Positions 1 to 64,000 of a DNA stretch of 64,000 bases are shown in pieces. Both the position numbers and the translations under genes were made by a program. The notes under the pieces were generated by a model. The model searched no databases. It saw only the letters and a program-made list of their open reading frames with translations, and was not told the origin of the DNA. Position 1 is the stretch's first letter. The number at the start of each line of letters is the position of its first letter. The DNA comes from Armatimonadota bacterium (GTDB taxonomy: Bacteria; Armatimonadota; Fimbriimonadia; Fimbriimonadales; Fimbriimonadaceae): NCBI GenBank assembly GCA_020438215.1, contig JAGQUX010000011.1, positions 1 through 64,000 of the forward strand, given 5' to 3'.

Positions 1-635
1 GCCTGGACTACCGGAACATCGTCATCCCAATCCGGTCGATTCTGAATCTGAGCCCAATATCCAAGCAGCATAGAAACAGAAGTAGGGCTGCAAAGCACTC
101 CCCCATTCTCATAACTCATTTGTGCGCGGCGTGGCGGCTCTAGCACTTTGCCCCAGATAGATGTCTGTGGAGAGCGTGCTTCCCAATTAGATTCCTTTGG
201 GGTGATAATGAGCCTCGCTTTCTCTATAGAGGGCAACTCGCCCAAAGCATTTGGCGTTGCCGTGATTCGTAGAGACAGCACGGTCGAAACCGACTTGCAC
301 CGGAATGTATCGGTATAGACCGCCGCAGTTTCATCAGACTGATCATTTGTACTGGTCCGTGTCTGATCTATTGCCCATGTGCCCACCTTGTACCAACGTG
401 GATTCTCACTCGGCACCGAGAATTCAAACTCTAGTTTTGCCCCGACTGGCATTTGTGCTTCCCAACTCGGGATCACTTCATGAATCGGGCTTCCTGCTTT
501 GAGGTACGCCGAGTAAATTACTCGACCATCAAACTCCTTTTTCTCCATTTGCGTCGGAGTGAGTTCAACAAATCCGGTGGAATCAATCATGGTTGGGCCA
601 AGCAGGGCCGCCATCACAAGCGAGGCGAATGCCAT
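1..635 (-). CDS. C39-like cysteine peptidase family protein, secreted (partial, 3' end outside window)
   Basis: An uninterrupted minus-strand frame runs from an ATG at 635 off the left edge (about 211 codons). The N-terminus is short and hydrophobic, like a minimal signal peptide. Residues 20-165 look like a beta-rich extracellular region. Near residues 175-194 there is Tyr-Glu-Asn-Gly-Gly-x-x-Cys-Ser-Pro-Thr-Ser followed by a hydrophobic helix. This matches the nucleophile region of Peptidase_C39_2-type papain-like enzymes, with Cys182 as likely nucleophile. The catalytic His and Asp would lie outside the window. The gene is divergent from livF, with 89 nt between the two starts. The family call is an inference from the Cys motif and its order behind an extracellular domain. 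A non-proteolytic C39-like binding protein is possible. Confidence 0.7.
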   Translation of the reverse strand, partial: MAFASLVMAALLGPTMIDSTGFVELTPTQMEKKEFDGRVIYSAYLKAGSPIHEVIPSWEAQMPVGAKLEFEFSVPSENPRWYKVGTWAIDQTRTSTNDQSDETAAVYTDTFRCKSVSTVLSLRITATPNALGELPSIEKARLIITPKESNWEARSPQTSIWGKVLEPPRRAQMSYENGGVLCSPTSVSMLLGYWAQIQNRPDWDDDVPVVQ

Positions 636-724
636 ATCCAACAAATACCTGAACCAAGGCAGCAAATGTGCCGAAAAAGGTTCGTCATGCCAATTCGCAT
701 CCCGCTTGGGTCAAAATAGAACCC

Positions 725-1426
725 ATGTTGAAGATTAGTGGCCTTGACGTCTTTTATGGCGCGATCCAGGCCCTCAATGATGTTTCGCTGACAGTGAACG
801 AAGGCGAAGTCGTCTCTATCATCGGGAGCAACGGAGCAGGAAAAAGCACTCTGCTCCGCACGATTAGTGGGCTCCTGCGCCCCCGAAAGGGCACGATTGA
901 GTTCCTCGACGAGGAAATATCTGGAGTATCAGCGGACAAGATTCTCAAGAAAGGCATCTCTCAATCCCCCGAGGGCCGCCGCATCTTCACCAACATGAGC
1001 GTCCAAGAAAATCTTCAACTCGGCGCAATCACCCGTAAGGATCACGAAATCAGCTCGGACATGGAGAAGCACATGGATCGCTTCCCCCGCGTCCGTGAGC
1101 GTCTCAAGCAAAATGCCGGAACAATGAGCGGCGGTGAACAACAAATGCTCGCTATTTGCCGGGCCCTCATGTCCCGGCCAAAACTCCTCCTCCTTGATGA
1201 GCCAAGTATGGGGCTTGCCCCCAACCTGGTTACCGAAGTCTTCAACGCCATCAAAGATCTGAACGAAGCGGGAACCACGATCCTCCTTGTTGAACAGAAC
1301 GCTGTCCGTGCTCTCGAAGTCGCCAACCGCGCTTATGTTCTCGAAACGGGTGTGGTCGTTCTGGAAGGGAGCGGACAAGAACTGCTCACTGACCCCAAAG
1401 TCAAAGAGGCGTATCTTGGCGGCTAA
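725..1426 (+). CDS. livF: LivF-type branched-chain amino acid ABC transporter ATPase
   Basis: A 233-residue ABC ATPase, the usual LivF length. The P-loop Gly-Ser-Asn-Gly-Ala-Gly-Lys-Ser is at 34-41, the signature MSGGEQQ at 134-140 and Walker B LLLLDEP at 154-160. The switch position reads Val-Glu-Gln-Asn at 189-192, so Gln replaces the H-loop His, as is normal in LivF. I chose the internal ATG at 725 because the family starts with a strand of the form Met-Leu-Lys-Ile. An upstream in-frame ATG at 668 would add 19 unconserved residues. No livG, livH, livM or livK lies beside it, so its partners must be elsewhere. The downstream rimI frame overlaps its end. It would power uptake of branched-chain amino acids or amides at the inner membrane. 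Confidence 0.85.
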   Translation: MLKISGLDVFYGAIQALNDVSLTVNEGEVVSIIGSNGAGKSTLLRTISGLLRPRKGTIEFLDEEISGVSADKILKKGISQSPEGRRIFTNMSVQENLQLGAITRKDHEISSDMEKHMDRFPRVRERLKQNAGTMSGGEQQMLAICRALMSRPKLLLLDEPSMGLAPNLVTEVFNAIKDLNEAGTTILLVEQNAVRALEVANRAYVLETGVVVLEGSGQELLTDPKVKEAYLGG

Positions 1427-1901
1427 AGCCACCACCAATATTCGCATATCCCCTATGGAAGAGCGGCACACCGAGCGTGTCGCTGACATCGAAAAGGCAT
1501 CCCAGACTTCCCCTTGGTCGGTCAAATCATTCCAAAACGAAGTCGGAAAAGAGAATTCGATCTTCGTTGTCGCCGAAAACAAGGGACAAGTGTTCGGCTA
1601 TGCCGGACTTTGGATGGTAATGGATGAAGCCCATATCATCAACGTTGCGATTGACCCTGAACATCGCCGCGAAAAGCTGGGTGAACGCCTGATTGTTCAC
1701 ATCCTCAAGGAGGCTTTGGAGCAAGGTGCTACCTGCGCAACTTTGGAAGTCCGTGTCGGCAATGAAGCGGCAATTGGGCTTTACTCTAAACTCGGCTTCA
1801 CAGAATGTGGTCGCCGGAAGAAATACTATCCTGACAACAAGGAAGATGCCCTCGTAATGTGGCTGTACCACCTCAACGAGTGGACTCCCCCAGGTGAATG
1901 A
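1416..1901 (+). CDS. rimI: RimI-type ribosomal protein/N-terminal acetyltransferase (GNAT)
   Basis: GNAT fold. The order is a beta1 strand Ile-Arg-Ile, helix alpha1 with Ile-Glu-Lys and Pro-Trp-Ser (typical of RimI), a beta4 strand Ile-Ile-Asn-Val-Ala-Ile followed by the acetyl-CoA loop Arg-Arg-Glu-Lys-Leu-Gly-Glu, and the conserved Tyr-Ser-Lys-Leu-Gly-Phe. RimI acetylates N-termini such as that of ribosomal protein S18. I chose the TTG at 1416 because an ATG at 1455 would delete beta1, and because AGAGG lies a few bases upstream of the TTG. This start overlaps the end of livF by 11 nt. The stop overlaps the tsaD start (ATGA). Pairing of rimI with tsaD is common in bacteria and supports the call. 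Confidence 0.8.
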   Translation: MAAKATTNIRISPMEERHTERVADIEKASQTSPWSVKSFQNEVGKENSIFVVAENKGQVFGYAGLWMVMDEAHIINVAIDPEHRREKLGERLIVHILKEALEQGATCATLEVRVGNEAAIGLYSKLGFTECGRRKKYYPDNKEDALVMWLYHLNEWTPPGE

Positions 1902-2923
1902 TGTTCTGGGATCAGCCAGTTCTGGGCATTGAAACCTCCTGCGATGAAACAGCCGCCGCTGTCGTGGTGGGACGTCAAGTTCTCAGCAATGTCATCGCCT
2001 CCCAGGTGGATATCCATGCCAAATGGGGCGGCGTGATTCCGGAAGTTGCTGCTCGCCAACACGTTGAGTCCATCCTCCCCGTCATTCAAGAAGCTCTCAC
2101 ACAAGCAAGGATCGTGCGACCAGCCGCAATATCCGTCACCGATCGACCTGGGCTTGTCGGAGCCCTCAGCGTCGGTGTCAGCGCAGCCAAAGCACTCGCC
2201 AAAGTTTGGGGCATCCCCATGGTCGGTGTCCATCACCTGGAAGGGCACTTACTCTCACCTTGGGGCGATCCTGATTTGCGGCAAGAGATCGACTTCCCGC
2301 TTCTCAGCTTGATTGTCTCCGGGGGTCACACCGAACTCGTGATGAGCGGGCAGCCTGGTGAGTACCAACACCTCGGCGGAACAATTGATGATGCCGCAGG
2401 CGAAGCATTTGACAAAGGTGCGCGACTACTCGGCCTTGGATACCCGGGCGGTAAAGCCATTCAGAATGCGGCAGAATCTGGCGATCCTAAACGGTATGAC
2501 CTCCCCCGTGCATTACCCGATGACCCCCACAATTTCAGCTTCAGTGGGCTGAAAACGGCGGTACTTCGGCTTGTGCAAATTCATGGGAGCAATTTGAATA
2601 TCAACGATGCCGCCGCCAGTCTCCAAGCCGCAATCGTCGATGTCCTCGTCAAGAAAACCGTCGCAACCGCAGAACTCTTCAACCTGAAAACTGTTTGTCT
2701 TGTCGGTGGTGTGAGCGCAAACAAACCACTCCGCACTCAACTCGACGCGGAGTGCATACGACGCGGCATCTCACTCTTCGTTCCACCGTTTGATCTCTGC
2801 ACCGATAACGCGGCAATGATCGCACTTGCCGGGTCGTTTCGCATCAATCGCGGCGAAACCACGTCTTTTGACGTAGAACCAAAACCGAATGCCCCACTTC
2901 CTGGCATGATAGAAGCAAGGTAA
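1898..2923 (+). CDS. tsaD: tRNA N6-adenosine threonylcarbamoyltransferase TsaD
   Basis: A 341-residue ASKHA-fold protein of normal TsaD length. It opens with Leu-Gly-Ile-Glu-Thr-Ser-Cys-Asp-Glu-Thr, carries the metal site His113-x-x-x-His117 (HLEGH), the nucleotide loop Ser-Gly-Gly-His-Thr-Glu-Leu and a late Gly-Gly-Val-Ser-Ala-Asn-Lys. TsaD transfers the threonylcarbamoyl group to A37 of ANN-decoding tRNAs, working with TsaB and TsaE, which are not in this window. The ATG at 1898 overlaps the rimI stop; a second ATG follows at once and cannot be excluded as the start. Confidence 0.95.
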   Translation: MMFWDQPVLGIETSCDETAAAVVVGRQVLSNVIASQVDIHAKWGGVIPEVAARQHVESILPVIQEALTQARIVRPAAISVTDRPGLVGALSVGVSAAKALAKVWGIPMVGVHHLEGHLLSPWGDPDLRQEIDFPLLSLIVSGGHTELVMSGQPGEYQHLGGTIDDAAGEAFDKGARLLGLGYPGGKAIQNAAESGDPKRYDLPRALPDDPHNFSFSGLKTAVLRLVQIHGSNLNINDAAASLQAAIVDVLVKKTVATAELFNLKTVCLVGGVSANKPLRTQLDAECIRRGISLFVPPFDLCTDNAAMIALAGSFRINRGETTSFDVEPKPNAPLPGMIEAR

Positions 2924-2926
2924 ACC

Positions 2927-3397
2927 ATGTCCGACGAAACCCAAGAGCCCAAAGAAGATTCACCGAAACCCAAAAAGCCGATGAGCCCCATGTTCCGCAA
3001 TATGATCATGGCGTTCCTCGCCATCATGCTCTTGCTGATCGTCCATGTGGCAGGAAATATCCGGGCGGCAGGCACCCAGCGCGCCGACCAACTGCGGATG
3101 ATCAACGCGATTGCTTCAACGCTCAATGATCCTGTTCTTCAGCGAGATACAGTCAAGCTCCGACGGATATGCGAAAACCTGGCTCAGCAAGGCGCGTTTG
3201 AGCGAGTGAGCATCACTCAAGTCAGTGGTGAAGTCATTGTCACCACCGACCGCACGAAAGAAGGCACAGTTTTGGAGCATTGTAAGAAAGCTCCCAACCA
3301 AGGGAAAATCGAGGAAGTCGATGGCCACCGGACGCTGGTGCGAAGCATCTTTGTTGCGGAAGACAACCCCATAGCCGCCATCGAGATCAAACTCTAA
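2927..3397 (+). CDS. Single-pass membrane protein, unknown function
   Basis: 156 residues, starting 3 nt after tsaD and so in its operon. A Lys/Pro-rich N-terminal segment (1-25) is followed by one transmembrane helix at about 29-46 and an outside domain of about 110 residues. That domain (loss-of-contact residues, alternating strands, Val-Ile-Val-Thr-Thr-Asp) looks vaguely like a small extracytoplasmic sensor (sCache-like) domain but has no signalling output domain. I do not recognise the family. Its 3' end overlaps the convergent recombinase gene by 4 nt. Confidence 0.6.
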   Translation: MSDETQEPKEDSPKPKKPMSPMFRNMIMAFLAIMLLLIVHVAGNIRAAGTQRADQLRMINAIASTLNDPVLQRDTVKLRRICENLAQQGAFERVSITQVSGEVIVTTDRTKEGTVLEHCKKAPNQGKIEEVDGHRTLVRSIFVAEDNPIAAIEIKL

Positions 3398-4293
3398 CGC
3401 CGCGGGTGAGCCTTGTCGTAATGCTCGCGCACAACATCCAGATCGAGCATTGTGTAAATCTGAGTTGTGCTGATGCTGGAGTGACCAAGAAGTTCCTGCA
3501 CAGCGCGTAAATCGGCCCCTCCACGCACCAGATGAACGGCGTAAGTATGCCGCAAGGTGTGTGGACTTACCGCTTGCCTCAGCCCAGCCTGGCGGCGATA
3601 CTGCTCAAAAATGTTGTACGCACTCTGACGGCTCAGTGGGCCACCCCTCGCGCCCAGGAAGACGTAGGCGTTAGCCCGCTTTGCAATCTGTGGTCTTGCT
3701 TCATTCAGGTAACGCTCTAACCAAGGTGCCGTGTGCATCGGAATAGGAACAAAACGAATCTTCCCGCGCTTCCCTTTCACTCGGAAAGCAGCTGCATCCA
3801 TATCCACTTCATCTGTACGGAGGTTGGTCGCTTCGCTCACGCGGAGGCCAGTCCCATAAACAAGCTCCATCAGCGTTCGATCCCTCAACCCAACTGGAGT
3901 CGCCAAATCAGGCGCATCCAACAATTTGAGAAGGTCATCAACGCTGAGAGCTTTGGGAAGACGCTTCGGAAGACGTATCCCCGCCGCAGAAGGGAGTGCC
4001 GTCTCTGGTCCTTCGCCATTCTTCTTGAGGAACTTGAGGAACGACCTCAACGCCGAAACGCGGCGTCGTGCGGTTGTTGGGGCATAGCCTTCGGCGGCAA
4101 AGTTCTGGAATTTGTTGAGATCTTCGGCGGTAAGAGCTTCCCAGCCGTTCCGCCCTCTTTGAGTAAAGAAATCCGCCGCGAGATGCAAATCTCGCTCATA
4201 GGAAGTCACCGTGTGTTCGCTCGCGCCCTTTTCGTGGATCAGGGCGTCGAGGTACCACTCGATGGCTTCTCGATAAGATCCTTTCTCTTCCAT
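3394..4293 (-). CDS. xerC: Tyrosine recombinase of the XerC/XerD family
   Basis: 299 residues, the standard Xer length. There is an N-terminal SAM-like DNA-binding domain (about 7-95) and a catalytic domain with the complete set Arg151 (Gly-Thr-Gly-Leu-Arg), Lys175, His245-x-x-Arg248, His271 and nucleophile Tyr280. It would resolve chromosome dimers at dif, or act as an orphan site-specific recombinase; sequence alone does not separate XerC from XerD. The ATG at 4293 lies 55 nt inside the end of the upstream glycosyltransferase gene, and no later start keeps the first helix, so the overlap seems real. No phage or integron genes are nearby, which favours a housekeeping role. Confidence 0.85.
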   Translation of the reverse strand: MEEKGSYREAIEWYLDALIHEKGASEHTVTSYERDLHLAADFFTQRGRNGWEALTAEDLNKFQNFAAEGYAPTTARRRVSALRSFLKFLKKNGEGPETALPSAAGIRLPKRLPKALSVDDLLKLLDAPDLATPVGLRDRTLMELVYGTGLRVSEATNLRTDEVDMDAAAFRVKGKRGKIRFVPIPMHTAPWLERYLNEARPQIAKRANAYVFLGARGGPLSRQSAYNIFEQYRRQAGLRQAVSPHTLRHTYAVHLVRGGADLRAVQELLGHSSISTTQIYTMLDLDVVREHYDKAHPRR

Positions 4294-6047
4294 AAATACA
4301 TCACCGGATGCACGTACATCATGTCGTGTATCGTTTGGTACGGGTGGAGCCCCGCTTGATTCACGCCGCTCATTCCCGCCCCAACGATCCGCTCGAGTTC
4401 ATAACCTTGCTGTAGCTCCGTCATGAAGTTCTTGTAAGCTTCCGTCTGAGCGCGGTACATCTCCGGCACAGTTTTCCGTGCGGCGAGAGTATCCACACCT
4501 TCCAATTCAAAAGACGAGAAAACGACCGCATCTGGCTTCAGTTCTTGAATCAACCGGATGTCCCAGTCACTCCGAGAATTGAAATCCTCCGGCATATAGC
4601 GCACGACTTGCGGTTCATTCGATTCTGCCAGCGCGGAAAATCGATACTGAGGTCCGTACATTGGCCCGGCTTGAATTTGTGGATAAAGTGTTGGTGTGTA
4701 GAACCAAGGATCACTCACCAATCCCACGGAAATGATTTTCTCATCTGTTTTGATGATCACTCCCATTTCATCACGGGGATCAAGGCCAGACATCCAGTTT
4801 GTAGACACCAGCGTATTCAGCATCCCGCCGCCAACGCCTCCGAGTCCAACAATGCCAAGCGCAACAACTCCACGAGCCTTCGGGCCACCACGTAAATGGC
4901 CTTGCCCTAGCAACCAACCGAATCCCACCGCTAACGGAGGCAAGAGCGGGAATGTGTAGCGCATGAATTTCACCTCGGCGCGCCCAATCAGGAAGTAGCT
5001 GATAACGAAGAACGCGGCTAGCCCGATCATCCATGGATGCTTACGATATACGCCACGTCCCAACCCGAACAATCCGATCAGAAGCAGGAGTCCCCCGTAG
5101 CCACTCATCAGGTTGCCGAGGTGATAAATAAACCCGGTCGGTGTTCCCGCAAAAACGAGTCCGTGCCCAGTGGAGGTGTGTTTCATCTCATAGATGAAGT
5201 CCTTCATGAATAGCGCGTTTTCCAGCAAGATGCCTGGCGTCGTAATGATGAATGCGCCCAGCGCCGCCGCCACCGTAATCCCGAGCGTCTTAGGAATGGA
5301 TTTGAACTGCTCAGTGCCCCGATAAGCCAGAACTCCGATCAGAATCGGCACAATCAACGCGAGAATTCCCGTGTACTTCGTTCCTGCTGAGAGCCCAGCA
5401 AACACCCCTGACCAGATCGCTGCACGGAGAATTTCTTTGTCACCAAGAGGCTCTTTCCCTTCCTCAGGGATCATGCGCGTTGCCCAGTAAAACGATGCCG
5501 TCAAGAAGAATACGGCAACCACATCCACGGTCATAAAACGTGAGTGAGTCACAAGTGCTGGGGCAATCCCAATTGAAGCACCACCCAGAATTGCTCCAAG
5601 CGGGTGTGTGCGCCGAACGAGCAAGGCAAAGATGATCCATGCCATCCCCGCGCCCGCCAGAACGCTCAGCCACCTTCCCGCAAGAATAAAGTTCGCCCGC
5701 GCTTGATACTGATCCGAGCCATCTTCCTTCTGTGCGCCTCCACCATAACCACCGACGATGTCGGTTGTCACCCGCACCATTGTCAGATAGAGCGTTCCGT
5801 AGTTATAAAACCCAGGGGTGAACTTGAACTTTGCTGGTTCAACAGCTTGGGAGTAAGCGAGAACTACCTCTTCATCGGGGTGAAGGCTATGAAACCGCTT
5901 TTCATTTGGTAGTCCCCAGGTCATTCCGGCTAGGCGGATGAGCAGGGCCACCACAAAAATGATCAGGCCGATCCGGAGTCTCTTCGGATCGACCTTGTCA
6001 AGAAACGAGGGTTTCTTATGGGCGGAAGTTTCGGCGGTCTCGCTCAA
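4239..6047 (-). CDS. GT39/ArnT-like membrane glycosyltransferase
   Basis: 602 residues. A cytoplasmic N-terminus is followed by a transmembrane helix (about 26-44) and then His-Pro-Asp-Glu-Glu at 56-60. That is the acidic pair in the first extracytoplasmic loop that marks dolichyl/polyprenyl-phosphate-sugar dependent GT-C enzymes. About ten further hydrophobic segments fill 120-400, and a soluble C-terminal domain of about 180 residues follows. It probably moves a sugar from a polyprenyl-phosphate donor to a protein or lipid on the periplasmic side; the acceptor is unknown. A DPM1-like GT2 at 39747 could supply such a donor (inference). It sits 1 nt after the upstream secreted-protein gene and overlaps the recombinase gene. 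Confidence 0.75.
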   Translation of the reverse strand: MSETAETSAHKKPSFLDKVDPKRLRIGLIIFVVALLIRLAGMTWGLPNEKRFHSLHPDEEVVLAYSQAVEPAKFKFTPGFYNYGTLYLTMVRVTTDIVGGYGGGAQKEDGSDQYQARANFILAGRWLSVLAGAGMAWIIFALLVRRTHPLGAILGGASIGIAPALVTHSRFMTVDVVAVFFLTASFYWATRMIPEEGKEPLGDKEILRAAIWSGVFAGLSAGTKYTGILALIVPILIGVLAYRGTEQFKSIPKTLGITVAAALGAFIITTPGILLENALFMKDFIYEMKHTSTGHGLVFAGTPTGFIYHLGNLMSGYGGLLLLIGLFGLGRGVYRKHPWMIGLAAFFVISYFLIGRAEVKFMRYTFPLLPPLAVGFGWLLGQGHLRGGPKARGVVALGIVGLGGVGGGMLNTLVSTNWMSGLDPRDEMGVIIKTDEKIISVGLVSDPWFYTPTLYPQIQAGPMYGPQYRFSALAESNEPQVVRYMPEDFNSRSDWDIRLIQELKPDAVVFSSFELEGVDTLAARKTVPEMYRAQTEAYKNFMTELQQGYELERIVGAGMSGVNQAGLHPYQTIHDMMYVHPVMYLWKRKDLIEKPSSGTSTP

Positions 6048-6048
6048 C

Positions 6049-7050
6049 TTACTTCTTCTGCATGACGACCTTTCCAGTCATCTTGCTACTCACAACGGCG
6101 CGACCGGGAAGTTGCGGAACTTCGATTGACCAAGACGCGTTCGATTTTCCTTCTGCGTACAGGGTCGCCTTGGACTTGAGATCGAGATCAAATTCCAAGT
6201 TGCTGTTCAGCTTCATCGGCATCTTACTGAGTCCTGTTTGCGATGGGCTTGCACCGAGCAAGTCATTGATGAATTTGGCAATGTCTGTGTCCAATTCGAC
6301 GCTTGCTGTTATTCGGTGAACCTTCACGCCCTCAACCTCCTTGATGCCTTCGTACTTATAAGTCATATCAAGTCGTTGATTGATGATTTCGCCACCCTTA
6401 CCGGTCTTGTTCTGTGGCTGATAGGAAACCGTCTTCTTCCAGGTATCACCGACTTCTACTTCATCAAGCGGTAGCTTCGGGTTGAAGTCGATGGCAGAGT
6501 CCAGACTTCCGATAAACAACACCATGCGCTGCAGTTCACCAATGAACTGAGAAATATCGAGAGCTTGGAGACTTGCGTAAGCCTCTGGGCTTGTTGCGCG
6601 GAGCTGCTGAAGGGCGCTATCCCATTTGACCTGGTATCCACCAGGAAGCGGCAAGCCTTTACCAGTCGACTTGTCCTTAGGCAGGTCTTCAACGTTTGTG
6701 ATCTCATTGATGGGAGAAAGATCCATTTTGAAGTTCATATCGACTTTTTCGACATGCTTCACGGGAGCACTTTCAGCAGTTTCCCCATCAATCTGGATCA
6801 TGGTCGGGCGGCGATATTCGGCCACGGCAAATCCACCATTCTTCACATCAATCACCTTCATGGTGAAGTCGTAGTTCAGATCAATGCGTTGCGGAATTGC
6901 GGTAATCACCGGATACTCCGCAATTTCATCAATCATGTAAGAACGGACTTCATACTTGAGTTGGTCGCCCTTTTTGAAATCACGATAAAGGAATTCTGAA
7001 GCCTGTGCTGGCTTCAGAATCGAGGATGCAAGGATCACGGCGGAAATCAT
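6049..7050 (-). CDS. Secreted protein of unknown function
   Basis: 333 residues. A short signal peptide appears to end near Ala-Gln-Ala at 15-17. The mature part is beta-rich. It begins with Phe-Lys-Lys-Gly-Asp-Gln-Leu-Lys-Tyr-Glu-Val, and later has Val-Gly-Asp-Thr-Trp-Lys-Lys. Its layout resembles the secreted protein at 48357-49088, which also opens with a Gly-Asp-x-x-x-Tyr strand and later has a Gly-Gly-Glu-Trp segment. The two may be distant relatives. The gene is directly upstream of the GT39 gene (1 nt apart), so the two are probably co-transcribed. No catalytic motif is visible. Confidence 0.6.
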   Translation of the reverse strand: MISAVILASSILKPAQASEFLYRDFKKGDQLKYEVRSYMIDEIAEYPVITAIPQRIDLNYDFTMKVIDVKNGGFAVAEYRRPTMIQIDGETAESAPVKHVEKVDMNFKMDLSPINEITNVEDLPKDKSTGKGLPLPGGYQVKWDSALQQLRATSPEAYASLQALDISQFIGELQRMVLFIGSLDSAIDFNPKLPLDEVEVGDTWKKTVSYQPQNKTGKGGEIINQRLDMTYKYEGIKEVEGVKVHRITASVELDTDIAKFINDLLGASPSQTGLSKMPMKLNSNLEFDLDLKSKATLYAEGKSNASWSIEVPQLPGRAVVSSKMTGKVVMQKK

Positions 7051-7090
7051 AATTACTCTCTACCTTGTTACAACAGAATCTTACTGCAGA

Positions 7091-8251
7091 TTAGTTTCCA
7101 CGGATGAATTGCTTAGCAATCACCATGCGCTGAATTTCGCTACAACCTTCTCCGATCTCTGTCAACTTAGCGTCGCGCCACAACTTCTCGACAAGGAAAT
7201 CAAAGGTCATTCCTCGACCGCCGTGGATTTGAATCGCGTTATTAGTACACCGATTCGCCGCTTCGCTAGCAAACAGTTTTGACATGCTGGAGATGGTGGT
7301 TACGTTTTCGCCTCGGTCGTATGCCGCCGCACCTTTGTGGAGTAGTAGCGTTGCCGCTTCAACATCCAAGAAGTTATCGGCAAGCATGTTCTGAACCGAT
7401 TGCATATCACATAATCGACGATTGAACTGCTCTCTCTGTTTCGAGTAGTCCAGGGCAAGCTCTGCTGCCTTCTCAGCAATCCCAACTGCCATACCGGCAA
7501 TCCCAAGTCGACCACGATACAGAAGGCTGATCGCCTGCTCAAAAGTACACGGCGTATGCCATCCCTTCGCATTGGTCATCTTGAACCGAACTGTGTTACT
7601 CGCACGGACGCCAATCGTGTGAATTCGGTCAACAAGCTCAAAACCTGGTTGATCAGTTTCCATCAGGAATGCACTGAGTTCCGTATCACTCGTTCGCGCA
7701 ATCAGGATGATCAGATCGGCCTTGCCGCCGTTGGTGATGAACATCTTCTCGCCATTGATGGCGTACATTCCTTCCTCCCCATCAATTGGAGTTGCGAATG
7801 TCTTGACTCGACGTGCATCAGAACCTGCGTCTGGCTCAGTGAGCCCCCAAGCCAGCTTGACTTTGCCTTCCATGCAAGCCTTCAAATACTTTTCGCGCTG
7901 CGCATCGGTTCCAAAGTGGACGATATGCCCGAGACAGAGTGCGTTGATCGCGGCAACGTTCATACTGAGTGCCGGATCACCCTTCGCGAGTTCCTTACAC
8001 GCTTCAACGTATGCCATGCAAGAAAGGCCACGCCCACCCATTTCGGTCGGGACGGTCATGGCGAGGAGGCCAACGCTTGCTAGCTTGCCCCAGATGTCAT
8101 CAGGGAATGAGGTGGCATCTTCCCATGCGCGGGTGTTGGGGAGAACTTCTTTCGCGACAAACTCGCGCACTTCGGCGAGGAACTTCGCATCGCCTTCAGA
8201 AAGGCTCGGAATCACAGCGGCAGTGCTGGTATTCGGCATCGTTGCAGACAT
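7091..8251 (-). CDS. Acyl-CoA dehydrogenase
   Basis: 386 residues, the normal length. The FAD/acyl-CoA region Gly-Leu-Thr-Glu-Pro-Asp-Ala-Gly-Ser-Asp is near 137, Phe-Ile-Thr-Asn-Gly follows near 172, and the catalytic Glu is at about 368 in Gly-Glu-Gly-Cys-Ser-Glu-Ile-Gln. It oxidises acyl-CoA to 2-enoyl-CoA and passes electrons to ETF, whose genes lie at 11887-13511. The chain-length preference cannot be read from sequence. There is no Shine-Dalgarno (SD) sequence. Instead TAGAAT lies 6 nt before the ATG, which fits a leaderless mRNA. Confidence 0.9.
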   Translation of the reverse strand: MSATMPNTSTAAVIPSLSEGDAKFLAEVREFVAKEVLPNTRAWEDATSFPDDIWGKLASVGLLAMTVPTEMGGRGLSCMAYVEACKELAKGDPALSMNVAAINALCLGHIVHFGTDAQREKYLKACMEGKVKLAWGLTEPDAGSDARRVKTFATPIDGEEGMYAINGEKMFITNGGKADLIILIARTSDTELSAFLMETDQPGFELVDRIHTIGVRASNTVRFKMTNAKGWHTPCTFEQAISLLYRGRLGIAGMAVGIAEKAAELALDYSKQREQFNRRLCDMQSVQNMLADNFLDVEAATLLLHKGAAAYDRGENVTTISSMSKLFASEAANRCTNNAIQIHGGRGMTFDFLVEKLWRDAKLTEIGEGCSEIQRMVIAKQFIRGN

Positions 8252-8318
8252 GTTGCTATTCTACTTTGTTGAGCCCGAAACGTCGGCACAAACCCGGTAT
8301 TTCTAGGCTCAAATTGAC

Positions 8319-8350
8319 AAAAAAGCCCCCTGCCAATGGCAGAGGGCTTT
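8319..8350 (-). terminator. Rho-independent terminator after rplT
   Basis: The arms 8325-8334 and 8338-8347 pair with one mismatch around a 3-nt loop. On the minus strand a run of six T follows. The position is 20 nt after the rplT stop. Confidence 0.85.
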
Positions 8351-8370
8351 CGATCCTATCCGAAGCGATT

Positions 8371-8718
8371 TTACTTCGTAACGGTTTCAAGAAGATTCTT
8401 GAACGCGCTCGGATCGTTGATCGCGAGTTCGCTCAGCATCTTGCGGTTGACTTCGATCCCTTTCTCGGTAAGAGCGTGGATGAAATCGCCGTACTTCACG
8501 CCATGCTCGCGGCAAGCTGCCGAGATGCGGGCGATCCAAAGTCGTCGGAAGTCGCGCTTCTTCGCTCGTCGGTCACGAAAAGCGTAAGCACCGCTCTTCA
8601 TCACCTGCTCGTGCGCGTTCTTAAATGTTCTACTCTTGCGGCCGTAATAACCGGAAGCTTTCTTCAACACCTTGCGGTGCCGCTTCTGGCGCATAATGCC
8701 TCGTTTTACACGTGCCAT
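8371..8718 (-). CDS. rplT: Ribosomal protein bL20
   Basis: 115 residues, very basic, starting Met-Ala-Arg-Val-Lys-Arg-Gly and carrying the Lys-Ala-Ser-Gly-Tyr-Tyr-Gly-Arg-Lys-Ser block typical of bL20. It binds 23S rRNA early in 50S assembly. It is the last gene of infC-rpmI-rplT, 89 nt after rpmI, and is followed by a clear terminator. In several bacteria L20 represses this operon; no obvious 23S-mimic pseudoknot was identified here by eye. Confidence 0.97.
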   Translation of the reverse strand: MARVKRGIMRQKRHRKVLKKASGYYGRKSRTFKNAHEQVMKSGAYAFRDRRAKKRDFRRLWIARISAACREHGVKYGDFIHALTEKGIEVNRKMLSELAINDPSAFKNLLETVTK

Positions 8719-8807
8719 GTTTCTTTCTTTTAGTTAGTTAGGGTCGTCACCAGTTCCCAGCCTCACAGGGCGGTAGTGGTAGAGATTGACGAAATTCTTG
8801 CTTGAAC

Positions 8808-9005
8808 TTATGCAAGACCGAGAAGTCGGCGAACTCGCTTTTCTTCTGTCTTCTTCAGTTCAGCATCCATATCCAGACGGCGCTTTTGCGATGCACTCTT
8901 GTTGAAGAACATGTGGTTGTTATAAGCCTTACGGCGCATGATCTTCCCAGTGCCAGTGATTTTGAATCGCTTAGCTGCTGTCTTCTTTGTCTTCAGCTTT
9001 GGCAT
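8808..9005 (-). CDS. rpmI: Ribosomal protein bL35
   Basis: 65 residues with the typical start [14 protein letters not shown] and a basic core. A strong SD (GGAGGAAAG) sits about 7 nt upstream, inside the infC reading frame. The gene overlaps the 3' end of infC by 35 nt, more than the usual few bases. Confidence 0.97.
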
Positions 9006-9561
9006 TTTTAGACTTTCCTCCGCCAGCTTTCGGGCTCATGACCATGACCATCTCCCGTCCATTCAGGACTGGCTCGCGTTCGGCTTTACCAAACTCGGCC
9101 AGATCTTCGGCCAGACGCATCAGCTTCTGTTTGCCTCGATCGGGGTAGTCAAGTTCACGTTTCTTGAACCGGCAGACTAACCGAACCTTGTTGCCTTCAC
9201 CCAGGAACTTTTCCGCTTTGCGGAATGCCACCTGAATGTCGTGTTCTGCAATGTTCGGGCTAATCTTTATACCCTTTACTTCCTGAACCTTTTTCTTTTG
9301 GTCCCGTTTGAGCTTGCTTTGCTCATATTTGTACTTGCCAAAATCAACGATTCGGCATACCGGTGGATCGGCGTTTTCTGCAACAAGAACCAGGTCAAGC
9401 CCGACTTCTTGTGCTTTGGAGAGCGCATCCCGGACATCCATGACCCCTAACTGACCTTCGTCAGATACAACACGCACTTCTTTAAAGCGCATGCGGAGGA
9501 GCCGTTCATTGATCGGTGGGCCCGGATCTGGGCGTGACCGACCTCTTGGTCCTCGTCTAAT
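8971..9561 (-). CDS. infC: Translation initiation factor IF-3, ATT start codon
   Basis: 196 residues if started at the ATT at 9561. The first clear ATG (9492) would remove the conserved Ile-Asn-Glu-Arg-Leu segment that opens the IF-3 N-domain. Extending upstream restores it, behind an Arg/Pro-rich leader. The next codons upstream include a TGA stop, and a strong SD (GAGGTGA, 9568-9574) lies 6 nt before the ATT. An AUU start is the classic device by which IF-3 represses its own translation, so the same autoregulation is inferred. The C-domain ([10 protein letters not shown]) is intact, with a Lys/Glu/Asp-rich tail. Confidence 0.93.
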
Positions 9562-9567
9562 AGCTAT

Positions 9568-9574
9568 TCACCTC
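9568..9574 (-). promoter_or_regulatory. Shine-Dalgarno site deciding the infC ATT start
   Basis: GAGGTGA is a near-perfect anti-16S match placed 6 nt before ATT at 9561. The later ATG at 9492 has no comparable site. Confidence 0.8.
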
Positions 9575-9611
9575 GGGGCACACTCGTACTTTTGCCATAT
9601 ATGGGGCTCTC

Positions 9612-9641
9612 ATTATAGTCTCGGAAGAATCTCACTGTCAA
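9612..9641 (-). promoter_or_regulatory. Consensus sigma-70 promoter for infC-rpmI-rplT
   Basis: On the minus strand, TTGACA (9641-9636) and TATAAT (9617-9612) are separated by 18 nt. Both hexamers are perfect consensus. Transcription would start near 9605, leaving a leader of about 44 nt before the ATT start. Confidence 0.85.
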
Positions 9642-9716
9642 ACAAGACCCGTTGCAACACCTTTTGACGAGAAAGGGACCGACAAGGTTCAAAGGTATTC
9701 TGCCTGCCAATTCATC

Positions 9717-11885
9717 ATGGTCAAAAACTGTCAAAACGTGTGCGTCATCGGAGCCGGCACAATGGGCAGTGGCATTGCCGCGCACCTTGCCAATATTGGG
9801 TTCAACGTCACCCTGCTCGAACAAACTCGCGAGCACGCCGAAAAAGCCTTTGCTCGCGCAAAAGATGTTCGCCCTCCTCACTTTTATGTTAAATCCACCG
9901 CCGACAAAATTCGCCTCGGCGGAGTCGATCAAGATTTAGATTGGATTCGCGAAGCCGATTGGGTTTGCGAAGCCATCATTGAAAAACTAGATGCTAAAAA
10001 AGCGTTGTTCGAAAAGATCGAACATCTGCTGAAGGAAGAAGCCTTCATCTCCACCAATACCAGTGGCTTACAGATCGGATTGTTGAGCGAGGGACGGAGC
10101 GAATCATTCCGACGGAGATTCCTGGGGACTCACTTTTTCAATCCCCCGCGCTATCTCAAACTTCTCGAACTAATTCCCACCGAAGAAACTGATCCTACTG
10201 TCGTCCAACAGATGACCGAGTTCCTGGAGAAGGATGTCGCTCGGCGAGTTGTCCTTGCCAAGGACACTCCGGGATTCATCGCCAACCGCTACGGCATGTG
10301 GTCGATGATCTACACCGTTCATGTGGCCGAGAAGCTCGGCTTGTCGGTTGAGCAAGTCGATGCGATCACCGGGCCGTTCCTTGGTCGCCCGAAATCAGCA
10401 TCTTTCCGATTGAACGACATTGTCGGTCTCGACATCATGGTGGACATCGCGCAGAACTTGATCGAGCGCTGCCCCCACGATCCCCAAACTCCTCACCTCG
10501 CTACCCCAAATTCTATTGCCAGCCTTATTGAAAAGGGTTGGATCGGCAGTAAGGCAGGGCAAGGCTATTACAAAAAGGAGGGCAATCAATTTGTCTCTTA
10601 CGATATGGTAACGGGTGCATATCGGGAGCGACTTGAGCCCAGTCTTCCGAGTCTTGATTCACTCGCCCGCAAACCTCTCGGCGAGCGACTGCGAGAAGGT
10701 CTCCAACTCCGCGACGAGGTGGGTGAATTCCTTCGGGCATATCTGATTCCAACTCTCCAATATGCCGTTGCTCTTAAAGAAGAGATTTCCCATAATGTTC
10801 GCGACTTCGACCGTGTCATGCAATGGGGATTCGGCTGGGAAGCAGGCCCATTTGAGATGATTGATGCGATTGGAGCAGAGCACTTGGGCATAGAAGCCAA
10901 ACCGTTCTACTCCGATGGTCAGATTCAAGATTTTGACGGGAACTACTACGCCCCAGCTCCCGAGCCCCTTTTTGCGAAGATCACAGACTTCCCTGTCCTG
11001 GAAGAAGGAACTGGTTGGAAGACTCGCGACCTCGGCGACGGAGTGACCGCTTTCACCCTCTGCAACAAGATGGGCGTGGTTGATCCCGGTGTCGTCGAAG
11101 GACTACAAAGCGTTCTCGACTCCGGCAAAGTTGAGCGACTGCTCATCACCAGCGAAGCCAAGGTCTATTCTGCCGGTTTTGATCTCAAGTTCTTTGTCAA
11201 TGCCATCGAAAACCAAGATTTTGATGCCGTAGACAAAGCAATTGCCGCTTTCCACAGGCTCAACGATTCCATTGGCAAGATTCCGAGCGTTGCCGCGGTT
11301 TGGGGATTCTGCTTAGGTGGTGGATTCGAGATTGCGTCCGGATGCACGAGTATTGTTGCCGCCGCAGAAAGCATGATCGGTTTGCCTGAATCCCGCGTCG
11401 GCTTGCTTCCCGGCGGACTTGGTACGCTCGTTATGCACGAGAATTCTGGCGGTGATGTTAAGCGAGGAATCAACGCGCTCAAGTCGATGGCGACTGGCGC
11501 AATGTCCATGAACGCAGATCACGCCTACGAACTCGGCTATCTCACCGATGACGACGTGATTTGCTACCACCCCGATCAACTGATTACCTTTGCGAAACAA
11601 CACCTTCTTTCATTGGAAGCAAAGCCAAAACCAGAATGGAAGCCGTTCACCGGCCCGTTTGGTGGCATGGTTGATCAGATGCAGGATGCACTCAAGGCGA
11701 GCGGAGAACTCACCGACTATGATGAACTGATCAGCGACAAAGCCAAACGTATCTTCACCAAAGCGAATAGTCGCGAAGAAGCCATGGAGCTAGAGCGCAC
11801 TCTTTTTGTTGAACTTTGCCACGAAGGACGGAGCCTCGCCCGAATGAAGCACATGCTGGAAACGGGCAAACCGCTGAGAAATTAG
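9717..11885 (+). CDS. fadN: FadN-type 3-hydroxyacyl-CoA dehydrogenase / enoyl-CoA hydratase
   Basis: 722 residues with the dehydrogenase first and the hydratase last, the FadN (YusL) order and the reverse of FadB. The NAD loop Gly-Ala-Gly-Thr-Met-Gly is at 12-17, and the dehydrogenase His139 is in Gly-Thr-His-Phe-Phe-Asn-Pro-Pro. The C-terminal crotonase domain has the oxyanion/Glu segment Gly-Gly-Gly-Phe-Glu-Ile-Ala and a second Glu in Gly-Leu-Pro-Glu-Ser. Both catalytic Glu positions are therefore present and hydratase activity is expected. It starts a clear operon with etfB (1 nt gap) and etfA. Together with the acyl-CoA dehydrogenase at 7091 this gives a nearly complete beta-oxidation set; the thiolase is not here. 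Confidence 0.88.
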   Translation: MVKNCQNVCVIGAGTMGSGIAAHLANIGFNVTLLEQTREHAEKAFARAKDVRPPHFYVKSTADKIRLGGVDQDLDWIREADWVCEAIIEKLDAKKALFEKIEHLLKEEAFISTNTSGLQIGLLSEGRSESFRRRFLGTHFFNPPRYLKLLELIPTEETDPTVVQQMTEFLEKDVARRVVLAKDTPGFIANRYGMWSMIYTVHVAEKLGLSVEQVDAITGPFLGRPKSASFRLNDIVGLDIMVDIAQNLIERCPHDPQTPHLATPNSIASLIEKGWIGSKAGQGYYKKEGNQFVSYDMVTGAYRERLEPSLPSLDSLARKPLGERLREGLQLRDEVGEFLRAYLIPTLQYAVALKEEISHNVRDFDRVMQWGFGWEAGPFEMIDAIGAEHLGIEAKPFYSDGQIQDFDGNYYAPAPEPLFAKITDFPVLEEGTGWKTRDLGDGVTAFTLCNKMGVVDPGVVEGLQSVLDSGKVERLLITSEAKVYSAGFDLKFFVNAIENQDFDAVDKAIAAFHRLNDSIGKIPSVAAVWGFCLGGGFEIASGCTSIVAAAESMIGLPESRVGLLPGGLGTLVMHENSGGDVKRGINALKSMATGAMSMNADHAYELGYLTDDDVICYHPDQLITFAKQHLLSLEAKPKPEWKPFTGPFGGMVDQMQDALKASGELTDYDELISDKAKRIFTKANSREEAMELERTLFVELCHEGRSLARMKHMLETGKPLRN

Positions 11886-11886
11886 T

Positions 11887-12627
11887 ATGAAGATTTTGGT
11901 TACCGTCAAGCGCGTTGTCGACCCCTACGCGAAAGTCAAGCCCCTTGCCGATGGCTCCGGGATTGACACCACCGGCGTGAAGTTCGACATCAACCCGTTC
12001 GATGAGATCGCGGTGGAAGAAGCAGTCCGTCAAAAGGAAAAGAACGCTGATATTGAGATCGTTGCCGTCAGTATCGGCCCGGCAGAGTGCGAAGAGCAAC
12101 TGCGCAAGGCACTTGCTATGGGTGCTGATAAGGCCATCCATGTCGAAACAAACGATCCTCTAGATAGCTCTGTGGTTGCCGCTGAACTGGCCGAAATCGT
12201 CAAGCAAGAAGAGCCTCGCGTAATCTTTATGGGTAAGCAAGCAACCGACAATGACCACAACCAGGCCGGACAAATCCTTGCCGCAAAGCTCGATTGGCCG
12301 CAAGCCACATTCGCATCCAACATTGAGTTCGATGGAGATCGGGTCAATGTCACTCGAGAAACGGACACTGGCGAAGAAACGCTGTCTATGCCGCTTCCGG
12401 CCATTATCACCACTGATCTGCGCTTAAACGAGCCGCGCTACATTGCTCTCCCCGGCATCATCAAAGCCCGAAGCAAGCCGCTAGAAAAACAAGAGCGCAA
12501 AACAGATGTTCAACCCAAGACAACCGTGTTGAAGCTAGAACTTCCGCCAGAGCGTCCTGCCGGGCGCAAGGTGGAATCGGTGGATGAACTCATCTCTGCC
12601 CTCAAAGATCGTGGGGTGATCGAATGA
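11887..12627 (+). CDS. etfB: Electron transfer flavoprotein beta subunit
   Basis: 246 residues, starting Met-Lys-Ile-Leu-Val-Thr-Val-Lys-Arg-Val-Val-Asp, with Asn-Pro-Phe-Asp-Glu-Ile-Ala-Val-Glu-Glu-Ala and the Ala-Thr-Asp-Asn-Asp loop of the nucleotide site. It forms the EtfAB heterodimer that accepts electrons from acyl-CoA dehydrogenase. Its stop overlaps the etfA start by ATGA, consistent with a 1:1 complex. Confidence 0.95.
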   Translation: MKILVTVKRVVDPYAKVKPLADGSGIDTTGVKFDINPFDEIAVEEAVRQKEKNADIEIVAVSIGPAECEEQLRKALAMGADKAIHVETNDPLDSSVVAAELAEIVKQEEPRVIFMGKQATDNDHNQAGQILAAKLDWPQATFASNIEFDGDRVNVTRETDTGEETLSMPLPAIITTDLRLNEPRYIALPGIIKARSKPLEKQERKTDVQPKTTVLKLELPPERPAGRKVESVDELISALKDRGVIE

Positions 12628-13511
12628 GCCGAGTCCTCATAGTCTGCTTTGATCGCGCCGACTCTCTCGCGGCAATTGGATTTGGTCAGGCAAGCGGCAA
12701 ACCGTTTGACATCCTGCAACTCACGCAATCAGCGGCAGAGGGCACCGGCGCAGAGAAAATCTACAGCCTCGGATTACCCACCTTCCCGCCTGCAGATTAT
12801 CTCGCTAACGCGCTGAGTGATTTCGCAAAGGAATACACCTGGATCGCCGGTGTCAGCAACATGCGAAGTAAGGACGTGCTCGCTCGTTTGGCCGGCAAAC
12901 TCGACTGCGCGATGGTCACAGACGTTTTGAGCATCGAAAGTGAGGACACCTTCACCCGACCGATTGTTGCTGGAGCGATCATCGCAACGGTGCAGGTTCA
13001 TGCGACGCCCGTCGTGCTGACGTTCCGCACCTCTGGTTTCAAAGCCCAACCCACCGACAAAGCTAGCGAAGTCATTGAACACAAATTTGACTGGCAAGGC
13101 GTGACAAAGCGCCTCAGCGAGAATTCTCGCGGTGGTGGACGCCCCGATCTTGCTCAGGCAAAGGTTGTTGTCAGCGGTGGACGACCCCTCAAAGATACCG
13201 AGACCTTTGAAAAGGTCATTGGTGGGCTCGCCGACAAGCTCGGAGGTGCAGTGGGGGCCACTCGCGCGGCGGTGGATAGTGGAATCGCCGCGAACGAGCT
13301 TCAGGTCGGGCAAACCGGGAAAATCGTTGCCCCCGACCTCTATATTGCCGCGGGGATTTCTGGTTCCACCCAGCACATGGCGGGAATCAAAGATTCCAAG
13401 GTCATTGTTGCGATCAATACCGATCCCGATGCCCCCATCTTTGATGTCGCTGACTACGGATTGGTGCAGGATCTCTTCGAAGCTGTCCCCGAACTCACCG
13501 ACAAGCTCTAA
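12624..13511 (+). CDS. etfA: Electron transfer flavoprotein alpha subunit
   Basis: 295 residues. The C-terminal FAD domain is typical: Gly-Gly-Arg-Pro-Leu near 190, Gly-Ala-Thr-Arg-Ala-Ala-Val-Asp, Gly-Gln-Thr-Gly-Lys-Ile-Val-Ala-Pro-Asp-Leu-Tyr, Gly-Ile-Ser-Gly-Ser-Thr-Gln-His and Ile-Asn-Thr-Asp-Pro-Asp-Ala-Pro-Ile. It holds the redox FAD. It is the last gene of the fadN operon and ends at a two-way terminator. Confidence 0.95.
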   Translation: MSRVLIVCFDRADSLAAIGFGQASGKPFDILQLTQSAAEGTGAEKIYSLGLPTFPPADYLANALSDFAKEYTWIAGVSNMRSKDVLARLAGKLDCAMVTDVLSIESEDTFTRPIVAGAIIATVQVHATPVVLTFRTSGFKAQPTDKASEVIEHKFDWQGVTKRLSENSRGGGRPDLAQAKVVVSGGRPLKDTETFEKVIGGLADKLGGAVGATRAAVDSGIAANELQVGQTGKIVAPDLYIAAGISGSTQHMAGIKDSKVIVAINTDPDAPIFDVADYGLVQDLFEAVPELTDKL

Positions 13512-13518
13512 AAACAAA

Positions 13519-13554
13519 CAAAGTAGCCAGACTCAAAAGAGTCTGGCTACTTTG
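13519..13554. terminator. Bidirectional terminator between etfA and the E2 gene
   Basis: A perfect 16-bp inverted repeat (13519-13534 and 13539-13554) with an AAAA loop lies between convergent genes. The sequence just outside each arm is only moderately A/T-rich. Confidence 0.8.
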
Positions 13555-13570
13555 TATTCACTCACCCAAA

Positions 13571-14818
13571 TTAGCCGAGTAAGTGCATCGGGTTTTCAAG
13601 ATAGAACTTCACGCGATTGATAAAGTTCGCGCCGACTGCGCCATCAACCACACGGTGATCGAATGATGCAGTGATATTCATCTTGGATCGGATTTCCAGC
13701 TCATCATCGTCATTCACGACAACTTTTCGGCTGGCGGTGCCAATCGCGATAATAGCGGCGTTCGGTTCATTAATGATCGCGGAGAAACTGTCTACATTCA
13801 GCATTCCCATGTTACTGATGCTAAACGTGCTTCCCTGCATCTCATTCGGGCCGAGCTTGCCATCGCGTGCTTTCCCAACCAGCTCTCGGGCGCGGTCAGA
13901 AAGTTGGCGCAAGCTCATGTTCTGCGCTCCGTGGATGACCGGAACCAGCAAACCATCATCTACCGCCGCGGCTACACCGATATTGATGTTTCCGTACTGC
14001 AACAGATGATCGCCTTGGAATGTGGAGTTGACCATCGGCATCTCTTGGAGTGCAAGTACGGAAGCCTTGACAACAAAATCGTTGACGCTCACCTTGCCTG
14101 CATCTTGAGCCTTGAACTGATCACGCAATCCATTGATCGCTTCCAGATCAACTTCTACGGTGACATAGAAGTGAGGAACGGTCTGCTTAGAATGCTGAGT
14201 TCGGTCAGCAATGATTCCGCGCAGGTAATTCAACGGAACCTTGGTGTCTTCTGCAGTTGCGGCAACCGGGGCTGGAGTTGATACTGCACCGTTGGAACTT
14301 GGTGCTGGTGCTTTCACACCCGACTCAATAGCCGCGCGAACATCTTTCTCAACGATCCGTCCACCTGGGCCAGTACCTTCAACAACACTTAGATCAAGGT
14401 TGGCGTCGGCAGCAATCTTTTTTGCCAGCGGTGAAGCCTTGACTCGTCCACCAGAAGATTTTGCTGCAGGAGCAGATGTAGCTCCAGCGGTTACGAGTTC
14501 TTTTTCCGGAGCCGCTTCTTCAGCCGCTTCAGCAGCAGGAGCAGATGCTTTGCCTGAGCCCCAATCCGCCGGAAGCTCTTCGCCATCTTTGAGCAAAGCA
14601 GCAATTGGCTGACCAACTGGCACGGTTTGCCCTGGCTGAATCAATACGCCAGCGAACCGTCCCTTGCCCGGTGCTTCTAATTCAAGAACAGCTTTATCCG
14701 TTTGGATATTGCCGATTACATCGCCCGATTTGACTTGGTCTCCTTCCTTGACAAGCCATTCCAGCAAGGTGCCTTCTTCCATTCCGTCGCCCATCTTGGG
14801 CATGATCACTTCCGTCAT
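13571..14818 (-). CDS. 2-oxoacid dehydrogenase E2 (dihydrolipoyl acyltransferase)
   Basis: 415 residues. The lipoyl domain (1-75) has its lipoyl Lys42 in Thr-Asp-Lys-Ala. An Ala/Glu/Pro linker, an E1/E3-binding domain (about 128-165) and a second linker follow. The CAT-fold catalytic domain ends with the active site His388-Arg-Val-Val-Asp392-Gly. It transfers the acyl group from lipoamide to CoA in a pyruvate or branched-chain 2-oxoacid dehydrogenase complex; one lipoyl domain does not settle the substrate. The E1 and E3 genes are not adjacent. Confidence 0.88.
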   Translation of the reverse strand: MTEVIMPKMGDGMEEGTLLEWLVKEGDQVKSGDVIGNIQTDKAVLELEAPGKGRFAGVLIQPGQTVPVGQPIAALLKDGEELPADWGSGKASAPAAEAAEEAAPEKELVTAGATSAPAAKSSGGRVKASPLAKKIAADANLDLSVVEGTGPGGRIVEKDVRAAIESGVKAPAPSSNGAVSTPAPVAATAEDTKVPLNYLRGIIADRTQHSKQTVPHFYVTVEVDLEAINGLRDQFKAQDAGKVSVNDFVVKASVLALQEMPMVNSTFQGDHLLQYGNINIGVAAAVDDGLLVPVIHGAQNMSLRQLSDRARELVGKARDGKLGPNEMQGSTFSISNMGMLNVDSFSAIINEPNAAIIAIGTASRKVVVNDDDELEIRSKMNITASFDHRVVDGAVGANFINRVKFYLENPMHLLG

Positions 14819-14950
14819 TTGATTTGCTATTCCTCAAGCCGTGAAAAACAGGTTCAGATTACCTGCGCATTCACATCAGTATCCGGTTCATGTGGCTCCC
14901 CGTTGAGCGACGAGAACAAACTGTGAACCTCTAGTTTGGCGTGGTTCAGA

Positions 14951-15973
14951 TCAGGATTGCGACTTTTGGAGGGCTAACGCCGCACCACCCAGTAGGCCCG
15001 CATCATCAACCTGCTTTGCTAACTCAATCTCACAATCCGCGAAAAGTGAAGGAACAGCCACATTTCTTGCTTCATCAATGACTGCTTCCATAAACCACCG
15101 CCCCGCTTTTGAAATTTGTCCACCAATTGCAAAAACATCGGGAGCAAAGACGTTTATAAGCGATCCAACCCCAACACCAAGGAACATCCCCGTCTCCCTC
15201 CAGACTTCCCTTGCCAATGAATCGCCGTGATCCGCTGCCTCATCAATGATCGCCGGAGTAACCTTACCAAGCTCCCCTTTCACCAAGTCATTGATGATTG
15301 ACTTTCGCCCACGTCGGAGTTTGTGCGTCGCTCTCCGAACAATGGAATCCCGCTGGCAATACGCTTCAATTGTTCCGTAGCTACCCGCGTTGCAATCCAT
15401 TCCATTGTGTTGGACGACCATGTGTCCGAGTTCACCGCCACCTTTATTGCCGCCAATGAGAACGAGCGGGCCGCTTGCTGGCCCCATAATGCTTTTAGGG
15501 GCAAGAACAACCCCTCCGCCGATTCCTGTCCCGAGAGTCAGCACGACAAGGCAGTTTGCCTTGCCTTCCCCGAGTCCAAAAAGATATTCGCCTAGTGCGG
15601 CGGCATTAGCATCGTTCCCCATAGTGAGCGGCTTACCTGTCCTTCGCTCAATCTCTGCCTTGATTTCCACGTTCTCCCAATAGCGGAAAACCCCGTCTAC
15701 ATATTTCCCGAAATTTGGTGCCCAAACAACCACGCCCGCATCATCATCGACATGACCCGGTATCGCTAATCCAACTGAGGTTGGTTCAACTTCTGCATTT
15801 TTGATCGCGAGATTGATGGTATCGGAGAGCTTTTCGATCACGATCTCCACACCGTCCTGAGCGTGGGAAGACATCTCAACGCGCTCGCCTGCCGGGCGAC
15901 CATCAGGGAAAACCGCCTGGGCTCGGACATTGGTTCCCCCAAGATCGACACCAATTACGGAACTCATTTGCAT
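14951..15973 (-). CDS. ROK-family sugar kinase (glucokinase-like)
   Basis: 340 residues. The ATP loop Asp-Leu-Gly-Gly-Thr-Asn is near 10, Gly-Asn-Asp-Ala-Asn-Ala-Ala carries the catalytic Asp, and Leu-Gly-Thr-Gly-Ile-Gly-Gly-Gly follows. Sugar contacts include Glu-Leu-Gly-His. The ROK zinc motif should read Cys-x-Cys-Gly-x-x-Gly-Cys-x-Glu; here it is Cys-Asn-Ala-Gly-x-x-Gly-Thr-x-Glu, so two of three zinc Cys are lost. Kinase activity seems likely but the site is atypical. The start may be the ATG at 15973 or 15967. CATAAT lies 8 nt before the first, suggesting a leaderless transcript. It is divergent from moxR. Confidence 0.8.
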   Translation of the reverse strand: MQMSSVIGVDLGGTNVRAQAVFPDGRPAGERVEMSSHAQDGVEIVIEKLSDTINLAIKNAEVEPTSVGLAIPGHVDDDAGVVVWAPNFGKYVDGVFRYWENVEIKAEIERRTGKPLTMGNDANAAALGEYLFGLGEGKANCLVVLTLGTGIGGGVVLAPKSIMGPASGPLVLIGGNKGGGELGHMVVQHNGMDCNAGSYGTIEAYCQRDSIVRRATHKLRRGRKSIINDLVKGELGKVTPAIIDEAADHGDSLAREVWRETGMFLGVGVGSLINVFAPDVFAIGGQISKAGRWFMEAVIDEARNVAVPSLFADCEIELAKQVDDAGLLGGAALALQKSQS

Positions 15974-16084
15974 TAGGTCGAATTATGCCCGGTACGATAG
16001 GGCTGGGAACGCGAAAGGGAGCAGATTGCGTAAAGTATCCCATCGACTAGACAACAACTTCTCGGTTGTTTGTGGAGAGAAAAT

Positions 16085-17044
16085 TTGCCGTCACACAATA
16101 TCAAAGAGCTGTCGCAAGCCATTGTCAACGAAGTTAACCGCGTCATTGTTGGGAAAACTGTAGTCATTGAACAAACTGTCCTCGCCTTGTTATGCGAAGG
16201 TCACGTTCTCATCGAAGACGTTCCTGGTGTCGGGAAAACAACCCTGGCCAAAGCGATCTCCCGCGCAATTGGCGGTGAGTTCCGACGTGTTCAGTTCACA
16301 CCCGATCTTTTGCCGAGCGACATCACCGGCACCAGCATCTTCAACCAGAACACCCGCGAATTTGAATTCAAAGAAGGGCCGCTCTTTGCAAACGTTGTCC
16401 TGATTGACGAGGTCAACCGCGCCACCCCAAAAACGCAATCCGCATTGTTGGAAGCCATGGAAGAACGCCAGGTCACGACTGATGGCGTGACCCGCTCACT
16501 CCCCCAGCCGTTCTTTGTTCTGGCAACCCAAAACAACATCGAAATGACCGGGACATACCCGCTCCCGGAAGCACAGCTTGACCGCTTCTTTTCCCGCGTT
16601 TCCATCGGCTACCCAGATCGAGATGCCGAAGCGGAAATCCTTGTCAATCAGCGTGTGAGCCACCCAGTGGATACGGTGACGCAAGTTGCCAGCTTGGAAG
16701 AACTGATTGCCGCGCAAGCTGAAGTCAAGGAAGTGAATGTTGAAGCCAAAATTCGGGAATACATCGTTTCCATCGTGCGCTCGACTCGCGAGAATTCGCA
16801 GCTCATTCTTGGTTCTTCACCCCGTGGATCGCTCTATGTGATGCAAGGGGCACAAGCTCATGCAGCAATGGATGGACGCGATTACGTTACCGAAGATGAT
16901 GTCAAGTTGGTTGCACCGCGAGTGCTGGGTCACCGTGTGATGGTTCGCGGTGAAGTCCGCGCCCGTGGCCTTAGCGGCGACGATATCATCCGGCAGATCA
17001 TGGAATCCACCGCCGTCCCCAGCGGAGCCATGGCAGGCGCGTAA
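16085..17044 (+). CDS. MoxR-family AAA+ ATPase
   Basis: 319 residues. Walker A (Gly-Val-Gly-Lys-Thr-Thr) is at 48-53, Walker B is Val-Leu-Ile-Asp-Glu-Val-Asn-Arg-Ala, sensor 1 lies in Ala-Thr-Gln-Asn-Asn, and a C-terminal lid domain follows. I chose the TTG at 16085 because GGAGAGA lies 4-5 nt upstream; an earlier in-frame TTG (16070) lacks an SD. MoxR proteins act as chaperone-like remodelers with the DUF58 protein encoded next to them. The order moxR, DUF58, transglutaminase is a conserved bacterial trio. Confidence 0.88.
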   Translation: MPSHNIKELSQAIVNEVNRVIVGKTVVIEQTVLALLCEGHVLIEDVPGVGKTTLAKAISRAIGGEFRRVQFTPDLLPSDITGTSIFNQNTREFEFKEGPLFANVVLIDEVNRATPKTQSALLEAMEERQVTTDGVTRSLPQPFFVLATQNNIEMTGTYPLPEAQLDRFFSRVSIGYPDRDAEAEILVNQRVSHPVDTVTQVASLEELIAAQAEVKEVNVEAKIREYIVSIVRSTRENSQLILGSSPRGSLYVMQGAQAHAAMDGRDYVTEDDVKLVAPRVLGHRVMVRGEVRARGLSGDDIIRQIMESTAVPSGAMAGA

Positions 17045-17050
17045 ACCCTC

Positions 17051-18253
17051 GTGATTACTCGCTACGCCGGTATTGCTCTGACATTCAGTGCCATGTTCCT
17101 TGTGGTCATGGCGGTGCTTGTCAATTCGCCGATGCTGTTCTACATGGCCACGGCGATCATCGTGACTTTGGCGGCGGCCAAGCTACAGGCATATTTGGCT
17201 GTTCGGTATCTCAAATTTGAACGATTTGCCTCCCCAGCAGTACGGGTCGGCGAAACGGTCACGGTCGAAATTGTTGTTTGGTCAGAGCGAGAGCTCAAGC
17301 GACCGCTCGTCACCGTTCGTGATGAGATCCCCAAACGACTCGTCCGAATTCAAGAAACACCCAGCCTTCCTGTAGCTCCCAGCTTTGATCAGCCGATCAA
17401 GACGAGATACTCCTTCCGCCCGATGCGACGCGGACGATATCGCTGGGAGCGTCTTACCGTTATTGCTTCTGATGCGCTTGGGCTCGTTCTCTCAGAGAAA
17501 ACTTATCACACCGATCCGGTTGAGCTTGTTGTTTATCCCAATCCGCTTCCCGTGAACCAAGAAATCAGCCCGCTCATGGGCTGGGGTGCGAGTGATTTGG
17601 ATAGCGGCAAAGTTCAAGGCGCAGGATTGGAGCCACGAGGAGTTCGTGAGTACGTACCGGGAGATCCCCTCCGATATGTCCACTGGAAGTCCAGCGCGAA
17701 GCGCGGCGATTCAAAGCTCATGGTGAAGGAGTTTGAAACAGGGAGCGGGGTCACCGTCAACTTCATTCTCCAGCGCACCCGTGATACCGACATTGGCGAC
17801 GAGAACTTTTCAACATTCGAGGCAATGTGTAGCCATTCGCTGTTTCTCGCTACAGATTTGATTGAGAAGGGAGCTATGGTTCGATATGGACAAATTGAGC
17901 CACCCGGAATGAGTTTCCAGCACCCAGAACTTCGCCTCCGCGAAGTGCGGGAACTCCTGACCGACATGATCCCAGATGAACCGACGTCCCTAGCATCAGA
18001 GGTGAGTCAATATCAACGGGAAACCCGAGAAGGAGAAACTGTCGTGATCTTCGTTGCCGTCCAAGACCCCGATTTGCCAGAAGCAATCATGGGGTGGCAC
18101 GGAGTCCGAGTCGTTGTTCTGGCTTACGATTCCACCGAATACAACGCTAAATCAACGACGAAACCAGCCTCTGATCCGTTGTATCTCGCCCGGTTAGAAC
18201 AAGCGGGCGCTCACACGATCCATCTTCCCCGACAGGAGCGACTATCCCAATGA
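17051..18253 (+). CDS. DUF58 membrane protein (MoxR partner)
   Basis: 400 residues, GTG start. Two transmembrane helices lie at about 6-52. The DUF58 signature is in Arg-Glu-Tyr-Val-Pro-Gly-Asp-Pro-Leu-Arg-Tyr-Val-His-Trp-Lys-Ser-Ser-Ala at about 199-216, at the start of a vWA-like region. It starts 6 nt after moxR and its stop overlaps the transglutaminase gene by ATGA. The gene trio is often linked to assembly of envelope complexes; the client here is unknown. Confidence 0.88.
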   Translation: MITRYAGIALTFSAMFLVVMAVLVNSPMLFYMATAIIVTLAAAKLQAYLAVRYLKFERFASPAVRVGETVTVEIVVWSERELKRPLVTVRDEIPKRLVRIQETPSLPVAPSFDQPIKTRYSFRPMRRGRYRWERLTVIASDALGLVLSEKTYHTDPVELVVYPNPLPVNQEISPLMGWGASDLDSGKVQGAGLEPRGVREYVPGDPLRYVHWKSSAKRGDSKLMVKEFETGSGVTVNFILQRTRDTDIGDENFSTFEAMCSHSLFLATDLIEKGAMVRYGQIEPPGMSFQHPELRLREVRELLTDMIPDEPTSLASEVSQYQRETREGETVVIFVAVQDPDLPEAIMGWHGVRVVVLAYDSTEYNAKSTTKPASDPLYLARLEQAGAHTIHLPRQERLSQ

Positions 18254-20304
18254 GGCTCAACACCGACCGCGGATTCATTGACCATCTGCTCGCGATTGTT
18301 TGCGGAATGGTTTCCAGCTATTCCATCGCGATGTCGATTGGTAAGCCGAGCCTAGCAATTTTCCTTGCAGTTGTGGTTGGTTTTGCAGGATTTGCCGGTT
18401 ACGGACTTTCCATCAGCTTGGGAGAAACAAAAGTAGGCAACATCAGCGGATGGCTGTTTGCAATTGCTGCATTCGCCGCCGTTCTGCAGACCAGAACCGT
18501 CAACGGTTTCTTGCCTGAAGAGGGCTTCCCCTGGCAGCTTCTCGCCGCCGTTCTCATGTGGCTAGTGATGGCTGCAGGTTCAGTTTTCAGTTGGTCTGAT
18601 GGAACACTCCTCTTTGTTACTCTTCCAGGTATCGCCCTTTTTGGATTGGTAGGGACAATTGATAGCTGGCGCCCGGCAATCGGACTGTTCTGCTTATTCC
18701 TGGTCTGTGCAGCGGTGCTGTACGCCCGCGTGAATCAGCGAGCGATGATCCGGAGAGCGGAGAAAGCAGGTGCCGACCCCAAACTCCTTTGGCAAGACGT
18801 TTGGAAGTGGATGGCAGGCCCGGAATGGGCTTTCGCTGCCGCAGGAATCATTATCGTTCTCAGTTTTGTTGGGGCTCCGCTCATGCAAACATCGTTGCAG
18901 GGAGTTTCTAGTCAGGTCAACTTCCAGGTTCAAAACCAGGTTCAAAATCTTGGCCAGAACAGAATCAATCGTGTCAATAGTGAGACGGCAATCGGAACGG
19001 GACCAGTTTCACATTCAGATACAGAAGTGTTCAAGGTCAAAATCGATGAGCCGATGTATCTCCGTGGAAAAACCTATACGCGATACACTGGCAAAGGCTG
19101 GAACTCTTCCCGCACCAATGCGCGTGGCACCGACAATCCATTCACGAAAGAAGGCGATTATCAAGTGCTTCGAGATGGAGAACGGGATCGCATGCTCACG
19201 TATCCTTACAAGGAAGTGGATGTCTTCATCAATCCCACACTTCCGCTCAACCCCACATTGATCTCTCCAGGCCCGATCGTTAGAATTAAGGATTCGAACA
19301 GCTTCAAAGTTGATTCAGAAGGAACCACGATTGCTACGACTGCCTCCCGTGTCTCCCAGAATTTGGAGTTCACTTCTGCTGTCCCAACTGGCTCTCCAAA
19401 TCGAGCGTCCGCCGTCGGAGTCCGTTTGCCTGTTTCTGATGGCATGGATTACCAAACCACTGAACGCATTCCGCGTGCTGTTCGAGATATGACTTTCGAT
19501 GCAATAAGAGAGGGCGGTTCCGATTTTGAAAAGGCAATGGCGATCAAGCGGTTCATTGAACGCACCGTCAAGTACAACACGAAAGCACCTCCAACGCCCA
19601 ACGCAGCCGATCCCGTTGAATACTGCCTGACCACATCAAAGCAAGGCTACTGCGACGTCTTCGCAAGCAGCATGATCCTGATGGCTCGGACAGCCGGTAT
19701 GTCAGCACGGTATGCAACTGGCTACCTCATGTCTAATGCTGAGGTCGATAAAAACGGCAATTACTCTATCAAAGAAGCCGATGCTCACGCTTGGGCAGAA
19801 ATCTACTTCGAAGATGTCGGGTGGGTGATCTTCGATGCCACCGAAGGCGCAGAATATGTTGATGGCGGCGAAGTCGGCTCAACCACTTCCCGTTTCCAAC
19901 AGTGGTTAGCCACAATCCCTCTCGGGCCAATACTGGCGATTGTTGGGTTCGGCAGCGCAATCGCGATCATCATTGCTTGGGCTTTGTACTTCCGTAAGAA
20001 CCCAGAATACGTTGCTGAAAAATCAACCCGCAAGTATGTTGCTCGGTCAATGTTCCAATACCAGAGATCGGTAGAAAAGGCTGTGAAAGCTCCCAAGCGT
20101 TTTAGTGCAACGATTCGGGAGTATACGAATCAGCATGCCGCTGAGCTTGGCTCACTAGCCCCCGAGGCAACCGCGCTGGTCACCCGATTCGAATCTGGAC
20201 TCTATGCTAAATCCGAGCCTAGCGACCAAGAGATCAAATCGCTACAAGACGATGTGAAAGAGTTCGTCCGAAAGGTCAAAGCACTCAAGAAATCACGGGC
20301 ATAA
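18250..20304 (+). CDS. Membrane transglutaminase-like protein (TgpA-type)
   Basis: 684 residues. Five or six N-terminal transmembrane helices (about 12-160, with another at 192-212) precede a periplasmic region. That region has the transglutaminase triad Cys468 (Gly-Tyr-Cys-Asp-Val-Phe-Ala), His513 (Asp-Ala-His-Ala-Trp-Ala-Glu) and Asp529 (Phe-Asp-Ala-Thr-Glu-Gly). A last helix lies at about 557-580, with a cytoplasmic tail. The full triad argues for a working enzyme; whether it crosslinks or cleaves is unknown. It overlaps DUF58 by ATGA. Confidence 0.88.
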   Translation: MRLNTDRGFIDHLLAIVCGMVSSYSIAMSIGKPSLAIFLAVVVGFAGFAGYGLSISLGETKVGNISGWLFAIAAFAAVLQTRTVNGFLPEEGFPWQLLAAVLMWLVMAAGSVFSWSDGTLLFVTLPGIALFGLVGTIDSWRPAIGLFCLFLVCAAVLYARVNQRAMIRRAEKAGADPKLLWQDVWKWMAGPEWAFAAAGIIIVLSFVGAPLMQTSLQGVSSQVNFQVQNQVQNLGQNRINRVNSETAIGTGPVSHSDTEVFKVKIDEPMYLRGKTYTRYTGKGWNSSRTNARGTDNPFTKEGDYQVLRDGERDRMLTYPYKEVDVFINPTLPLNPTLISPGPIVRIKDSNSFKVDSEGTTIATTASRVSQNLEFTSAVPTGSPNRASAVGVRLPVSDGMDYQTTERIPRAVRDMTFDAIREGGSDFEKAMAIKRFIERTVKYNTKAPPTPNAADPVEYCLTTSKQGYCDVFASSMILMARTAGMSARYATGYLMSNAEVDKNGNYSIKEADAHAWAEIYFEDVGWVIFDATEGAEYVDGGEVGSTTSRFQQWLATIPLGPILAIVGFGSAIAIIIAWALYFRKNPEYVAEKSTRKYVARSMFQYQRSVEKAVKAPKRFSATIREYTNQHAAELGSLAPEATALVTRFESGLYAKSEPSDQEIKSLQDDVKEFVRKVKALKKSRA

Positions 20305-20310
20305 TAGGCT

Positions 20311-21390
20311 ATGGCCTTCTCCCCCAGCAAAGCAATCGACGCTCGCGTTGTTTTGCTGGCGGGAGACGATTCTCAATCCCGCAATCAAGCCCTCAAAGAC
20401 ATTCTGAAAGAGCTTGGTCTCACCCCAAACGATCAAGATATTGAGCGATTCAATGCGGACGAAAAACCGTTCGCCGATTGGATTGGAATCGCCAGCACCT
20501 TCCCTTTTGGAGTCGATAAGCGCATCGTTATTGTGCGGTATTTGGGGCGGGCCAATGTCTCCGATCTCGGTGGCCCGAAGAAAGTCGCAGAGCAGCTGGG
20601 AATCCTCCAAGATTTCAGTCTTCTCATCCTCGTTGCTGATGAGTTGACCAACAAATCAGGCGATACAACCCCAGGCTCCATCACTTCCTGGAAAAAAGCG
20701 GTCAAAGACGCGAACGGGTTAGTTGCAGAATTCTCGGAAGATGGCGTGGATGTCATCAAAGAGGTGCGCCAGATCGCCAAAGACAGCGGAAAGGAAATCT
20801 CTGCCTCTGCCGCACGACTCCTCACCGAATATGTCGGCGGGAAACTAAGCGAAGCACGATCTGAAACCCAAAAGCTCATCCTCTACGTTGGAGATAGCAA
20901 CGTCATCACTGAGCAAGACATCAAAGACACCGTTACTCCCGATGCGGAATACAACGTCTTCCGGCTGATCGATCTTGTGATCGAAGGGAAACCCGGATTA
21001 GCCCTTTCCCAAATGCGGGGGATGTTTAGCAAGACGGCTAAGGTCGAGGAAGAAGCCTTCCCGCGCGTTTTTCCGATGTTCATGCGGCAGTTCCGCCTTC
21101 TTTGGCAAGCGCGAGCTTGTCACGAAGCCAAAGTTCAGCCATCCCGGGCTCCCGCCGCAGTTGCCGATGCATTCCTGACCAAGCCTAATTTTGGGAAAGA
21201 GCGCGACTGGCTCCAAAACCGAACGATGAGAACCGCAAGCCAGGTGAGCTTCCCGCAACTCACCGCTTGCCTTCAAATCCTGATGGAAACGGATGGGAAG
21301 ATGAAAGGCGTCACACCGCAACTTGATGGCTACGAAACCCTGGAACAGATGATTTTGAAGATGGGCGCGGTATTCCAAAAGCGACGTTAG
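20311..21390 (+). CDS. holA: DNA polymerase III delta subunit
   Basis: 359 residues, the normal HolA length. It opens with a degenerate AAA+ domain (Val-Val-Leu-Leu-Ala-Gly-Asp-Asp), carries the typical Leu-Leu-Thr-Glu-Tyr-Val-Gly-Gly-Lys-Leu and ends with the helical collar domain containing Phe-Pro-Gln-Leu-Thr. It opens the beta clamp within the clamp loader. It starts 6 nt after the transglutaminase gene and converges with dnaB, overlapping by 4 nt. Confidence 0.85.
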   Translation: MAFSPSKAIDARVVLLAGDDSQSRNQALKDILKELGLTPNDQDIERFNADEKPFADWIGIASTFPFGVDKRIVIVRYLGRANVSDLGGPKKVAEQLGILQDFSLLILVADELTNKSGDTTPGSITSWKKAVKDANGLVAEFSEDGVDVIKEVRQIAKDSGKEISASAARLLTEYVGGKLSEARSETQKLILYVGDSNVITEQDIKDTVTPDAEYNVFRLIDLVIEGKPGLALSQMRGMFSKTAKVEEEAFPRVFPMFMRQFRLLWQARACHEAKVQPSRAPAAVADAFLTKPNFGKERDWLQNRTMRTASQVSFPQLTACLQILMETDGKMKGVTPQLDGYETLEQMILKMGAVFQKRR

Positions 21391-22811
21391 ATGTCGTCTT
21401 CCTCTTTGCTTCTTGCACGACGTAGATAGTCATCTTTGCTCTGCTCATCCAGCAAATTAAACCGAATGTACGAAGGCTGGAATCCTAGCAGAACTGTCCC
21501 TGTCGGGCCGTTTCTGTGCTTAGCAATAATCAGCTCGGCAACTTCGTTCGCGCCAGGATTGAACTCCTGTTCCTTCCCTGCTTCGCGGCGGCGATAATAC
21601 TCCTCGCGGTAGATGAACATCACCATGTCCGCGTCCGCTTCAATCGAACCTGATTCACGGATATCCGAGAGCATCGGTCGCTTGTTGTCGCGTGCCTCAA
21701 CACCCCGGTTGAGCTGAGCAAGAGCAATCACAGGAACATCCAGTTCCTTAGCCAGAATCTTAAGCGATCGGGCAATGTCAGAGATCTCCTGCGTGCGGTT
21801 GTCCGTTTTCTTAAAACCACGCATCAACTGCAAGTAGTCGATGATAATCATCGAAAGGCCATGTTCAGCCTTGAGACGACGACACTTCCCTCGCATTTCC
21901 AAAGGCGAGATATCGGTCGTATCGTCAATAAAAATCGGGAGAGAGTAAAGCTCTTCGCAAGCATCAGCCAGCTTTTGGTAATCGCTGTTGCTGAGGTTCG
22001 CCTGCTTGAGTGCGTTCATAGGCACCTGAGCAATGGTAGAAATCGTTCTTTTGACGAGCTGCGAACCTGACATTTCCAGGTTGAAAACCGCAACCGCTCC
22101 TTCCGCTCCCCGCGCGACATTGAGAGCGAAGTTCATAACCAGCGAGGTCTTCCCCATCGCCGGACGAGAAGCAACAATAATCAGGTCACCACCATAGAAA
22201 CCGGTGGTGACCCGATCCAAATCCACATATCCCGTTTGCGTTCCGAGCACCGGTTCGCCAGTCTCCAGCAAAGTATCAACATCCTTGAAGAACTCCTTTG
22301 CTAAGGACCGAACCGGTTGAAAATATTTGCCCAGACGCTTTCGCCCAACTTCAAAGATCGAGGATTCTGCGGAATCCACCTTCTCTTCGGCAGACATGTC
22401 GGGCTCGTGGACGGTTTTAATGATTTCTTGGCCCGCATTCTCCAAACGGCGAAGCGTAGCCTTGTCCTGAACGATTCCTGCGTAAACCGTGGCATTCGCC
22501 GTGCTGGGAACCGTATCAGCAACTTGAACGAGGTAATCCACTCCGCCAACCTCATCCAGCTTCCCTCGAACAATCAGTTCATCCTTGATCGTGACCAAGT
22601 CAATCGCCTTGGCATTCAAGAGAAGTTGTCGAATTGCTTTGAAAATCTCGCGGTGTGCTGGGACGTAGAAGTCGTCCTCGCCCAAGATATCCACCACTTC
22701 TGTTGCTGCGCGTTCGCTGAGAAGCATTGCGCCCAACGCCGACATTTCGGCCTCTATGTTTTGGGGGGGCAGGAATTCATCTATTCCAACAAATCGAGAT
22801 TTGGATGCCAT
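21387..22811 (-). CDS. dnaB: Replicative DNA helicase DnaB
   Basis: 474 residues. The N-terminal helical domain opens with Pro-Pro-Gln-Asn-Ile-Glu-Ala-Glu. The RecA-type domain has Walker A Arg-Pro-Ala-Met-Gly-Lys-Thr-Ser, Walker B Ile-Ile-Asp-Tyr-Leu-Gln-Leu-Met, and Gln-Leu-Asn-Arg-Gly-Val-Glu-Ala-Arg. It unwinds DNA at the fork as a hexamer. No intein interrupts it. The Glu/Asp-rich C-terminus overlaps holA by 4 nt. Confidence 0.96.
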   Translation of the reverse strand: MASKSRFVGIDEFLPPQNIEAEMSALGAMLLSERAATEVVDILGEDDFYVPAHREIFKAIRQLLLNAKAIDLVTIKDELIVRGKLDEVGGVDYLVQVADTVPSTANATVYAGIVQDKATLRRLENAGQEIIKTVHEPDMSAEEKVDSAESSIFEVGRKRLGKYFQPVRSLAKEFFKDVDTLLETGEPVLGTQTGYVDLDRVTTGFYGGDLIIVASRPAMGKTSLVMNFALNVARGAEGAVAVFNLEMSGSQLVKRTISTIAQVPMNALKQANLSNSDYQKLADACEELYSLPIFIDDTTDISPLEMRGKCRRLKAEHGLSMIIIDYLQLMRGFKKTDNRTQEISDIARSLKILAKELDVPVIALAQLNRGVEARDNKRPMLSDIRESGSIEADADMVMFIYREEYYRRREAGKEQEFNPGANEVAELIIAKHRNGPTGTVLLGFQPSYIRFNLLDEQSKDDYLRRARSKEEDDI

Positions 22812-22938
22812 TCGCAGACATCATCATAACCCGCCAGAAACCGCATGTAGCGAACTTCCGACCTGGTAATCCCATCCTGGTTTTCCCCGTCGGGCTCAAA
22901 TCCTTGTGGACAAATTTTCATCGCTTCTTAACGAAGCT

Positions 22939-22962
22939 GGCCCGAGAGAATGAACTCGGGCC
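22939..22962. other. Stem-loop in the dnaB-guaA intergenic region
   Basis: GGCCCGAG and CTCGGGCC form a perfect 8-bp stem with an 8-nt loop. On either strand there is no strong T run, so it may be a weak or Rho-assisted terminator for the small minus-strand gene at 22998-23195, or a processing signal. Confidence 0.45.
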
Positions 22963-22997
22963 GAGATGATTGAGGTTATGTTATGAAGATGGCGTTG

Positions 22998-23195
22998 TTA
23001 CGCCCGATTTTCTGAAGTCTTGCCCCCTAGCCGTGCTAGAAGGAGACCACTCGCCAGAATCAGCGGAAGTGCTGCCCGGCCCGCATCTTCCGAAACAACC
23101 TGGCCTTGTGAACCCAGGGCTGTGGATGCGACCGCAACAACCAAAACGATTGCGAAAATCTTGATGATTCGTTTTTCGTTCGTTCCGATTTTCAT
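22998..23195 (-). CDS. Possible small two-helix membrane protein
   Basis: 65 codons from the ATG at 23195. A Lys/Arg-rich start is followed by a helix at about 9-27, a short polar link (Ser-Gln-Gly-Gln-Val-Val-Ser-Glu-Asp), a second hydrophobic stretch at about 39-53, and a basic tail. The pattern resembles a small secreted or anchored protein, but I do not recognise a family. The SD is weak. It is the only plausible gene in the roughly 490-nt space between dnaB and guaA; overlapping frames on both strands have poorer composition. This is a moderate guess. Confidence 0.4.
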   Translation of the reverse strand: MKIGTNEKRIIKIFAIVLVVAVASTALGSQGQVVSEDAGRAALPLILASGLLLARLGGKTSENRA

Positions 23196-23300
23196 GGCTT
23201 GATAACCCCACTTGCACTCCCTGTGCCAACAGAACTTTTCCAACAAAAAACCTGGAGTCCTTGCGGGGATGCTTGAACCTGGGGCAAACTACTCCCTTCC

Positions 23301-24827
23301 ATGGAACACCAACTCGTCAGTGTCATTGACTTCGGTGGGCAATACACACAGCTCATCGTCAGGCGCGTTCGCGAGCTTGGTGTGTATTCCGAGATGGTGC
23401 CGTGGCAGAAAGCGGACGAGCACATTCGAGAGAAACAACCCGACGCGATCATCCTTTCGGGCGGCCCGCGATCCAATCTCGAACCCAATGCCCCCACAAT
23501 TGATCCCGCTTCGCTCGGAGATCGACCGGTTCTGGGCATTTGCTACGGTTTGCAGTGGATGGCGCATCACCTCGGCGGAAAAGTCATCCCGAGTGATGAG
23601 CGTGAGTACGGCAAGCGACACCTCGGCCCGCGCGAGCCAGGCTCGCTCGTTTCCCTGATGGATAACGACCTCGTCTGGATGAGCCACGGCGATCAAGTGC
23701 TCTCTGCCCCTGCAGGATTCACGGTCACGGCAAAAACGGAAACCTGTCCCGTCGCGGCAATGGAAAACACCAATGAGCGACGGTACGGCGTTCAGTTTCA
23801 CCCCGAAGTCACCCATACCCCCAGCGGCAAAGCAATCCTCAAGAGTTTTCTCTTCGACATCGCCAAGCTTCGCGGCGATTGGACAGCCGCCAACTTCATC
23901 TCCGACACTACCGACTGGATTCGTGAACAAGTCGGTGATAAGAAAGTTCTCTGCGCCGTTAGCGGAGGCGTGGATTCCAGCGTTGTAGCCGCCCTGCTCA
24001 GTCACGCTATCGCCGATCAGACCACTTGCGTCTTCGTCGATCACGGACTCCTTCGCAAAGGTGAGGCCGAGCAAGTTCGGCAGATGTTCACCGAGACGTT
24101 CCATCCCAACCTGATGGTCATTGAAGCCCACGACCAGTTCTTCGGCAAACTTCAAGGCGTTACCGACCCAGAAGCGAAACGCAAGATTATCGGTGAAGAA
24201 TTCGTTGTTTGCTTTGAACGCAATAAAGCCGAACTTGCCGACCACGATTTCCTCGCTCAAGGCACGCTCTACCCTGATGTCATCGAAAGTGGTTCGGATA
24301 CTGCTTCGAAAATCAAGACTCACCACAACGTTGGTGGGCTACCCGATTGGATGCGCCTCAAAGTCATTGAGCCACTCCGCTGGCTGTTCAAAGACGAAGT
24401 CCGAGCGGTCGGGCGGGAACTTGGTTTGCCACCTGATGTTGTGGACAGAGAGCCCTTCCCTGGCCCTGGCTTAGGCGTGCGAATTCTTGGCGAAGTGACA
24501 CCCGAACGAGTCAGGATTGTTCAAGACGCCGACTGGATCTTCCGTGAAGAAATCCGCAAGCACAACCTCAAAGAAGGGATTTGGCAATCGTACGCCGCAC
24601 TGCTTGATGTCCGCTCTGTTGGAGTGATGGGTGATGAACGCACCTACGAACAGCCCATCGTTCTCCGTGCCGTCGCCAGCGAGGACGCCATGACAGCCCA
24701 TGCGGTCGAGTTTCCCTTCACCTTTTTGGAACACGTCGCTAGCCGAATCGTTAATGAAGTCAAGGGCGTGAACCGGGTGCTGTACGATCTGACGAGCAAG
24801 CCCCCGGCTACCATCGAATGGGAATAA
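23301..24827 (+). CDS. guaA: GMP synthase (glutamine-hydrolysing)
   Basis: 508 residues, full length. The class I amidotransferase domain has Cys81 (Gly-Ile-Cys-Tyr-Gly) and His-Pro-Glu (Gln-Phe-His-Pro-Glu-Val). The synthetase domain has the PP-loop Ser-Gly-Gly-Val-Asp-Ser-Ser. It ends in the dimerisation domain with Ser-Lys-Pro-Pro-Ala-Thr-Ile-Glu-Trp-Glu. It converts XMP to GMP. It heads an operon with a secreted protein, queD and hpt. Pairing with hpt makes a purine theme. No SD is seen before the ATG. Confidence 0.97.
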   Translation: MEHQLVSVIDFGGQYTQLIVRRVRELGVYSEMVPWQKADEHIREKQPDAIILSGGPRSNLEPNAPTIDPASLGDRPVLGICYGLQWMAHHLGGKVIPSDEREYGKRHLGPREPGSLVSLMDNDLVWMSHGDQVLSAPAGFTVTAKTETCPVAAMENTNERRYGVQFHPEVTHTPSGKAILKSFLFDIAKLRGDWTAANFISDTTDWIREQVGDKKVLCAVSGGVDSSVVAALLSHAIADQTTCVFVDHGLLRKGEAEQVRQMFTETFHPNLMVIEAHDQFFGKLQGVTDPEAKRKIIGEEFVVCFERNKAELADHDFLAQGTLYPDVIESGSDTASKIKTHHNVGGLPDWMRLKVIEPLRWLFKDEVRAVGRELGLPPDVVDREPFPGPGLGVRILGEVTPERVRIVQDADWIFREEIRKHNLKEGIWQSYAALLDVRSVGVMGDERTYEQPIVLRAVASEDAMTAHAVEFPFTFLEHVASRIVNEVKGVNRVLYDLTSKPPATIEWE

Positions 24828-25612
24828 TGAAGCGGCTTCTGTTACTTTCTGTCTTGGCGGGGGCGTTTGCCCATGCTCAAGAAACACAACCCAAGCCGAA
24901 CCCGGCCCCTGCCGCGGTCATCAAGTCTGTTCCGATCCGTTTTGATGTCTACGCCCAGATGTTTCCATCGGAATGGCGGGAAGAACCTATCAACGCAACA
25001 GCCATTCCCATCCACGAGGAAAAAAACACTTCTTCACTTCAAGCAATCGAGAGTGCGCTCAAGCTCTATCCAGAAACCTTGCTCCGTAAAAACCTGCGCG
25101 AGATCTACGTTGTCAAATCGCTGAGTTTCTACGATCTCCCCTACGGAGGCACCAACTCTCTTGATCAGATTTTCCTCACCTGCGAGTTAGAAAACCCCAC
25201 CGATTCCGCAGAATTCTTGAAGCAAGCTCTCCACCATGAGCTGAGTAGCATCCTCCTCCGCAACTATCCCGAGTATTTTGATCGCAAAACTTGGGATAAA
25301 TCCTTACCAGCAACCTTCCAATACACCGGATCGGGCAAAGACTCCGTCGCCAATGGATCGAGCAACACGAACTACAATCCCGATCTGATGCGAGATGGAT
25401 TTCTCACGCAGTACTCTCAAAGCAGCCTCGAGGAAGACTTCAACATGATTGCAGAAGGCATGATGTCGGGGCGTAGCGAGTTCTGGAAAGCGGTCGATCA
25501 CTTTCCCAAAGTCAAAGCAAAAGCGAATACCGTTGTTAGGATGTATGGCCGCCTCGTCCCAGAATTCACCGAGCAATATCTGCGATCATTAGTCTCCAAA
25601 ACCAAGCCATGA
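24827..25612 (+). CDS. Secreted protein, possible zincin-like fold
   Basis: 261 residues from the ATG at 24827, which shares a base with the guaA stop (TAATG). A signal peptide ends near Ala-His-Ala-Gln. Mid-protein there is a His-His-Glu-Leu-Ser-Ser-Ile-Leu helix, then Tyr-Pro-Glu-Tyr-Phe, and later Glu-Glu-Asp-Phe-Asn-Met-Ile-Ala-Glu-Gly. This arrangement recalls secreted putative zinc metallopeptidases, where a His-Glu helix is followed by an Asp-Phe-x-Glu type helix. The classic second His of HExxH is a Ser or Ile here, so activity is doubtful. The family is an inference only. It sits between guaA and queD with overlapping ends. Confidence 0.5.
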   Translation: MKRLLLLSVLAGAFAHAQETQPKPNPAPAAVIKSVPIRFDVYAQMFPSEWREEPINATAIPIHEEKNTSSLQAIESALKLYPETLLRKNLREIYVVKSLSFYDLPYGGTNSLDQIFLTCELENPTDSAEFLKQALHHELSSILLRNYPEYFDRKTWDKSLPATFQYTGSGKDSVANGSSNTNYNPDLMRDGFLTQYSQSSLEEDFNMIAEGMMSGRSEFWKAVDHFPKVKAKANTVVRMYGRLVPEFTEQYLRSLVSKTKP

Positions 25613-26031
25613 GCGTGCAGATTGCCAAAGAATTTCGGTGGGAAATGGGCCACCGACTCATGTTCCACACAGGCGGGTGCCAAAACCTCCACGGGCACTC
25701 CTATCGCCTGCGCGTAACTCTCCATGGCACTGTGGATGATAACGGCATGATCATGGATTTTGCCGACCTCAAGAAAATCGTCAAGCCAATCATCAAGGAG
25801 ATTGATCATTGCATGATGCTTCACGAAAACGACACTGAGGTGATTGAATTCATCAAAGGGCAAGGGATGAAACTGATAACCCTTGCTGTCCACCCCACCG
25901 CCGAGAACATCGCCCTCTACCTCGGCGAGAAAATCAAATCTGAGCTGAAAGCGCACTCTCAAGTCGAGAAAATCACCCTACGACTCCAAGAAACCGCCAC
26001 GGCATGGGCCGAAACCGAAGTCACGTTATGA
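25609..26031 (+). CDS. queD: QueD / 6-pyruvoyltetrahydropterin synthase family
   Basis: 140 residues. Zinc ligands are His15 (Met-Gly-His-Arg-Leu), His28 and His30 (Leu-His-Gly-His-Ser-Tyr), and the catalytic Cys24 is in Gly-Gly-Cys-Gln-Asn. A late Gln-Glu-Thr supplies the substrate-binding Glu. It most likely makes 6-carboxytetrahydropterin from dihydroneopterin triphosphate for queuosine; other que genes are not in view. ATGA overlaps join it to both neighbours. Confidence 0.88.
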   Translation: MSVQIAKEFRWEMGHRLMFHTGGCQNLHGHSYRLRVTLHGTVDDNGMIMDFADLKKIVKPIIKEIDHCMMLHENDTEVIEFIKGQGMKLITLAVHPTAENIALYLGEKIKSELKAHSQVEKITLRLQETATAWAETEVTL

Positions 26032-26558
26032 GCGAATCCACTACCGTCCTGATCTCAGAAGAAGACCTTCAAAAGCGAATTGCCGAAATCGGTCAGCAAA
26101 TCCGTGCTGACATCGGTGATGCTCCCGTTGTCCTCCTCTGCGTCCTCAAAGGGGCGTTTCCGTTTCTTGCCGACCTCTCCCGCGCCATCCCCGGAGAAGT
26201 CCTTGTTGATTTCGTGCAAATCAGCAGTTACGATGGTGAGAAGTCATCCACGGGTGTTGTCAAGCTCAAGAAAGACCACGATATCAACATCGAAGGCAAG
26301 CATGTGGTCATTGTCGAGGATATCATTGACACGGGGCTGACCATCACCCACCTGCGAGAACTCTTGATGACTCGCAAGCCCGCAAGTCTCCGCGTTGCCG
26401 CTGCACTCAATAAGTTCGAAGCACGAACTCACCCGGCCCAAGTGGAATACATTGGATTTGATATTCCCAACAAGTTTGTGGTAGGATATGGGCTAGATTA
26501 CAAGGAGCGATATCGGCAATTGCCATTTGTTGCTGTCTTGGAAGGGGCTACGGAATAA
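26028..26558 (+). CDS. hpt: Hypoxanthine(-guanine) phosphoribosyltransferase
   Basis: 176 residues. The PRPP loop is [13 protein letters not shown], Ser-Ser-Tyr is the mobile loop, and [10 protein letters not shown] is the purine site. It salvages hypoxanthine and guanine with PRPP. I chose the ATG at 26028 because it gives an ATGA overlap with queD and a normal N-terminus; an upstream frame extension lies wholly inside queD. Confidence 0.93.
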
Positions 26559-26634
26559 CGTAGTCGGATACTTTCTCCCTGATTTTCAGCCGAATCTAAC
26601 CCCCTTTCTATCCCACTCAAAGCAGAGTGATTGC

Positions 26635-28005
26635 ATGAGCCACACATTTCGACCTCGCAAGTCCGATGGCCAAACCCGACGCCGACGAACAAATCGGCCG
26701 CCTCGGGAACATGACCAAAAGGATCTCGAAAACCTGCCGGAAATTGATTACAACCATTTCGATCAAATGTCGGCGACTGACCTGGCAAAAACTGCCAAAA
26801 AGCACAAAGTCTCCATTGACCAAGATCGCTCCCTGGTGATCGAAGAGCTTCTCAAAATTGTCAATGAAGAGCACGAAGCGATTTATCGCAAAGGCATCCT
26901 AGAAATCCTCCCTGACGGTTGGGGATTTTTGCGCCAGCCGAACTACGCCCCCAGCTCCGAAGACGTTTATGTGAGCCAATCACAAATCAAGCGATTTGGA
27001 TTGCGACCAGGCGACACAGTTTTCGGGCAAGTGCGTATGCCGAAGGAAGGCGAAAAATACGCGGGCATGCTCCGAGTCGAAAGCTCGAACGGAAACGCAA
27101 CGCAATCGCCAGAAATGATGGCGCGCCGCGATTTCGATAAGCTCACGCCACTCTTCCCTGACGAGCGACTTCCCCAAGAAACCGAACCCGAAAAGATCGT
27201 TGGCCGGATTGTTGACCTGATCGCTCCCATTGGGAAAGGCCAGCGCGGTTTGATCGTCGCTCCCCCGAAAGCAGGGAAAACGACAATCATCAAATCCATC
27301 GCGAATTCCATCGCCACAAACAACCCGGAAACCTATCTCATGGTGCTCCTAGTTGATGAGCGACCGGAAGAAGTCACCGACATGCGACGATTTGTCCGCG
27401 GTCAGGTGATGAGTTCCACCTTCGACGAGCCAGCCGAGAACCACATGCGCGTTGCTGACCTCTGTCTAGAGCAAGCAAAGCGCCTGGTCGAAGTAGGCCG
27501 AGATGTTGTCATCCTTCTGGATAGCATTACTCGCCTTTCTCGGGCGAGCAACCTCACCATCAATCCATCGGGGCGAACGCTCTCCGGTGGTTTGGATCCC
27601 GCTGCGCTTTATCGTCCACGACGGTTCTTTGGTGCCGCTCGGAATATTGAAGAAGGTGGCTCGCTCACCATCATCGCTACGGCTTTGGTGGATACCGGCT
27701 CCAAAATGGACGATGCGATCTTTGAAGAGTTCAAAGGAACCGGGAACATGGAAATTGTTCTCGACCGCGAACTGGCCGAACGACGTATCTGGCCCGCGAT
27801 TGATGTTCGCAAATCCAGCACCCGCCACGAAGAGCAACTCTTTAGCACGGAAACCCTGGAAGCGGTTTATCACCTGCACCGAATGCTTGCCAATAGCAAG
27901 GACACCGTCGATGCCACCGAATCGCTCATCAAGCTGCTCAAGCGAACACCGACGAACGAGACTTTCCTCGCCTCGGTCATCGCCAAGACCCGAGCAACTG
28001 TCTAG
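26635..28005 (+). CDS. rho: Transcription termination factor Rho
   Basis: 456 residues from the ATG at 26635. A basic Arg-rich leader (about 5-25) precedes the helical N-domain, the cold-shock-like RNA-binding domain ([14 protein letters not shown]) and the RecA-like motor. The motor has Walker A Pro-Lys-Ala-Gly-Lys-Thr-Thr and [11 protein letters not shown]. A hexamer translocates on RNA and stops transcription. Upstream in-frame codons read through hpt sequence and lack Rho similarity. It lies 76 nt after hpt. Confidence 0.97.
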
Positions 28006-28027
28006 TCACGACCTGCTCATGCAAACA

Positions 28028-28056
28028 TCGGGCTTCCTGATTCTCAGGAGGCCCGA
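28028..28056 (+). terminator. Hairpin after rho
   Basis: A 13-bp stem with one G-T type mismatch (28028-28040 with 28044-28056) and a 3-nt loop sits 22 nt after the rho stop. A T run is weak, so termination strength is uncertain. Confidence 0.6.
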
Positions 28057-28089
28057 GTTAGTTATGAAGGGGGCTGGTATACCAACCGC

Positions 28090-28581
28090 ATGGCCTCTGA
28101 ATTTTCTTTTGATATTGTTTCGCAAGTCGATATGAACGAAGTCAAGAATGCGTTCAACACCGCGAATAAAGAGCTGATGAATCGCTACGATCTCAAAGGA
28201 ACCAAGTGCGAAATCGAGCTGGAAGACGACCACATCATGCTCACCGCTGACGACGACTTCCGTCTCACTCAGGTGTTCGACATCCTGTTCTCTAAGCTCG
28301 TCAAGCGCGAAGTGGATGCCCGCATGATCGTCAAAGAAGACCCTCAAGCCGCAGGCGGAATGACGATCAAGCAGAAAATCACTTTCAAGCAAGGTATTGA
28401 GCAAAGCCAAGCCAAAGACCTCAGCAAGAAGATCAAGGACGCCGGGACATCAGCAAAGTCTCAAGTGCAGGGTGATGCCGTGCGTGTGAGTAGCAAAAGC
28501 AAAGACGATCTCCAAAAGGTGATCAACTACGTCAAGGCACTCGATCTGCCATACGCCGTGAACTTCATCAACTACCGGTAA
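28090..28581 (+). CDS. yajQ: YajQ family nucleotide-binding protein
   Basis: 163 residues, the standard UPF0234 length. It opens Phe-Ser-Phe-Asp-Ile-Val-Ser, has Arg-Tyr-Asp-Leu-Lys-Gly-Thr, and ends with Leu-Pro-Tyr-Ala-Val-Asn-Phe-Ile-Asn-Tyr-Arg. Members bind nucleotides, in some species cyclic di-GMP. No partner gene is obvious here. Confidence 0.93.
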   Translation: MASEFSFDIVSQVDMNEVKNAFNTANKELMNRYDLKGTKCEIELEDDHIMLTADDDFRLTQVFDILFSKLVKREVDARMIVKEDPQAAGGMTIKQKITFKQGIEQSQAKDLSKKIKDAGTSAKSQVQGDAVRVSSKSKDDLQKVINYVKALDLPYAVNFINYR

Positions 28582-28612
28582 ACAACTGGCTCGTTCATCC
28601 GTCTGAACTCAT

Positions 28613-29182
28613 ATGCTGTCTGCAATCCTTGCCGCTAGCCTTGTGACGCAAGTCAAAACCGATATGATGTGCCCGGTCATGGCCAATCGCCCGACGACTG
28701 GTCGTATGGCGGTGGACTATGACGGTGCCCGCATTGCGGTGTGCTGTGATCAGTGCGTACGCACGGTTTGGAAGAACCCGGCTAAGTACGTCAAGGAAGC
28801 TACCAAAAGCGGACAAAACATCGGTTGGTTCTTATTTGATCCCCTCACCGGTCTCCGCATCGATGCAAAAGATGCAAAGTCGAATGTTGTCGTGAATGGC
28901 TTCTACTACTTCTCACGCACATCTGGTGCAGAAGAAAAATTGAAGGCATTCGCTACCTCTGATAAGCGCTCAACACAAAGCGAAATGCTGGACGCATGGG
29001 GCACAGACAAGGTCTTTGCCACACCCGGCCAAGCTGCCGCCTACGTCGATGGCGCAGGTTATCGCTTCTATCTCGCCGATGCGGCGGACAAAGAGAAGGT
29101 GCTTAAAGCACTGCCAACCATTCGCCTAGCTCCCAACCCCATTAAAGGCCACCCAGTTCCGGTTCCTGGCATCAAATGGTAG
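28613..29182 (+). CDS. Secreted YHS-like metal-binding protein
   Basis: 189 residues. A short hydrophobic start is followed by Cys-Pro-Val-Met near 20, Val-Asp-Tyr-Asp-Gly-Ala-Arg-Ile-Ala-Val, and Cys-Cys-Asp-Gln-Cys at about 44-48. That is the layout of YHS/TRASH metal-binding domains (Cys-Pro-Val ... Tyr ... Cys-Cys-x-x-Cys). The second half also looks like a NosL-type or Cu-handling segment (Phe-Tyr-Tyr, Gly-Gln-Ala-Ala-Ala-Tyr-Val) but is not diagnostic. A copper role is an inference. The last codons and stop lie inside repeat copy A (29172-29233), so its 3' end once overlapped the end of the convergent beta-lactamase gene. Confidence 0.6.
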   Translation: MLSAILAASLVTQVKTDMMCPVMANRPTTGRMAVDYDGARIAVCCDQCVRTVWKNPAKYVKEATKSGQNIGWFLFDPLTGLRIDAKDAKSNVVVNGFYYFSRTSGAEEKLKAFATSDKRSTQSEMLDAWGTDKVFATPGQAAAYVDGAGYRFYLADAADKEKVLKALPTIRLAPNPIKGHPVPVPGIKW

Positions 29183-29233
29183 TGCAGTCGGGCATAGAAA
29201 CAGAAGCCATTGGGTCGCGCGGCTCATAGCCGA
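29172..29233. repeat. Direct repeat copy A: orphan beta-lactamase 3' end
   Basis: This 62-bp segment matches 29854-29915 at 57 of 62 positions, offset 682 bp. Read on the minus strand it encodes the same C-terminal tail as the beta-lactamase, including the TGA stop, but it is detached from the gene. Four of five differences are synonymous in that frame; the fifth changes Gly to Cys. It also contains the stop codon of the plus-strand YHS-like gene. Confidence 0.9.
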
Positions 29234-29289
29234 CTTATCCAATCTTCATTAAACACTGACCAAGAATATTATTGCTTGAGAACCTTCAA

Positions 29290-29454
29290 CTACTGTTCTC
29301 TTTCTAATACCTCGATACGTTGTCGAAGCTCTTTAGTTTCCTCATACAGTCTGATGTTGGCGTTGTACAAATAGATCAGAAAGAAAGACAACATGAGAAA
29401 CCCAGCAAAAGAGCATACTGCCAATTGCAAACCTGTTGTCGCCTTATCTTTCAT
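29290..29454 (-). CDS. Small membrane protein with coiled-coil tail, cassette gene 3
   Basis: 54 codons from the ATG at 29454. There is one transmembrane helix at about 11-31, followed by a Glu/Arg/Leu heptad-like tail (Leu-Tyr-Glu-Glu-Thr-Lys-Glu-Leu-Arg-Gln-Arg-Ile-Glu-Val-Leu-Glu). The start overlaps the stop of the previous small gene by 11 nt, so the two are translationally coupled. Base composition is A/T-rich compared with neighbouring core genes. I do not recognise a family. It could be a subunit of a small membrane complex with the two upstream gene products. Confidence 0.55.
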   Translation of the reverse strand: MKDKATTGLQLAVCSFAGFLMLSFFLIYLYNANIRLYEETKELRQRIEVLEREQ

Positions 29455-29614
29455 GAATCAACTCCCTAACGGCTTGATTCCGAGCCTCAATATCTCCTTT
29501 TGAGTGATTCTCCATCATATTATTAAGCATCCAGACACCTATGCAACATGTAACAGCAACGATGAAGACTCCTATGTCTACAAGTAGAACAGAAGTCATT
29601 TTCTCCTTACTCAT
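29444..29614 (-). CDS. Small membrane protein, cassette gene 2
   Basis: 56 codons from the ATG at 29614. A lysine-bearing start precedes one long transmembrane helix at about 8-30, then a polar tail rich in Glu, Asn and Arg. Overlaps: 8 nt with the upstream small gene and 11 nt with the downstream one. An in-frame ATG at 29656 lies inside the upstream gene and gives a poorer N-terminus. Unknown function; its coupling to its neighbours is the strongest evidence that it is real. Confidence 0.55.
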   Translation of the reverse strand: MSKEKMTSVLLVDIGVFIVAVTCCIGVWMLNNMMENHSKGDIEARNQAVRELIHER

Positions 29615-29843
29615 GTGAGTCACCACGCAATATCCCTCGCAGTTCATACTCAGCATTCGAATACTCTCGCCAGTTTTCCATTGTCTGGAGAATCTGAAAC
29701 AGTGTTAGCATCCCAACGACGAAAGTTGCAATCCGGACACCAATAGAAGCTCTACTGTAACGCATCTCCCTAGATGTCATTATCTTAGTTCTTTCCACTC
29801 CTGCATCTTTAGAGCGTACCGCTAATTCTTTGTAATTACTCAT
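29607..29843 (-). CDS. Small membrane protein, cassette gene 1
   Basis: 78 codons from the ATG at 29843, 10 nt after the beta-lactamase stop, so it probably rides on that transcript. A charged N-terminal region (1-33, many Lys, Arg and Glu) is followed by one transmembrane helix at about 35-53 and a Glu/Arg-rich tail. An earlier in-frame ATG (29909) would start inside the beta-lactamase gene and the repeat; I consider it less likely. I do not recognise a family. It forms a run of three tiny overlapping membrane-protein genes between the two repeat copies. Confidence 0.55.
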   Translation of the reverse strand: MSNYKELAVRSKDAGVERTKIMTSREMRYSRASIGVRIATFVVGMLTLFQILQTMENWREYSNAEYELRGILRGDSHE

Positions 29844-29853
29844 CCCAGCTTCT

Positions 29854-29915
29854 TCAAATGGTAGTGCCGTCAGGCATAGAAACAGAAGCCATCGGATCAC
29901 GCGGCTCATAGCCGA
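29854..29915. repeat. Direct repeat copy B: current beta-lactamase 3' end
   Basis: This is the partner of copy A. It forms the real last 21 codons and stop of the beta-lactamase-like gene. It also retains, at its left end, the 11 bases that in copy A form the end of the YHS-like gene, showing that both copies descend from the same convergent-gene junction. Confidence 0.9.
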
Positions 29916-30810
29916 GTGACTTCAGTATCTCTGCCCCGAGGAACGACACCAGCTTCATATTGCTCCCTTTCGTCGTCATGATGGCGATGACGAGTTCCTT
30001 CCCGTCGGGCATGACCAGCCAGCAAAGATCGTGGCGTGTTGTGCCCGTCCAACCCGCTTTGGAATACAGCTTTGTTTCACTCGGAATGACCTTCCCAACA
30101 TAGGCCCGCGCCTGACCATCTGCTTTTTCAAAATCATCGGCGGGATTCGCACGGTGGAGCAAACTCTTCATCCATTCCGTCCGTTCTTCACTCCACAGCC
30201 GCCCAAAAGCGACATCCGTCATGAACTTCGCGCAGGCATCCGGTGAGAGCATGTTGCGGTTCGCATAGTCTTTCCCGAGCCACTGCATCTCCCGACCGTA
30301 GGGGCCTTCGTTGTACGTCCGCTGGACAGCATTGACGCCGCTGTAACCCTTGCTGGCAAACCACCGGTTCACTGCTTGTCGTCTCTCCCCGAAGTCCGCG
30401 AGTCCCTTAGCATCCAGCTCCGGGCCGGGAGTTGTTCCGCAGACAAGATCAATCATGTACCCGGTTGCATCATTGTTAGAGTTCACGATCATATCGTGGG
30501 CAGCACGTTGAGTTTCATCAGTAAGCTTCAATCTGCCTTCATCCATCAGATACGCGGCAAACCCAAGATAGAACACTTTCACCACGCTCGCCGGATACAT
30601 CGTCTGATCACCCCGCAGACTTCCCTTGTGATAGCTTTTCGCTTTACGATCCAGCACATGCAGAGTCATCAAGATGTCTTTGTCACCCAGTTCATCATCT
30701 TTGAACTCAATGCGTGCTTTTGCCTCTGCATCGCGAAGAATCTTGTCCAAATCCGCAGATTTTTCTTGCATCCCCATCATTCCGATCAAGGCCGCTGTTG
30801 CCGCCAACAT
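29854..30810 (-). CDS. Class A beta-lactamase-like serine hydrolase, exported
   Basis: 318 residues with a short signal-like start. The nucleophile motif Ser75-Val-Val-Lys78 sits at a helix start. The second motif is Ser111-Asn-Asn113 instead of Ser-Asp-Asn. The third is Lys251-Ala-Gly253 instead of Lys-Thr-Gly or Lys-Ser-Gly. The fold is therefore PBP/beta-lactamase, but two active-site motifs are altered. It may be a weak beta-lactamase, a carboxypeptidase-like enzyme or another serine hydrolase. The last 21 codons are repeat copy B, probably acquired with the small-gene cassette. It is divergent from the nitroreductase-family gene. Confidence 0.75.
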   Translation of the reverse strand: MLAATAALIGMMGMQEKSADLDKILRDAEAKARIEFKDDELGDKDILMTLHVLDRKAKSYHKGSLRGDQTMYPASVVKVFYLGFAAYLMDEGRLKLTDETQRAAHDMIVNSNNDATGYMIDLVCGTTPGPELDAKGLADFGERRQAVNRWFASKGYSGVNAVQRTYNEGPYGREMQWLGKDYANRNMLSPDACAKFMTDVAFGRLWSEERTEWMKSLLHRANPADDFEKADGQARAYVGKVIPSETKLYSKAGWTGTTRHDLCWLVMPDGKELVIAIMTTKGSNMKLVSFLGAEILKSLGYEPRDPMASVSMPDGTTI

Positions 30811-30845
30811 AATGCCTGGTTTACCCGGCAGGTAGAGTCTTTGTC

Positions 30846-31514
30846 ATGTCAAATCAATATCGGGGTGAGCATTACCACCACCGCGAAGTCTCACAAGCGG
30901 ACGGCGCAAACCAACTCAAAGACGATTTAGAGATTGCCCGCCAGCGACGAAGTATCCGCCATTTCTCCGATCAACCCGTTCCTCGCGATATGATCGAAGA
31001 CATCATCCGCATTGCCGCAACCGCTCCCAGTGGAGCCAACAAGCAGCCTTGGTACTTCGTTGCCATCTCTTCCAAGAGCATCAAGCGACAGATTCGCGAG
31101 GCGGCAGAAAACGAAGAGAAAACCTTCTATGAAACAAAGATCACACCGGAATGGCGCGCCGATCTTGAGCATTTGGGAACCGACTTCGTGAAAGAGCACA
31201 TCACCGATGCCCCCTGGCTTATCGTAGTCTTCCGGCAAGACTATGAGTTAACAGAGACCGGTGAGCGTAAGAAAAATTACTACATGACCGAAAGCGTCGG
31301 GATCGCCGTCGGCTTTCTGATCCAGGCGCTACACCGCGCTGGGCTGTGCACGCTCACCCATACTCCCGCGCCGATGACGTTCCTACGTGAAATCTGCAAA
31401 CGCCCTCTCAATGAAAAGCCATTCGTTATTTTGCCCGTCGGTTATCCTGCGGAGGACTGCGAAGTCCCCGTGATCACTAAGAAGTCATTGGAGGAGGTGT
31501 CGGACTTCCTTTGA
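30846..31514 (+). CDS. Iodotyrosine deiodinase-like flavoprotein (nitroreductase superfamily)
   Basis: 222 residues. FMN-binding segments are Arg-Arg-Ser-Ile-Arg near 34-38, Ala-Pro-Ser-Gly-Ala-Asn near 60-65, and Leu-Pro-Val-Gly-Tyr-Pro near the end. The subgroup is suggested by Arg-Glu-Ala-Ala-Glu-Asn-Glu-Glu and the substrate lid. Glu91, Tyr95 and Lys116 have the same spacing as Glu157, Tyr161 and Lys182, which hold the substrate zwitterion in human IYD (from memory). It may reductively dehalogenate halotyrosines. A general nitroreductase remains possible. TAGAGT lies 7 nt before the ATG, a possible leaderless start. The 3' end overlaps the next, convergent gene by 38 nt. Confidence 0.75.
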   Translation: MSNQYRGEHYHHREVSQADGANQLKDDLEIARQRRSIRHFSDQPVPRDMIEDIIRIAATAPSGANKQPWYFVAISSKSIKRQIREAAENEEKTFYETKITPEWRADLEHLGTDFVKEHITDAPWLIVVFRQDYELTETGERKKNYYMTESVGIAVGFLIQALHRAGLCTLTHTPAPMTFLREICKRPLNEKPFVILPVGYPAEDCEVPVITKKSLEEVSDFL

Positions 31515-32427
31515 CTTCGAGCGAAATCGTATTGACTTCCCCACTTCGGAACCCAGCGATGATCGTATTCGAATCCTCTCCTTGAATCAGTGAAGTCGGG
31601 ACATCATCAAATCTCAGCTTCTCGGTGTACCGATTGTTGAGGTTGTGAGCAATCAATGCATTCTCCTCGGTATGAACAAGCCAAGTGCCATCTTCTGATA
31701 CCAGCGCATGAGGCAATCCTGCCCCGCAAGGAATCGTCATCGTCCAATCCGGGTTTACAGTGTCAAAGACGTTGAACCCACCCGGAATGCGAATCGCAAA
31801 CCTTGTCCCCTTTCGGTGACCCGCAACTGAGTACGCACGACCTTCATAAACAATTTCCGGCTTAGATGTTCCCAGATCGTGGCTCCGCCATGTGAGCGTC
31901 TTGAAACCATCGACACCGACGATCAAATCGTTCCGCTCCATGTAAACCATCGACTGCGGAGCGTCGTTCTCAAAATGCCGGCGGATCACGCGGCCCTGTC
32001 GATCCAAAACCACCATCTGACCGCACGAAAACGAAGCAACAACGTGGTAATCATCAATCGCGGCAAGACCAAGCGGAGTGGAGAGCAAAAGCGCAAATAG
32101 CTTATTTGGCTTGAAAGTCCAAAACACCTGCCCAGACTGCACGCTCACGGCAACGATCTCATTCCCATTGGCGCAATACAAGAGGTCACCGCTCGGACAG
32201 AATGAGAGCAGGCGTAGAGTGAGTTCATTACGACCTTTATTAGTATCTGGGCGGCAATCCACATCAAAAAGGAAATCCTCGCCATCGTAAAACCGGAGTT
32301 GTCCGTTTCCATCACCCGTCGCAAGAATCCCGGTCTTGGGCGCATATGCCAAACACCGAATCGGGGATTCGTCCATGAATTCATGAACAAAGTCAGGCGC
32401 GGCGATAATCAAAGGTTGTTGAGGCAT
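31477..32427 (-). CDS. Cytoplasmic beta-propeller (WD40/quinoprotein-like) protein
   Basis: 316 residues without a signal peptide. Repeats of about 40 residues contain Leu-Ala-Thr-Gly-Asp-Gly-Asn-Gly-Gln-Leu-Arg-Phe-Tyr, Val-Ala-Val-Ser-Val-Gln-Ser-Gly-Gln-Val-Phe-Trp and similar blades. That indicates a seven-blade-type propeller acting as an interaction scaffold. No catalytic residues are evident. The Pro-rich C-terminus overlaps the end of the IYD-like gene. Partner unknown. Confidence 0.65.
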   Translation of the reverse strand: MPQQPLIIAAPDFVHEFMDESPIRCLAYAPKTGILATGDGNGQLRFYDGEDFLFDVDCRPDTNKGRNELTLRLLSFCPSGDLLYCANGNEIVAVSVQSGQVFWTFKPNKLFALLLSTPLGLAAIDDYHVVASFSCGQMVVLDRQGRVIRRHFENDAPQSMVYMERNDLIVGVDGFKTLTWRSHDLGTSKPEIVYEGRAYSVAGHRKGTRFAIRIPGGFNVFDTVNPDWTMTIPCGAGLPHALVSEDGTWLVHTEENALIAHNLNNRYTEKLRFDDVPTSLIQGEDSNTIIAGFRSGEVNTISLEVKGSPTPPPMTS

Positions 32428-32568
32428 AGAAAAACCTGCTTACAACTATCTTAACGAAGAATGTGCGCCAAAGAGTTGCACAAAACAAAATTTCAAGATT
32501 CTTGAGTTCTCAGTGAGTATTTCTTAGAAATATGCAACCCTGCCTTCAAAACCATCGTCATACAAAAC

Positions 32569-32766
32569 ATGGTTCAGATCCTCAAGATCATTCAGGTCAT
32601 CACGAAGATTGCGGCCCTGTTCGCGGCCTTTGAAACCATTTCACGCCTCGTGAAGTTCGCTTGGTCGCTATGGGTTCAGCTCGGACGCGTATTCGGACGG
32701 CGAACTGCGGCAGCAGCTAGCTTTAGCCGAGGCTTTGGCAAATTCAGCGGATTCTCGAGAACTTAG
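32569..32766 (+). CDS. Small amphipathic/hydrophobic protein
   Basis: 65 codons. Residues 2-40 form a hydrophobic, possibly amphipathic helix (Ile-Ile-Gln-Val-Ile-Thr-Lys-Ile-Ala-Ala-Leu-Phe-Ala-Ala-Phe), and the rest is basic (Arg, Phe, Gly, Ser). Third codon positions favour C and G as in neighbouring real genes. TTGAGT (32502) and TAGAAA (32525), 17 nt apart, could be its promoter. The SD is weak. It overlaps the L,D-transpeptidase stop by 4 nt. Membrane-active peptide, toxin or regulator are all possible. Confidence 0.45.
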   Translation: MVQILKIIQVITKIAALFAAFETISRLVKFAWSLWVQLGRVFGRRTAAAASFSRGFGKFSGFSRT

Positions 32767-33551
32767 TTCTTCTCATCGACATCGTCGCCGGATTTCATCA
32801 GGGCTTCCATGCGTTCGGACCAACTGTAGTTGATTCGGACACTCACGCCTTTATTCACCCAATGGAAGAAATATTTCGCCGGATTGATGCCCGTGAGAGG
32901 CATACGAATACATCCGTGGCTTGCCGGGTATCGCGGAACAGATGAAGAACCGTGAATGAAATAGCCGCCAAAAATCTGAACGGAAAACGGCATCGGTGCA
33001 TCATCGTATTTGCTCGACCGACGGAATGCCGATTTTTCTGGCCCAGTTGTCCATTCTCCAGAAGGCGTTGTATGTCCCCGTGACCCTGAGCTGATATTCG
33101 TAGCCAGCACAAGCCGGTTGCCTTGATAAGCACGCAATTGCTGCTCTTTCAGGTTCACTTCCACCCACTGGTCAGGGATAGCGATAGTAACGGCCGTCAA
33201 GTTGTATTCCGCGGTAAACAGCTGAGAATCCAGCACCTTTTCAAACTTGCCGCCGAAACGTTTCAAAGCGGAGACATCAATCAGATTGGTTCCATCCGGT
33301 AGCTTTGTGGTTTCATAGTCCATCAAGACTTTTTCATCCCAAGTCGGTACGCGCATATCGGAATCCCAACCGATGTAGACCCGTAGCTTTTCACCAAGTT
33401 CGCGAATCGGCAAGTAAACCTTGCCCGACTCTGAGGCAAAAGTTATGCCTTCTAAGTCGCCCGAATCTTGTACAACTTCATGCGGCCCGTACTGCCCGAA
33501 CCCCAAGTTGGTGAGAACCACCAAACCAAAAAATGCCACCCATGCACGCAT
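32763..33551 (-). CDS. L,D-transpeptidase (YkuD domain) with copper-amine-oxidase-like N-domain
   Basis: 262 residues. A signal peptide (about 1-19) precedes a small domain with Val-Tyr-Leu-Pro-Ile-Arg-Glu-Leu-Gly, the pattern of copper amine oxidase N-like modules that bind cell-wall material. The YkuD domain has His-Gly-Ser-Ser-Ser and Ser211-His212-Gly213-Cys214-Ile-Arg216 with nucleophile Cys214. It would form 3-3 peptidoglycan crosslinks or attach proteins to the wall in the periplasm. Confidence 0.88.
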   Translation of the reverse strand: MRAWVAFFGLVVLTNLGFGQYGPHEVVQDSGDLEGITFASESGKVYLPIRELGEKLRVYIGWDSDMRVPTWDEKVLMDYETTKLPDGTNLIDVSALKRFGGKFEKVLDSQLFTAEYNLTAVTIAIPDQWVEVNLKEQQLRAYQGNRLVLATNISSGSRGHTTPSGEWTTGPEKSAFRRSSKYDDAPMPFSVQIFGGYFIHGSSSVPRYPASHGCIRMPLTGINPAKYFFHWVNKGVSVRINYSWSERMEALMKSGDDVDEKN

Positions 33552-33595
33552 ATTCGCTAGCTATTATTGGCGATTCCAATCGCAATAAGTAGGCG

Positions 33596-34201
33596 TTATT
33601 GGTACTCCACAATGACTTTTTTCTCAGTCATGGGTTTGACCAACTCTTCAATGACCTTAGCAGCTTGCTTTTCGGCTTCCATGCTGATGCCTTTCAAACG
33701 GCTGGCTTCTTCCATTCTCTTTGCGGCTTCTAGTTCGGCTTTGAACCCAATATTAATGTCGCGCCAGAGCAGACCCTTCTTCTGGTCATGCATCCTGGCA
33801 GTCACGGATGCAGGATACACAGTCGCTTGAGGAAGAATGATATGAATGCCATCCCACTTTTCGAGAACCTCAGCTTGACTGAGATCAACACCCGCTTGTA
33901 CTTCCCCATTTACACTAACGAGGGCACGATTCCGGGTCGCCGCATTGACAACTTGCTTGGCGAGCGGGATGTTCGCGGCCCAGCCTTCCGGATCAACCGC
34001 GGTTTCATGTTCAAAAACTTGGCTGTAGCTATGCGACACTGTGCGTAGCTCACCCATATTACGTACTTGGCTCAGGATCAGGGGGGTTGGAGTTACCGAT
34101 GATCGACTAACATTGGATATCCCAATCCCAAACATTGCTCCCAAAAAGAGCAAGGCGGCAATGCCAAACCAAGGGCGACGGCGTTCTCTGCGCTGTCTCA
34201 T
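33596..34201 (-). CDS. DUF4230 membrane-anchored protein
   Basis: About 201 residues from the ATG at 34201; an in-frame TTG at 34216 is the alternative. A very basic start (Arg-Arg-Glu-Arg-Arg-Arg) precedes one transmembrane helix at about 11-30. A DUF4230-like domain follows (Met-Gly-Glu-Leu-Arg-Thr-Val and Val-Ser-Val-Asn-Gly-Glu-Val-Gln-Ala-Gly-Val-Asp), ending in a helix. Function unknown; the family is widespread and envelope-linked. Neither start has a convincing SD. Confidence 0.7.
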   Translation of the reverse strand: MRQRRERRRPWFGIAALLFLGAMFGIGISNVSRSSVTPTPLILSQVRNMGELRTVSHSYSQVFEHETAVDPEGWAANIPLAKQVVNAATRNRALVSVNGEVQAGVDLSQAEVLEKWDGIHIILPQATVYPASVTARMHDQKKGLLWRDINIGFKAELEAAKRMEEASRLKGISMEAEKQAAKVIEELVKPMTEKKVIVEYQ

Positions 34202-34266
34202 AACATCTTTGACCAATTTTCTTGGTCATCCGTTCCCACGGCCCGAGACAACCAGTAATTTGGTGA

Positions 34267-34632
34267 TCACCATTGGGTTGTCAAGGTGAAGTCGTTCATA
34301 TCAACGTAAATACTGCCATCAGGAGAAACATGAACCATATATTTCCCGTTCAAGTTCCTGTCCCGAAAATAGAAATCGCACCCCTCTCCAGGTACATAGA
34401 GCTGTCTAACAAAAAACATTTCTAGCTCTGATTTGTCTCTGAGAAATGACTCCATCGCCTCTTTCTCCTCAGGCGAATAATCAACGACTGGCCTTGTGCC
34501 GTCTCTCAAAAACTCAGTCAGCACGCTGAAGCACCTTTCTTTGAAATAGTCATTCTTGATCTTCTTGGCGTACAAGCCTATCGAAATTGCAAGAAGGATC
34601 GTGACGGACATCGCCCAGAGTTTGCACAGCAT
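34267..34632 (-). CDS. Membrane-anchored orphan protein, AT-rich
   Basis: 121 residues. One N-terminal helix (about 5-24), then a soluble part with Lys/Glu-rich helices and a C-terminal beta segment (Lys-Tyr-Met-Val-His-Val-Ser-Pro-Asp-Gly-Ser-Ile-Tyr-Val-Asp). AAGGTAAC just upstream supports the ATG at 34632. Base composition and codon use are more A/T-rich than the surrounding core genes, suggesting later acquisition. I recognise no family. Confidence 0.55.
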   Translation of the reverse strand: MLCKLWAMSVTILLAISIGLYAKKIKNDYFKERCFSVLTEFLRDGTRPVVDYSPEEKEAMESFLRDKSELEMFFVRQLYVPGEGCDFYFRDRNLNGKYMVHVSPDGSIYVDMNDFTLTTQW

Positions 34633-34704
34633 GAAGTTACCTTGTGTGGCAGAGACGATGAATATGGTGAGTTACACACACACAAAACGAATGTCAGGTT
34701 TTGC

Positions 34705-35289
34705 CTATTGTATGCTCTTTACAATTCTTTCCGGATCTAAAAGGTCATCCATAGAAACGAAAGTCATGATAATGTACTGATCATAAAAAATGCCGATACA
34801 CCGGAAGTAACCCTCACCCATTGGCAAGAAAATCCAGTTGTGTGTATCCGATTCCAGAATCCGAGGTTCAACGTACAGCCTCTTGTGGGTCAGTACAGTT
34901 AAAATTGTTTCAAACTCTTCAGCAAAAGTAGTATCAACAAAACCACCTTCCTCCGTGCTTGCTAGACCGGCAACATCCGAAGCTCTCCCAGAAGCAAATA
35001 TGAAAACTGAGCCGTTCTCATACTCAAATATATCCTTATTGTGCTCTTCAGTGCTTCTTCTAAAATCCGCAGGGATTTCAATACTGAGTTCCCTGTCTCC
35101 AATCTCAAAGACTTCCGTTACAAAGCGGGTTGCTTCCCTCTTATCGACTACCTGACTTGTCTCATCGCTTTTGTGTGAGGAAGCCCTTGACTGACACCCA
35201 GTCAGGCACCCACTCATCAAAGAGCATATACTGAGCATGACAAGAACGTTATAGCGGGTAGTGATTTTCATTTCAACATCAATAGACAT
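34705..35289 (-). CDS. Predicted lipoprotein, orphan, AT-rich
   Basis: 194 residues. The signal region ends in a lipobox-like Leu-Met-Ser-Gly-Cys28 (a second Cys follows at 32). The mature domain is mixed alpha/beta with Phe-Glu-Ile-Gly-Asp-Arg-Glu-Leu-Ser-Ile-Glu-Ile-Pro and resembles small secreted domains of unknown function. AGGAAA before the ATG at 35289 supports that start; an ATG at 35271 is possible. Like its neighbour at 34267 it is A/T-rich with different codon use. Confidence 0.55.
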   Translation of the reverse strand: MSIDVEMKITTRYNVLVMLSICSLMSGCLTGCQSRASSHKSDETSQVVDKREATRFVTEVFEIGDRELSIEIPADFRRSTEEHNKDIFEYENGSVFIFASGRASDVAGLASTEEGGFVDTTFAEEFETILTVLTHKRLYVEPRILESDTHNWIFLPMGEGYFRCIGIFYDQYIIMTFVSMDDLLDPERIVKSIQ

Positions 35290-35334
35290 AGTTTCCTACG
35301 CAGAAAACGCACCTCGGTTGCTCACCGTATCTAC

Positions 35335-35372
35335 ACAAAAAATCCCCTCAACTCAAAAAAGCTGAGGGGATT
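35335..35372 (-). terminator. Rho-independent terminator after the S9 peptidase gene
   Basis: The arms 35341-35350 and 35363-35372 form a perfect 10-bp stem with an A-rich loop. A run of six T or more follows on the minus strand, about 10 nt after the stop codon. Confidence 0.85.
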
Positions 35373-35382
35373 CTAAGCTATC

Positions 35383-37752
35383 TTACTTACCCAGGTAATC
35401 CGGCAGACCCCAGTGCTTGACGATAAACGCCAAGTAGATGAGGTGTCGGTCGCGAGTGTTGATATCGCCACCCAAGCCGTGACCACCAGTCGGGTCAAGG
35501 GAGAGTTCAACGAGCGGCCCCTTTCCTGCCTTCAGTAGTTCGCGATAGACAAACACGGTGTCTTGGTACAAAACGTTTGTGTCTTCCATCCCGTGCAAAA
35601 GCAGAAGTGGGTTCTTCAAGTTCTTCGCCGAGTGGGTCAGCGAGTATTTATCAACTTCCTCGCCCTTGCCTTTCGGAGCATTGGCAACAACCCCACCGGA
35701 ATACCAAGTGTTGTAGTTTTGCCACTGAGTTGGGCCAGCCCCGGCAATCCCGAGGGTGAACACATCGGGAGTGTTATACATACAATATTGAGTTTGGAAT
35801 CCACCAAACGACCAGCCGGTCAAGCCAGTTTTGGTGCGGTCAATGTTGTAATTGGTCGCCATGTATTTGACCAGGTCTTCCAAGTCTTCCGACTGCGGTT
35901 TCCCAATCTGCTCCCAGTTCGCTTTCCCAAAGGCCGCACTGTAGCCGCTCTGACCACGAGTGTCGATCGTACAGGTGACATAACCCAGGGTTTGCGCCAG
36001 GTACATGTTGAACATGCTGCCGGTGGACTGGAACGTACCATCGACAACCGATTTCCCGGTTCCCAACGGGCCGCCATAGACGTAAACGAACAGCGGTCGT
36101 TTATCAGTCTTCTTGTAGCCTGGTGGGAGGTACATGTAGCCATGAATCGTGTCGCCGTGGCGGTTTGTGAAGGTGAACAGCTCCGGTTGGATCTTGATAG
36201 AATCCCAGAACGGCTTACTGCGATGACTATCGGTCATCTGCGTTTCTTTGCCTTTGCTGATCACAAAGGTCTCGCGCATTTGATGCCAGCTATTGAACTG
36301 GGCAATCAACATGTCCGACTTGTTCGCCTTCACGCGCGGCTCATAGGTTCCATCCTTGGAAGTCATGCGCTCCATTGCGCCTGACTTCAGGTTCACTTTA
36401 TAGAAGTCCATACGAGCCAAGTGCTCTTTGCTTGCTTCGGCAATGGCATAGCCTTTATCGGAAGAAAGGTACAGCGGATACGTTTCGAACTCACCGCGAG
36501 TGACTTGCGTTTCCTTACCAGACTTAGCATCAATCAGGTGCATTTGCCGCCATCCAGATCGATCCAGAAGGCAAACAATCTGATCGCCTTCATGGTTGTA
36601 GAACGGGTTCATCAGGCTCGGAGTGCGGTGTTCCCCATCAGAGGTTCCTTCCCACACAGTGCGAACTTTCTGAGTTTCAAGATTCGCTTCCAGCAGTTTC
36701 CACTCTTTCTTATCACGCGCCCAGGTGCCAAATACAAACGACTTTCCGTCTGGTGACCACGGGTTATCGCTGATGCTGGTTTCCTGATACTCCTCACCGC
36801 CCGGCCATTTCCAAATTTCGAACGCCTTGCTCTCTTTATCTGGATTAGTGAGTGCCTCCGGTGTGATGTCGTACAGATACATGTACGATTCGCTCATGAA
36901 GTCGTCATCTGCGACGCCACGACTGGTTTTACGAGCTTCAGCAAACCGGTTGCGATAGACAATGTAATCCACTTGTCGCGATTCACCCTTTGACTTGGAG
37001 CCGAAAACGAGCATCTGCTTACCGTCCTTACTCAAGCGATACGATGTAAAGTTCACTCCGCCAGTCAGGGAAGGATTGATCTGCATCACCGCTGGGCTGT
37101 CGAACTGCATTCGATAGACTCCATTTCCACGTCGGAATACAAACCCAGAGTCATCGGGAAGATATTCGATATTCCCTTCGCTTTCACTTGTCCAGGTGAG
37201 GCGAGTAGGATCCTTTTTGAAATCCATCCAGCGGTAGATATCACCTTTGTAAATGAAGAGCATCTCGTTCTTCTTCTTGCCCCAAGCAACATCAGAAACA
37301 GTTCCGTAATTTGGACGTGGGCCACGTCGCTTGCGCTGCTCTTCTTGGAATTTCTCTTGTTCTTCACGATACTTCGTGTCGTCGAGCTTTTCCCACTCTT
37401 CCCAGCGCTTATTGTTTTCTTCAAACTCCTTCTTCGCCTTCATCACGTCGCCATCAAACTTAGCGAACATTTCCGGTGACGTGATCTGTTCCGATTTCCC
37501 AGATCGAGTGTCATAAAGCCAAAGCTCGTTCCCAAATGTGTTCCACCCACTCCAAACATAAGCGAGGTAACGATCATCTTGAGAAAATCCAAGCACTCGC
37601 GCCGCCGGCCCAAAGTGCGAACGACGCGGGAACAGGTCATCAAACTTCAGATCTTTCTCGAGTTTGAAGACATCTTCCCAGCCTGGTGCCAGGGCGAATC
37701 CTGTTGCGGAAAGAGCGAGAGACGCCATTGCCGCAAGTAGCAACTTCTTCAT
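35383..37752 (-). CDS. Secreted S9 family (dipeptidyl-peptidase IV-like) peptidase
   Basis: 789 residues. A signal peptide (about 1-20) is followed by a long beta-propeller (about 45-520) and the alpha/beta-hydrolase domain. Catalytic residues by motif: Ser648 (Gly-Trp-Ser-Phe-Gly-Gly), Asp724 (Gly-Met-Glu-Asp-Thr-Asn) and His758 (Gly-Gly-His-Gly). It should cleave peptides outside the cytoplasm, probably as a dipeptidyl- or oligopeptidase. A charged insert (Glu/Arg/Lys-rich, about 105-145) sits in the propeller. TAATCT lies 7 nt before the ATG. Confidence 0.88.
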   Translation of the reverse strand: MKKLLLAAMASLALSATGFALAPGWEDVFKLEKDLKFDDLFPRRSHFGPAARVLGFSQDDRYLAYVWSGWNTFGNELWLYDTRSGKSEQITSPEMFAKFDGDVMKAKKEFEENNKRWEEWEKLDDTKYREEQEKFQEEQRKRRGPRPNYGTVSDVAWGKKKNEMLFIYKGDIYRWMDFKKDPTRLTWTSESEGNIEYLPDDSGFVFRRGNGVYRMQFDSPAVMQINPSLTGGVNFTSYRLSKDGKQMLVFGSKSKGESRQVDYIVYRNRFAEARKTSRGVADDDFMSESYMYLYDITPEALTNPDKESKAFEIWKWPGGEEYQETSISDNPWSPDGKSFVFGTWARDKKEWKLLEANLETQKVRTVWEGTSDGEHRTPSLMNPFYNHEGDQIVCLLDRSGWRQMHLIDAKSGKETQVTRGEFETYPLYLSSDKGYAIAEASKEHLARMDFYKVNLKSGAMERMTSKDGTYEPRVKANKSDMLIAQFNSWHQMRETFVISKGKETQMTDSHRSKPFWDSIKIQPELFTFTNRHGDTIHGYMYLPPGYKKTDKRPLFVYVYGGPLGTGKSVVDGTFQSTGSMFNMYLAQTLGYVTCTIDTRGQSGYSAAFGKANWEQIGKPQSEDLEDLVKYMATNYNIDRTKTGLTGWSFGGFQTQYCMYNTPDVFTLGIAGAGPTQWQNYNTWYSGGVVANAPKGKGEEVDKYSLTHSAKNLKNPLLLLHGMEDTNVLYQDTVFVYRELLKAGKGPLVELSLDPTGGHGLGGDINTRDRHLIYLAFIVKHWGLPDYLGK

Positions 37753-37797
37753 CGAACCCAGATTACGCGGAATCAGACCAGAAAGTCACCCTTGCAA

Positions 37798-38343
37798 CTA
37801 CTTTTCTTGATTTCTGTACGTTTCCAAGTCCAGTTCAAAGGTGGCAATCCCTTCCATCACCGCCCAATCAGTGATGCATAGCAGGAGATCCACCAGATGG
37901 AACATTCGCGTGTTGTCGGCGAGCATGTCTCCACAGAGAAAGGAAACTTCTCGTTCAATTGCCGCTTCGCACAACCGGTTCAAAAGCTCAGTTCCCAGCC
38001 CGATCCCCTGAAATTCATCGGCAACCGTCAATGCAAAGTCCGCCGCATTAGCCCGGTGCCCCAGCCGGATGAACCTCACCACTCCTGCAAGGCGACCCTC
38101 ATACAGAGCGACAATGCAGAAGTGATTTTCGCCATCAACCTCGGTCAAATACTTCTGTTCCGCAACAGAGAATGATGTTTTGATGCGCAGAAACCTGTTG
38201 TATCGCGTGAGCGGAGAAAGATTCCCAAGCCACTCAACAAAAAGTGGCTTGTCATCAGGATGCACGAGCCTTAGATGAAACACGGTTCCATCTTTCGCTG
38301 CGATCTGTTCAGAGTAGTCAGGGGGGAATCTGCGCTGGGTCAA
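37798..38343 (-). CDS. GNAT acetyltransferase (Pat-like domain)
   Basis: 181 residues. Arg-Leu-Val-His-Pro-Asp-Asp-Lys-Pro-Leu-Phe, Leu-Ser-Pro-Leu-Thr-Arg-Tyr-Asn-Arg-Phe-Leu and the acetyl-CoA loop Gln-Gly-Ile-Gly-Leu-Gly match the GNAT domain found in Pat-type lysine acetyltransferases, here without any regulatory domain. Targets unknown. Its start overlaps the amidohydrolase stop by 4 nt, so both are co-transcribed. Confidence 0.8.
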   Translation of the reverse strand: MTQRRFPPDYSEQIAAKDGTVFHLRLVHPDDKPLFVEWLGNLSPLTRYNRFLRIKTSFSVAEQKYLTEVDGENHFCIVALYEGRLAGVVRFIRLGHRANAADFALTVADEFQGIGLGTELLNRLCEAAIEREVSFLCGDMLADNTRMFHLVDLLLCITDWAVMEGIATFELDLETYRNQEK

Positions 38344-39689
38344 GAAAGTTCGTTGTCCTTGCCTTCAAAACGAACCATCTCGCCCGAAGGTTCGCCCACC
38401 AGGGTCGAATCGCTCACAATCGCCTTGCCCTTGACAAGCGTATGAGTAATCTTGCCTTGCAGAGTCCGCCCTTCCAACGGCGACCAACCACACTTCGACT
38501 CCAGCCAATCGCGAGTGACATCCTGCTTCCCTTTCAGATCAACAAGAACGAGATCAGCATCCATACCCGGTGAGATAAAACCCTTATCCTTGATTTGATA
38601 AAGCTTTGCGGGGTTCTCCGAAGTCAGCTGAACTACTTTCTCAAGTTCAATTTCACCGCGAGCAAACCAATCCAGCATCACAGGTAGGAGTGTTTGCACT
38701 CCGGGCATTCCACTGGGAGACTGCGGATACGGCTTCGCTTTCTCTTCCTCAGTATGCGGAGCGTGGTCACTCCCGATTACGTCAAACAATCCTTGCTTGA
38801 CCGCGTGCCATAGTGCAAGCCGAGTGCTCTCAGTCCGCACAGGAGGATTCATCTGCACCTTACTTCCAATTCGTTCGTAATCCTCTTCGTTGAACGTCAG
38901 GTGGTTCGGTGTGACTTCGCATGTCACGGGGAGGCGATTCCGCTTTGCCTCTTTCAGCAGTGGCAACTCTTCCGCCGTTGAGATATGCAGAACATGCGTT
39001 GGTCGCCGCGTTTCGTGGACAAGCTGAAGGAGCCGCTCGGTGTTCATCCGGGCTGTCTCTGCATCCCGCCAAACAAAATGCTCACGGGGATGCGCGCCAT
39101 TTTCAACTAAATGCCACCGATCACGGAGACGAGCTTCATCCTCGGAGTGCACAGGCATCGGACGTTTACCGTGCTTCATCACTTCCCGCACTAAATCGGT
39201 TTGTTCAACAAGAAGCGACCCCGTGCTAGAACCCATAAACAGCTTGATCCCCGGCGTGCCTGGCAGTTGTTCAAGTTGATCAAGCTGCTCGATATTCTCC
39301 GCACATGCCCCAACGAAGAATGCATAGTGGCACCATGCCCGGCCGGACGCACGATCAAGCTTATCCCGCAGGGCCTCAGCAGTTGTGGTTGCCGGCTTTG
39401 TGTTAGGCATCTCAAAGATCGTGGTCACGCCGCCACAAACAGCAGCACGAGTACCAGACTCAATATCCTCTTTGTGCTCCATCCCCGGCTCGCGAAAGTG
39501 CACCTGAGTATCAATCACACCAGGGAGAACATGAAGATGCGATGCCTCAATCACTTCTGCCGCATCCGCGGGCTGAAAACTCCCGACGGCAACAATCTTT
39601 CCCCGTCGAATGGCAATATCGCACTGCTTTCGACCAGAACCGCTCACAACGGTTCCGTTCTTGATCAGAAGATCGAAAACACCAGACAT
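38340..39689 (-). CDS. Dihydroorotase-like amidohydrolase with Gln in place of the first metal His
   Basis: 449 residues from the ATG at 39689 (an upstream frame extension lacks similarity). The amidohydrolase opening should be Asp-x-His-x-His; here it is Asp60-Thr-Gln62-Val-His64-Phe-Arg-Glu-Pro-Gly. Met-Pro-Asn-Thr-Lys-Pro, the metal-bridging Lys in Gly-Ile-Lys-Leu-Phe-Met-Gly, later His residues and Gly-Ser-Asp-His-Ala-Pro-His are intact. This variant occurs in a recognised set of bacterial dihydroorotase-annotated proteins, so PyrC is plausible, but a different cyclic amide is equally possible. No pyr genes are adjacent. Confidence 0.75.
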   Translation of the reverse strand: MSGVFDLLIKNGTVVSGSGRKQCDIAIRRGKIVAVGSFQPADAAEVIEASHLHVLPGVIDTQVHFREPGMEHKEDIESGTRAAVCGGVTTIFEMPNTKPATTTAEALRDKLDRASGRAWCHYAFFVGACAENIEQLDQLEQLPGTPGIKLFMGSSTGSLLVEQTDLVREVMKHGKRPMPVHSEDEARLRDRWHLVENGAHPREHFVWRDAETARMNTERLLQLVHETRRPTHVLHISTAEELPLLKEAKRNRLPVTCEVTPNHLTFNEEDYERIGSKVQMNPPVRTESTRLALWHAVKQGLFDVIGSDHAPHTEEEKAKPYPQSPSGMPGVQTLLPVMLDWFARGEIELEKVVQLTSENPAKLYQIKDKGFISPGMDADLVLVDLKGKQDVTRDWLESKCGWSPLEGRTLQGKITHTLVKGKAIVSDSTLVGEPSGEMVRFEGKDNELS

Positions 39690-39746
39690 GCCCCTAGCAT
39701 ATTCGCTCAGGCGAACAAATTGCACCCAGGTATCCTCAAACCTCGC

Positions 39747-40490
39747 ATGGCCACATCAACCGCGGATTCTCCAGACGTCACGATTCTGGTTCCCGCCTAC
39801 AACGAAGAAAATACGATCCGCGAAGTTGTAGATCGATTGCTGGCCCTCCCCATGAACTCCGAGATCATCGTTGTCAATGACGGGAGCACGGATCAAACCG
39901 GAACTCACCTCGCCCAATACGAAGGCAAGATCAAGGTCATCACTCACCCCAAACCGGGTGGAAAGGGCAACGCGATCCGGAGCGGATTGAAGCACGCGAC
40001 CGGCAAAACCGTCATCATCCAAGATGCCGATCTTGAGTATTTCCCCGAGGAAATGCCAACCCTCATCAACCCAATCCTTGAGGGCAAATCTGAGGTGGTC
40101 TATGGTTCACGGTTCACCACCGGGATGCACGAAGGCATGGCCCTCCCTAATAAGATCGTGAATATCCTCCTCCGCTGGACAGTGATGCTTCTCTATGGGC
40201 GCAAGCTCACCGATGAAGCCACCTGCTACAAGGCTTTTGATCGCAAATTGATCCAAGGGATGGAGCTGCAATGCCAACGCTTCGAGTTCTGCCCGGAAGT
40301 GACAGCGAAATCCATTCGTCTTGGGAAGAAGATTATCGAAGTGCCAGTCCGTTACGAACCACGAGGGAAAGATGCTGGAAAGAAAATCAGATGGACCGAC
40401 GCGCCTGAAGCGTTTTGGACACTCCTGAAATACCGATTTTGGCGCCCGTCTTCTCAACCGTCTGCGGAGCCTGCTTCATCTCAGGATTGA
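39747..40490 (+). CDS. GT2 glycosyltransferase (DPM1-like)
   Basis: 247 residues. Val-Pro-Ala-Tyr-Asn-Glu-Glu-Asn, Val-Asn-Asp-Gly-Ser-Thr-Asp and Asp-Ala-Asp-Leu-Glu-Tyr are the GT-A nucleotide-sugar and metal motifs. No transmembrane segments follow, as in soluble DPM1-type enzymes that load polyprenyl phosphate. It could supply the GT39 enzyme at 4239 (inference). The plus-strand 3' end overlaps the convergent gene at 40387 by 104 nt. Confidence 0.82.
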   Translation: MATSTADSPDVTILVPAYNEENTIREVVDRLLALPMNSEIIVVNDGSTDQTGTHLAQYEGKIKVITHPKPGGKGNAIRSGLKHATGKTVIIQDADLEYFPEEMPTLINPILEGKSEVVYGSRFTTGMHEGMALPNKIVNILLRWTVMLLYGRKLTDEATCYKAFDRKLIQGMELQCQRFEFCPEVTAKSIRLGKKIIEVPVRYEPRGKDAGKKIRWTDAPEAFWTLLKYRFWRPSSQPSAEPASSQD

Positions 40491-41220
40491 ACGTCGCCGA
40501 TCTAATCTTTCGGCGGCTGAGCACTTCCAAGGTCAAGCTATCAAAATTTGACGCATCAGTACTCACCAGCCACCAAGCACAGGCGTAGTCTCCTCGCTCA
40601 ATAATCGGCCAGCTAGAGCCTGTTGAGAAAGTGAAACCCAAGGAGTCTGCGATAGGGGTCTCCAGCCACCAAGCAAAGTCTTCTAGTGGTTGTCGATCTT
40701 TTGCACGATGAAACGCCAGCAATGATGCACTCACTGGTGCCCGAGAGCCATCGGCTGTAACGACAAACCGCACATCACGAGTCTCAATATCAGGCTGCGG
40801 TTCGGCATCGGCAAGATCAAACGGCGTCTTCTTGGGATACGAAGACAGGATCACAAGGAAATTAGTTTCCGAGCCAAAGTAACTGCCAATCTCGCTCCAT
40901 TTCTGCTTGAGCTCCCGCTCCTCCAATCCTTCTCGGGCAGACAACCAGCCCAGCCACCGCGACAGGGTCTTGCCATCCAGCGGAACCACCCATTCGACAT
41001 CTACTTTACGAATGCCTTCGTTCCAACTGCCGATCGCAACCGCGCGTGATCGCCAGACTTTGTCCAAATCAAGTAACTCAGCCGTATCGAGCGGCAACCT
41101 CCCAAATCGAGTAAGGTCGTTACGTGATTTGGTCAATGCCATCTTGCGCCCGATCTCGAAATCTTCGAAAACAGGAACAGATGGAAATGTCGCAGTGATG
41201 AATACGGCGGCTGCCAGCAT
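40387..41220 (-). CDS. Hypothetical protein with N-terminal signal-like segment
   Basis: 277 residues starting with a short hydrophobic stretch. It has Trp-rich and Asp-rich segments (Trp-Leu-Gly-Trp-Leu-Ser, Phe-Ala-Trp-Trp-Leu-Glu) and no known catalytic motif. Its ATG shares a base with the DUF2993 stop (TAATG), so it is coupled to that gene. The last 104 nt lie antisense over the GT2 gene. Function unknown. Confidence 0.6.
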   Translation of the reverse strand: MLAAAVFITATFPSVPVFEDFEIGRKMALTKSRNDLTRFGRLPLDTAELLDLDKVWRSRAVAIGSWNEGIRKVDVEWVVPLDGKTLSRWLGWLSAREGLEERELKQKWSEIGSYFGSETNFLVILSSYPKKTPFDLADAEPQPDIETRDVRFVVTADGSRAPVSASLLAFHRAKDRQPLEDFAWWLETPIADSLGFTFSTGSSWPIIERGDYACAWWLVSTDASNFDSLTLEVLSRRKIRSATFNPEMKQAPQTVEKTGAKIGISGVSKTLQARRSI

Positions 41221-42041
41221 TAATACTGATTATCGGCGGGCAGATCGTTTGGGTTTACCGGGATTTTCGCATCACCAGTTGCGATCATCTTCCCGTCCTC
41301 AAGCTCAAGCTGATTGACATAAAGCGCACCAAACAGGCGCAGGTCTTCATCAAGGTCAATGATGGGATTGAGTGCATCAACCAGGAGCTTTGCCGAAGTC
41401 GGTTCCGCCCGCGTCCAATCGAAATACACTTTTGGTTGCGTCAGCATCAACTTGTGCCCGTCTTGTGACTCCAGCCGGGCAATGACAGCAAACTTGGTCT
41501 TGACAATGAGGAACTCACCATAGCCCTCCACCCAGAGAAAGCCGTTTCTGATTTGCACCGTGCATTCCTTCACCTCCGCGAACTTGTGGACAATGTAGTT
41601 CGCCAGATCTTCCGCGAGAACTTCCACCTTTCCAGTTCCAACCCCAGACCGTGAGATTCGAATTTGCTTTGTCCGTTTTGCCACGCCAAAGTCGTAGCGA
41701 CAGCCAGGAATATCCACCTCAAGCTGGTTGATCCGTAATCCGCGCAGTGTGAAGTCGCTCAGCCGGAATTCGAGGCTCCCAATCTTGCCGGATTGAGAAA
41801 AGCTCGGTTCTTGAAAGATCGGAGTTTGCTGGAGTGAAAACTTGCTTGCCGTGATTCGAGCTGAATCAAGCTCACCCCATGCCGCCGCAACAATCGCAGG
41901 ACGGATATTAACCGAGCACTCTGCTTCCTCACCCAGAATCTCCTGCTTGATCTGTTCGGCTGCTTGACGCTCGAACTTTTGCTCTGTTGTATTGGCAAAG
42001 ATGCCAAGCCCAACCGCCAAAATCCCCCCAATCAAGCTCAT
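41220..42041 (-). CDS. DUF2993 (LmeA-like) phospholipid-binding protein
   Basis: 273 residues. A signal or anchor segment at 1-16 precedes Ala-Glu-Gln-Ile-Lys-Gln-Glu and a long beta-rich region with the DUF2993 pattern Ile-Gly-Ser-Leu-Glu-Phe-Arg-Leu ... Gly-Leu-Arg-Ile-Asn-Gln-Leu-Glu-Val-Asp. Related proteins bind phospholipids in the envelope. It is coupled with the next gene and divergent from ygfZ (39 nt). Confidence 0.65.
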   Translation of the reverse strand: MSLIGGILAVGLGIFANTTEQKFERQAAEQIKQEILGEEAECSVNIRPAIVAAAWGELDSARITASKFSLQQTPIFQEPSFSQSGKIGSLEFRLSDFTLRGLRINQLEVDIPGCRYDFGVAKRTKQIRISRSGVGTGKVEVLAEDLANYIVHKFAEVKECTVQIRNGFLWVEGYGEFLIVKTKFAVIARLESQDGHKLMLTQPKVYFDWTRAEPTSAKLLVDALNPIIDLDEDLRLFGALYVNQLELEDGKMIATGDAKIPVNPNDLPADNQY

Positions 42042-42080
42042 CGCGCCGCAACCTCAGCACCAGGTAACGTCTGACAACTT

Positions 42081-42947
42081 ATGAGCGATTCCGGTGCAAG
42101 CATCCCTGAAGCATATTCCCTTTTGCTTTCTGAGGGTGCGTATTTGCAAGCAGATTCCACGCTCATTGAGATTTCCGGTTCCGATGCCTTCACCTGGTTC
42201 CAAGGGCAAATCACGCAAGATATGCGGAAGTTGCTGGACAGCAAACACATCTCCGCCTGCCTTGTCAGCGCAACTGGGCAACTCCAATCCTTGCTCAAAA
42301 TCTACGCCTCGGATAACAAAGTCCAAGTCATTACCGACCAACCGAGTGAGCTCATCCGCAGATTAGATGAACTCGTAATCCTCGAAGATGTCCAGTACGA
42401 AATCAAAGCGGAGAACTTCTGGAGTTTCCAGGGCGGCCCCCCACGAGAAAACACCGGGTTGCCAAACAACCGGACAGGGCTTGGCGGCTACGATCTCCCA
42501 TTTGAAAAACCGAATATCACCCAAACACTCAGCCCTGAACTGTTCAATCTCATCTCTCTTGAGCACGGCATTCCGCTACTTGGGATTGACACAAACGAAA
42601 AGACTCTCCCTCCCGAGCTCGGCTCCGCATTCGATCAGGAATACATCGCCTACGACAAGGGTTGCTACACAGGTCAGGAAGTGCTTCAACGCATCCATAG
42701 CCGAGGACACACCAACAAAACTTGGGTGGGATTAGTATGTTCAGAACTTCCGCAAGTTGGTGACGAAGTTCAATTTGAAGAGAAGGATGTTGGTACTGTC
42801 CATCGCGTTGCTGTCAGCCCAACACTCGGCCCGATTGCATCGGCAACTCTCCGGAACCAGGCAACAACGCCGGGTACACAAGTTCAAATAGGAATGATCA
42901 GTGCTGAGGTGCGTGAAATGCCGTTACTCGCCGCCCGCAGTCTCTGA
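42081..42947 (+). CDS. ygfZ: YgfZ/GcvT-like folate-dependent Fe-S repair protein
   Basis: 288 residues. An aminomethyltransferase-like fold with Phe-Gln-Gly-Gln-Ile-Thr-Gln-Asp near 40 and the diagnostic Lys-Gly-Cys-Tyr-Thr-Gly-Gln-Glu near 194-201. These mark YgfZ, which uses tetrahydrofolate and supports Fe-S cluster enzymes such as MiaB. The 3' end overlaps the convergent small membrane protein gene by 24 nt. Confidence 0.85.
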   Translation: MSDSGASIPEAYSLLLSEGAYLQADSTLIEISGSDAFTWFQGQITQDMRKLLDSKHISACLVSATGQLQSLLKIYASDNKVQVITDQPSELIRRLDELVILEDVQYEIKAENFWSFQGGPPRENTGLPNNRTGLGGYDLPFEKPNITQTLSPELFNLISLEHGIPLLGIDTNEKTLPPELGSAFDQEYIAYDKGCYTGQEVLQRIHSRGHTNKTWVGLVCSELPQVGDEVQFEEKDVGTVHRVAVSPTLGPIASATLRNQATTPGTQVQIGMISAEVREMPLLAARSL

Positions 42948-43286
42948 TTTCTTCGCCTTCATCGCCATCAAATGCCCAGCGAGAAGCGCGCCAGCAGTCA
43001 CTACCGAAATCAAAACAACAAACTGTGCGGGATAAAACCCATCACCCATTTTGGAAACAAACCGCCCACCTGCAACTACGGATATAAACAAAATACCAAT
43101 GTATCCGGGGCGAGGCATAGAAAGCGAAAGCTTGACCAAGCCCAGAACCGCAACCCCCATCAACCCACTGGCGATCAAACTAATGATGCTTGGCTTGCCT
43201 GTTGGGAAGAAATACGATTGCACACCAATTGCGATCAGAATCACACCGTAAACAGCGGCAATCCAACGCGGCCAAGTCATTTTCAT
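42924..43286 (-). CDS. Four-helix membrane protein, TMEM14-like
   Basis: 120 residues with four hydrophobic helices (about 8-25, 33-52, 60-76, 85-106), Gly- and Pro-rich turns and a Lys-rich tail. Size and layout fit the TMEM14/UPF0136 family. Function unknown. Seven nt separate it from the ExoD-like gene, so they form an operon. Confidence 0.55.
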   Translation of the reverse strand: MKMTWPRWIAAVYGVILIAIGVQSYFFPTGKPSIISLIASGLMGVAVLGLVKLSLSMPRPGYIGILFISVVAGGRFVSKMGDGFYPAQFVVLISVVTAGALLAGHLMAMKAKKSETAGGE

Positions 43287-43293
43287 ACGATGC

Positions 43294-43971
43294 TCAAATT
43301 ACCCCGAGCATCCCTGCGGCCCACGGCAAAGTAAATCCCACCTTTCCTGCGCCCCACACCAATATTGCTGTCATAGGAACCAACGCGATTCCAATCCCCA
43401 CCAACATCGTAATCCAACCCATCAGAGCAAACATTCCGTCTTCTTCCAGCATCCCCAGACCGACGATCGCCATACCAATCGCGGGTACTGAATTCGTAGC
43501 GGGAAGAGGCAGAATCACACAAAACGCGGCGAGAACCATTGTTGGCGCAATCCAATATCGGAACAGCTTCTGGTTATAGAGCCATCCCATGCGTGGCCTC
43601 AGCAACTTCTCAAAGAACGCAAGGATTTTGGATAGCCGCATCAAGAACTTGCCAGTTGCTCCCCCAATCTCTCGGGTCAAGAGTTTCTGCGGTAATGTCG
43701 GGCCTGATTGCCCCTTCAAAATCTGAATGGCAAGCACCATCAAAACGATTCCGAAGGGGGTTGCAAAGCCGGGGGGTGCAGGAATCGCCGTTGGCATCCC
43801 AAATAGCACCAGGAAGAAACCAAAACTCTTTTGATCGGTACGGGAAAGGAGTTCGCCAATCGTGGCTTTCCCATCGGCAAAAACGGCCTGAATATCGTGA
43901 GACAGAGTGGTGTTGCGCTTTTCTTCGCCTGCGACTTCAGCAGAAGTCGCCGTCACCTCAATCTCACTCAT
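43294..43971 (-). CDS. ExoD-family membrane protein
   Basis: 225 residues from the ATG at 43971. The ExoD signature Gly-Met-Pro-Thr-Ala-Ile-Pro-Ala-Pro-Pro-Gly near 63, Gln-Ile-Leu and Leu-Pro-Gln follow, then several transmembrane helices. ExoD proteins are linked to exopolysaccharide production in rhizobia, but the biochemical role is unknown. An upstream ATG (44007) adds unconserved residues. Confidence 0.82.
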   Translation of the reverse strand: MSEIEVTATSAEVAGEEKRNTTLSHDIQAVFADGKATIGELLSRTDQKSFGFFLVLFGMPTAIPAPPGFATPFGIVLMVLAIQILKGQSGPTLPQKLLTREIGGATGKFLMRLSKILAFFEKLLRPRMGWLYNQKLFRYWIAPTMVLAAFCVILPLPATNSVPAIGMAIVGLGMLEEDGMFALMGWITMLVGIGIALVPMTAILVWGAGKVGFTLPWAAGMLGVI

Positions 43972-44053
43972 AATCAGTCCCAGATTTCTGCTCTCTACGC
44001 AACTCACGCGCCAAGCGTTCGTGCGTGGTGGCAGATCGCACCAAAGAGCCTAT

Positions 44054-45538
44054 CTAATGGAGATTGAATTCCGGTGTTCCCGCTAGCAATTTGAGTCCTT
44101 GGTTCACCGCCCAGGCCACCGACTCATCATTCTTGACATTCTGCGGCATCCCGTGTTTTTTGAAGTGCTCTCGAAGCACTTCGATCTTCTTCTCTGGAAG
44201 TGGGCAATCGTAGACGGTCAAAAAGGCATTAATCAAACCATCAAGCGTGTCGGCGCTGCGCTTACGAATCTCACCAAGGATGTACTTCATTCCAACGTCG
44301 GGGAGCCAAACATCTTTTCCATCACGCTGAGATTTGTAGTAAACAAACATCCCAGTGTATTGCTGACGCCGGAGCATGTTGTTCGCGCTAATCCAACCTT
44401 CATGCCAATCCCAGCCGGCTACGCTCGGTGGCTGATAAATTTCCATTCCGGCATTCGTGAGGTAGTAGTTCAAGCTACCGAGCGGACTCCAAACATCGTT
44501 TGTCAGCGGCTTATCAACCGCGCCCTTGGCGTCTAATCGCTTCTCGAGTTCTCCCGCCGAATTCTGTGCCCGACAAATGCTGATATAGAAATCAATCGGA
44601 TTTTTAATGAGGCCGCGAACACATTTGTCACTCCAAAATTCAGACATCTTGGTCATCTCGACAAGCACATCTTTAATCGAGCCGTCGGTATCAAGGAACT
44701 TCTTAGCAAGACGATCTACGACTTGCCGCTCTGGATTCTTGTATCCGAAATATTCCCAGAGCTTTGTAGAGACATAGCGTGCAGTCTGTGGGTGCTTTGC
44801 CAGCATATCCAGCACGTCGTCGAGCGTATCAACGGTTTTGCCGAGCACCTGTTTCGGCCCCTTGATATGCGCATCCTCACCGTACACCGAGAAAATTGGC
44901 TTGACATCAAACTTGCGCATCATGTTCAAGCGTTCGTCGTTGGTGCTCCCGAGTTGCCAATACGCCAACACATAGCCCCACCCAGTCAGAGCTTTCGCAA
45001 TTTCCAAGATGTCTTTTTCGGCATAGTTCCCTTCCCCAAGTGTGTAAAGCTCCAAAAGCTCACGAGCAAAGTTCTCGTTGGGTCGCGCTTTGCTGAAAAG
45101 CTCCAAGTTGAGTTGCATCATCACGCCAGGAGACTTCACCATCCGATCCAAGATGTCGCGAAACTTCCCGATGGGATCTTCCCGCAAACGCTTCTGATAC
45201 TCAAGGATCGCAAGCCCATTTTCAACATCAGCCATGCGAACGGCAAAGTGATCGTGCCAGAACACGGCCATCTTTTCACGGAGCGGATTCTTCGTGCGGA
45301 TCATCTCGCACATCCACTGAATCCGGAAACGCCACGGACCGGGATCAGCATCCCCTTCCTCGCGATAAGCGAACCGCATCGGATCAACCAGATCAGGAGT
45401 GGAATCGAAGGTCACCAGCTTCTGCATGGCCTTCTCTGGCCCGAGCGGTGCGTAAATCTCCATATCCGGCATGCCCGCACCAAGCCCAAACCGGCGAAGA
45501 AGGTGCCCCACTTTTTGTCGATCCGTGAGATTTGCCAT
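44054..45538 (-). CDS. DUF1800 protein without signal peptide
   Basis: 494 residues. It begins His-Leu-Leu-Arg-Arg-Phe-Gly-Leu-Gly, has Phe-Trp-His-Asp-His-Phe and Glu-Asn-Phe-Ala-Arg-Glu-Leu-Leu-Glu-Leu-Tyr-Thr-Leu-Gly, all DUF1800 hallmarks. Unlike the copy at 55194 it has no Tat leader and no neighbouring DUF1501 gene. TATAAT sits 6 nt before the ATG, a strong leaderless sign. It is divergent from groES. Confidence 0.88.
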   Translation of the reverse strand: MANLTDRQKVGHLLRRFGLGAGMPDMEIYAPLGPEKAMQKLVTFDSTPDLVDPMRFAYREEGDADPGPWRFRIQWMCEMIRTKNPLREKMAVFWHDHFAVRMADVENGLAILEYQKRLREDPIGKFRDILDRMVKSPGVMMQLNLELFSKARPNENFARELLELYTLGEGNYAEKDILEIAKALTGWGYVLAYWQLGSTNDERLNMMRKFDVKPIFSVYGEDAHIKGPKQVLGKTVDTLDDVLDMLAKHPQTARYVSTKLWEYFGYKNPERQVVDRLAKKFLDTDGSIKDVLVEMTKMSEFWSDKCVRGLIKNPIDFYISICRAQNSAGELEKRLDAKGAVDKPLTNDVWSPLGSLNYYLTNAGMEIYQPPSVAGWDWHEGWISANNMLRRQQYTGMFVYYKSQRDGKDVWLPDVGMKYILGEIRKRSADTLDGLINAFLTVYDCPLPEKKIEVLREHFKKHGMPQNVKNDESVAWAVNQGLKLLAGTPEFNLH

Positions 45539-45627
45539 ATGCCTATTATATGGACTTTTCTGCTAACAAAAGCGTTTCAAATCACGTTATTCCAATCGTC
45601 CCAGTTGAACCTAAACGGGCCTGGGAT

Positions 45628-45654
45628 TTAGCAGTCTCGTCGGTATACTGCTAA
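45628..45654. promoter_or_regulatory. CIRCE-like operator (HrcA) upstream of groES
   Basis: TTAGCAGTC-N9-TACTGCTAA has the size and symmetry of CIRCE (TTAGCACTC-N9-GAGTGCTAA). Each arm differs by one central base in a way that keeps the inverted repeat. It lies 54 nt before the groES ATG, in the divergent space. HrcA binding is an inference. Confidence 0.75.
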
Positions 45655-45708
45655 TCATTGGAAGGGCTTCCCTTCCGTAAATTCAACTCAAAAAAACGAG
45701 TATCAACT

Positions 45709-47642
<1,934 letters not shown>

Positions 47643-47663
47643 GTCATCGGATCGGTAAATTCA

Positions 47664-47692
47664 AAAGCCCAGAGAATCTCTCTGGGCTTTTT
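47664..47692 (+). terminator. Rho-independent terminator after groEL
   Basis: A 12-bp perfect stem (47664-47675 with 47679-47690), ATC loop, followed by T. It lies 22 nt after the groEL stop. Confidence 0.88.
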
Positions 47693-47695
47693 GAT

Positions 47696-47724
47696 TTGAT
47701 GAGGGTCGGTCGATTCGTTACAAT
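47696..47724 (+). promoter_or_regulatory. Promoter for udk, predicted leaderless
   Basis: TTGATG (47696-47701), a 17-nt spacer and TACAAT (47719-47724). The normal start point 7 nt on coincides with the GTG at 47731, which has no SD. Confidence 0.65.
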
Positions 47725-47730
47725 ATTTCC

Positions 47731-48360
47731 GTGCCCCAAATCATCACCATCGCTGGCCTGAGCGCGTGTGGCAAAACCACCCTCGCCAGGGATCTGTCGG
47801 CGGCGATGAACGCACCCATCCTCACGATGGACGCCTATTACCGCGACATCAGCGAGTTCAATCTGGATGCGGTGCAGGTAGCCAGCCTGAACTGGGATGA
47901 CCTGGCCATGTTCCATTTCGGAGAGTTCGCCGAGCACGTCCAGGAGCTTGCACACGGCAAAAAAATCGAAGCCCCCAGCTACGATTTCTCATTGAGTGCG
48001 CGCCGCCCGATCACCTTCCCGATCCAAGCCGATCCTATCGCCATCATTGAGGGTCAGTTTGCGCTAGCAATCCCGGAAGTCAGCCGCGTTTCCACGATCA
48101 ATATTTTCGTAGAAGTGCCGCTAGAGGAAGGTCTGGAACGCCGTATCCAGCGCGATGTCCGTGAGCGGGGCCGCGACCAATACGGCGTAGAAACGCAGTG
48201 GAACCACCATGTGATCCCCGCTTATCAGAAGTGGATTGAACCCAGCCGCGCCAACGCTGACCTTGTTCTCAGCGGAAAAAATAACCGCCAGGACAATGTC
48301 CAAGCGGTCATTTCGCACCTTGCCGGACTCAAATCGCCCAGCGCTTATCTGGAATCTTAG
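47731..48360 (+). CDS. udk: Uridine kinase-like protein
   Basis: 209 residues, GTG start. The P-loop Gly-Leu-Ser-Ala-Cys-Gly-Lys-Thr-Thr is at about 9-17, the acceptor region Met-Asp-Ala-Tyr-Tyr-Arg follows near 33, and Ala-Pro-Ser-Tyr-Asp-Phe is typical of Udk. Glu-Gly-Gln-Phe-Ala-Leu is the usual Glu-Gly-x-x-x loop. It would phosphorylate uridine or cytidine; a related pantothenate-type kinase is less likely. It has its own promoter, after the groEL terminator. Confidence 0.82.
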   Translation: MPQIITIAGLSACGKTTLARDLSAAMNAPILTMDAYYRDISEFNLDAVQVASLNWDDLAMFHFGEFAEHVQELAHGKKIEAPSYDFSLSARRPITFPIQADPIAIIEGQFALAIPEVSRVSTINIFVEVPLEEGLERRIQRDVRERGRDQYGVETQWNHHVIPAYQKWIEPSRANADLVLSGKNNRQDNVQAVISHLAGLKSPSAYLES

Positions 48361-49088
48361 ATTCTGGTCAGCGTGACTTTCGAGTTTGCAGGCGGCATCA
48401 TATCTACGAACTTGACGTTCTGATATTCGCCGACATACTTGACCATGCTATGGTCTTTCTTATCTAGCCAGATCGTTCCGATTGCGCCGAAGGGAATGTT
48501 CCCCTCCATCTCGGAGTAGACATGGCTGATCTTCCAGCAATCCCACTTGCCGACCATCTCTGATCCAACAATCGTGAACTTCGCCTTGGCAACAGGAATC
48601 TCTTCCTTTTTATTTGCCGGAAAGTCATGGAACCACTCACCACCCACTTTGATCGCCTTACCCGGGTAAGCAAATGCCGAAAGTTGTTCGATCCGTGGTG
48701 ACGAACCCATCGCTAGGTTCTCCGTAAGATCTTTTACCCAAAGGCCCGTCTTGGCATCAAATTGACGCTTGACCACAGTTTTTTCAGGCACATCGGGGGC
48801 ACCGCCGCCACCGCCCATCGGCATCGGCTGATCACCAATTTTCAGGGTCATATTGTCGGTTGTTGCTTCAACTGTATAGGTTTCCTCGGTAACCTCAAGC
48901 ACCTTAGAAGTCAAGCGAGCACTGAACGTAATCTCCATAGATTGCCCGCCCATATCCATCGGTGTGACCGAGGTCATCTGATAGATCTGAGAGTCACCTA
49001 CCTTGGACTGAAACTTGAGTTCAACCGATTCATCCTGAATTGGCGCGGTTACGAGTGCCAATGGCGCGATTAGAAGTGTGGTCAACAT
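48357..49088 (-). CDS. Secreted protein of unknown function
   Basis: 243 residues with a signal peptide (about 1-16). The beta-rich mature part has Gly-Asp-Ser-Gln-Ile-Tyr-Gln-Met-Thr-Ser, a short Gly-rich loop near 95-100, and Val-Gly-Gly-Glu-Trp-Phe-His. It may be a distant relative of the protein at 6049-7050. AAGGAAA before the ATG supports the start. The 3' end overlaps udk by 4 nt. Confidence 0.6.
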   Translation of the reverse strand: MLTTLLIAPLALVTAPIQDESVELKFQSKVGDSQIYQMTSVTPMDMGGQSMEITFSARLTSKVLEVTEETYTVEATTDNMTLKIGDQPMPMGGGGGAPDVPEKTVVKRQFDAKTGLWVKDLTENLAMGSSPRIEQLSAFAYPGKAIKVGGEWFHDFPANKKEEIPVAKAKFTIVGSEMVGKWDCWKISHVYSEMEGNIPFGAIGTIWLDKKDHSMVKYVGEYQNVKFVDMMPPANSKVTLTRI

Positions 49089-49130
49089 GATGATTTCCTT
49101 TTTATTCTACGGTTCTCCATGAATTAGGTT

Positions 49131-51713
49131 TTAGTTCAGGCTGACTTTCGGCGTAATATCGCTCATCAGACCGCCATCACCGTCATCATCCCTTTCAGCT
49201 GGCTCAGCATTTTTCTTGAATGTGCCTGGGTTCTTCACCCAAACTTCGAGCCAAGAAATCCAACGCGCCCACATATCAAGGCGAGTTTCAATTGCAACCT
49301 GACCATGATCTTCAAATGGATACATGTACATGGCTGTTGGCTTGCCAAGGGATTCCAGTGCTTGGAACAAACGCGGGCTGTGGCTCGGATCTGTTCCCAT
49401 GTTTTGGTCTTCCATACCGTGATACATCAGCAGCGCGCCGCTCATCTTATCGGCATGCCAGAGCGCGGACACGTCTTGGTAAACCTCTCGGGTTTGCCAG
49501 ATCGTGCGCGGCTCGCGTTGGAAACCAAACGGTGTTAGCGATCGGTTGTAGTTCCCATCACCAGCAATCCCCGCTTTGAAGTACGGAGTGTGGATGAGAG
49601 CATTCGCCGTTCCAAAAGCACCATAGCTGTGACCGCCAATCGCCAATCGAGTTCGATCAATGATCCGCTCATCCGAGAGCTTATTGATAACGGCGTCCAG
49701 GTTGTTCCGCAGCTGGTTCGCAAAGGTGTTGTTTGGAGCTTCGCTTGGGCCAACGATTGGACAATCAGTATCTACGTAAACATAGCCCATTGTCGTGACC
49801 AAGCTCACACTGCTGTTTCGCGTTTGGATAAAGCGATTTTTATCGTATGTCCGCAAGCTTTGGTCATACGATTTCTGATCAACATACTCAGTCGGATAGA
49901 ACCAGAACATCGCTGGTTGCGGCCCAACAGCGTATTTCGGTAGCGTGACCGTGACTTCAAACTTGAAGCCATCGACCCGCTCAACCATAAACTTCTTGGT
50001 TTCCGCCTGAGTGACTTCCGGCAGATAGTCTTTGTTGTTAGAAAGCTGAAGCTCTGCGCCAGATTTCAAATTGACAATATACGACTGCGGCACCATCGTT
50101 GGGGATTGGCGAGTCATGATGACGTTCACACCTCGAGAGCCAAGGAGCTGAGCGTCCTCATCCATATCCGCTTTTGAGAAGAAGACTCTGTTCAGCTTGC
50201 CATCTTCCAGGCTCATTTGATCAATAAACGAACGAGGAGCGTTCTCCATCGGATTCTTGTCGTATTGCGTGCCAGACAGATAAGCCGTGTTATCGGTCAT
50301 CAGAACGTAGCGCTGGCGGTTCGGAGCGGTTTCCATCACCAAACTGCCAGGATTCTTGTAAAATGCATCGTCGCCGGTTGGTCGCTCAAGCAGCTTGACC
50401 GCCTGGGCGTCCACTCCTCCAAGAGTCACGACGCTGAGCGTTGACTTCCCTTCAATCGTTTGATTGACAAAAAGTTTCTTGGAATCCAGAGAGTAATCCA
50501 CCGAACCAATATTCGTTTCGGATTGCCAGACCACTTCCTCTTTGCCCTTTTCAAACGGAGCCTTCCACAGCATCACGCGATCCATTCGTTTGGCATTCGG
50601 TTCGCGAGTTGCTGGTGCCATTTGCAAGAATGCCAATCCGGCACCATCCGGTCGCCATGTGTAAGATCGAATTCCATTTCCACCGCCAGCACCACCGCGT
50701 TGACCACCAGGTCGGCCTTGTTCATCCATCAAATCCTCTTCACCACCACCCTGTGTTCTCGGGCGGACGAGCGTATGTTTCACCTCGCCGCCAGCATCCC
50801 AAAGCTCCACTGCTCGCGGGAAGGAACTCACCGGGCGCATGTAGCTAAACGGCTTACGAGTTGTACTGACAATAAAGCCACTGCCATCGGGAGCCGCATC
50901 AATCGAAGAGATCATGCCTGCACTACCAATGCGATCAACTTTTCCGCTCCGGACATCGATTTTCCCAACTTGGCTGGTGATCATGCTTTCCAGGAGTTCC
51001 GCTTCTTCCGGCCCTTGGAGCAGGCTAGCGTATGTTCGCAAAGACTCTGCCCGCATGTTGCCAACACGGACGAGTGGAGAGCTCGGCACGCCACCCTTCA
51101 TTGGCATTGCATTTGCGACATTCGGCATGACCGTTGTGTAGATCGACTTGCCATCCTCACTCCACTGGAACGAAGTGTTGTACGTAAAACGAACATCTTC
51201 GGTCAGTTTTCTCGAGCGGCCCGAAACCACATCACACACCATCAAGGATGTTTCGTCTGGAGTCAAGCCAATATAAGCGATCAACATCCCATCGGGTGAC
51301 CAAACCGGGTTAGAAACTCGAACTCCTTTCGGCGGGTGAATTTCCGTCTTCTTCCCTGTCCGCAAATCCACAACCAGCAAATGAGTGTCAGATCGAACCG
51401 TTAGGTTTCGACTACGGGCCGCCTTCATATCCAAGGCAAGACCTCCAAGAATCGCATGGCTTCGTCCCAATCGTTCCAGAGGGATCGTCCCTTCATCGCG
51501 GGTGATCAGCATCCGTGAATTCGTTGGGTCAACGCTTCCTGTTGTCCAGTTCTCGTGCCACGGCGCCATGATTGCACTCAAAAGCGGCTCTGGCGGCTTC
51601 ACCCAGCTTTCAGAACGGAGCAGAGCGTTTGCTTCATCGGAGTCAAACGCGAACGCAACGGATGAGACAACGCTCAGCGCGGCGAACAAAGAAATTCGAA
51701 GACGGCTCGTCAT
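49131..51713 (-). CDS. Secreted S9 (S9D glutamyl endopeptidase-like) peptidase
   Basis: 860 residues from the ATG at 51713, which opens a signal peptide ending near Ala-Phe-Ala; an earlier ATG (51758) adds a Cys-rich leader that is probably not translated. A propeller fills most of the first 600 residues. The hydrolase domain has Ser696 (Gly-Gly-His-Ser-Tyr-Gly-Ala-Phe), Asp769 (Gly-Met-Glu-Asp-Gln-Asn) and His803 (Glu-Asp-His-Gly). The Ser-Tyr-Gly-Ala form resembles glutamyl endopeptidases. It is not related closely to the S9 enzyme at 35383. The C-terminus is Asp-rich. Confidence 0.85.
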   Translation of the reverse strand: MTSRLRISLFAALSVVSSVAFAFDSDEANALLRSESWVKPPEPLLSAIMAPWHENWTTGSVDPTNSRMLITRDEGTIPLERLGRSHAILGGLALDMKAARSRNLTVRSDTHLLVVDLRTGKKTEIHPPKGVRVSNPVWSPDGMLIAYIGLTPDETSLMVCDVVSGRSRKLTEDVRFTYNTSFQWSEDGKSIYTTVMPNVANAMPMKGGVPSSPLVRVGNMRAESLRTYASLLQGPEEAELLESMITSQVGKIDVRSGKVDRIGSAGMISSIDAAPDGSGFIVSTTRKPFSYMRPVSSFPRAVELWDAGGEVKHTLVRPRTQGGGEEDLMDEQGRPGGQRGGAGGGNGIRSYTWRPDGAGLAFLQMAPATREPNAKRMDRVMLWKAPFEKGKEEVVWQSETNIGSVDYSLDSKKLFVNQTIEGKSTLSVVTLGGVDAQAVKLLERPTGDDAFYKNPGSLVMETAPNRQRYVLMTDNTAYLSGTQYDKNPMENAPRSFIDQMSLEDGKLNRVFFSKADMDEDAQLLGSRGVNVIMTRQSPTMVPQSYIVNLKSGAELQLSNNKDYLPEVTQAETKKFMVERVDGFKFEVTVTLPKYAVGPQPAMFWFYPTEYVDQKSYDQSLRTYDKNRFIQTRNSSVSLVTTMGYVYVDTDCPIVGPSEAPNNTFANQLRNNLDAVINKLSDERIIDRTRLAIGGHSYGAFGTANALIHTPYFKAGIAGDGNYNRSLTPFGFQREPRTIWQTREVYQDVSALWHADKMSGALLMYHGMEDQNMGTDPSHSPRLFQALESLGKPTAMYMYPFEDHGQVAIETRLDMWARWISWLEVWVKNPGTFKKNAEPAERDDDGDGGLMSDITPKVSLN

Positions 51714-51761
51714 GCCTTTGAACTTACCGCAACATCCGCAAAAACGGTTCGTTTTCAACGC

Positions 51762-51796
51762 AAAAAAGCCGCTCGCTACGTAAGAAGCAAGCGGCC
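51762..51796 (-). terminator. Rho-independent terminator after dnaK
   Basis: The arms 51768-51777 and 51786-51795 pair with one mismatch. On the minus strand a run of six T follows. dnaK is therefore likely transcribed alone. Confidence 0.85.
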
Positions 51797-51816
51797 TTGA
51801 TTAGTCGATGTAAGAC

Positions 51817-53721
51817 TTAGTTTTCTTCTTTGAAGTCCGCATCAATGACGTCTTCATCACTCGATGAACCGCCTGTTGCCGCACCAACACCAGCTTCTTC
51901 CGGCTGACCTTCTGGCTGTGCCTGTTGGTAAAGAAGCTCAGATAGCTTGTGCGTTTCTGCTTCGAGCGCAGACTTTGCCGTTGCCATCGCCTCAGCATCT
52001 TGTCGCTCAACCGCAGTCTTCAACTCTTGAATTTTCTCTTCGATTCGTGCACGATCCGCTTCTTCCACCTTATCCCCCAGATCACTCAGGGTTTTCTCGG
52101 TGGTGCTGATCATCCGCTCACAATCGTTCTTGAGTTCAGCCGATTCCCGCACCTTCTGATCGATATCCGCATTGGCTTCCGCTTCCTTCACCATGCGATC
52201 AATTTCATCCTTGCCCAGGTTGCCCGAGCCAGAAATTGTGATCTGCTGTTGGTTGCCGGTGCCTTTATCTTGCGCGGTGACGTTCATGATGCCGTTGGCA
52301 TCAATATCGAAAGTCACTTCGATTTGTGGTACTCGCGCCGGAGCCGCAGGGATGCCACTCAGGTTGAACTGCCCGAGGCTCTTGTTATCAGAGACCATCG
52401 TTCGCTCACCTTGAACAATGTGGATCGTTACTTCGGTTTGGTTGTTCGCCGCCGTGGTGTAAACCCGGCTCTTCTTGGTTGGGATCGTGGTGTTTCGCTC
52501 AATGAGGAAGTCCACGATGCCGCCTTGAGTTTCCACACCGAGACTCAGCGGAGTCACGTCAAGAAGCAAGATGTCTTTGACATCGCCACCGAGAACGCCC
52601 GCTTGAATCGCCGCACCAATCGCGACAACTTCATCCGGGTTGACGCTCTTGTTGGGTTCCTTGCCAGTGATTTCTTTGACCAAAGCCTGCACCATCGGGA
52701 TGCGGCTCGAACCTCCGACAAGAACAACTTCCTGAAGGTCAGAAAGCTTCACTTTCGCATCTTCGATTGATCGCTCAACCGGAGTCTTGATCCGCATAAG
52801 AAGATCAGAACAGAGATCCTCAAACTTTGCGCGGGTCAGATTCGTTTCCAAGTGAACTGGCTCATTATCAACCGCTGTAATAAACGGAAGGCTGATATCC
52901 GTACCAACCGAGCTGGAGAGTTCAATCTTTGCCTTTTCTGCCGCTTCCTTGAGTCGTTGCAGAGCTTTGGAGTCCTTTCGCAGGTCAATTCCATGCTCTT
53001 TCATGAACTCGGTCGCAAGGTAATCCACGATCTTCTGGTCGAAGTCATCACCACCGAGGTGGCTATCGCCCGCAGTGGATTTAACTTCAAAAACACCGTC
53101 GCCGACATCGAGGATAGAAACATCGAACGTACCACCACCCAAGTCGAATACCAGAATAGTTTCGTTGGTCTTCTTATCCAAACCGTATGCGAGAGATGCC
53201 GCTGTAGGCTCGTTGATAATCCGCAGAACCTTCAAGCCAGCGATTTCACCCGCATTCTTGGTTGCTGTGCGCTGACTGTCGTTGAAGTACGCCGGAACGG
53301 TGATCACCGCTTGGTCAACCGTTTCCCCAAGATACGATTCCGCATCAGCCTTCAACTTCTGCAAAATCATCGCAGAGATTTCTTCTGGCGTGAACTCCTT
53401 GTCCACCGCCGGGATATGGACGGCTGCGTTTCCGCGTTTGTCTTTGACCACCTTGTAGCTCACGCGCTCAGCTTCGGTTTTCACCTCATCGTACGCGTGG
53501 CCCATAAATCGCTTGATGCTGGCAACGGTATTGCCCGGGTTGGTGACGGCTTGTCGTTTTGCCGTAACGCCAACCAATCGTTCGCCGCTTGCTTTAAACG
53601 CAACGACGCTCGGCAGGGTTCGTGTGCCTTCTGCTGTCGCGATGACCGTCGGGTCGCCGCCTTCCATAATTGCGACGACAGAGTTTGTTGTTCCTAAGTC
53701 GATTCCTACTACTCGTCCCAT
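51817..53721 (-). CDS. dnaK: Chaperone DnaK (Hsp70)
   Basis: 634 residues. Gly-Ile-Asp-Leu-Gly-Thr-Thr-Asn opens the ATPase domain. Asp-Leu-Gly-Gly-Gly-Thr-Phe-Asp and Gly-Gly-Ser-Ser-Arg-Ile-Pro follow, then the linker Asp-Val-Thr-Pro-Leu-Ser-Leu-Gly and the substrate domain. The tail is Gly/Glu/Asp-rich and ends Asp-Val-Ile-Asp-Ala-Asp-Phe. AAGGT lies about 8 nt before the ATG. A perfect HspR operator (HAIR) lies 33 nt further upstream. grpE, dnaJ and hspR are not beside it. Confidence 0.97.
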
Positions 53722-53753
53722 TTTTTGCTACCTTACTCTTGTCGTATCAGACA

Positions 53754-53776
53754 ACTTGAGTGCTATTGACTCAAGT
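53754..53776. promoter_or_regulatory. HAIR operator (HspR binding site) upstream of dnaK
   Basis: The exact HAIR consensus CTTGAGT-N7-ACTCAAG is present at 53755-53775, and one more matching base on each side makes an 8-bp arm palindrome. It sits in the dnaK leader region. HspR is a MerR-type heat-shock repressor; its gene is not in the window. Confidence 0.85.
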
Positions 53777-53834
53777 AACGCGCATTTTACCGGGAGCGTT
53801 TCAATTGAACTGAAATTTGGGGCTGATGGAAATC

Positions 53835-53867
53835 AAAAAGAGCCCTGCATTTCTGCAGGGCTCTTTT
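53835..53867 (-). terminator. Rho-independent terminator after the DUF1501 gene
   Basis: A 14-bp perfect stem (53836-53849 with 53854-53867) with a TTTC loop. T residues follow on the minus strand. It lies 17 nt after the DUF1501 stop. Confidence 0.88.
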
Positions 53868-53883
53868 GTCAAGCTGTTTCCAA

Positions 53884-55179
53884 TCAAGCGGCTTCGAAAA
53901 GATCGAGGTTTTCTGTAAGCCCAAAATCGGGGAAGACATCCGGCATATTGCCGTTCTTCAGTCGTTTTTCAACCAGATCGTACAGCACATTGCGGTAATC
54001 AATCGTAGGGTTCAGATCAACCCCGTCCTTGAGATTCTCAACTTCAAGTCCAGGCCAATGAGTCACGATCTTGCCGCCCTTGACGCCAGGCCCCATCAAA
54101 AACATCGCGTTCCCAGAACCATGGTCGGTTCCAAGAGAGCCATTCTCAGCAAACTGTCGACCAAACTCAGAGATCACAACGACTACCCAATTGGTTTTAT
54201 TGCGTGCGGTTAAGTCGGAATGCAGCGCCATCAAGTTATCGCCCAGGTCACTCATTAAGTCATCAAGAGTGCCATTCATCGTTCCTTGCTCAGCGTGGGT
54301 ATCCCAGCCGTAGAGGTCGATGTGCATTGCTTCGATCCCAGCATCTGCGCCGATAATAGCCGAGGCCGATTGCATCGACTTACCAAACTGCGTATTCGAG
54401 AATGGTGTACCGCTGGTGACATATCCATCCAAATTTAAGAGTTGGACAAGATCAACCGTCATCTTCGCATTCTTGACAACTTCGCGCGTGAGGTCGTTCT
54501 TTTCCAAATACTGGCGGAACAGAATGTTTTGCACTTCACTTTCGTTGGTGAAGTGACCATTCAGTTCCAGAGTTTCGGGTTTAAGCGCACTCACAACTCC
54601 TGGCCCTCCTTGAGCAATCAAGGGCATTCCGCTAGAAAATGTTAAAGCACGGACCACATTGGACGCATTCAAAGGAGCAATTGTTGCCAGGTGCCGGCCC
54701 AGCCAACCGCCCACGTTGATCCCATCATCTTGACCACGCTCCATTTGACGCTGGGCATCAAAGTGTGATCGCGTCCAATTATCTCGACCAACTGCATGAA
54801 CAATCGCGAGATCGCCACCATCGTAAACTGACTTGAGCGATCCCATCGCGCCGCAAAGGCCGAAATATCCATCGATATCAACTACTCTATTCGAGTCACC
54901 TGAAGATGGGTCAGGCACCGCAATATTCGGTCGCTTATTATAGTAAAGCGGATCACCATGAGGAACAACCATCGAGAGTCCATCCGCGCCCCCACGAAGG
55001 TAGATGGAAAGGACAACGTCTCGGTTGGAGCTTTCGCCACCGGGCTGAGCAAAAGCAATTCGCGGCATCCAAACGGGGATCGACATCGAAGCGGCAACTG
55101 CGGCCGTCCCCCCGATGAACTTCCGCCGAGACATCTTGCGATACTCTTCACATGCGTTTTGATGCTGTTGCTCACTCAT
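53884..55179 (-). CDS. DUF1501 protein, Tat-exported
   Basis: 431 residues. A Tat signal (Ser-Arg-Arg-Lys-Phe-Ile-Gly-Gly at 17-24) precedes a sulfatase/phosphatase-like domain: Leu-Arg-Gly-Gly-Ala-Asp-Gly-Leu, Gly-Trp-Asp-Thr-His and Thr-Asp-His-Gly-Ser-Gly-Asn-Ala. These fit the DUF1501 alkaline-phosphatase-superfamily fold. It is the second gene after a DUF1800 gene (14 nt gap), a pairing common in Planctomycetota, Armatimonadota and others. Substrate unknown. AGGA lies ahead of the ATG. Confidence 0.88.
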   Translation of the reverse strand: MSEQQHQNACEEYRKMSRRKFIGGTAAVAASMSIPVWMPRIAFAQPGGESSNRDVVLSIYLRGGADGLSMVVPHGDPLYYNKRPNIAVPDPSSGDSNRVVDIDGYFGLCGAMGSLKSVYDGGDLAIVHAVGRDNWTRSHFDAQRQMERGQDDGINVGGWLGRHLATIAPLNASNVVRALTFSSGMPLIAQGGPGVVSALKPETLELNGHFTNESEVQNILFRQYLEKNDLTREVVKNAKMTVDLVQLLNLDGYVTSGTPFSNTQFGKSMQSASAIIGADAGIEAMHIDLYGWDTHAEQGTMNGTLDDLMSDLGDNLMALHSDLTARNKTNWVVVVISEFGRQFAENGSLGTDHGSGNAMFLMGPGVKGGKIVTHWPGLEVENLKDGVDLNPTIDYRNVLYDLVEKRLKNGNMPDVFPDFGLTENLDLFEAA

Positions 55180-55193
55180 TGATTCGTCCTAAC

Positions 55194-56807
55194 TTAGTAC
55201 CACTGGAAGCCAGGTCCAGCGACGGCAAGTGCGACGGCAGACTTCAGATTCGCTTCATTCAAGAGTTTGCCTCTCAAATGGCGGCGAATCCAGAGTTTGT
55301 CGCTCGTCGACATTTCCCCATAAAATAGTCGGTTATTGAGGTCGTCAACTACAGAGGTGAGTGATGGACTTGCCCCAAATGTTGCTGTGAGGTCGTAGTG
55401 AAGACCGTTGATGAACATATTGCCAAACTTCAAACCAAAGTCCACGCGGTGAACCATTCCTTGGCTCCAATACTCAGCCGTATCAGGGTAACCATCCGGC
55501 TGTGGCCAGTAGTAAAGGGTATCACCGCATCGGTTGATACAATAGTGCCACAAAGCAACAATGTTCGCATTCGCAATTTCCAGATGGCGCATTGTGGAGA
55601 CACCATAGTGGAACGGTCGTTTGAATTTTGCTGGAGCCGCAGTCAGGTTCGCCTGCGTCAAAATGACCTTGAGAATTTCCTTGATATCTCCATCACTTGA
55701 CACCCAAGCAGACTTGATCTGTGACATCAGCGCAGAAGATGGTGCAGTCCCAAGGAAGAATTTGCAAAGCTTTCTGCCAACAAACTCTTGTGTACTCGGG
55801 TGATTTGCTAGCCAGTTGACGAAAGCCTCGCCTTCAGCCATGCCATTGCTACTAAAGGTCACACCCATCACGGTTTTGTTACCCGGATCGTGCCAAGCAG
55901 GATAGTAAACAAAGTGCCCTGAGTTTCCTTGTCCAGCCGTCCAGTTGAATCCCCAACCGGTAAAGATGCGCGCAACTTCGTAGATATCTGCTTCTGTATA
56001 GCCGGCATCAACACCAATGGAATAGAGCTCCATAATCTCGCGAGCAAAGTTAACATTGAGCTTGTTTGCGGTACTGAGGGTGTTATCCAAGTAGACCATC
56101 ATCGCGCCAGTTTTTGAGACGGCCATCAAAATATCCTTGAATTTGCCCATGGAATTTGGATAAATCGTGTCGCGGTAATAACCCGTAGTCATTGCCAGAT
56201 CAACTTTCCAGCGATCAATATTGAAGTGATCAGACCAGAACTCGAACATCCTTTGTTGAAGCTGCTTCTTGCTGTAAATCGCTCGGTAAGTAACGACTCG
56301 CTCCCAATCATCGATCATTGCAACGCCAGCGGCACTGTTCTTGAAAGCAGGAGCGACCGCATTGTTGTAGTTCGGAAAATTCGTGGTAACGCCAGTTTCG
56401 CAAACGGAGTCGTCAATAGCCGCTGGATTCAACTGCTGGTTCAGATATCCGCTGAATCCCAACGCTTCAATTGCAGTGGCTTCGCTCGGTCGCATTCCAT
56501 AGCTAATGCGACGTACCAACCGGGAAAGATCGCTTGACCATCGCGATGGCTCCTCGTAGTTGCCGTTATAGACGAATCCATTGTTACCGCCAGCAACGCG
56601 TCCAACTTGCCCGTAAGCCGAACCTCCAGGTCCGCCTGCCCCACTGTTACGACCAGTTGGAGGGCCAACAACTCGCTGCGCTTGAGCCAATCCAGCCATG
56701 GCTCCCATGCCAAGGCTTGCCGCTCCGAGCAGGAATCCGCGTCGGGATGTTGAAGAAGAGCCTACCTTTTGCTCTTCGAGGGTGACTTCTAATTTCTCAC
56801 TGATCAT
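55194..56807 (-). CDS. DUF1800 protein, Tat-exported
   Basis: 537 residues from the ATG at 56807, which has GGAG upstream; an upstream extension to 56885 lacks this. The Tat leader is Ser-Arg-Arg-Gly-Phe-Leu-Leu-Gly. The DUF1800 domain has Leu-Val-Arg-Arg-Ile-Ser-Tyr-Gly, Phe-Trp-Ser-Asp-His-Phe-Asn and Asn-Phe-Ala-Arg-Glu-Ile-Met-Glu-Leu. A Gly/Ala-rich spacer (about 45-75) lies before the domain. It works with the following DUF1501 protein, probably on the periplasmic side. Confidence 0.88.
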   Translation of the reverse strand: MISEKLEVTLEEQKVGSSSTSRRGFLLGAASLGMGAMAGLAQAQRVVGPPTGRNSGAGGPGGSAYGQVGRVAGGNNGFVYNGNYEEPSRWSSDLSRLVRRISYGMRPSEATAIEALGFSGYLNQQLNPAAIDDSVCETGVTTNFPNYNNAVAPAFKNSAAGVAMIDDWERVVTYRAIYSKKQLQQRMFEFWSDHFNIDRWKVDLAMTTGYYRDTIYPNSMGKFKDILMAVSKTGAMMVYLDNTLSTANKLNVNFAREIMELYSIGVDAGYTEADIYEVARIFTGWGFNWTAGQGNSGHFVYYPAWHDPGNKTVMGVTFSSNGMAEGEAFVNWLANHPSTQEFVGRKLCKFFLGTAPSSALMSQIKSAWVSSDGDIKEILKVILTQANLTAAPAKFKRPFHYGVSTMRHLEIANANIVALWHYCINRCGDTLYYWPQPDGYPDTAEYWSQGMVHRVDFGLKFGNMFINGLHYDLTATFGASPSLTSVVDDLNNRLFYGEMSTSDKLWIRRHLRGKLLNEANLKSAVALAVAGPGFQWY

Positions 56808-56937
56808 TGCACTTGCTCCAAAACTCCACCCCTGGAGTCTCGAACTCGGTTCACGGGACACCACACCCCGTACACGAACCGCCACAAAATCTCTTCCGCG
56901 TGGAGCAAAAGAAAATCCTGGTAGTTATGTGAGAAAG

Positions 56938-57414
56938 TTAGAAATCAGGTGAATCTGGCACATAGAGATTGAGCCAATCGCTCGGGTCTTCAACCAGCTC
57001 CGCATCGCAGGGAGAGTTGAGAATCTTCTCAAACGTCTCTTCGAACTCCTGCTCATCGCGAATGATGCGATCATACGTTTCCGCGCCAAAAGGCGGCCAT
57101 CTCTCCTCTGACTTCTTGATGATCATCTTCCCTGCCTGACGCTTTGCCTTTTCGATGACATCGCTCAGCTCATAGGCTTCACCGTTGGGAGCCTCATTGA
57201 CGGTAAAGGCCATCTCGGTCTTCTCGGGTAGGACGCAGAGAATCAGGTAGTCAAACTTGCTCCGCTGAGCCCGAAATAGCCGATCAAACAAGATGTTCAT
57301 CTCATGCATCTCAAGCGGACGCTTGTGATTGAACGTCGCGTAATACCGCACATCATCGGCGCGCCAATGCGGCAATCGTCCTCGCCAGATACTAAAGTTT
57401 TGCCAACGCGCCAT
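56938..57414 (-). CDS. RAYT (REP-associated transposase)-like protein lacking the HUH motif
   Basis: 158 residues. The start Trp-Arg-Gly-Arg-Leu-Pro-His-Trp ... Tyr-Tyr-Ala-Thr-Phe-Asn and the end Glu-Thr-Tyr-Asp-Arg-Ile-Ile-Arg-Asp-Glu-Gln-Glu-Phe-Glu-Glu-Thr ... Asn-Ser-Pro-Cys-Asp-Ala-Glu-Leu-Val-Glu-Asp are the frame of Y1/TnpA_REP proteins, with the Tyr nucleophile kept. The HUH strand (Met-Pro-Asn-His-Val-His-Leu) reads Leu-Pro-Glu-Lys-Thr-Glu-Met, so the metal His pair is gone. It is probably domesticated or non-catalytic. It lies 73 nt after rpoC, beyond a terminator. Confidence 0.65.
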   Translation of the reverse strand: MARWQNFSIWRGRLPHWRADDVRYYATFNHKRPLEMHEMNILFDRLFRAQRSKFDYLILCVLPEKTEMAFTVNEAPNGEAYELSDVIEKAKRQAGKMIIKKSEERWPPFGAETYDRIIRDEQEFEETFEKILNSPCDAELVEDPSDWLNLYVPDSPDF

Positions 57415-57430
57415 GCCCCATCATTTTGAC

Positions 57431-57466
57431 AAAAAAGCGGCCCGCTTGACTTGAATCAAACGGGCC
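57431..57466 (-). terminator. Rho-independent terminator after rpoC
   Basis: GGCCCG (57439-57444) pairs with CGGGCC (57461-57466), and TTGA with TCAA inside, with one mismatch. Six T residues follow on the minus strand. Confidence 0.85.
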
Positions 57467-57487
57467 ACTGACTAACCGAAAGCGAAA

Positions 57488-60400
57488 TTACTCTTGGTTA
57501 TCTTGATCAATCGGCGGAAAATCCACTCCCGATTCTTGCATCGCCATATCCGCCAGGGACATGCCGCCGAACGCATCGTTTTCATCACTTTGCGATTCGT
57601 CGTCTGCTTCCACCAATGCGGTGAGCGATTGCTGAGCCCAACTCGGTTGAGTGCGATCTACATCGATAGCCAATTCTCGGTGAGCCTTGACACCGGTACC
57701 AGCCGGAATCAAGCGACCAATGATGACGTTCTCCTTCAGACCAACCAAAGTATCGGACTTTCCGCGGACAGCCGCTTCGGTCAGAACCCGAGTGGTCTTT
57801 TGGAACGATGCCGCCGAGAGGAACGATTCGGTCGCCAAGGATGCTTCGGTAATACCGAGGAGAATCCAGTTCGCCGTCGCTTCCTTCGGATCGCGATCCA
57901 CTTCTTCACCGGTTTCCGGATCAACGTGCTTGATCTTCTTGCCTTCTTCCTTCATCTTGCGCACGCGCTCATTTTCGCGGGCGAAGCGGAAGCGGTCAAC
58001 GATCTGACCAGGCAAGAACGATGTGTTGCCCGGGTCGCGCACTTGTCGCTTGCGGAGCATCTGTCGCACGATGACCTCAAGGTGCTTGTCGTTGATGTCA
58101 ACGCCTTGATCCTTGTAAACGCTTTGCAGATTTTCAACGAAGTATTCGTGAACTGCCTTAGAACCAGCAAGTTGCAGAACTTCGTGCGGATCGAGCGGGC
58201 CTTCCGTCAGCGGGTCACCCTTGATGATCTTGCTTCCCTTTTCTACCGGCAAGTTACCAAGCGGCGGAACGAGGATCGGATAGAACACTTTGACCGCGCC
58301 AACTTCGAACTTACGAAGCGTTTGCAGAGCCGCCGTAGTCAGCTTTTGACCAATCAATCGCTCAAGTGAACTGGATTTCTCGAAATCCCACTCTTGCGTA
58401 TCAGCGATGTAAGCATCCTTGAGCGGACCTTCCAGTCCAACTGTAGCTTCCACGATGATCCATCGACCAAAGCTAGATCGTTGGATATCGGCAACAACAC
58501 CTGTGACCGGGCAGATAATCGCCTTACCACGAGGTTGCTTTCGAGCTTCGAAGATTTCTTCAACCCGGACGATACCGCTGGATTCACCGGTCCAAGAGTA
58601 GAAGAACGTCTTTCGTGAGCGTTCCCACATCTTCTTGGAGTCGCCTTCCATCTTCTCTTCTGCTTTTTGCAGAGATTTGGAGGTACGGCGCTTTTCGGCT
58701 TTCTCCACGCGCTTTTCGTGAGCTTGCGCATCCTCGAACAGTCCGTGGATGACTTCTGCCTGGCTTGCCAAAAGCTGAGTCGGGTCGAATTCGCGGCTGT
58801 CGGTTTGCGTTGCCGCTTGGAAGTCTTCTTGGAACTGGCGGATGAACTTACCAGTCTTGTACTGGTTCGTACGCGCAATCGTCTTGGATCCCGCAACACC
58901 ACCTGTGTGGAACGTACGCATCGTAAGCTGCGTACCCGGTTCACCAATCGACTGAGCAGCGATAATCCCGACCGCTACGCCGTTCTCAACCACTTTCTTA
59001 GTAGAAAGGTCGATACCGTAGCACTTGGAGCAGATCCCAAGATCAAGTTCACAAGTGATCGCAGATCGCACTTTCGCGCCCAGACGACCGTGGTCGTCCA
59101 GTTCAAAACCGGCATCCAGATACTTCTTGTCGATCTTCGCGCGAGCGTCGTCATCCAATCCGTCGACTTCCGCGTAGTACGCTTCTTCGACTGCGTCCAG
59201 CTTCTTGCACTGCTCACTCTTGATGATTTGATCAACAACAATGATCATGCTGCCATCGGCTGGATCGGTGATGTTCGCTTGGGAAACGCGGCCCTCGGCA
59301 CGATCACCCATGGTTTCAATCACCTTTCCTTCCGAAGTCAATCGGAAACTGAGGATACCGTCGGTGGTACCGCAGTCTTCTGCCCGGATGATAACGTCTT
59401 GAGCAACGTCAACAAGGCGTCGGGTGAGGTAACCCGCGTCCGCAGTACGCAGAGCGGTGTCAGCCAGACCCTTACGAGCACCGTGCGTCGTTACGAAGAA
59501 CTCCAGCATGCTCAGACCCTTTTGGAACGAGTTCTTAACCGGAAGTTCGTAAATAACTTCGTTGAACTGGTTGAACATGAGTCCGCGCATCCCGCTGAGC
59601 TGAGCAAGCTGCTTGATCGAGCCCCGAGCACCACTCACCGTAATGATGGAGAGCGGGTTCTCTTGCTTCATGCTTTCAACGATCGCTTGACCGATCTTGT
59701 CGTATGTGTCCGTCCAAAGCTGAGTCAAGTTGGTTTGCATTTCCCGCGAGGAGGTCATCCCACGTCGGAAGTTAGCCAGAATCTTGTTCGCACGCTCTTC
59801 CGCATCGTCGAGCATTTCTGTTCGCTTGCGCGGAGGATCCATGTCGGTAAGAGCAATCGAGATACCGTACTTAGTAGCCCACTTGAAGCCAAGAGCCTTC
59901 AGGTCATCCAGAAGGCGAATGGTGCCCTCGGTACCAACCGTTTCGTGGCATTCGATAACCGTCTTCGACAGTTCCTTCATCGAAAGCTCAACATCCAGGT
60001 TACGATCGCTGTATCGCATCGGATACGGCAGAACCTCGTTGTATAGCAGTCGACCAGGGGTCGTCGAAACGATCTTGGTTTCGATTTCTTGCTCCAGCGC
60101 TTCGAGCGTGGTGACTTCTTCACCCAACTCGTTTTCGCTGGTGACATTTTTGTATTCAACCCCCGTGTCCGGATCGCGGTAATCGATCTCATCATCTGAT
60201 CGGAAGACCGGACGGGTGATTCGCACCGAAATCAAACCGTTTAGGTTCAGTTTTCGTTCGCTAGTCGGCGAATTGAAGTGGAACAGCGCATCGGACGGGC
60301 CAGCATAAACATACGGAGAAGGCACATTTTCTTGATCCTTCTTATATGCTTCCCAAGCCTCGTTATGCTCTGCCGCCAACCGTCGGTTGGTGTAAGTCAG

Positions 60401-62191
60401 CGCGTAGTTCCCGAGAACGATATCTTGAATCGGGGAGGAGACTGGCTTACCATCTGCCGGCGAGAACAAGTTCTGCGAAGACAGCATGAGAACACGTGCT
60501 TCTGCTTGCGCTTGCAAGCTGAGAGGAACGTGAACCGCCATCTGGTCACCATCAAAGTCCGCGTTATAGGCGCGACAGACCAGCGGGTGAAGCTGAATCG
60601 CTTTTCCTTCCACCAAGATCGGCTCGAACGCCTGGATACCCAAACGGTGGAGCGTCGGAGCGCGGTTGAGGAGAACTGGGTGCTCCTTAATCACGTCTTC
60701 CAGACCATCCCAAACGGCTGGGTGCATTCGCTCAATCATCCGCTTAGCGGTCTTGATGTTCGCAGTAATTTTGCGCTCAACAAGAACCTTCATCACGAAC
60801 GGCTTGAACAGTTCGAGAGCCATTTCCTTCGGCAAACCGCATTGGTGAAGCTTCAGGTGAGGGCCAACAACGATAACCGAACGACCAGAGTAGTCAACCC
60901 GCTTACCAAGAAGGTTCTTACGGAAGCGACCTTCCTTCCCTTTCAGCATGTCACTGAGGGATTTCAGCGGACGTTGGTTGGAACCAACAACCGGTCGGCT
61001 TCGGCGACCGTTATCAATCAGAGCGTCAACCGATTCTTGCAACAGCCGCTTTTCGTGGTTGATGATCGATTCCGGTGCTTGGATTTCGATAATCTTCTTG
61101 AGGCGGTTGTTGCGGTTGATAATCCGGCGATAGAGATCGTTGAGGTCGGAAGTTGCGAATCGTCCCCCGTCTAGCTGAACCATCGGGCGTAGTTCTGGGG
61201 AGATGACCGGCACCACTTCCAAAATCATCCACTCAGGGCGAGACTTGGATTGAACCAGCGCCTCAACTAGCTCAAGTCGCTTGATGGCGCGAGCTCGTCG
61301 TTGGCTCGTAGTGGATCGGATTTCCACTCGCAGTTCACGCAGGAGTCGATCTAGATCAACGCGGCGAAGGAGTTCCTTCATGGAATCCGCGCCGATGTTA
61401 GCGTGGATCATTTCCGCAAGATCTTTCTTCATGCGGCGACCAACGGCATCCAGCATCTTGCTGATTGCGCGCCACTTGTCTTCTTCGATCAACTGGTTCT
61501 TTTCGAGCTGACCAAGAAGCGATGCCGCAATATCCAAATCCTTGACACGATCGTCTGCATCGCGATATTCCGCACGGATGCGGTCGTAGTTCGCCTTCAT
61601 GCGGTCGCGGACGTAACCTTCATCGAAGTATTCGTCCGGGTTGTTGATCATCTCGGTGGCGAGCCGTTGCAGGCTTTCCACTTCGAGCTGTCGCATTTGG
61701 TTTTGAATCGCGTACTTTTCGGCTTCAACGTGCTTGAGGATTTCCGGGAGAAGCTCCTGGATGGCCTCTGCCTCAATATCAATAATGATGAAGCTCGCAA
61801 AATAGATGACCTTTTCTAGCTGACGCGGCGAGATATCAAGAATCAGCGAGAGAGGAGACGGGACACCCTTGAGGTACCAAATGTGGCAAACCGGAGCCGC
61901 CAATTCAATGTGGCCCATGCGCTCACGGCGAACCTTGCTGCGAGTGACTTCCACGCCGCAACGCTCACAAATGATGCCCTTGTATTTGATCTTCTTATAG
62001 CGGCCACAAGCGCACTCGTAGTCTTTCACCGGACCAAACGTTTTCTCGCAGAACAAGCCATCGCGCTCAGGCTTGAAGGTGCGGTAGTTAATGGTTTCCG
62101 GTTTCTTGACTTCGCCATGCGACCAAGATCGGATGTCTTCCGGGGCGGCCACCCCGATGCGTACTTTATCGAACAGATTGCTGTCAGCCAT
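57488..62191 (-). CDS. rpoC: RNA polymerase beta' subunit, with trigger-loop insertion
   Basis: 1567 residues, longer than the common 1200-1400. The N-terminal zinc site (Cys-Ala-Cys-Gly ... Cys-Glu-Arg-Cys), the catalytic Asn-Ala-Asp-Phe-Asp-Gly-Asp-Gln, the bridge helix/trigger region [17 protein letters not shown] and the second zinc site (Cys-Ser-Lys-Cys) are intact. Between that Gly-Gly-Val and Arg-Val-Glu-Glu-Ile-Phe-Glu-Ala-Arg there are about 107 residues instead of roughly 8-10, with a Lys/Glu/Arg-rich helical centre. The start has no SD and follows a strong stem-loop. Confidence 0.97.
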
Positions 62192-62214
62192 GTTGTGTTA
62201 GTTTTGTAACCATG

Positions 62215-62268
62215 GGCTGTGAACTCACTTGTGACTCAGGCGTCCCTGAATCGGGCAAGTTCACAGCC
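62215..62268 (-). other. Long stem-loop in the rpoB-rpoC spacer
   Basis: An 11-bp perfect outer stem (62215-62225 with 62258-62268) encloses an inner 8-bp stem (GATTCAGG with CCTGAGTC, one G-T pair) and a 4-nt loop. It fills most of the 84-nt spacer. There is no T run, so it is more likely an RNA processing or regulatory element than a terminator. Confidence 0.7.
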
Positions 62269-62275
62269 AATTGAA

Positions 62276-64000
62276 TTAGTTGAAGAAGCCGACCGACCTC
62301 GCCAGTCGGACGTCGTCGTTCCCCGTGAGCTCGTCGAGGTCTTTGAGACTCAGTTCCTTGTTGCCCTTGTCTTCCACGGTCACGCGGAGACAGAGAGAAC
62401 GGAGTTCGTTGACCAAAATCTTGAACGATTCCGGAATGCCCGGCTCTTGGATCGATTCACCCTTGACGATCAGCTCGTATGCCTTGACACGGCCCATCAC
62501 GTCGTCGGATTTGATCGTCAGAAGCTCTTGCAGGGTGTAAGCCGCCCCGTAAGCTTCCAGCGCCCAGACTTCCATTTCCCCGAACCGCTGACCACCGAAC
62601 TGCGCCTTACCACCCAGCGGCTGCTGAGTAACAAGTGAGTAGGGGCCAATGGAACGAGCGTGGATTTTTTCGTCGGCAAGGTGCTCAAGTTTGAGCATGT
62701 AGATACAACCCACCGTGATCGGATTCGGAAGTTCGTCACCCGTCAAGCCATCACGAACGATCGATTTCGCGGACTTCGGATCAAGGCCAGCACGATGGAA
62801 CACATTACGTTCAATCGCTTCCATGATTCCGGCGTAAACCGCATCATCAGCCTTGTAAGCCTTGCCTGGCTTTTCGGAAACTTCTTCCGGCTCCCATTCA
62901 TCCAGATCAATTTCGGAATCCTTCAGGAGTTCTTCCATTGATTTGGTGCTGGGGGCAGAAGTGATTCGGCTCACGCGCTCCAAGGAATCTTGATCCAGCG
63001 ACTTGATCTTCTTCTCGGTCGCCTTCATCATGTCTTCCAGACTGGAATCGGCTTCGTAGCGGATGCCAAGCAAGAGATCCTTATTGGAGTAGGACATCAA
63101 AGCCTTCTTGCGAAGGTGCTCGGCAAGCCGTGCAACTTCATCCAAGATTTCCTTCTCGGTTGCCCCTTCAAAAGCAGGGACTTCGTATCGGCTACCCAGG
63201 TGGTAACCAACATATCCGAGGTGGGTTTCCATGATCTGACCGATGTTCATCCGGCTCGGAACCCCAAGTGGGTTCAGGATGATATCGACCGGTGATCCGT
63301 CTTGAAGCATCGGCATGTCTTCCACCGGAAGAATTCGGGAGATAACACCCTTGTTTCCGTGGCGACCAGCCATCTTGTCTCCAACCATGATCTTGCGCTT
63401 CTGGGCGGTGTAGACCTGAACGGTCATGTTGGTGCCTGCCGGAAGCTCGTCACCTGCGATTTGCAGCAGAGGCTCTTCCGTTCGGTCGCAGATCAAGCGA
63501 TCGCGCTTCTTGGACTCTTTATAAACATAGTTGATCGTCGGGCTGAGGTACTTGAACCGGCTAAAGACTTTGACATCAACAACCGTTCCCTTCTCACCGT
63601 GCGGCAACTTCAGCGAGACGTCGCGGGTTTCTTCCGCTTTCTTACCAAAGATCGCAATGATCAGCCGCTCTTCCGCGGTCATTTCGGTTTGACCCTTCGG
63701 AGCAACCTTACCAACAAGAATGTCTTCTGGTCGAACTTCGGCACCCACGCGGATGATTCCGTTTTCGTCAAGGTCGCGCAGTGCGTCTTCCCCAACGTTC
63801 GGGATATCGCGAGTGATTTCTTCCGGCCCGAGCTTCGTATCAACGGCTTCGGTTTCGTGTCGCTCGATGTGAATCGAGGTGAACACATCATCCTTCACTA
63901 GTCGTTCACTCAGCAGGATCGCGTCTTCGTAGTTGTAACCACCCCACGGCATAAACGCAACAATGAGGTTTTTACCAAGAGCAAGACGACCATCGTCGCA
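62276..64000 (-). CDS. rpoB: RNA polymerase beta subunit (partial, N-terminus outside window)
   Basis: The frame enters at the right edge and runs 574 residues to a stop at 62276. It includes [20 protein letters not shown], Leu-Gly-Pro-Glu-Glu-Ile-Thr, [10 protein letters not shown], [13 protein letters not shown] and the C-terminal clamp region (Phe-Gly-Glu-Met-Glu-Val-Trp-Ala-Leu). It forms one operon with rpoC. The missing part lies upstream, beyond position 64000. Confidence 0.97.

What the first reader, a model, noticed from the sequence alone, without database searches (positions are those of the whole stretch)
29172..29915. Small-protein cassette flanked by a duplicated beta-lactamase 3' end
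A 62-bp direct repeat (29172-29233 and 29854-29915, 57 of 62 identical) brackets about 620 bp. Copy B is the living 3' end of the beta-lactamase-like gene; copy A is an orphan copy still touching the end of the YHS-like gene. Four of five differences are synonymous in the beta-lactamase frame, so the copies diverged while both were under coding selection. A drifting in-place duplication would not do this. The layout is that of an integrative unit that enters at a gene's 3' end and rebuilds it, like attL/attR, but no recombinase gene is inside. That points to a mini-element mobilised in trans, or to recombination through the conserved gene end.
Basis: partly seen in the sequence, partly recalled or inferred. 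Interest (0 to 1): 0.75.

Follow-up and report, generated by a model that had tools for sequence, protein, structure and literature searches.

The report
Foreign mini-operon inserted behind bla-like gene
Three tiny membrane-protein genes were inserted behind a beta-lactamase-like gene in a Fimbriimonadaceae bacterium, with a 62-base copy of that gene's end left on the far side; this is most likely an ordinary by-product of recombination with DNA from a close relative rather than a new mobile element.

Summary
A 62-bp direct repeat (57/62) brackets 620 bp, and it is the only such repeat in the window. The insert is foreign-looking (41% G+C against 52%) and holds three translationally coupled small membrane-protein genes that continue the bla-like operon; no homologues were found. 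Same-genus relatives carry neither insert, repeat nor YHS/bla junction. The synonymous-change argument is real but weak (P 0.05-0.08 for in-place drift, 0.60-0.68 if both copies were coding). The copies differ as sister-species bla alleles do. No attP-like match and no recombinase in the insert were found. A related case (G002 insert, 69-bp site in sister genome G004) carries pieces of both flanking gene ends. Best explanation: DNA from a related lineage, carrying its own bla end plus cassette, recombined through the bla end (single crossover, or homology at one end only), leaving the recipient's bla end as orphan copy A; such products are documented in E. coli. In-place duplication at insertion is the main rival; an integrase-mobilised mini-element is less likely. 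No second strain of this species was available to show an empty site.

The parts
28090..28581 (+). yajQ/DUF520 gene; in genus relatives where both lie on one contig it is about 50 kb from bla
   Evidence: Pfam DUF520 3.8e-56; positions in relatives
28613..29182 (+). YHS-like gene downstream of yajQ; its last 11 nt lie inside copy A. A yajQ-linked homologue occurs in G001 (C-terminus VPGVKFE against VPGIKW here)
29172..29233 (-). Copy A: orphan 62-bp copy of the bla-like gene's 3' end
29234..29853 (.). 620-bp A+T-rich insert (41% G+C)
29290..29454 (-). s1: 54-aa single-TM protein with charged C-terminal helix
   Evidence: no homologue in 291 genomes of the phylum at E<=0.05
29444..29614 (-). 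s2: 56-aa single-TM protein; starts within the s3 stop (ATGAGTAA) and overlaps the s1 start (ATGAAAGATAA)
   Evidence: only E of about 0.003 or worse in the phylum
29607..29843 (-). s3: 78-aa single-TM protein; ATG 10 nt after the bla stop
   Evidence: no relatives
29854..29915 (-). Copy B: live 3' end of the bla-like gene
29854..30810 (-). Serine beta-lactamase-like enzyme (Beta-lactamase2 family), far below the class A equivalog cut-off
   Evidence: PF13354 1.7e-19; NF033103 26.6 bits, cut-off 200

Best explanation
A chromosome with the YHS-like gene converging on the bla-like gene (ends overlapping by 11 nt) took up DNA from a sister lineage whose bla-like gene was followed by the small operon s3-s2-s1. 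The incoming DNA recombined with the resident bla end, either as one crossover by a small circle or concatemer carrying a truncated bla end (Campbell-type insertion-duplication), or by homologous exchange at one end and illegitimate joining at 29233/29234 at the other. Either route gives YHS - resident bla end (copy A) - cassette - incoming bla end (copy B) - bla, with both host genes intact. The products are a bla operon extended by three small membrane proteins and an orphan 62-bp scar. Shown: repeat, insert, coding chain, foreign composition, sister-species-like divergence of the copies, absence from sampled relatives. Inferred: uptake, homologous exchange, identity of the donor, and the prior single-copy junction.
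For: Clean repeat boundaries and intact genes on both sides. Copies differ at 4/20 third and 1/40 other positions, like bla orthologues of sister genomes (G002/G004 26% and 4%; G005/G006 32% and 5-7%). At most one non-synonymous difference in five: P 0.60-0.68 if both copies were coding, 0.05-0.08 if copy A drifted. Lowest G+C in the window and a coupled three-gene chain. A sister-genome parallel: in G002, against a 69-bp site in G004, a 2.3-kb 39% G+C insert carries a decayed copy of the downstream gene's first ~100 bp followed by 18 bp (one mismatch) of the upstream gene's 3' end. Precedent: in E. coli, 56 of 60 integrants of an incoming plasmid gave the PCR product diagnostic of a partial lacZ-end duplication; 14 were sequenced (109-950 bp) and read as single crossovers of shortened circles (PMC3240628). 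The genome encodes a ComEC-family protein.
Against: No donor sequence and no second strain is known. The longest identical run between copies is only about 20 bp, short for RecA-type exchange, so the incoming homology must once have been longer or less diverged. The repeat includes the K-W-stop end of the YHS gene, which resembles G001's K-F-E end, so copy B may already contain YHS sequence, as in-place duplication predicts. In the G002 case the orphan is decayed (stops, indel), so it does not itself show coding-type divergence, and only 1 of 25 sister-genome insertions has a duplicated gene end.
Confidence: 0.5

Rival explanations
1. In-place duplication: the cassette entered the overlapping YHS/bla junction by break repair or template switching that duplicated 62 bp of target; only insertions duplicating the overlapped ends leave both genes intact, so this product survived selection. 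Copy A then drifted.
For: The repeat spans the ends of both genes, including the YHS K-W-stop end that resembles the G001 homologue; needs no donor allele.
Against: At most one non-synonymous difference in five is expected in only 5-8% of cases. It does not explain the operon-like 10-nt spacing between the bla stop and s3.
Confidence: 0.25
2. Non-autonomous integrative element using the bla 3' end as attB, mobilised in trans by a tyrosine recombinase; copies A and B are attL/attR-like.
For: Layout (gene 3' end rebuilt, direct core at both ends, cargo of small genes); five tyrosine-recombinase matches in the genome.
Against: Single copy in the genome; no cassette relatives; no attP-like core found; no convincing inverted repeats at the ends; the recombinase in this window (3394-4293) scores as Xer-type.
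Confidence: 0.1
3. Tandem duplication of the bla region followed by deletion of most of the first copy, leaving its last 62 bp, with the cassette coming from the neighbourhood of the second copy.
For: Would also let both copies diverge as coding sequence; the neighbourhood is rearranged relative to the genus.
Against: No trace of further duplicated material; needs two events and still does not explain the foreign composition.
Confidence: 0.1
4. Chimeric contig joining two strain variants in a draft assembly.
For: The assembly is draft (119 contigs) and the copies look like alleles.
Against: The junction at 29233/29234 has no shared sequence on which an assembler could switch; completeness 99.4%, contamination 0.3%.
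Confidence: 0.05

Closest known systems
Single-crossover (Campbell-type) insertion-duplication, and homology-facilitated illegitimate recombination (PMC3240628)
   Same: Foreign DNA flanked by direct copies of part of a gene end; 109-950 bp in the sequenced E. coli integrants, 62 bp here
   Different: Natural event in an uncharacterised bacterium; donor unknown; the E. coli precedent used a designed plasmid
Cis-mobilizable elements (CIMEs) and other recombinase-less integrative elements with attL/attR
   Same: Direct core repeats, gene 3' end rebuilt, no recombinase inside
   Different: No evidence of att-site features, recurrence or mobility
Insert in G002 upstream of the MAKWQNF gene (same genus)
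   Same: A+T-rich orphan genes with copies of the neighbouring gene ends; sister genome G004 has a 69-bp site
   Different: The 5' end is duplicated; two cassettes separated by pieces of both neighbours; orphan copy is decayed

Membership tests
Insertion-duplication by recombination at a gene end | Non-homologous DNA flanked by direct copies of part of a resident gene end | tested here: met
Insertion-duplication by recombination at a gene end | One copy derives from a donor allele | tested here: inconclusive
   Divergence pattern fits sister-species alleles; donor not found
Insertion-duplication by recombination at a gene end | Empty single-copy site in a close strain | not testable with these tools
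   One genome per species is held; genus relatives lack the YHS/bla junction
Integrative element with attL/attR (CIME-like) | Direct core repeat at both ends, rebuilding a gene 3' end | tested here: met
Integrative element with attL/attR (CIME-like) | Same element or core found at other sites or in other genomes | tested here: not met
Integrative element with attL/attR (CIME-like) | Excision as a circle by a recombinase | not testable with these tools
   needs cells or reads
Transposon / insertion sequence | Terminal inverted repeats and a transposase | tested here: not met
   No terminal inverted repeats; the three ORFs match no family confidently
Integron gene cassette | Imperfect-palindrome attC site after the gene | tested here: not met
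   The repeat is bla coding sequence with only a 5-bp hairpin at one end

The most novel reading that the evidence does not exclude
The cassette is a mini-element without its own recombinase that targets bla-like gene ends in Fimbriimonadaceae and carries donor-derived gene ends, moved by a host tyrosine recombinase; gene-end duplications such as the one in G002 would be the same class.
Probability: 0.07. Interest if true: 0.65.

Novelty: new member of a known kind. Interest (0 to 1): 0.3.

Why it matters
It is a readable scar of additive gene gain: both host genes survive, a foreign mini-operon joins an existing operon, and the leftover gene end records the resident allele. Comparable scars in sister genomes could show how small orphan genes enter streamlined chromosomes without mobile-element machinery. 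The three small membrane proteins behind a serine hydrolase are an untested functional lead.

Tried and rejected
Extension of the repeat beyond 62 bp: none. Further copies in the genome: none. Cassette relatives in family or phylum genomes, viral contigs, plasmids and phages: none convincing. attP-like core: none. Trace of bla at the other end of the rearrangement, where the gene that abuts bla in most genus relatives now faces an NAD-synthetase-like gene: none. General rule that insertions in the genus duplicate gene ends: rejected; of 25 clean insertions between sister genomes, five share direct similarity with their flanks (control 3 of 600 mispaired sites), one with a duplicated gene end, one with an intergenic repeat, the other three weaker (61-74% identity) and not examined further beyond the PEP-CTERM-like paralogues seen in G006. 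A small gene behind bla in G001 has no bracketing repeat. RNA family: none.

Full report
Observation. The 62-bp direct repeat at 29172-29233 and 29854-29915 is real (57/62) and stands alone in the window. Beyond 62 bp the sequences are unrelated. In the bla frame four differences are synonymous and one changes Gly to Cys.

Insert. The 620 bp between the copies have 41% G+C against 52% (sd 2.4 points) for the window, lower than every stepped 620-bp window. On the minus strand three genes follow bla: s3 starts 10 nt after the bla stop, s2 overlaps the s3 stop (ATGAGTAA) and s1 overlaps the s2 stop (ATGAAAGATAA). No shuffle of 5000 gave such a chain. Each protein has one hydrophobic stretch. No confident family match was found in Pfam, PHROGs, PADLOC or NCBIfam. 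No convincing relatives were found: s3 was searched in the family's genomes, viral contigs, plasmids and phages, s2 and s1 in the phylum's genomes and viral contigs. The insert occurs once in the genome.

Surroundings. In G002-G006 the bla-like gene (51-59% identity) converges with a sugar-isomerase-like gene, the stop codons overlapping by 4 bp, and yajQ lies about 50 kb away in a layout that fits an inversion ending just behind bla. In G001 yajQ is followed by a YHS homologue ending VPGVKFE, against VPGIKW here. So the YHS/bla junction looks like a derived, lineage-specific breakpoint, and the K-aromatic end of YHS is probably native. That suggests the 11-nt overlap existed before the duplication, but the alternative that bla's own end supplied it is not excluded.

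The synonymous argument. Simulation conditioned on five differences gives at most one non-synonymous codon difference in 5-8% of cases when copy A drifts and copy B is selected, 1-2% when both drift, and 60-68% when both are selected. This favours two coding histories about 8- to 11-fold; it does not exclude in-place drift. Position-wise divergence (20% third, 2.5% other) resembles sister-species bla orthologues (26%/4%; 32%/5-7%).

Parallel case. In G002 a 2.3-kb, 39% G+C insert faces a 69-bp site in sister genome G004. It holds a PIN_8-domain gene, then a decayed copy of the first ~100 bp of the downstream gene followed by 18 bp (one mismatch) of the upstream gene's 3' end, then a second orphan gene. 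That order is what stacking two alleles of one site by recombination would give. Among 25 clean insertions in about 0.47 Mb of aligned sister genomes this is the only duplicated gene end identified, so the process is occasional.

Mechanism. Partial gene-end duplication beside inserted DNA is a documented product of single crossovers by shortened circles in E. coli (PMC3240628: diagnostic PCR product in 56 of 60 clones; 14 sequenced, duplications of 109-950 bp), and one-ended homology with illegitimate joining is known from natural transformation (same paper). The genome has a ComEC-family gene. The best reading is recombination of incoming sister-lineage DNA through the bla end. In-place duplication at insertion is the chief rival. 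A trans-mobilised mini-element fits the layout but has no supporting recurrence.

Limits. Only one genome per species was available, so neither the empty site nor the donor could be shown. The function of s1-s3 is unknown; co-expression with the serine hydrolase is the natural inference from gene order.

Noticed in passing
window 34267-35289: A second A+T-rich patch (about 43% G+C) with two orphan ORFs (121 and 194 aa, minus strand) between genes that are neighbours in G001-G006; no long repeat at its edges.
   Followed up: partly
L089:15763-18059 (G002 C1 525764-528059): 2.3-kb insert with a PIN_8-domain gene and a 227-aa orphan gene separated by pieces of both neighbouring genes; site of 69 bp in G004.
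   Followed up: yes
G005 C2 about 424171-428677 (L185): 4.5-kb insert relative to G006 with a Zot-like ATPase ORF and a 26-bp end repeat resembling a dif site: possible filamentous prophage at dif.
   Followed up: no
G002 C1 about 825274-825864 (L195): 591-bp insert relative to G004, with a DUF559-like ORF, bracketed by a palindromic CTCCCTCCCCAAGC repeat that also occurs at other sites.
   Followed up: partly
L140:17020-17055 (G000 C41): The 3' ends of an NAD-synthetase-like gene and the isomerase-like gene share an 11-bp duplication (AGATTACTAAA) at their convergent junction.
   Followed up: no
L075:6522-6962: In G001 an unrelated 146-aa gene with two predicted TM stretches starts 7 nt after the bla stop, so bla's 3' side has gained a small membrane-protein gene there too.
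   Followed up: partly
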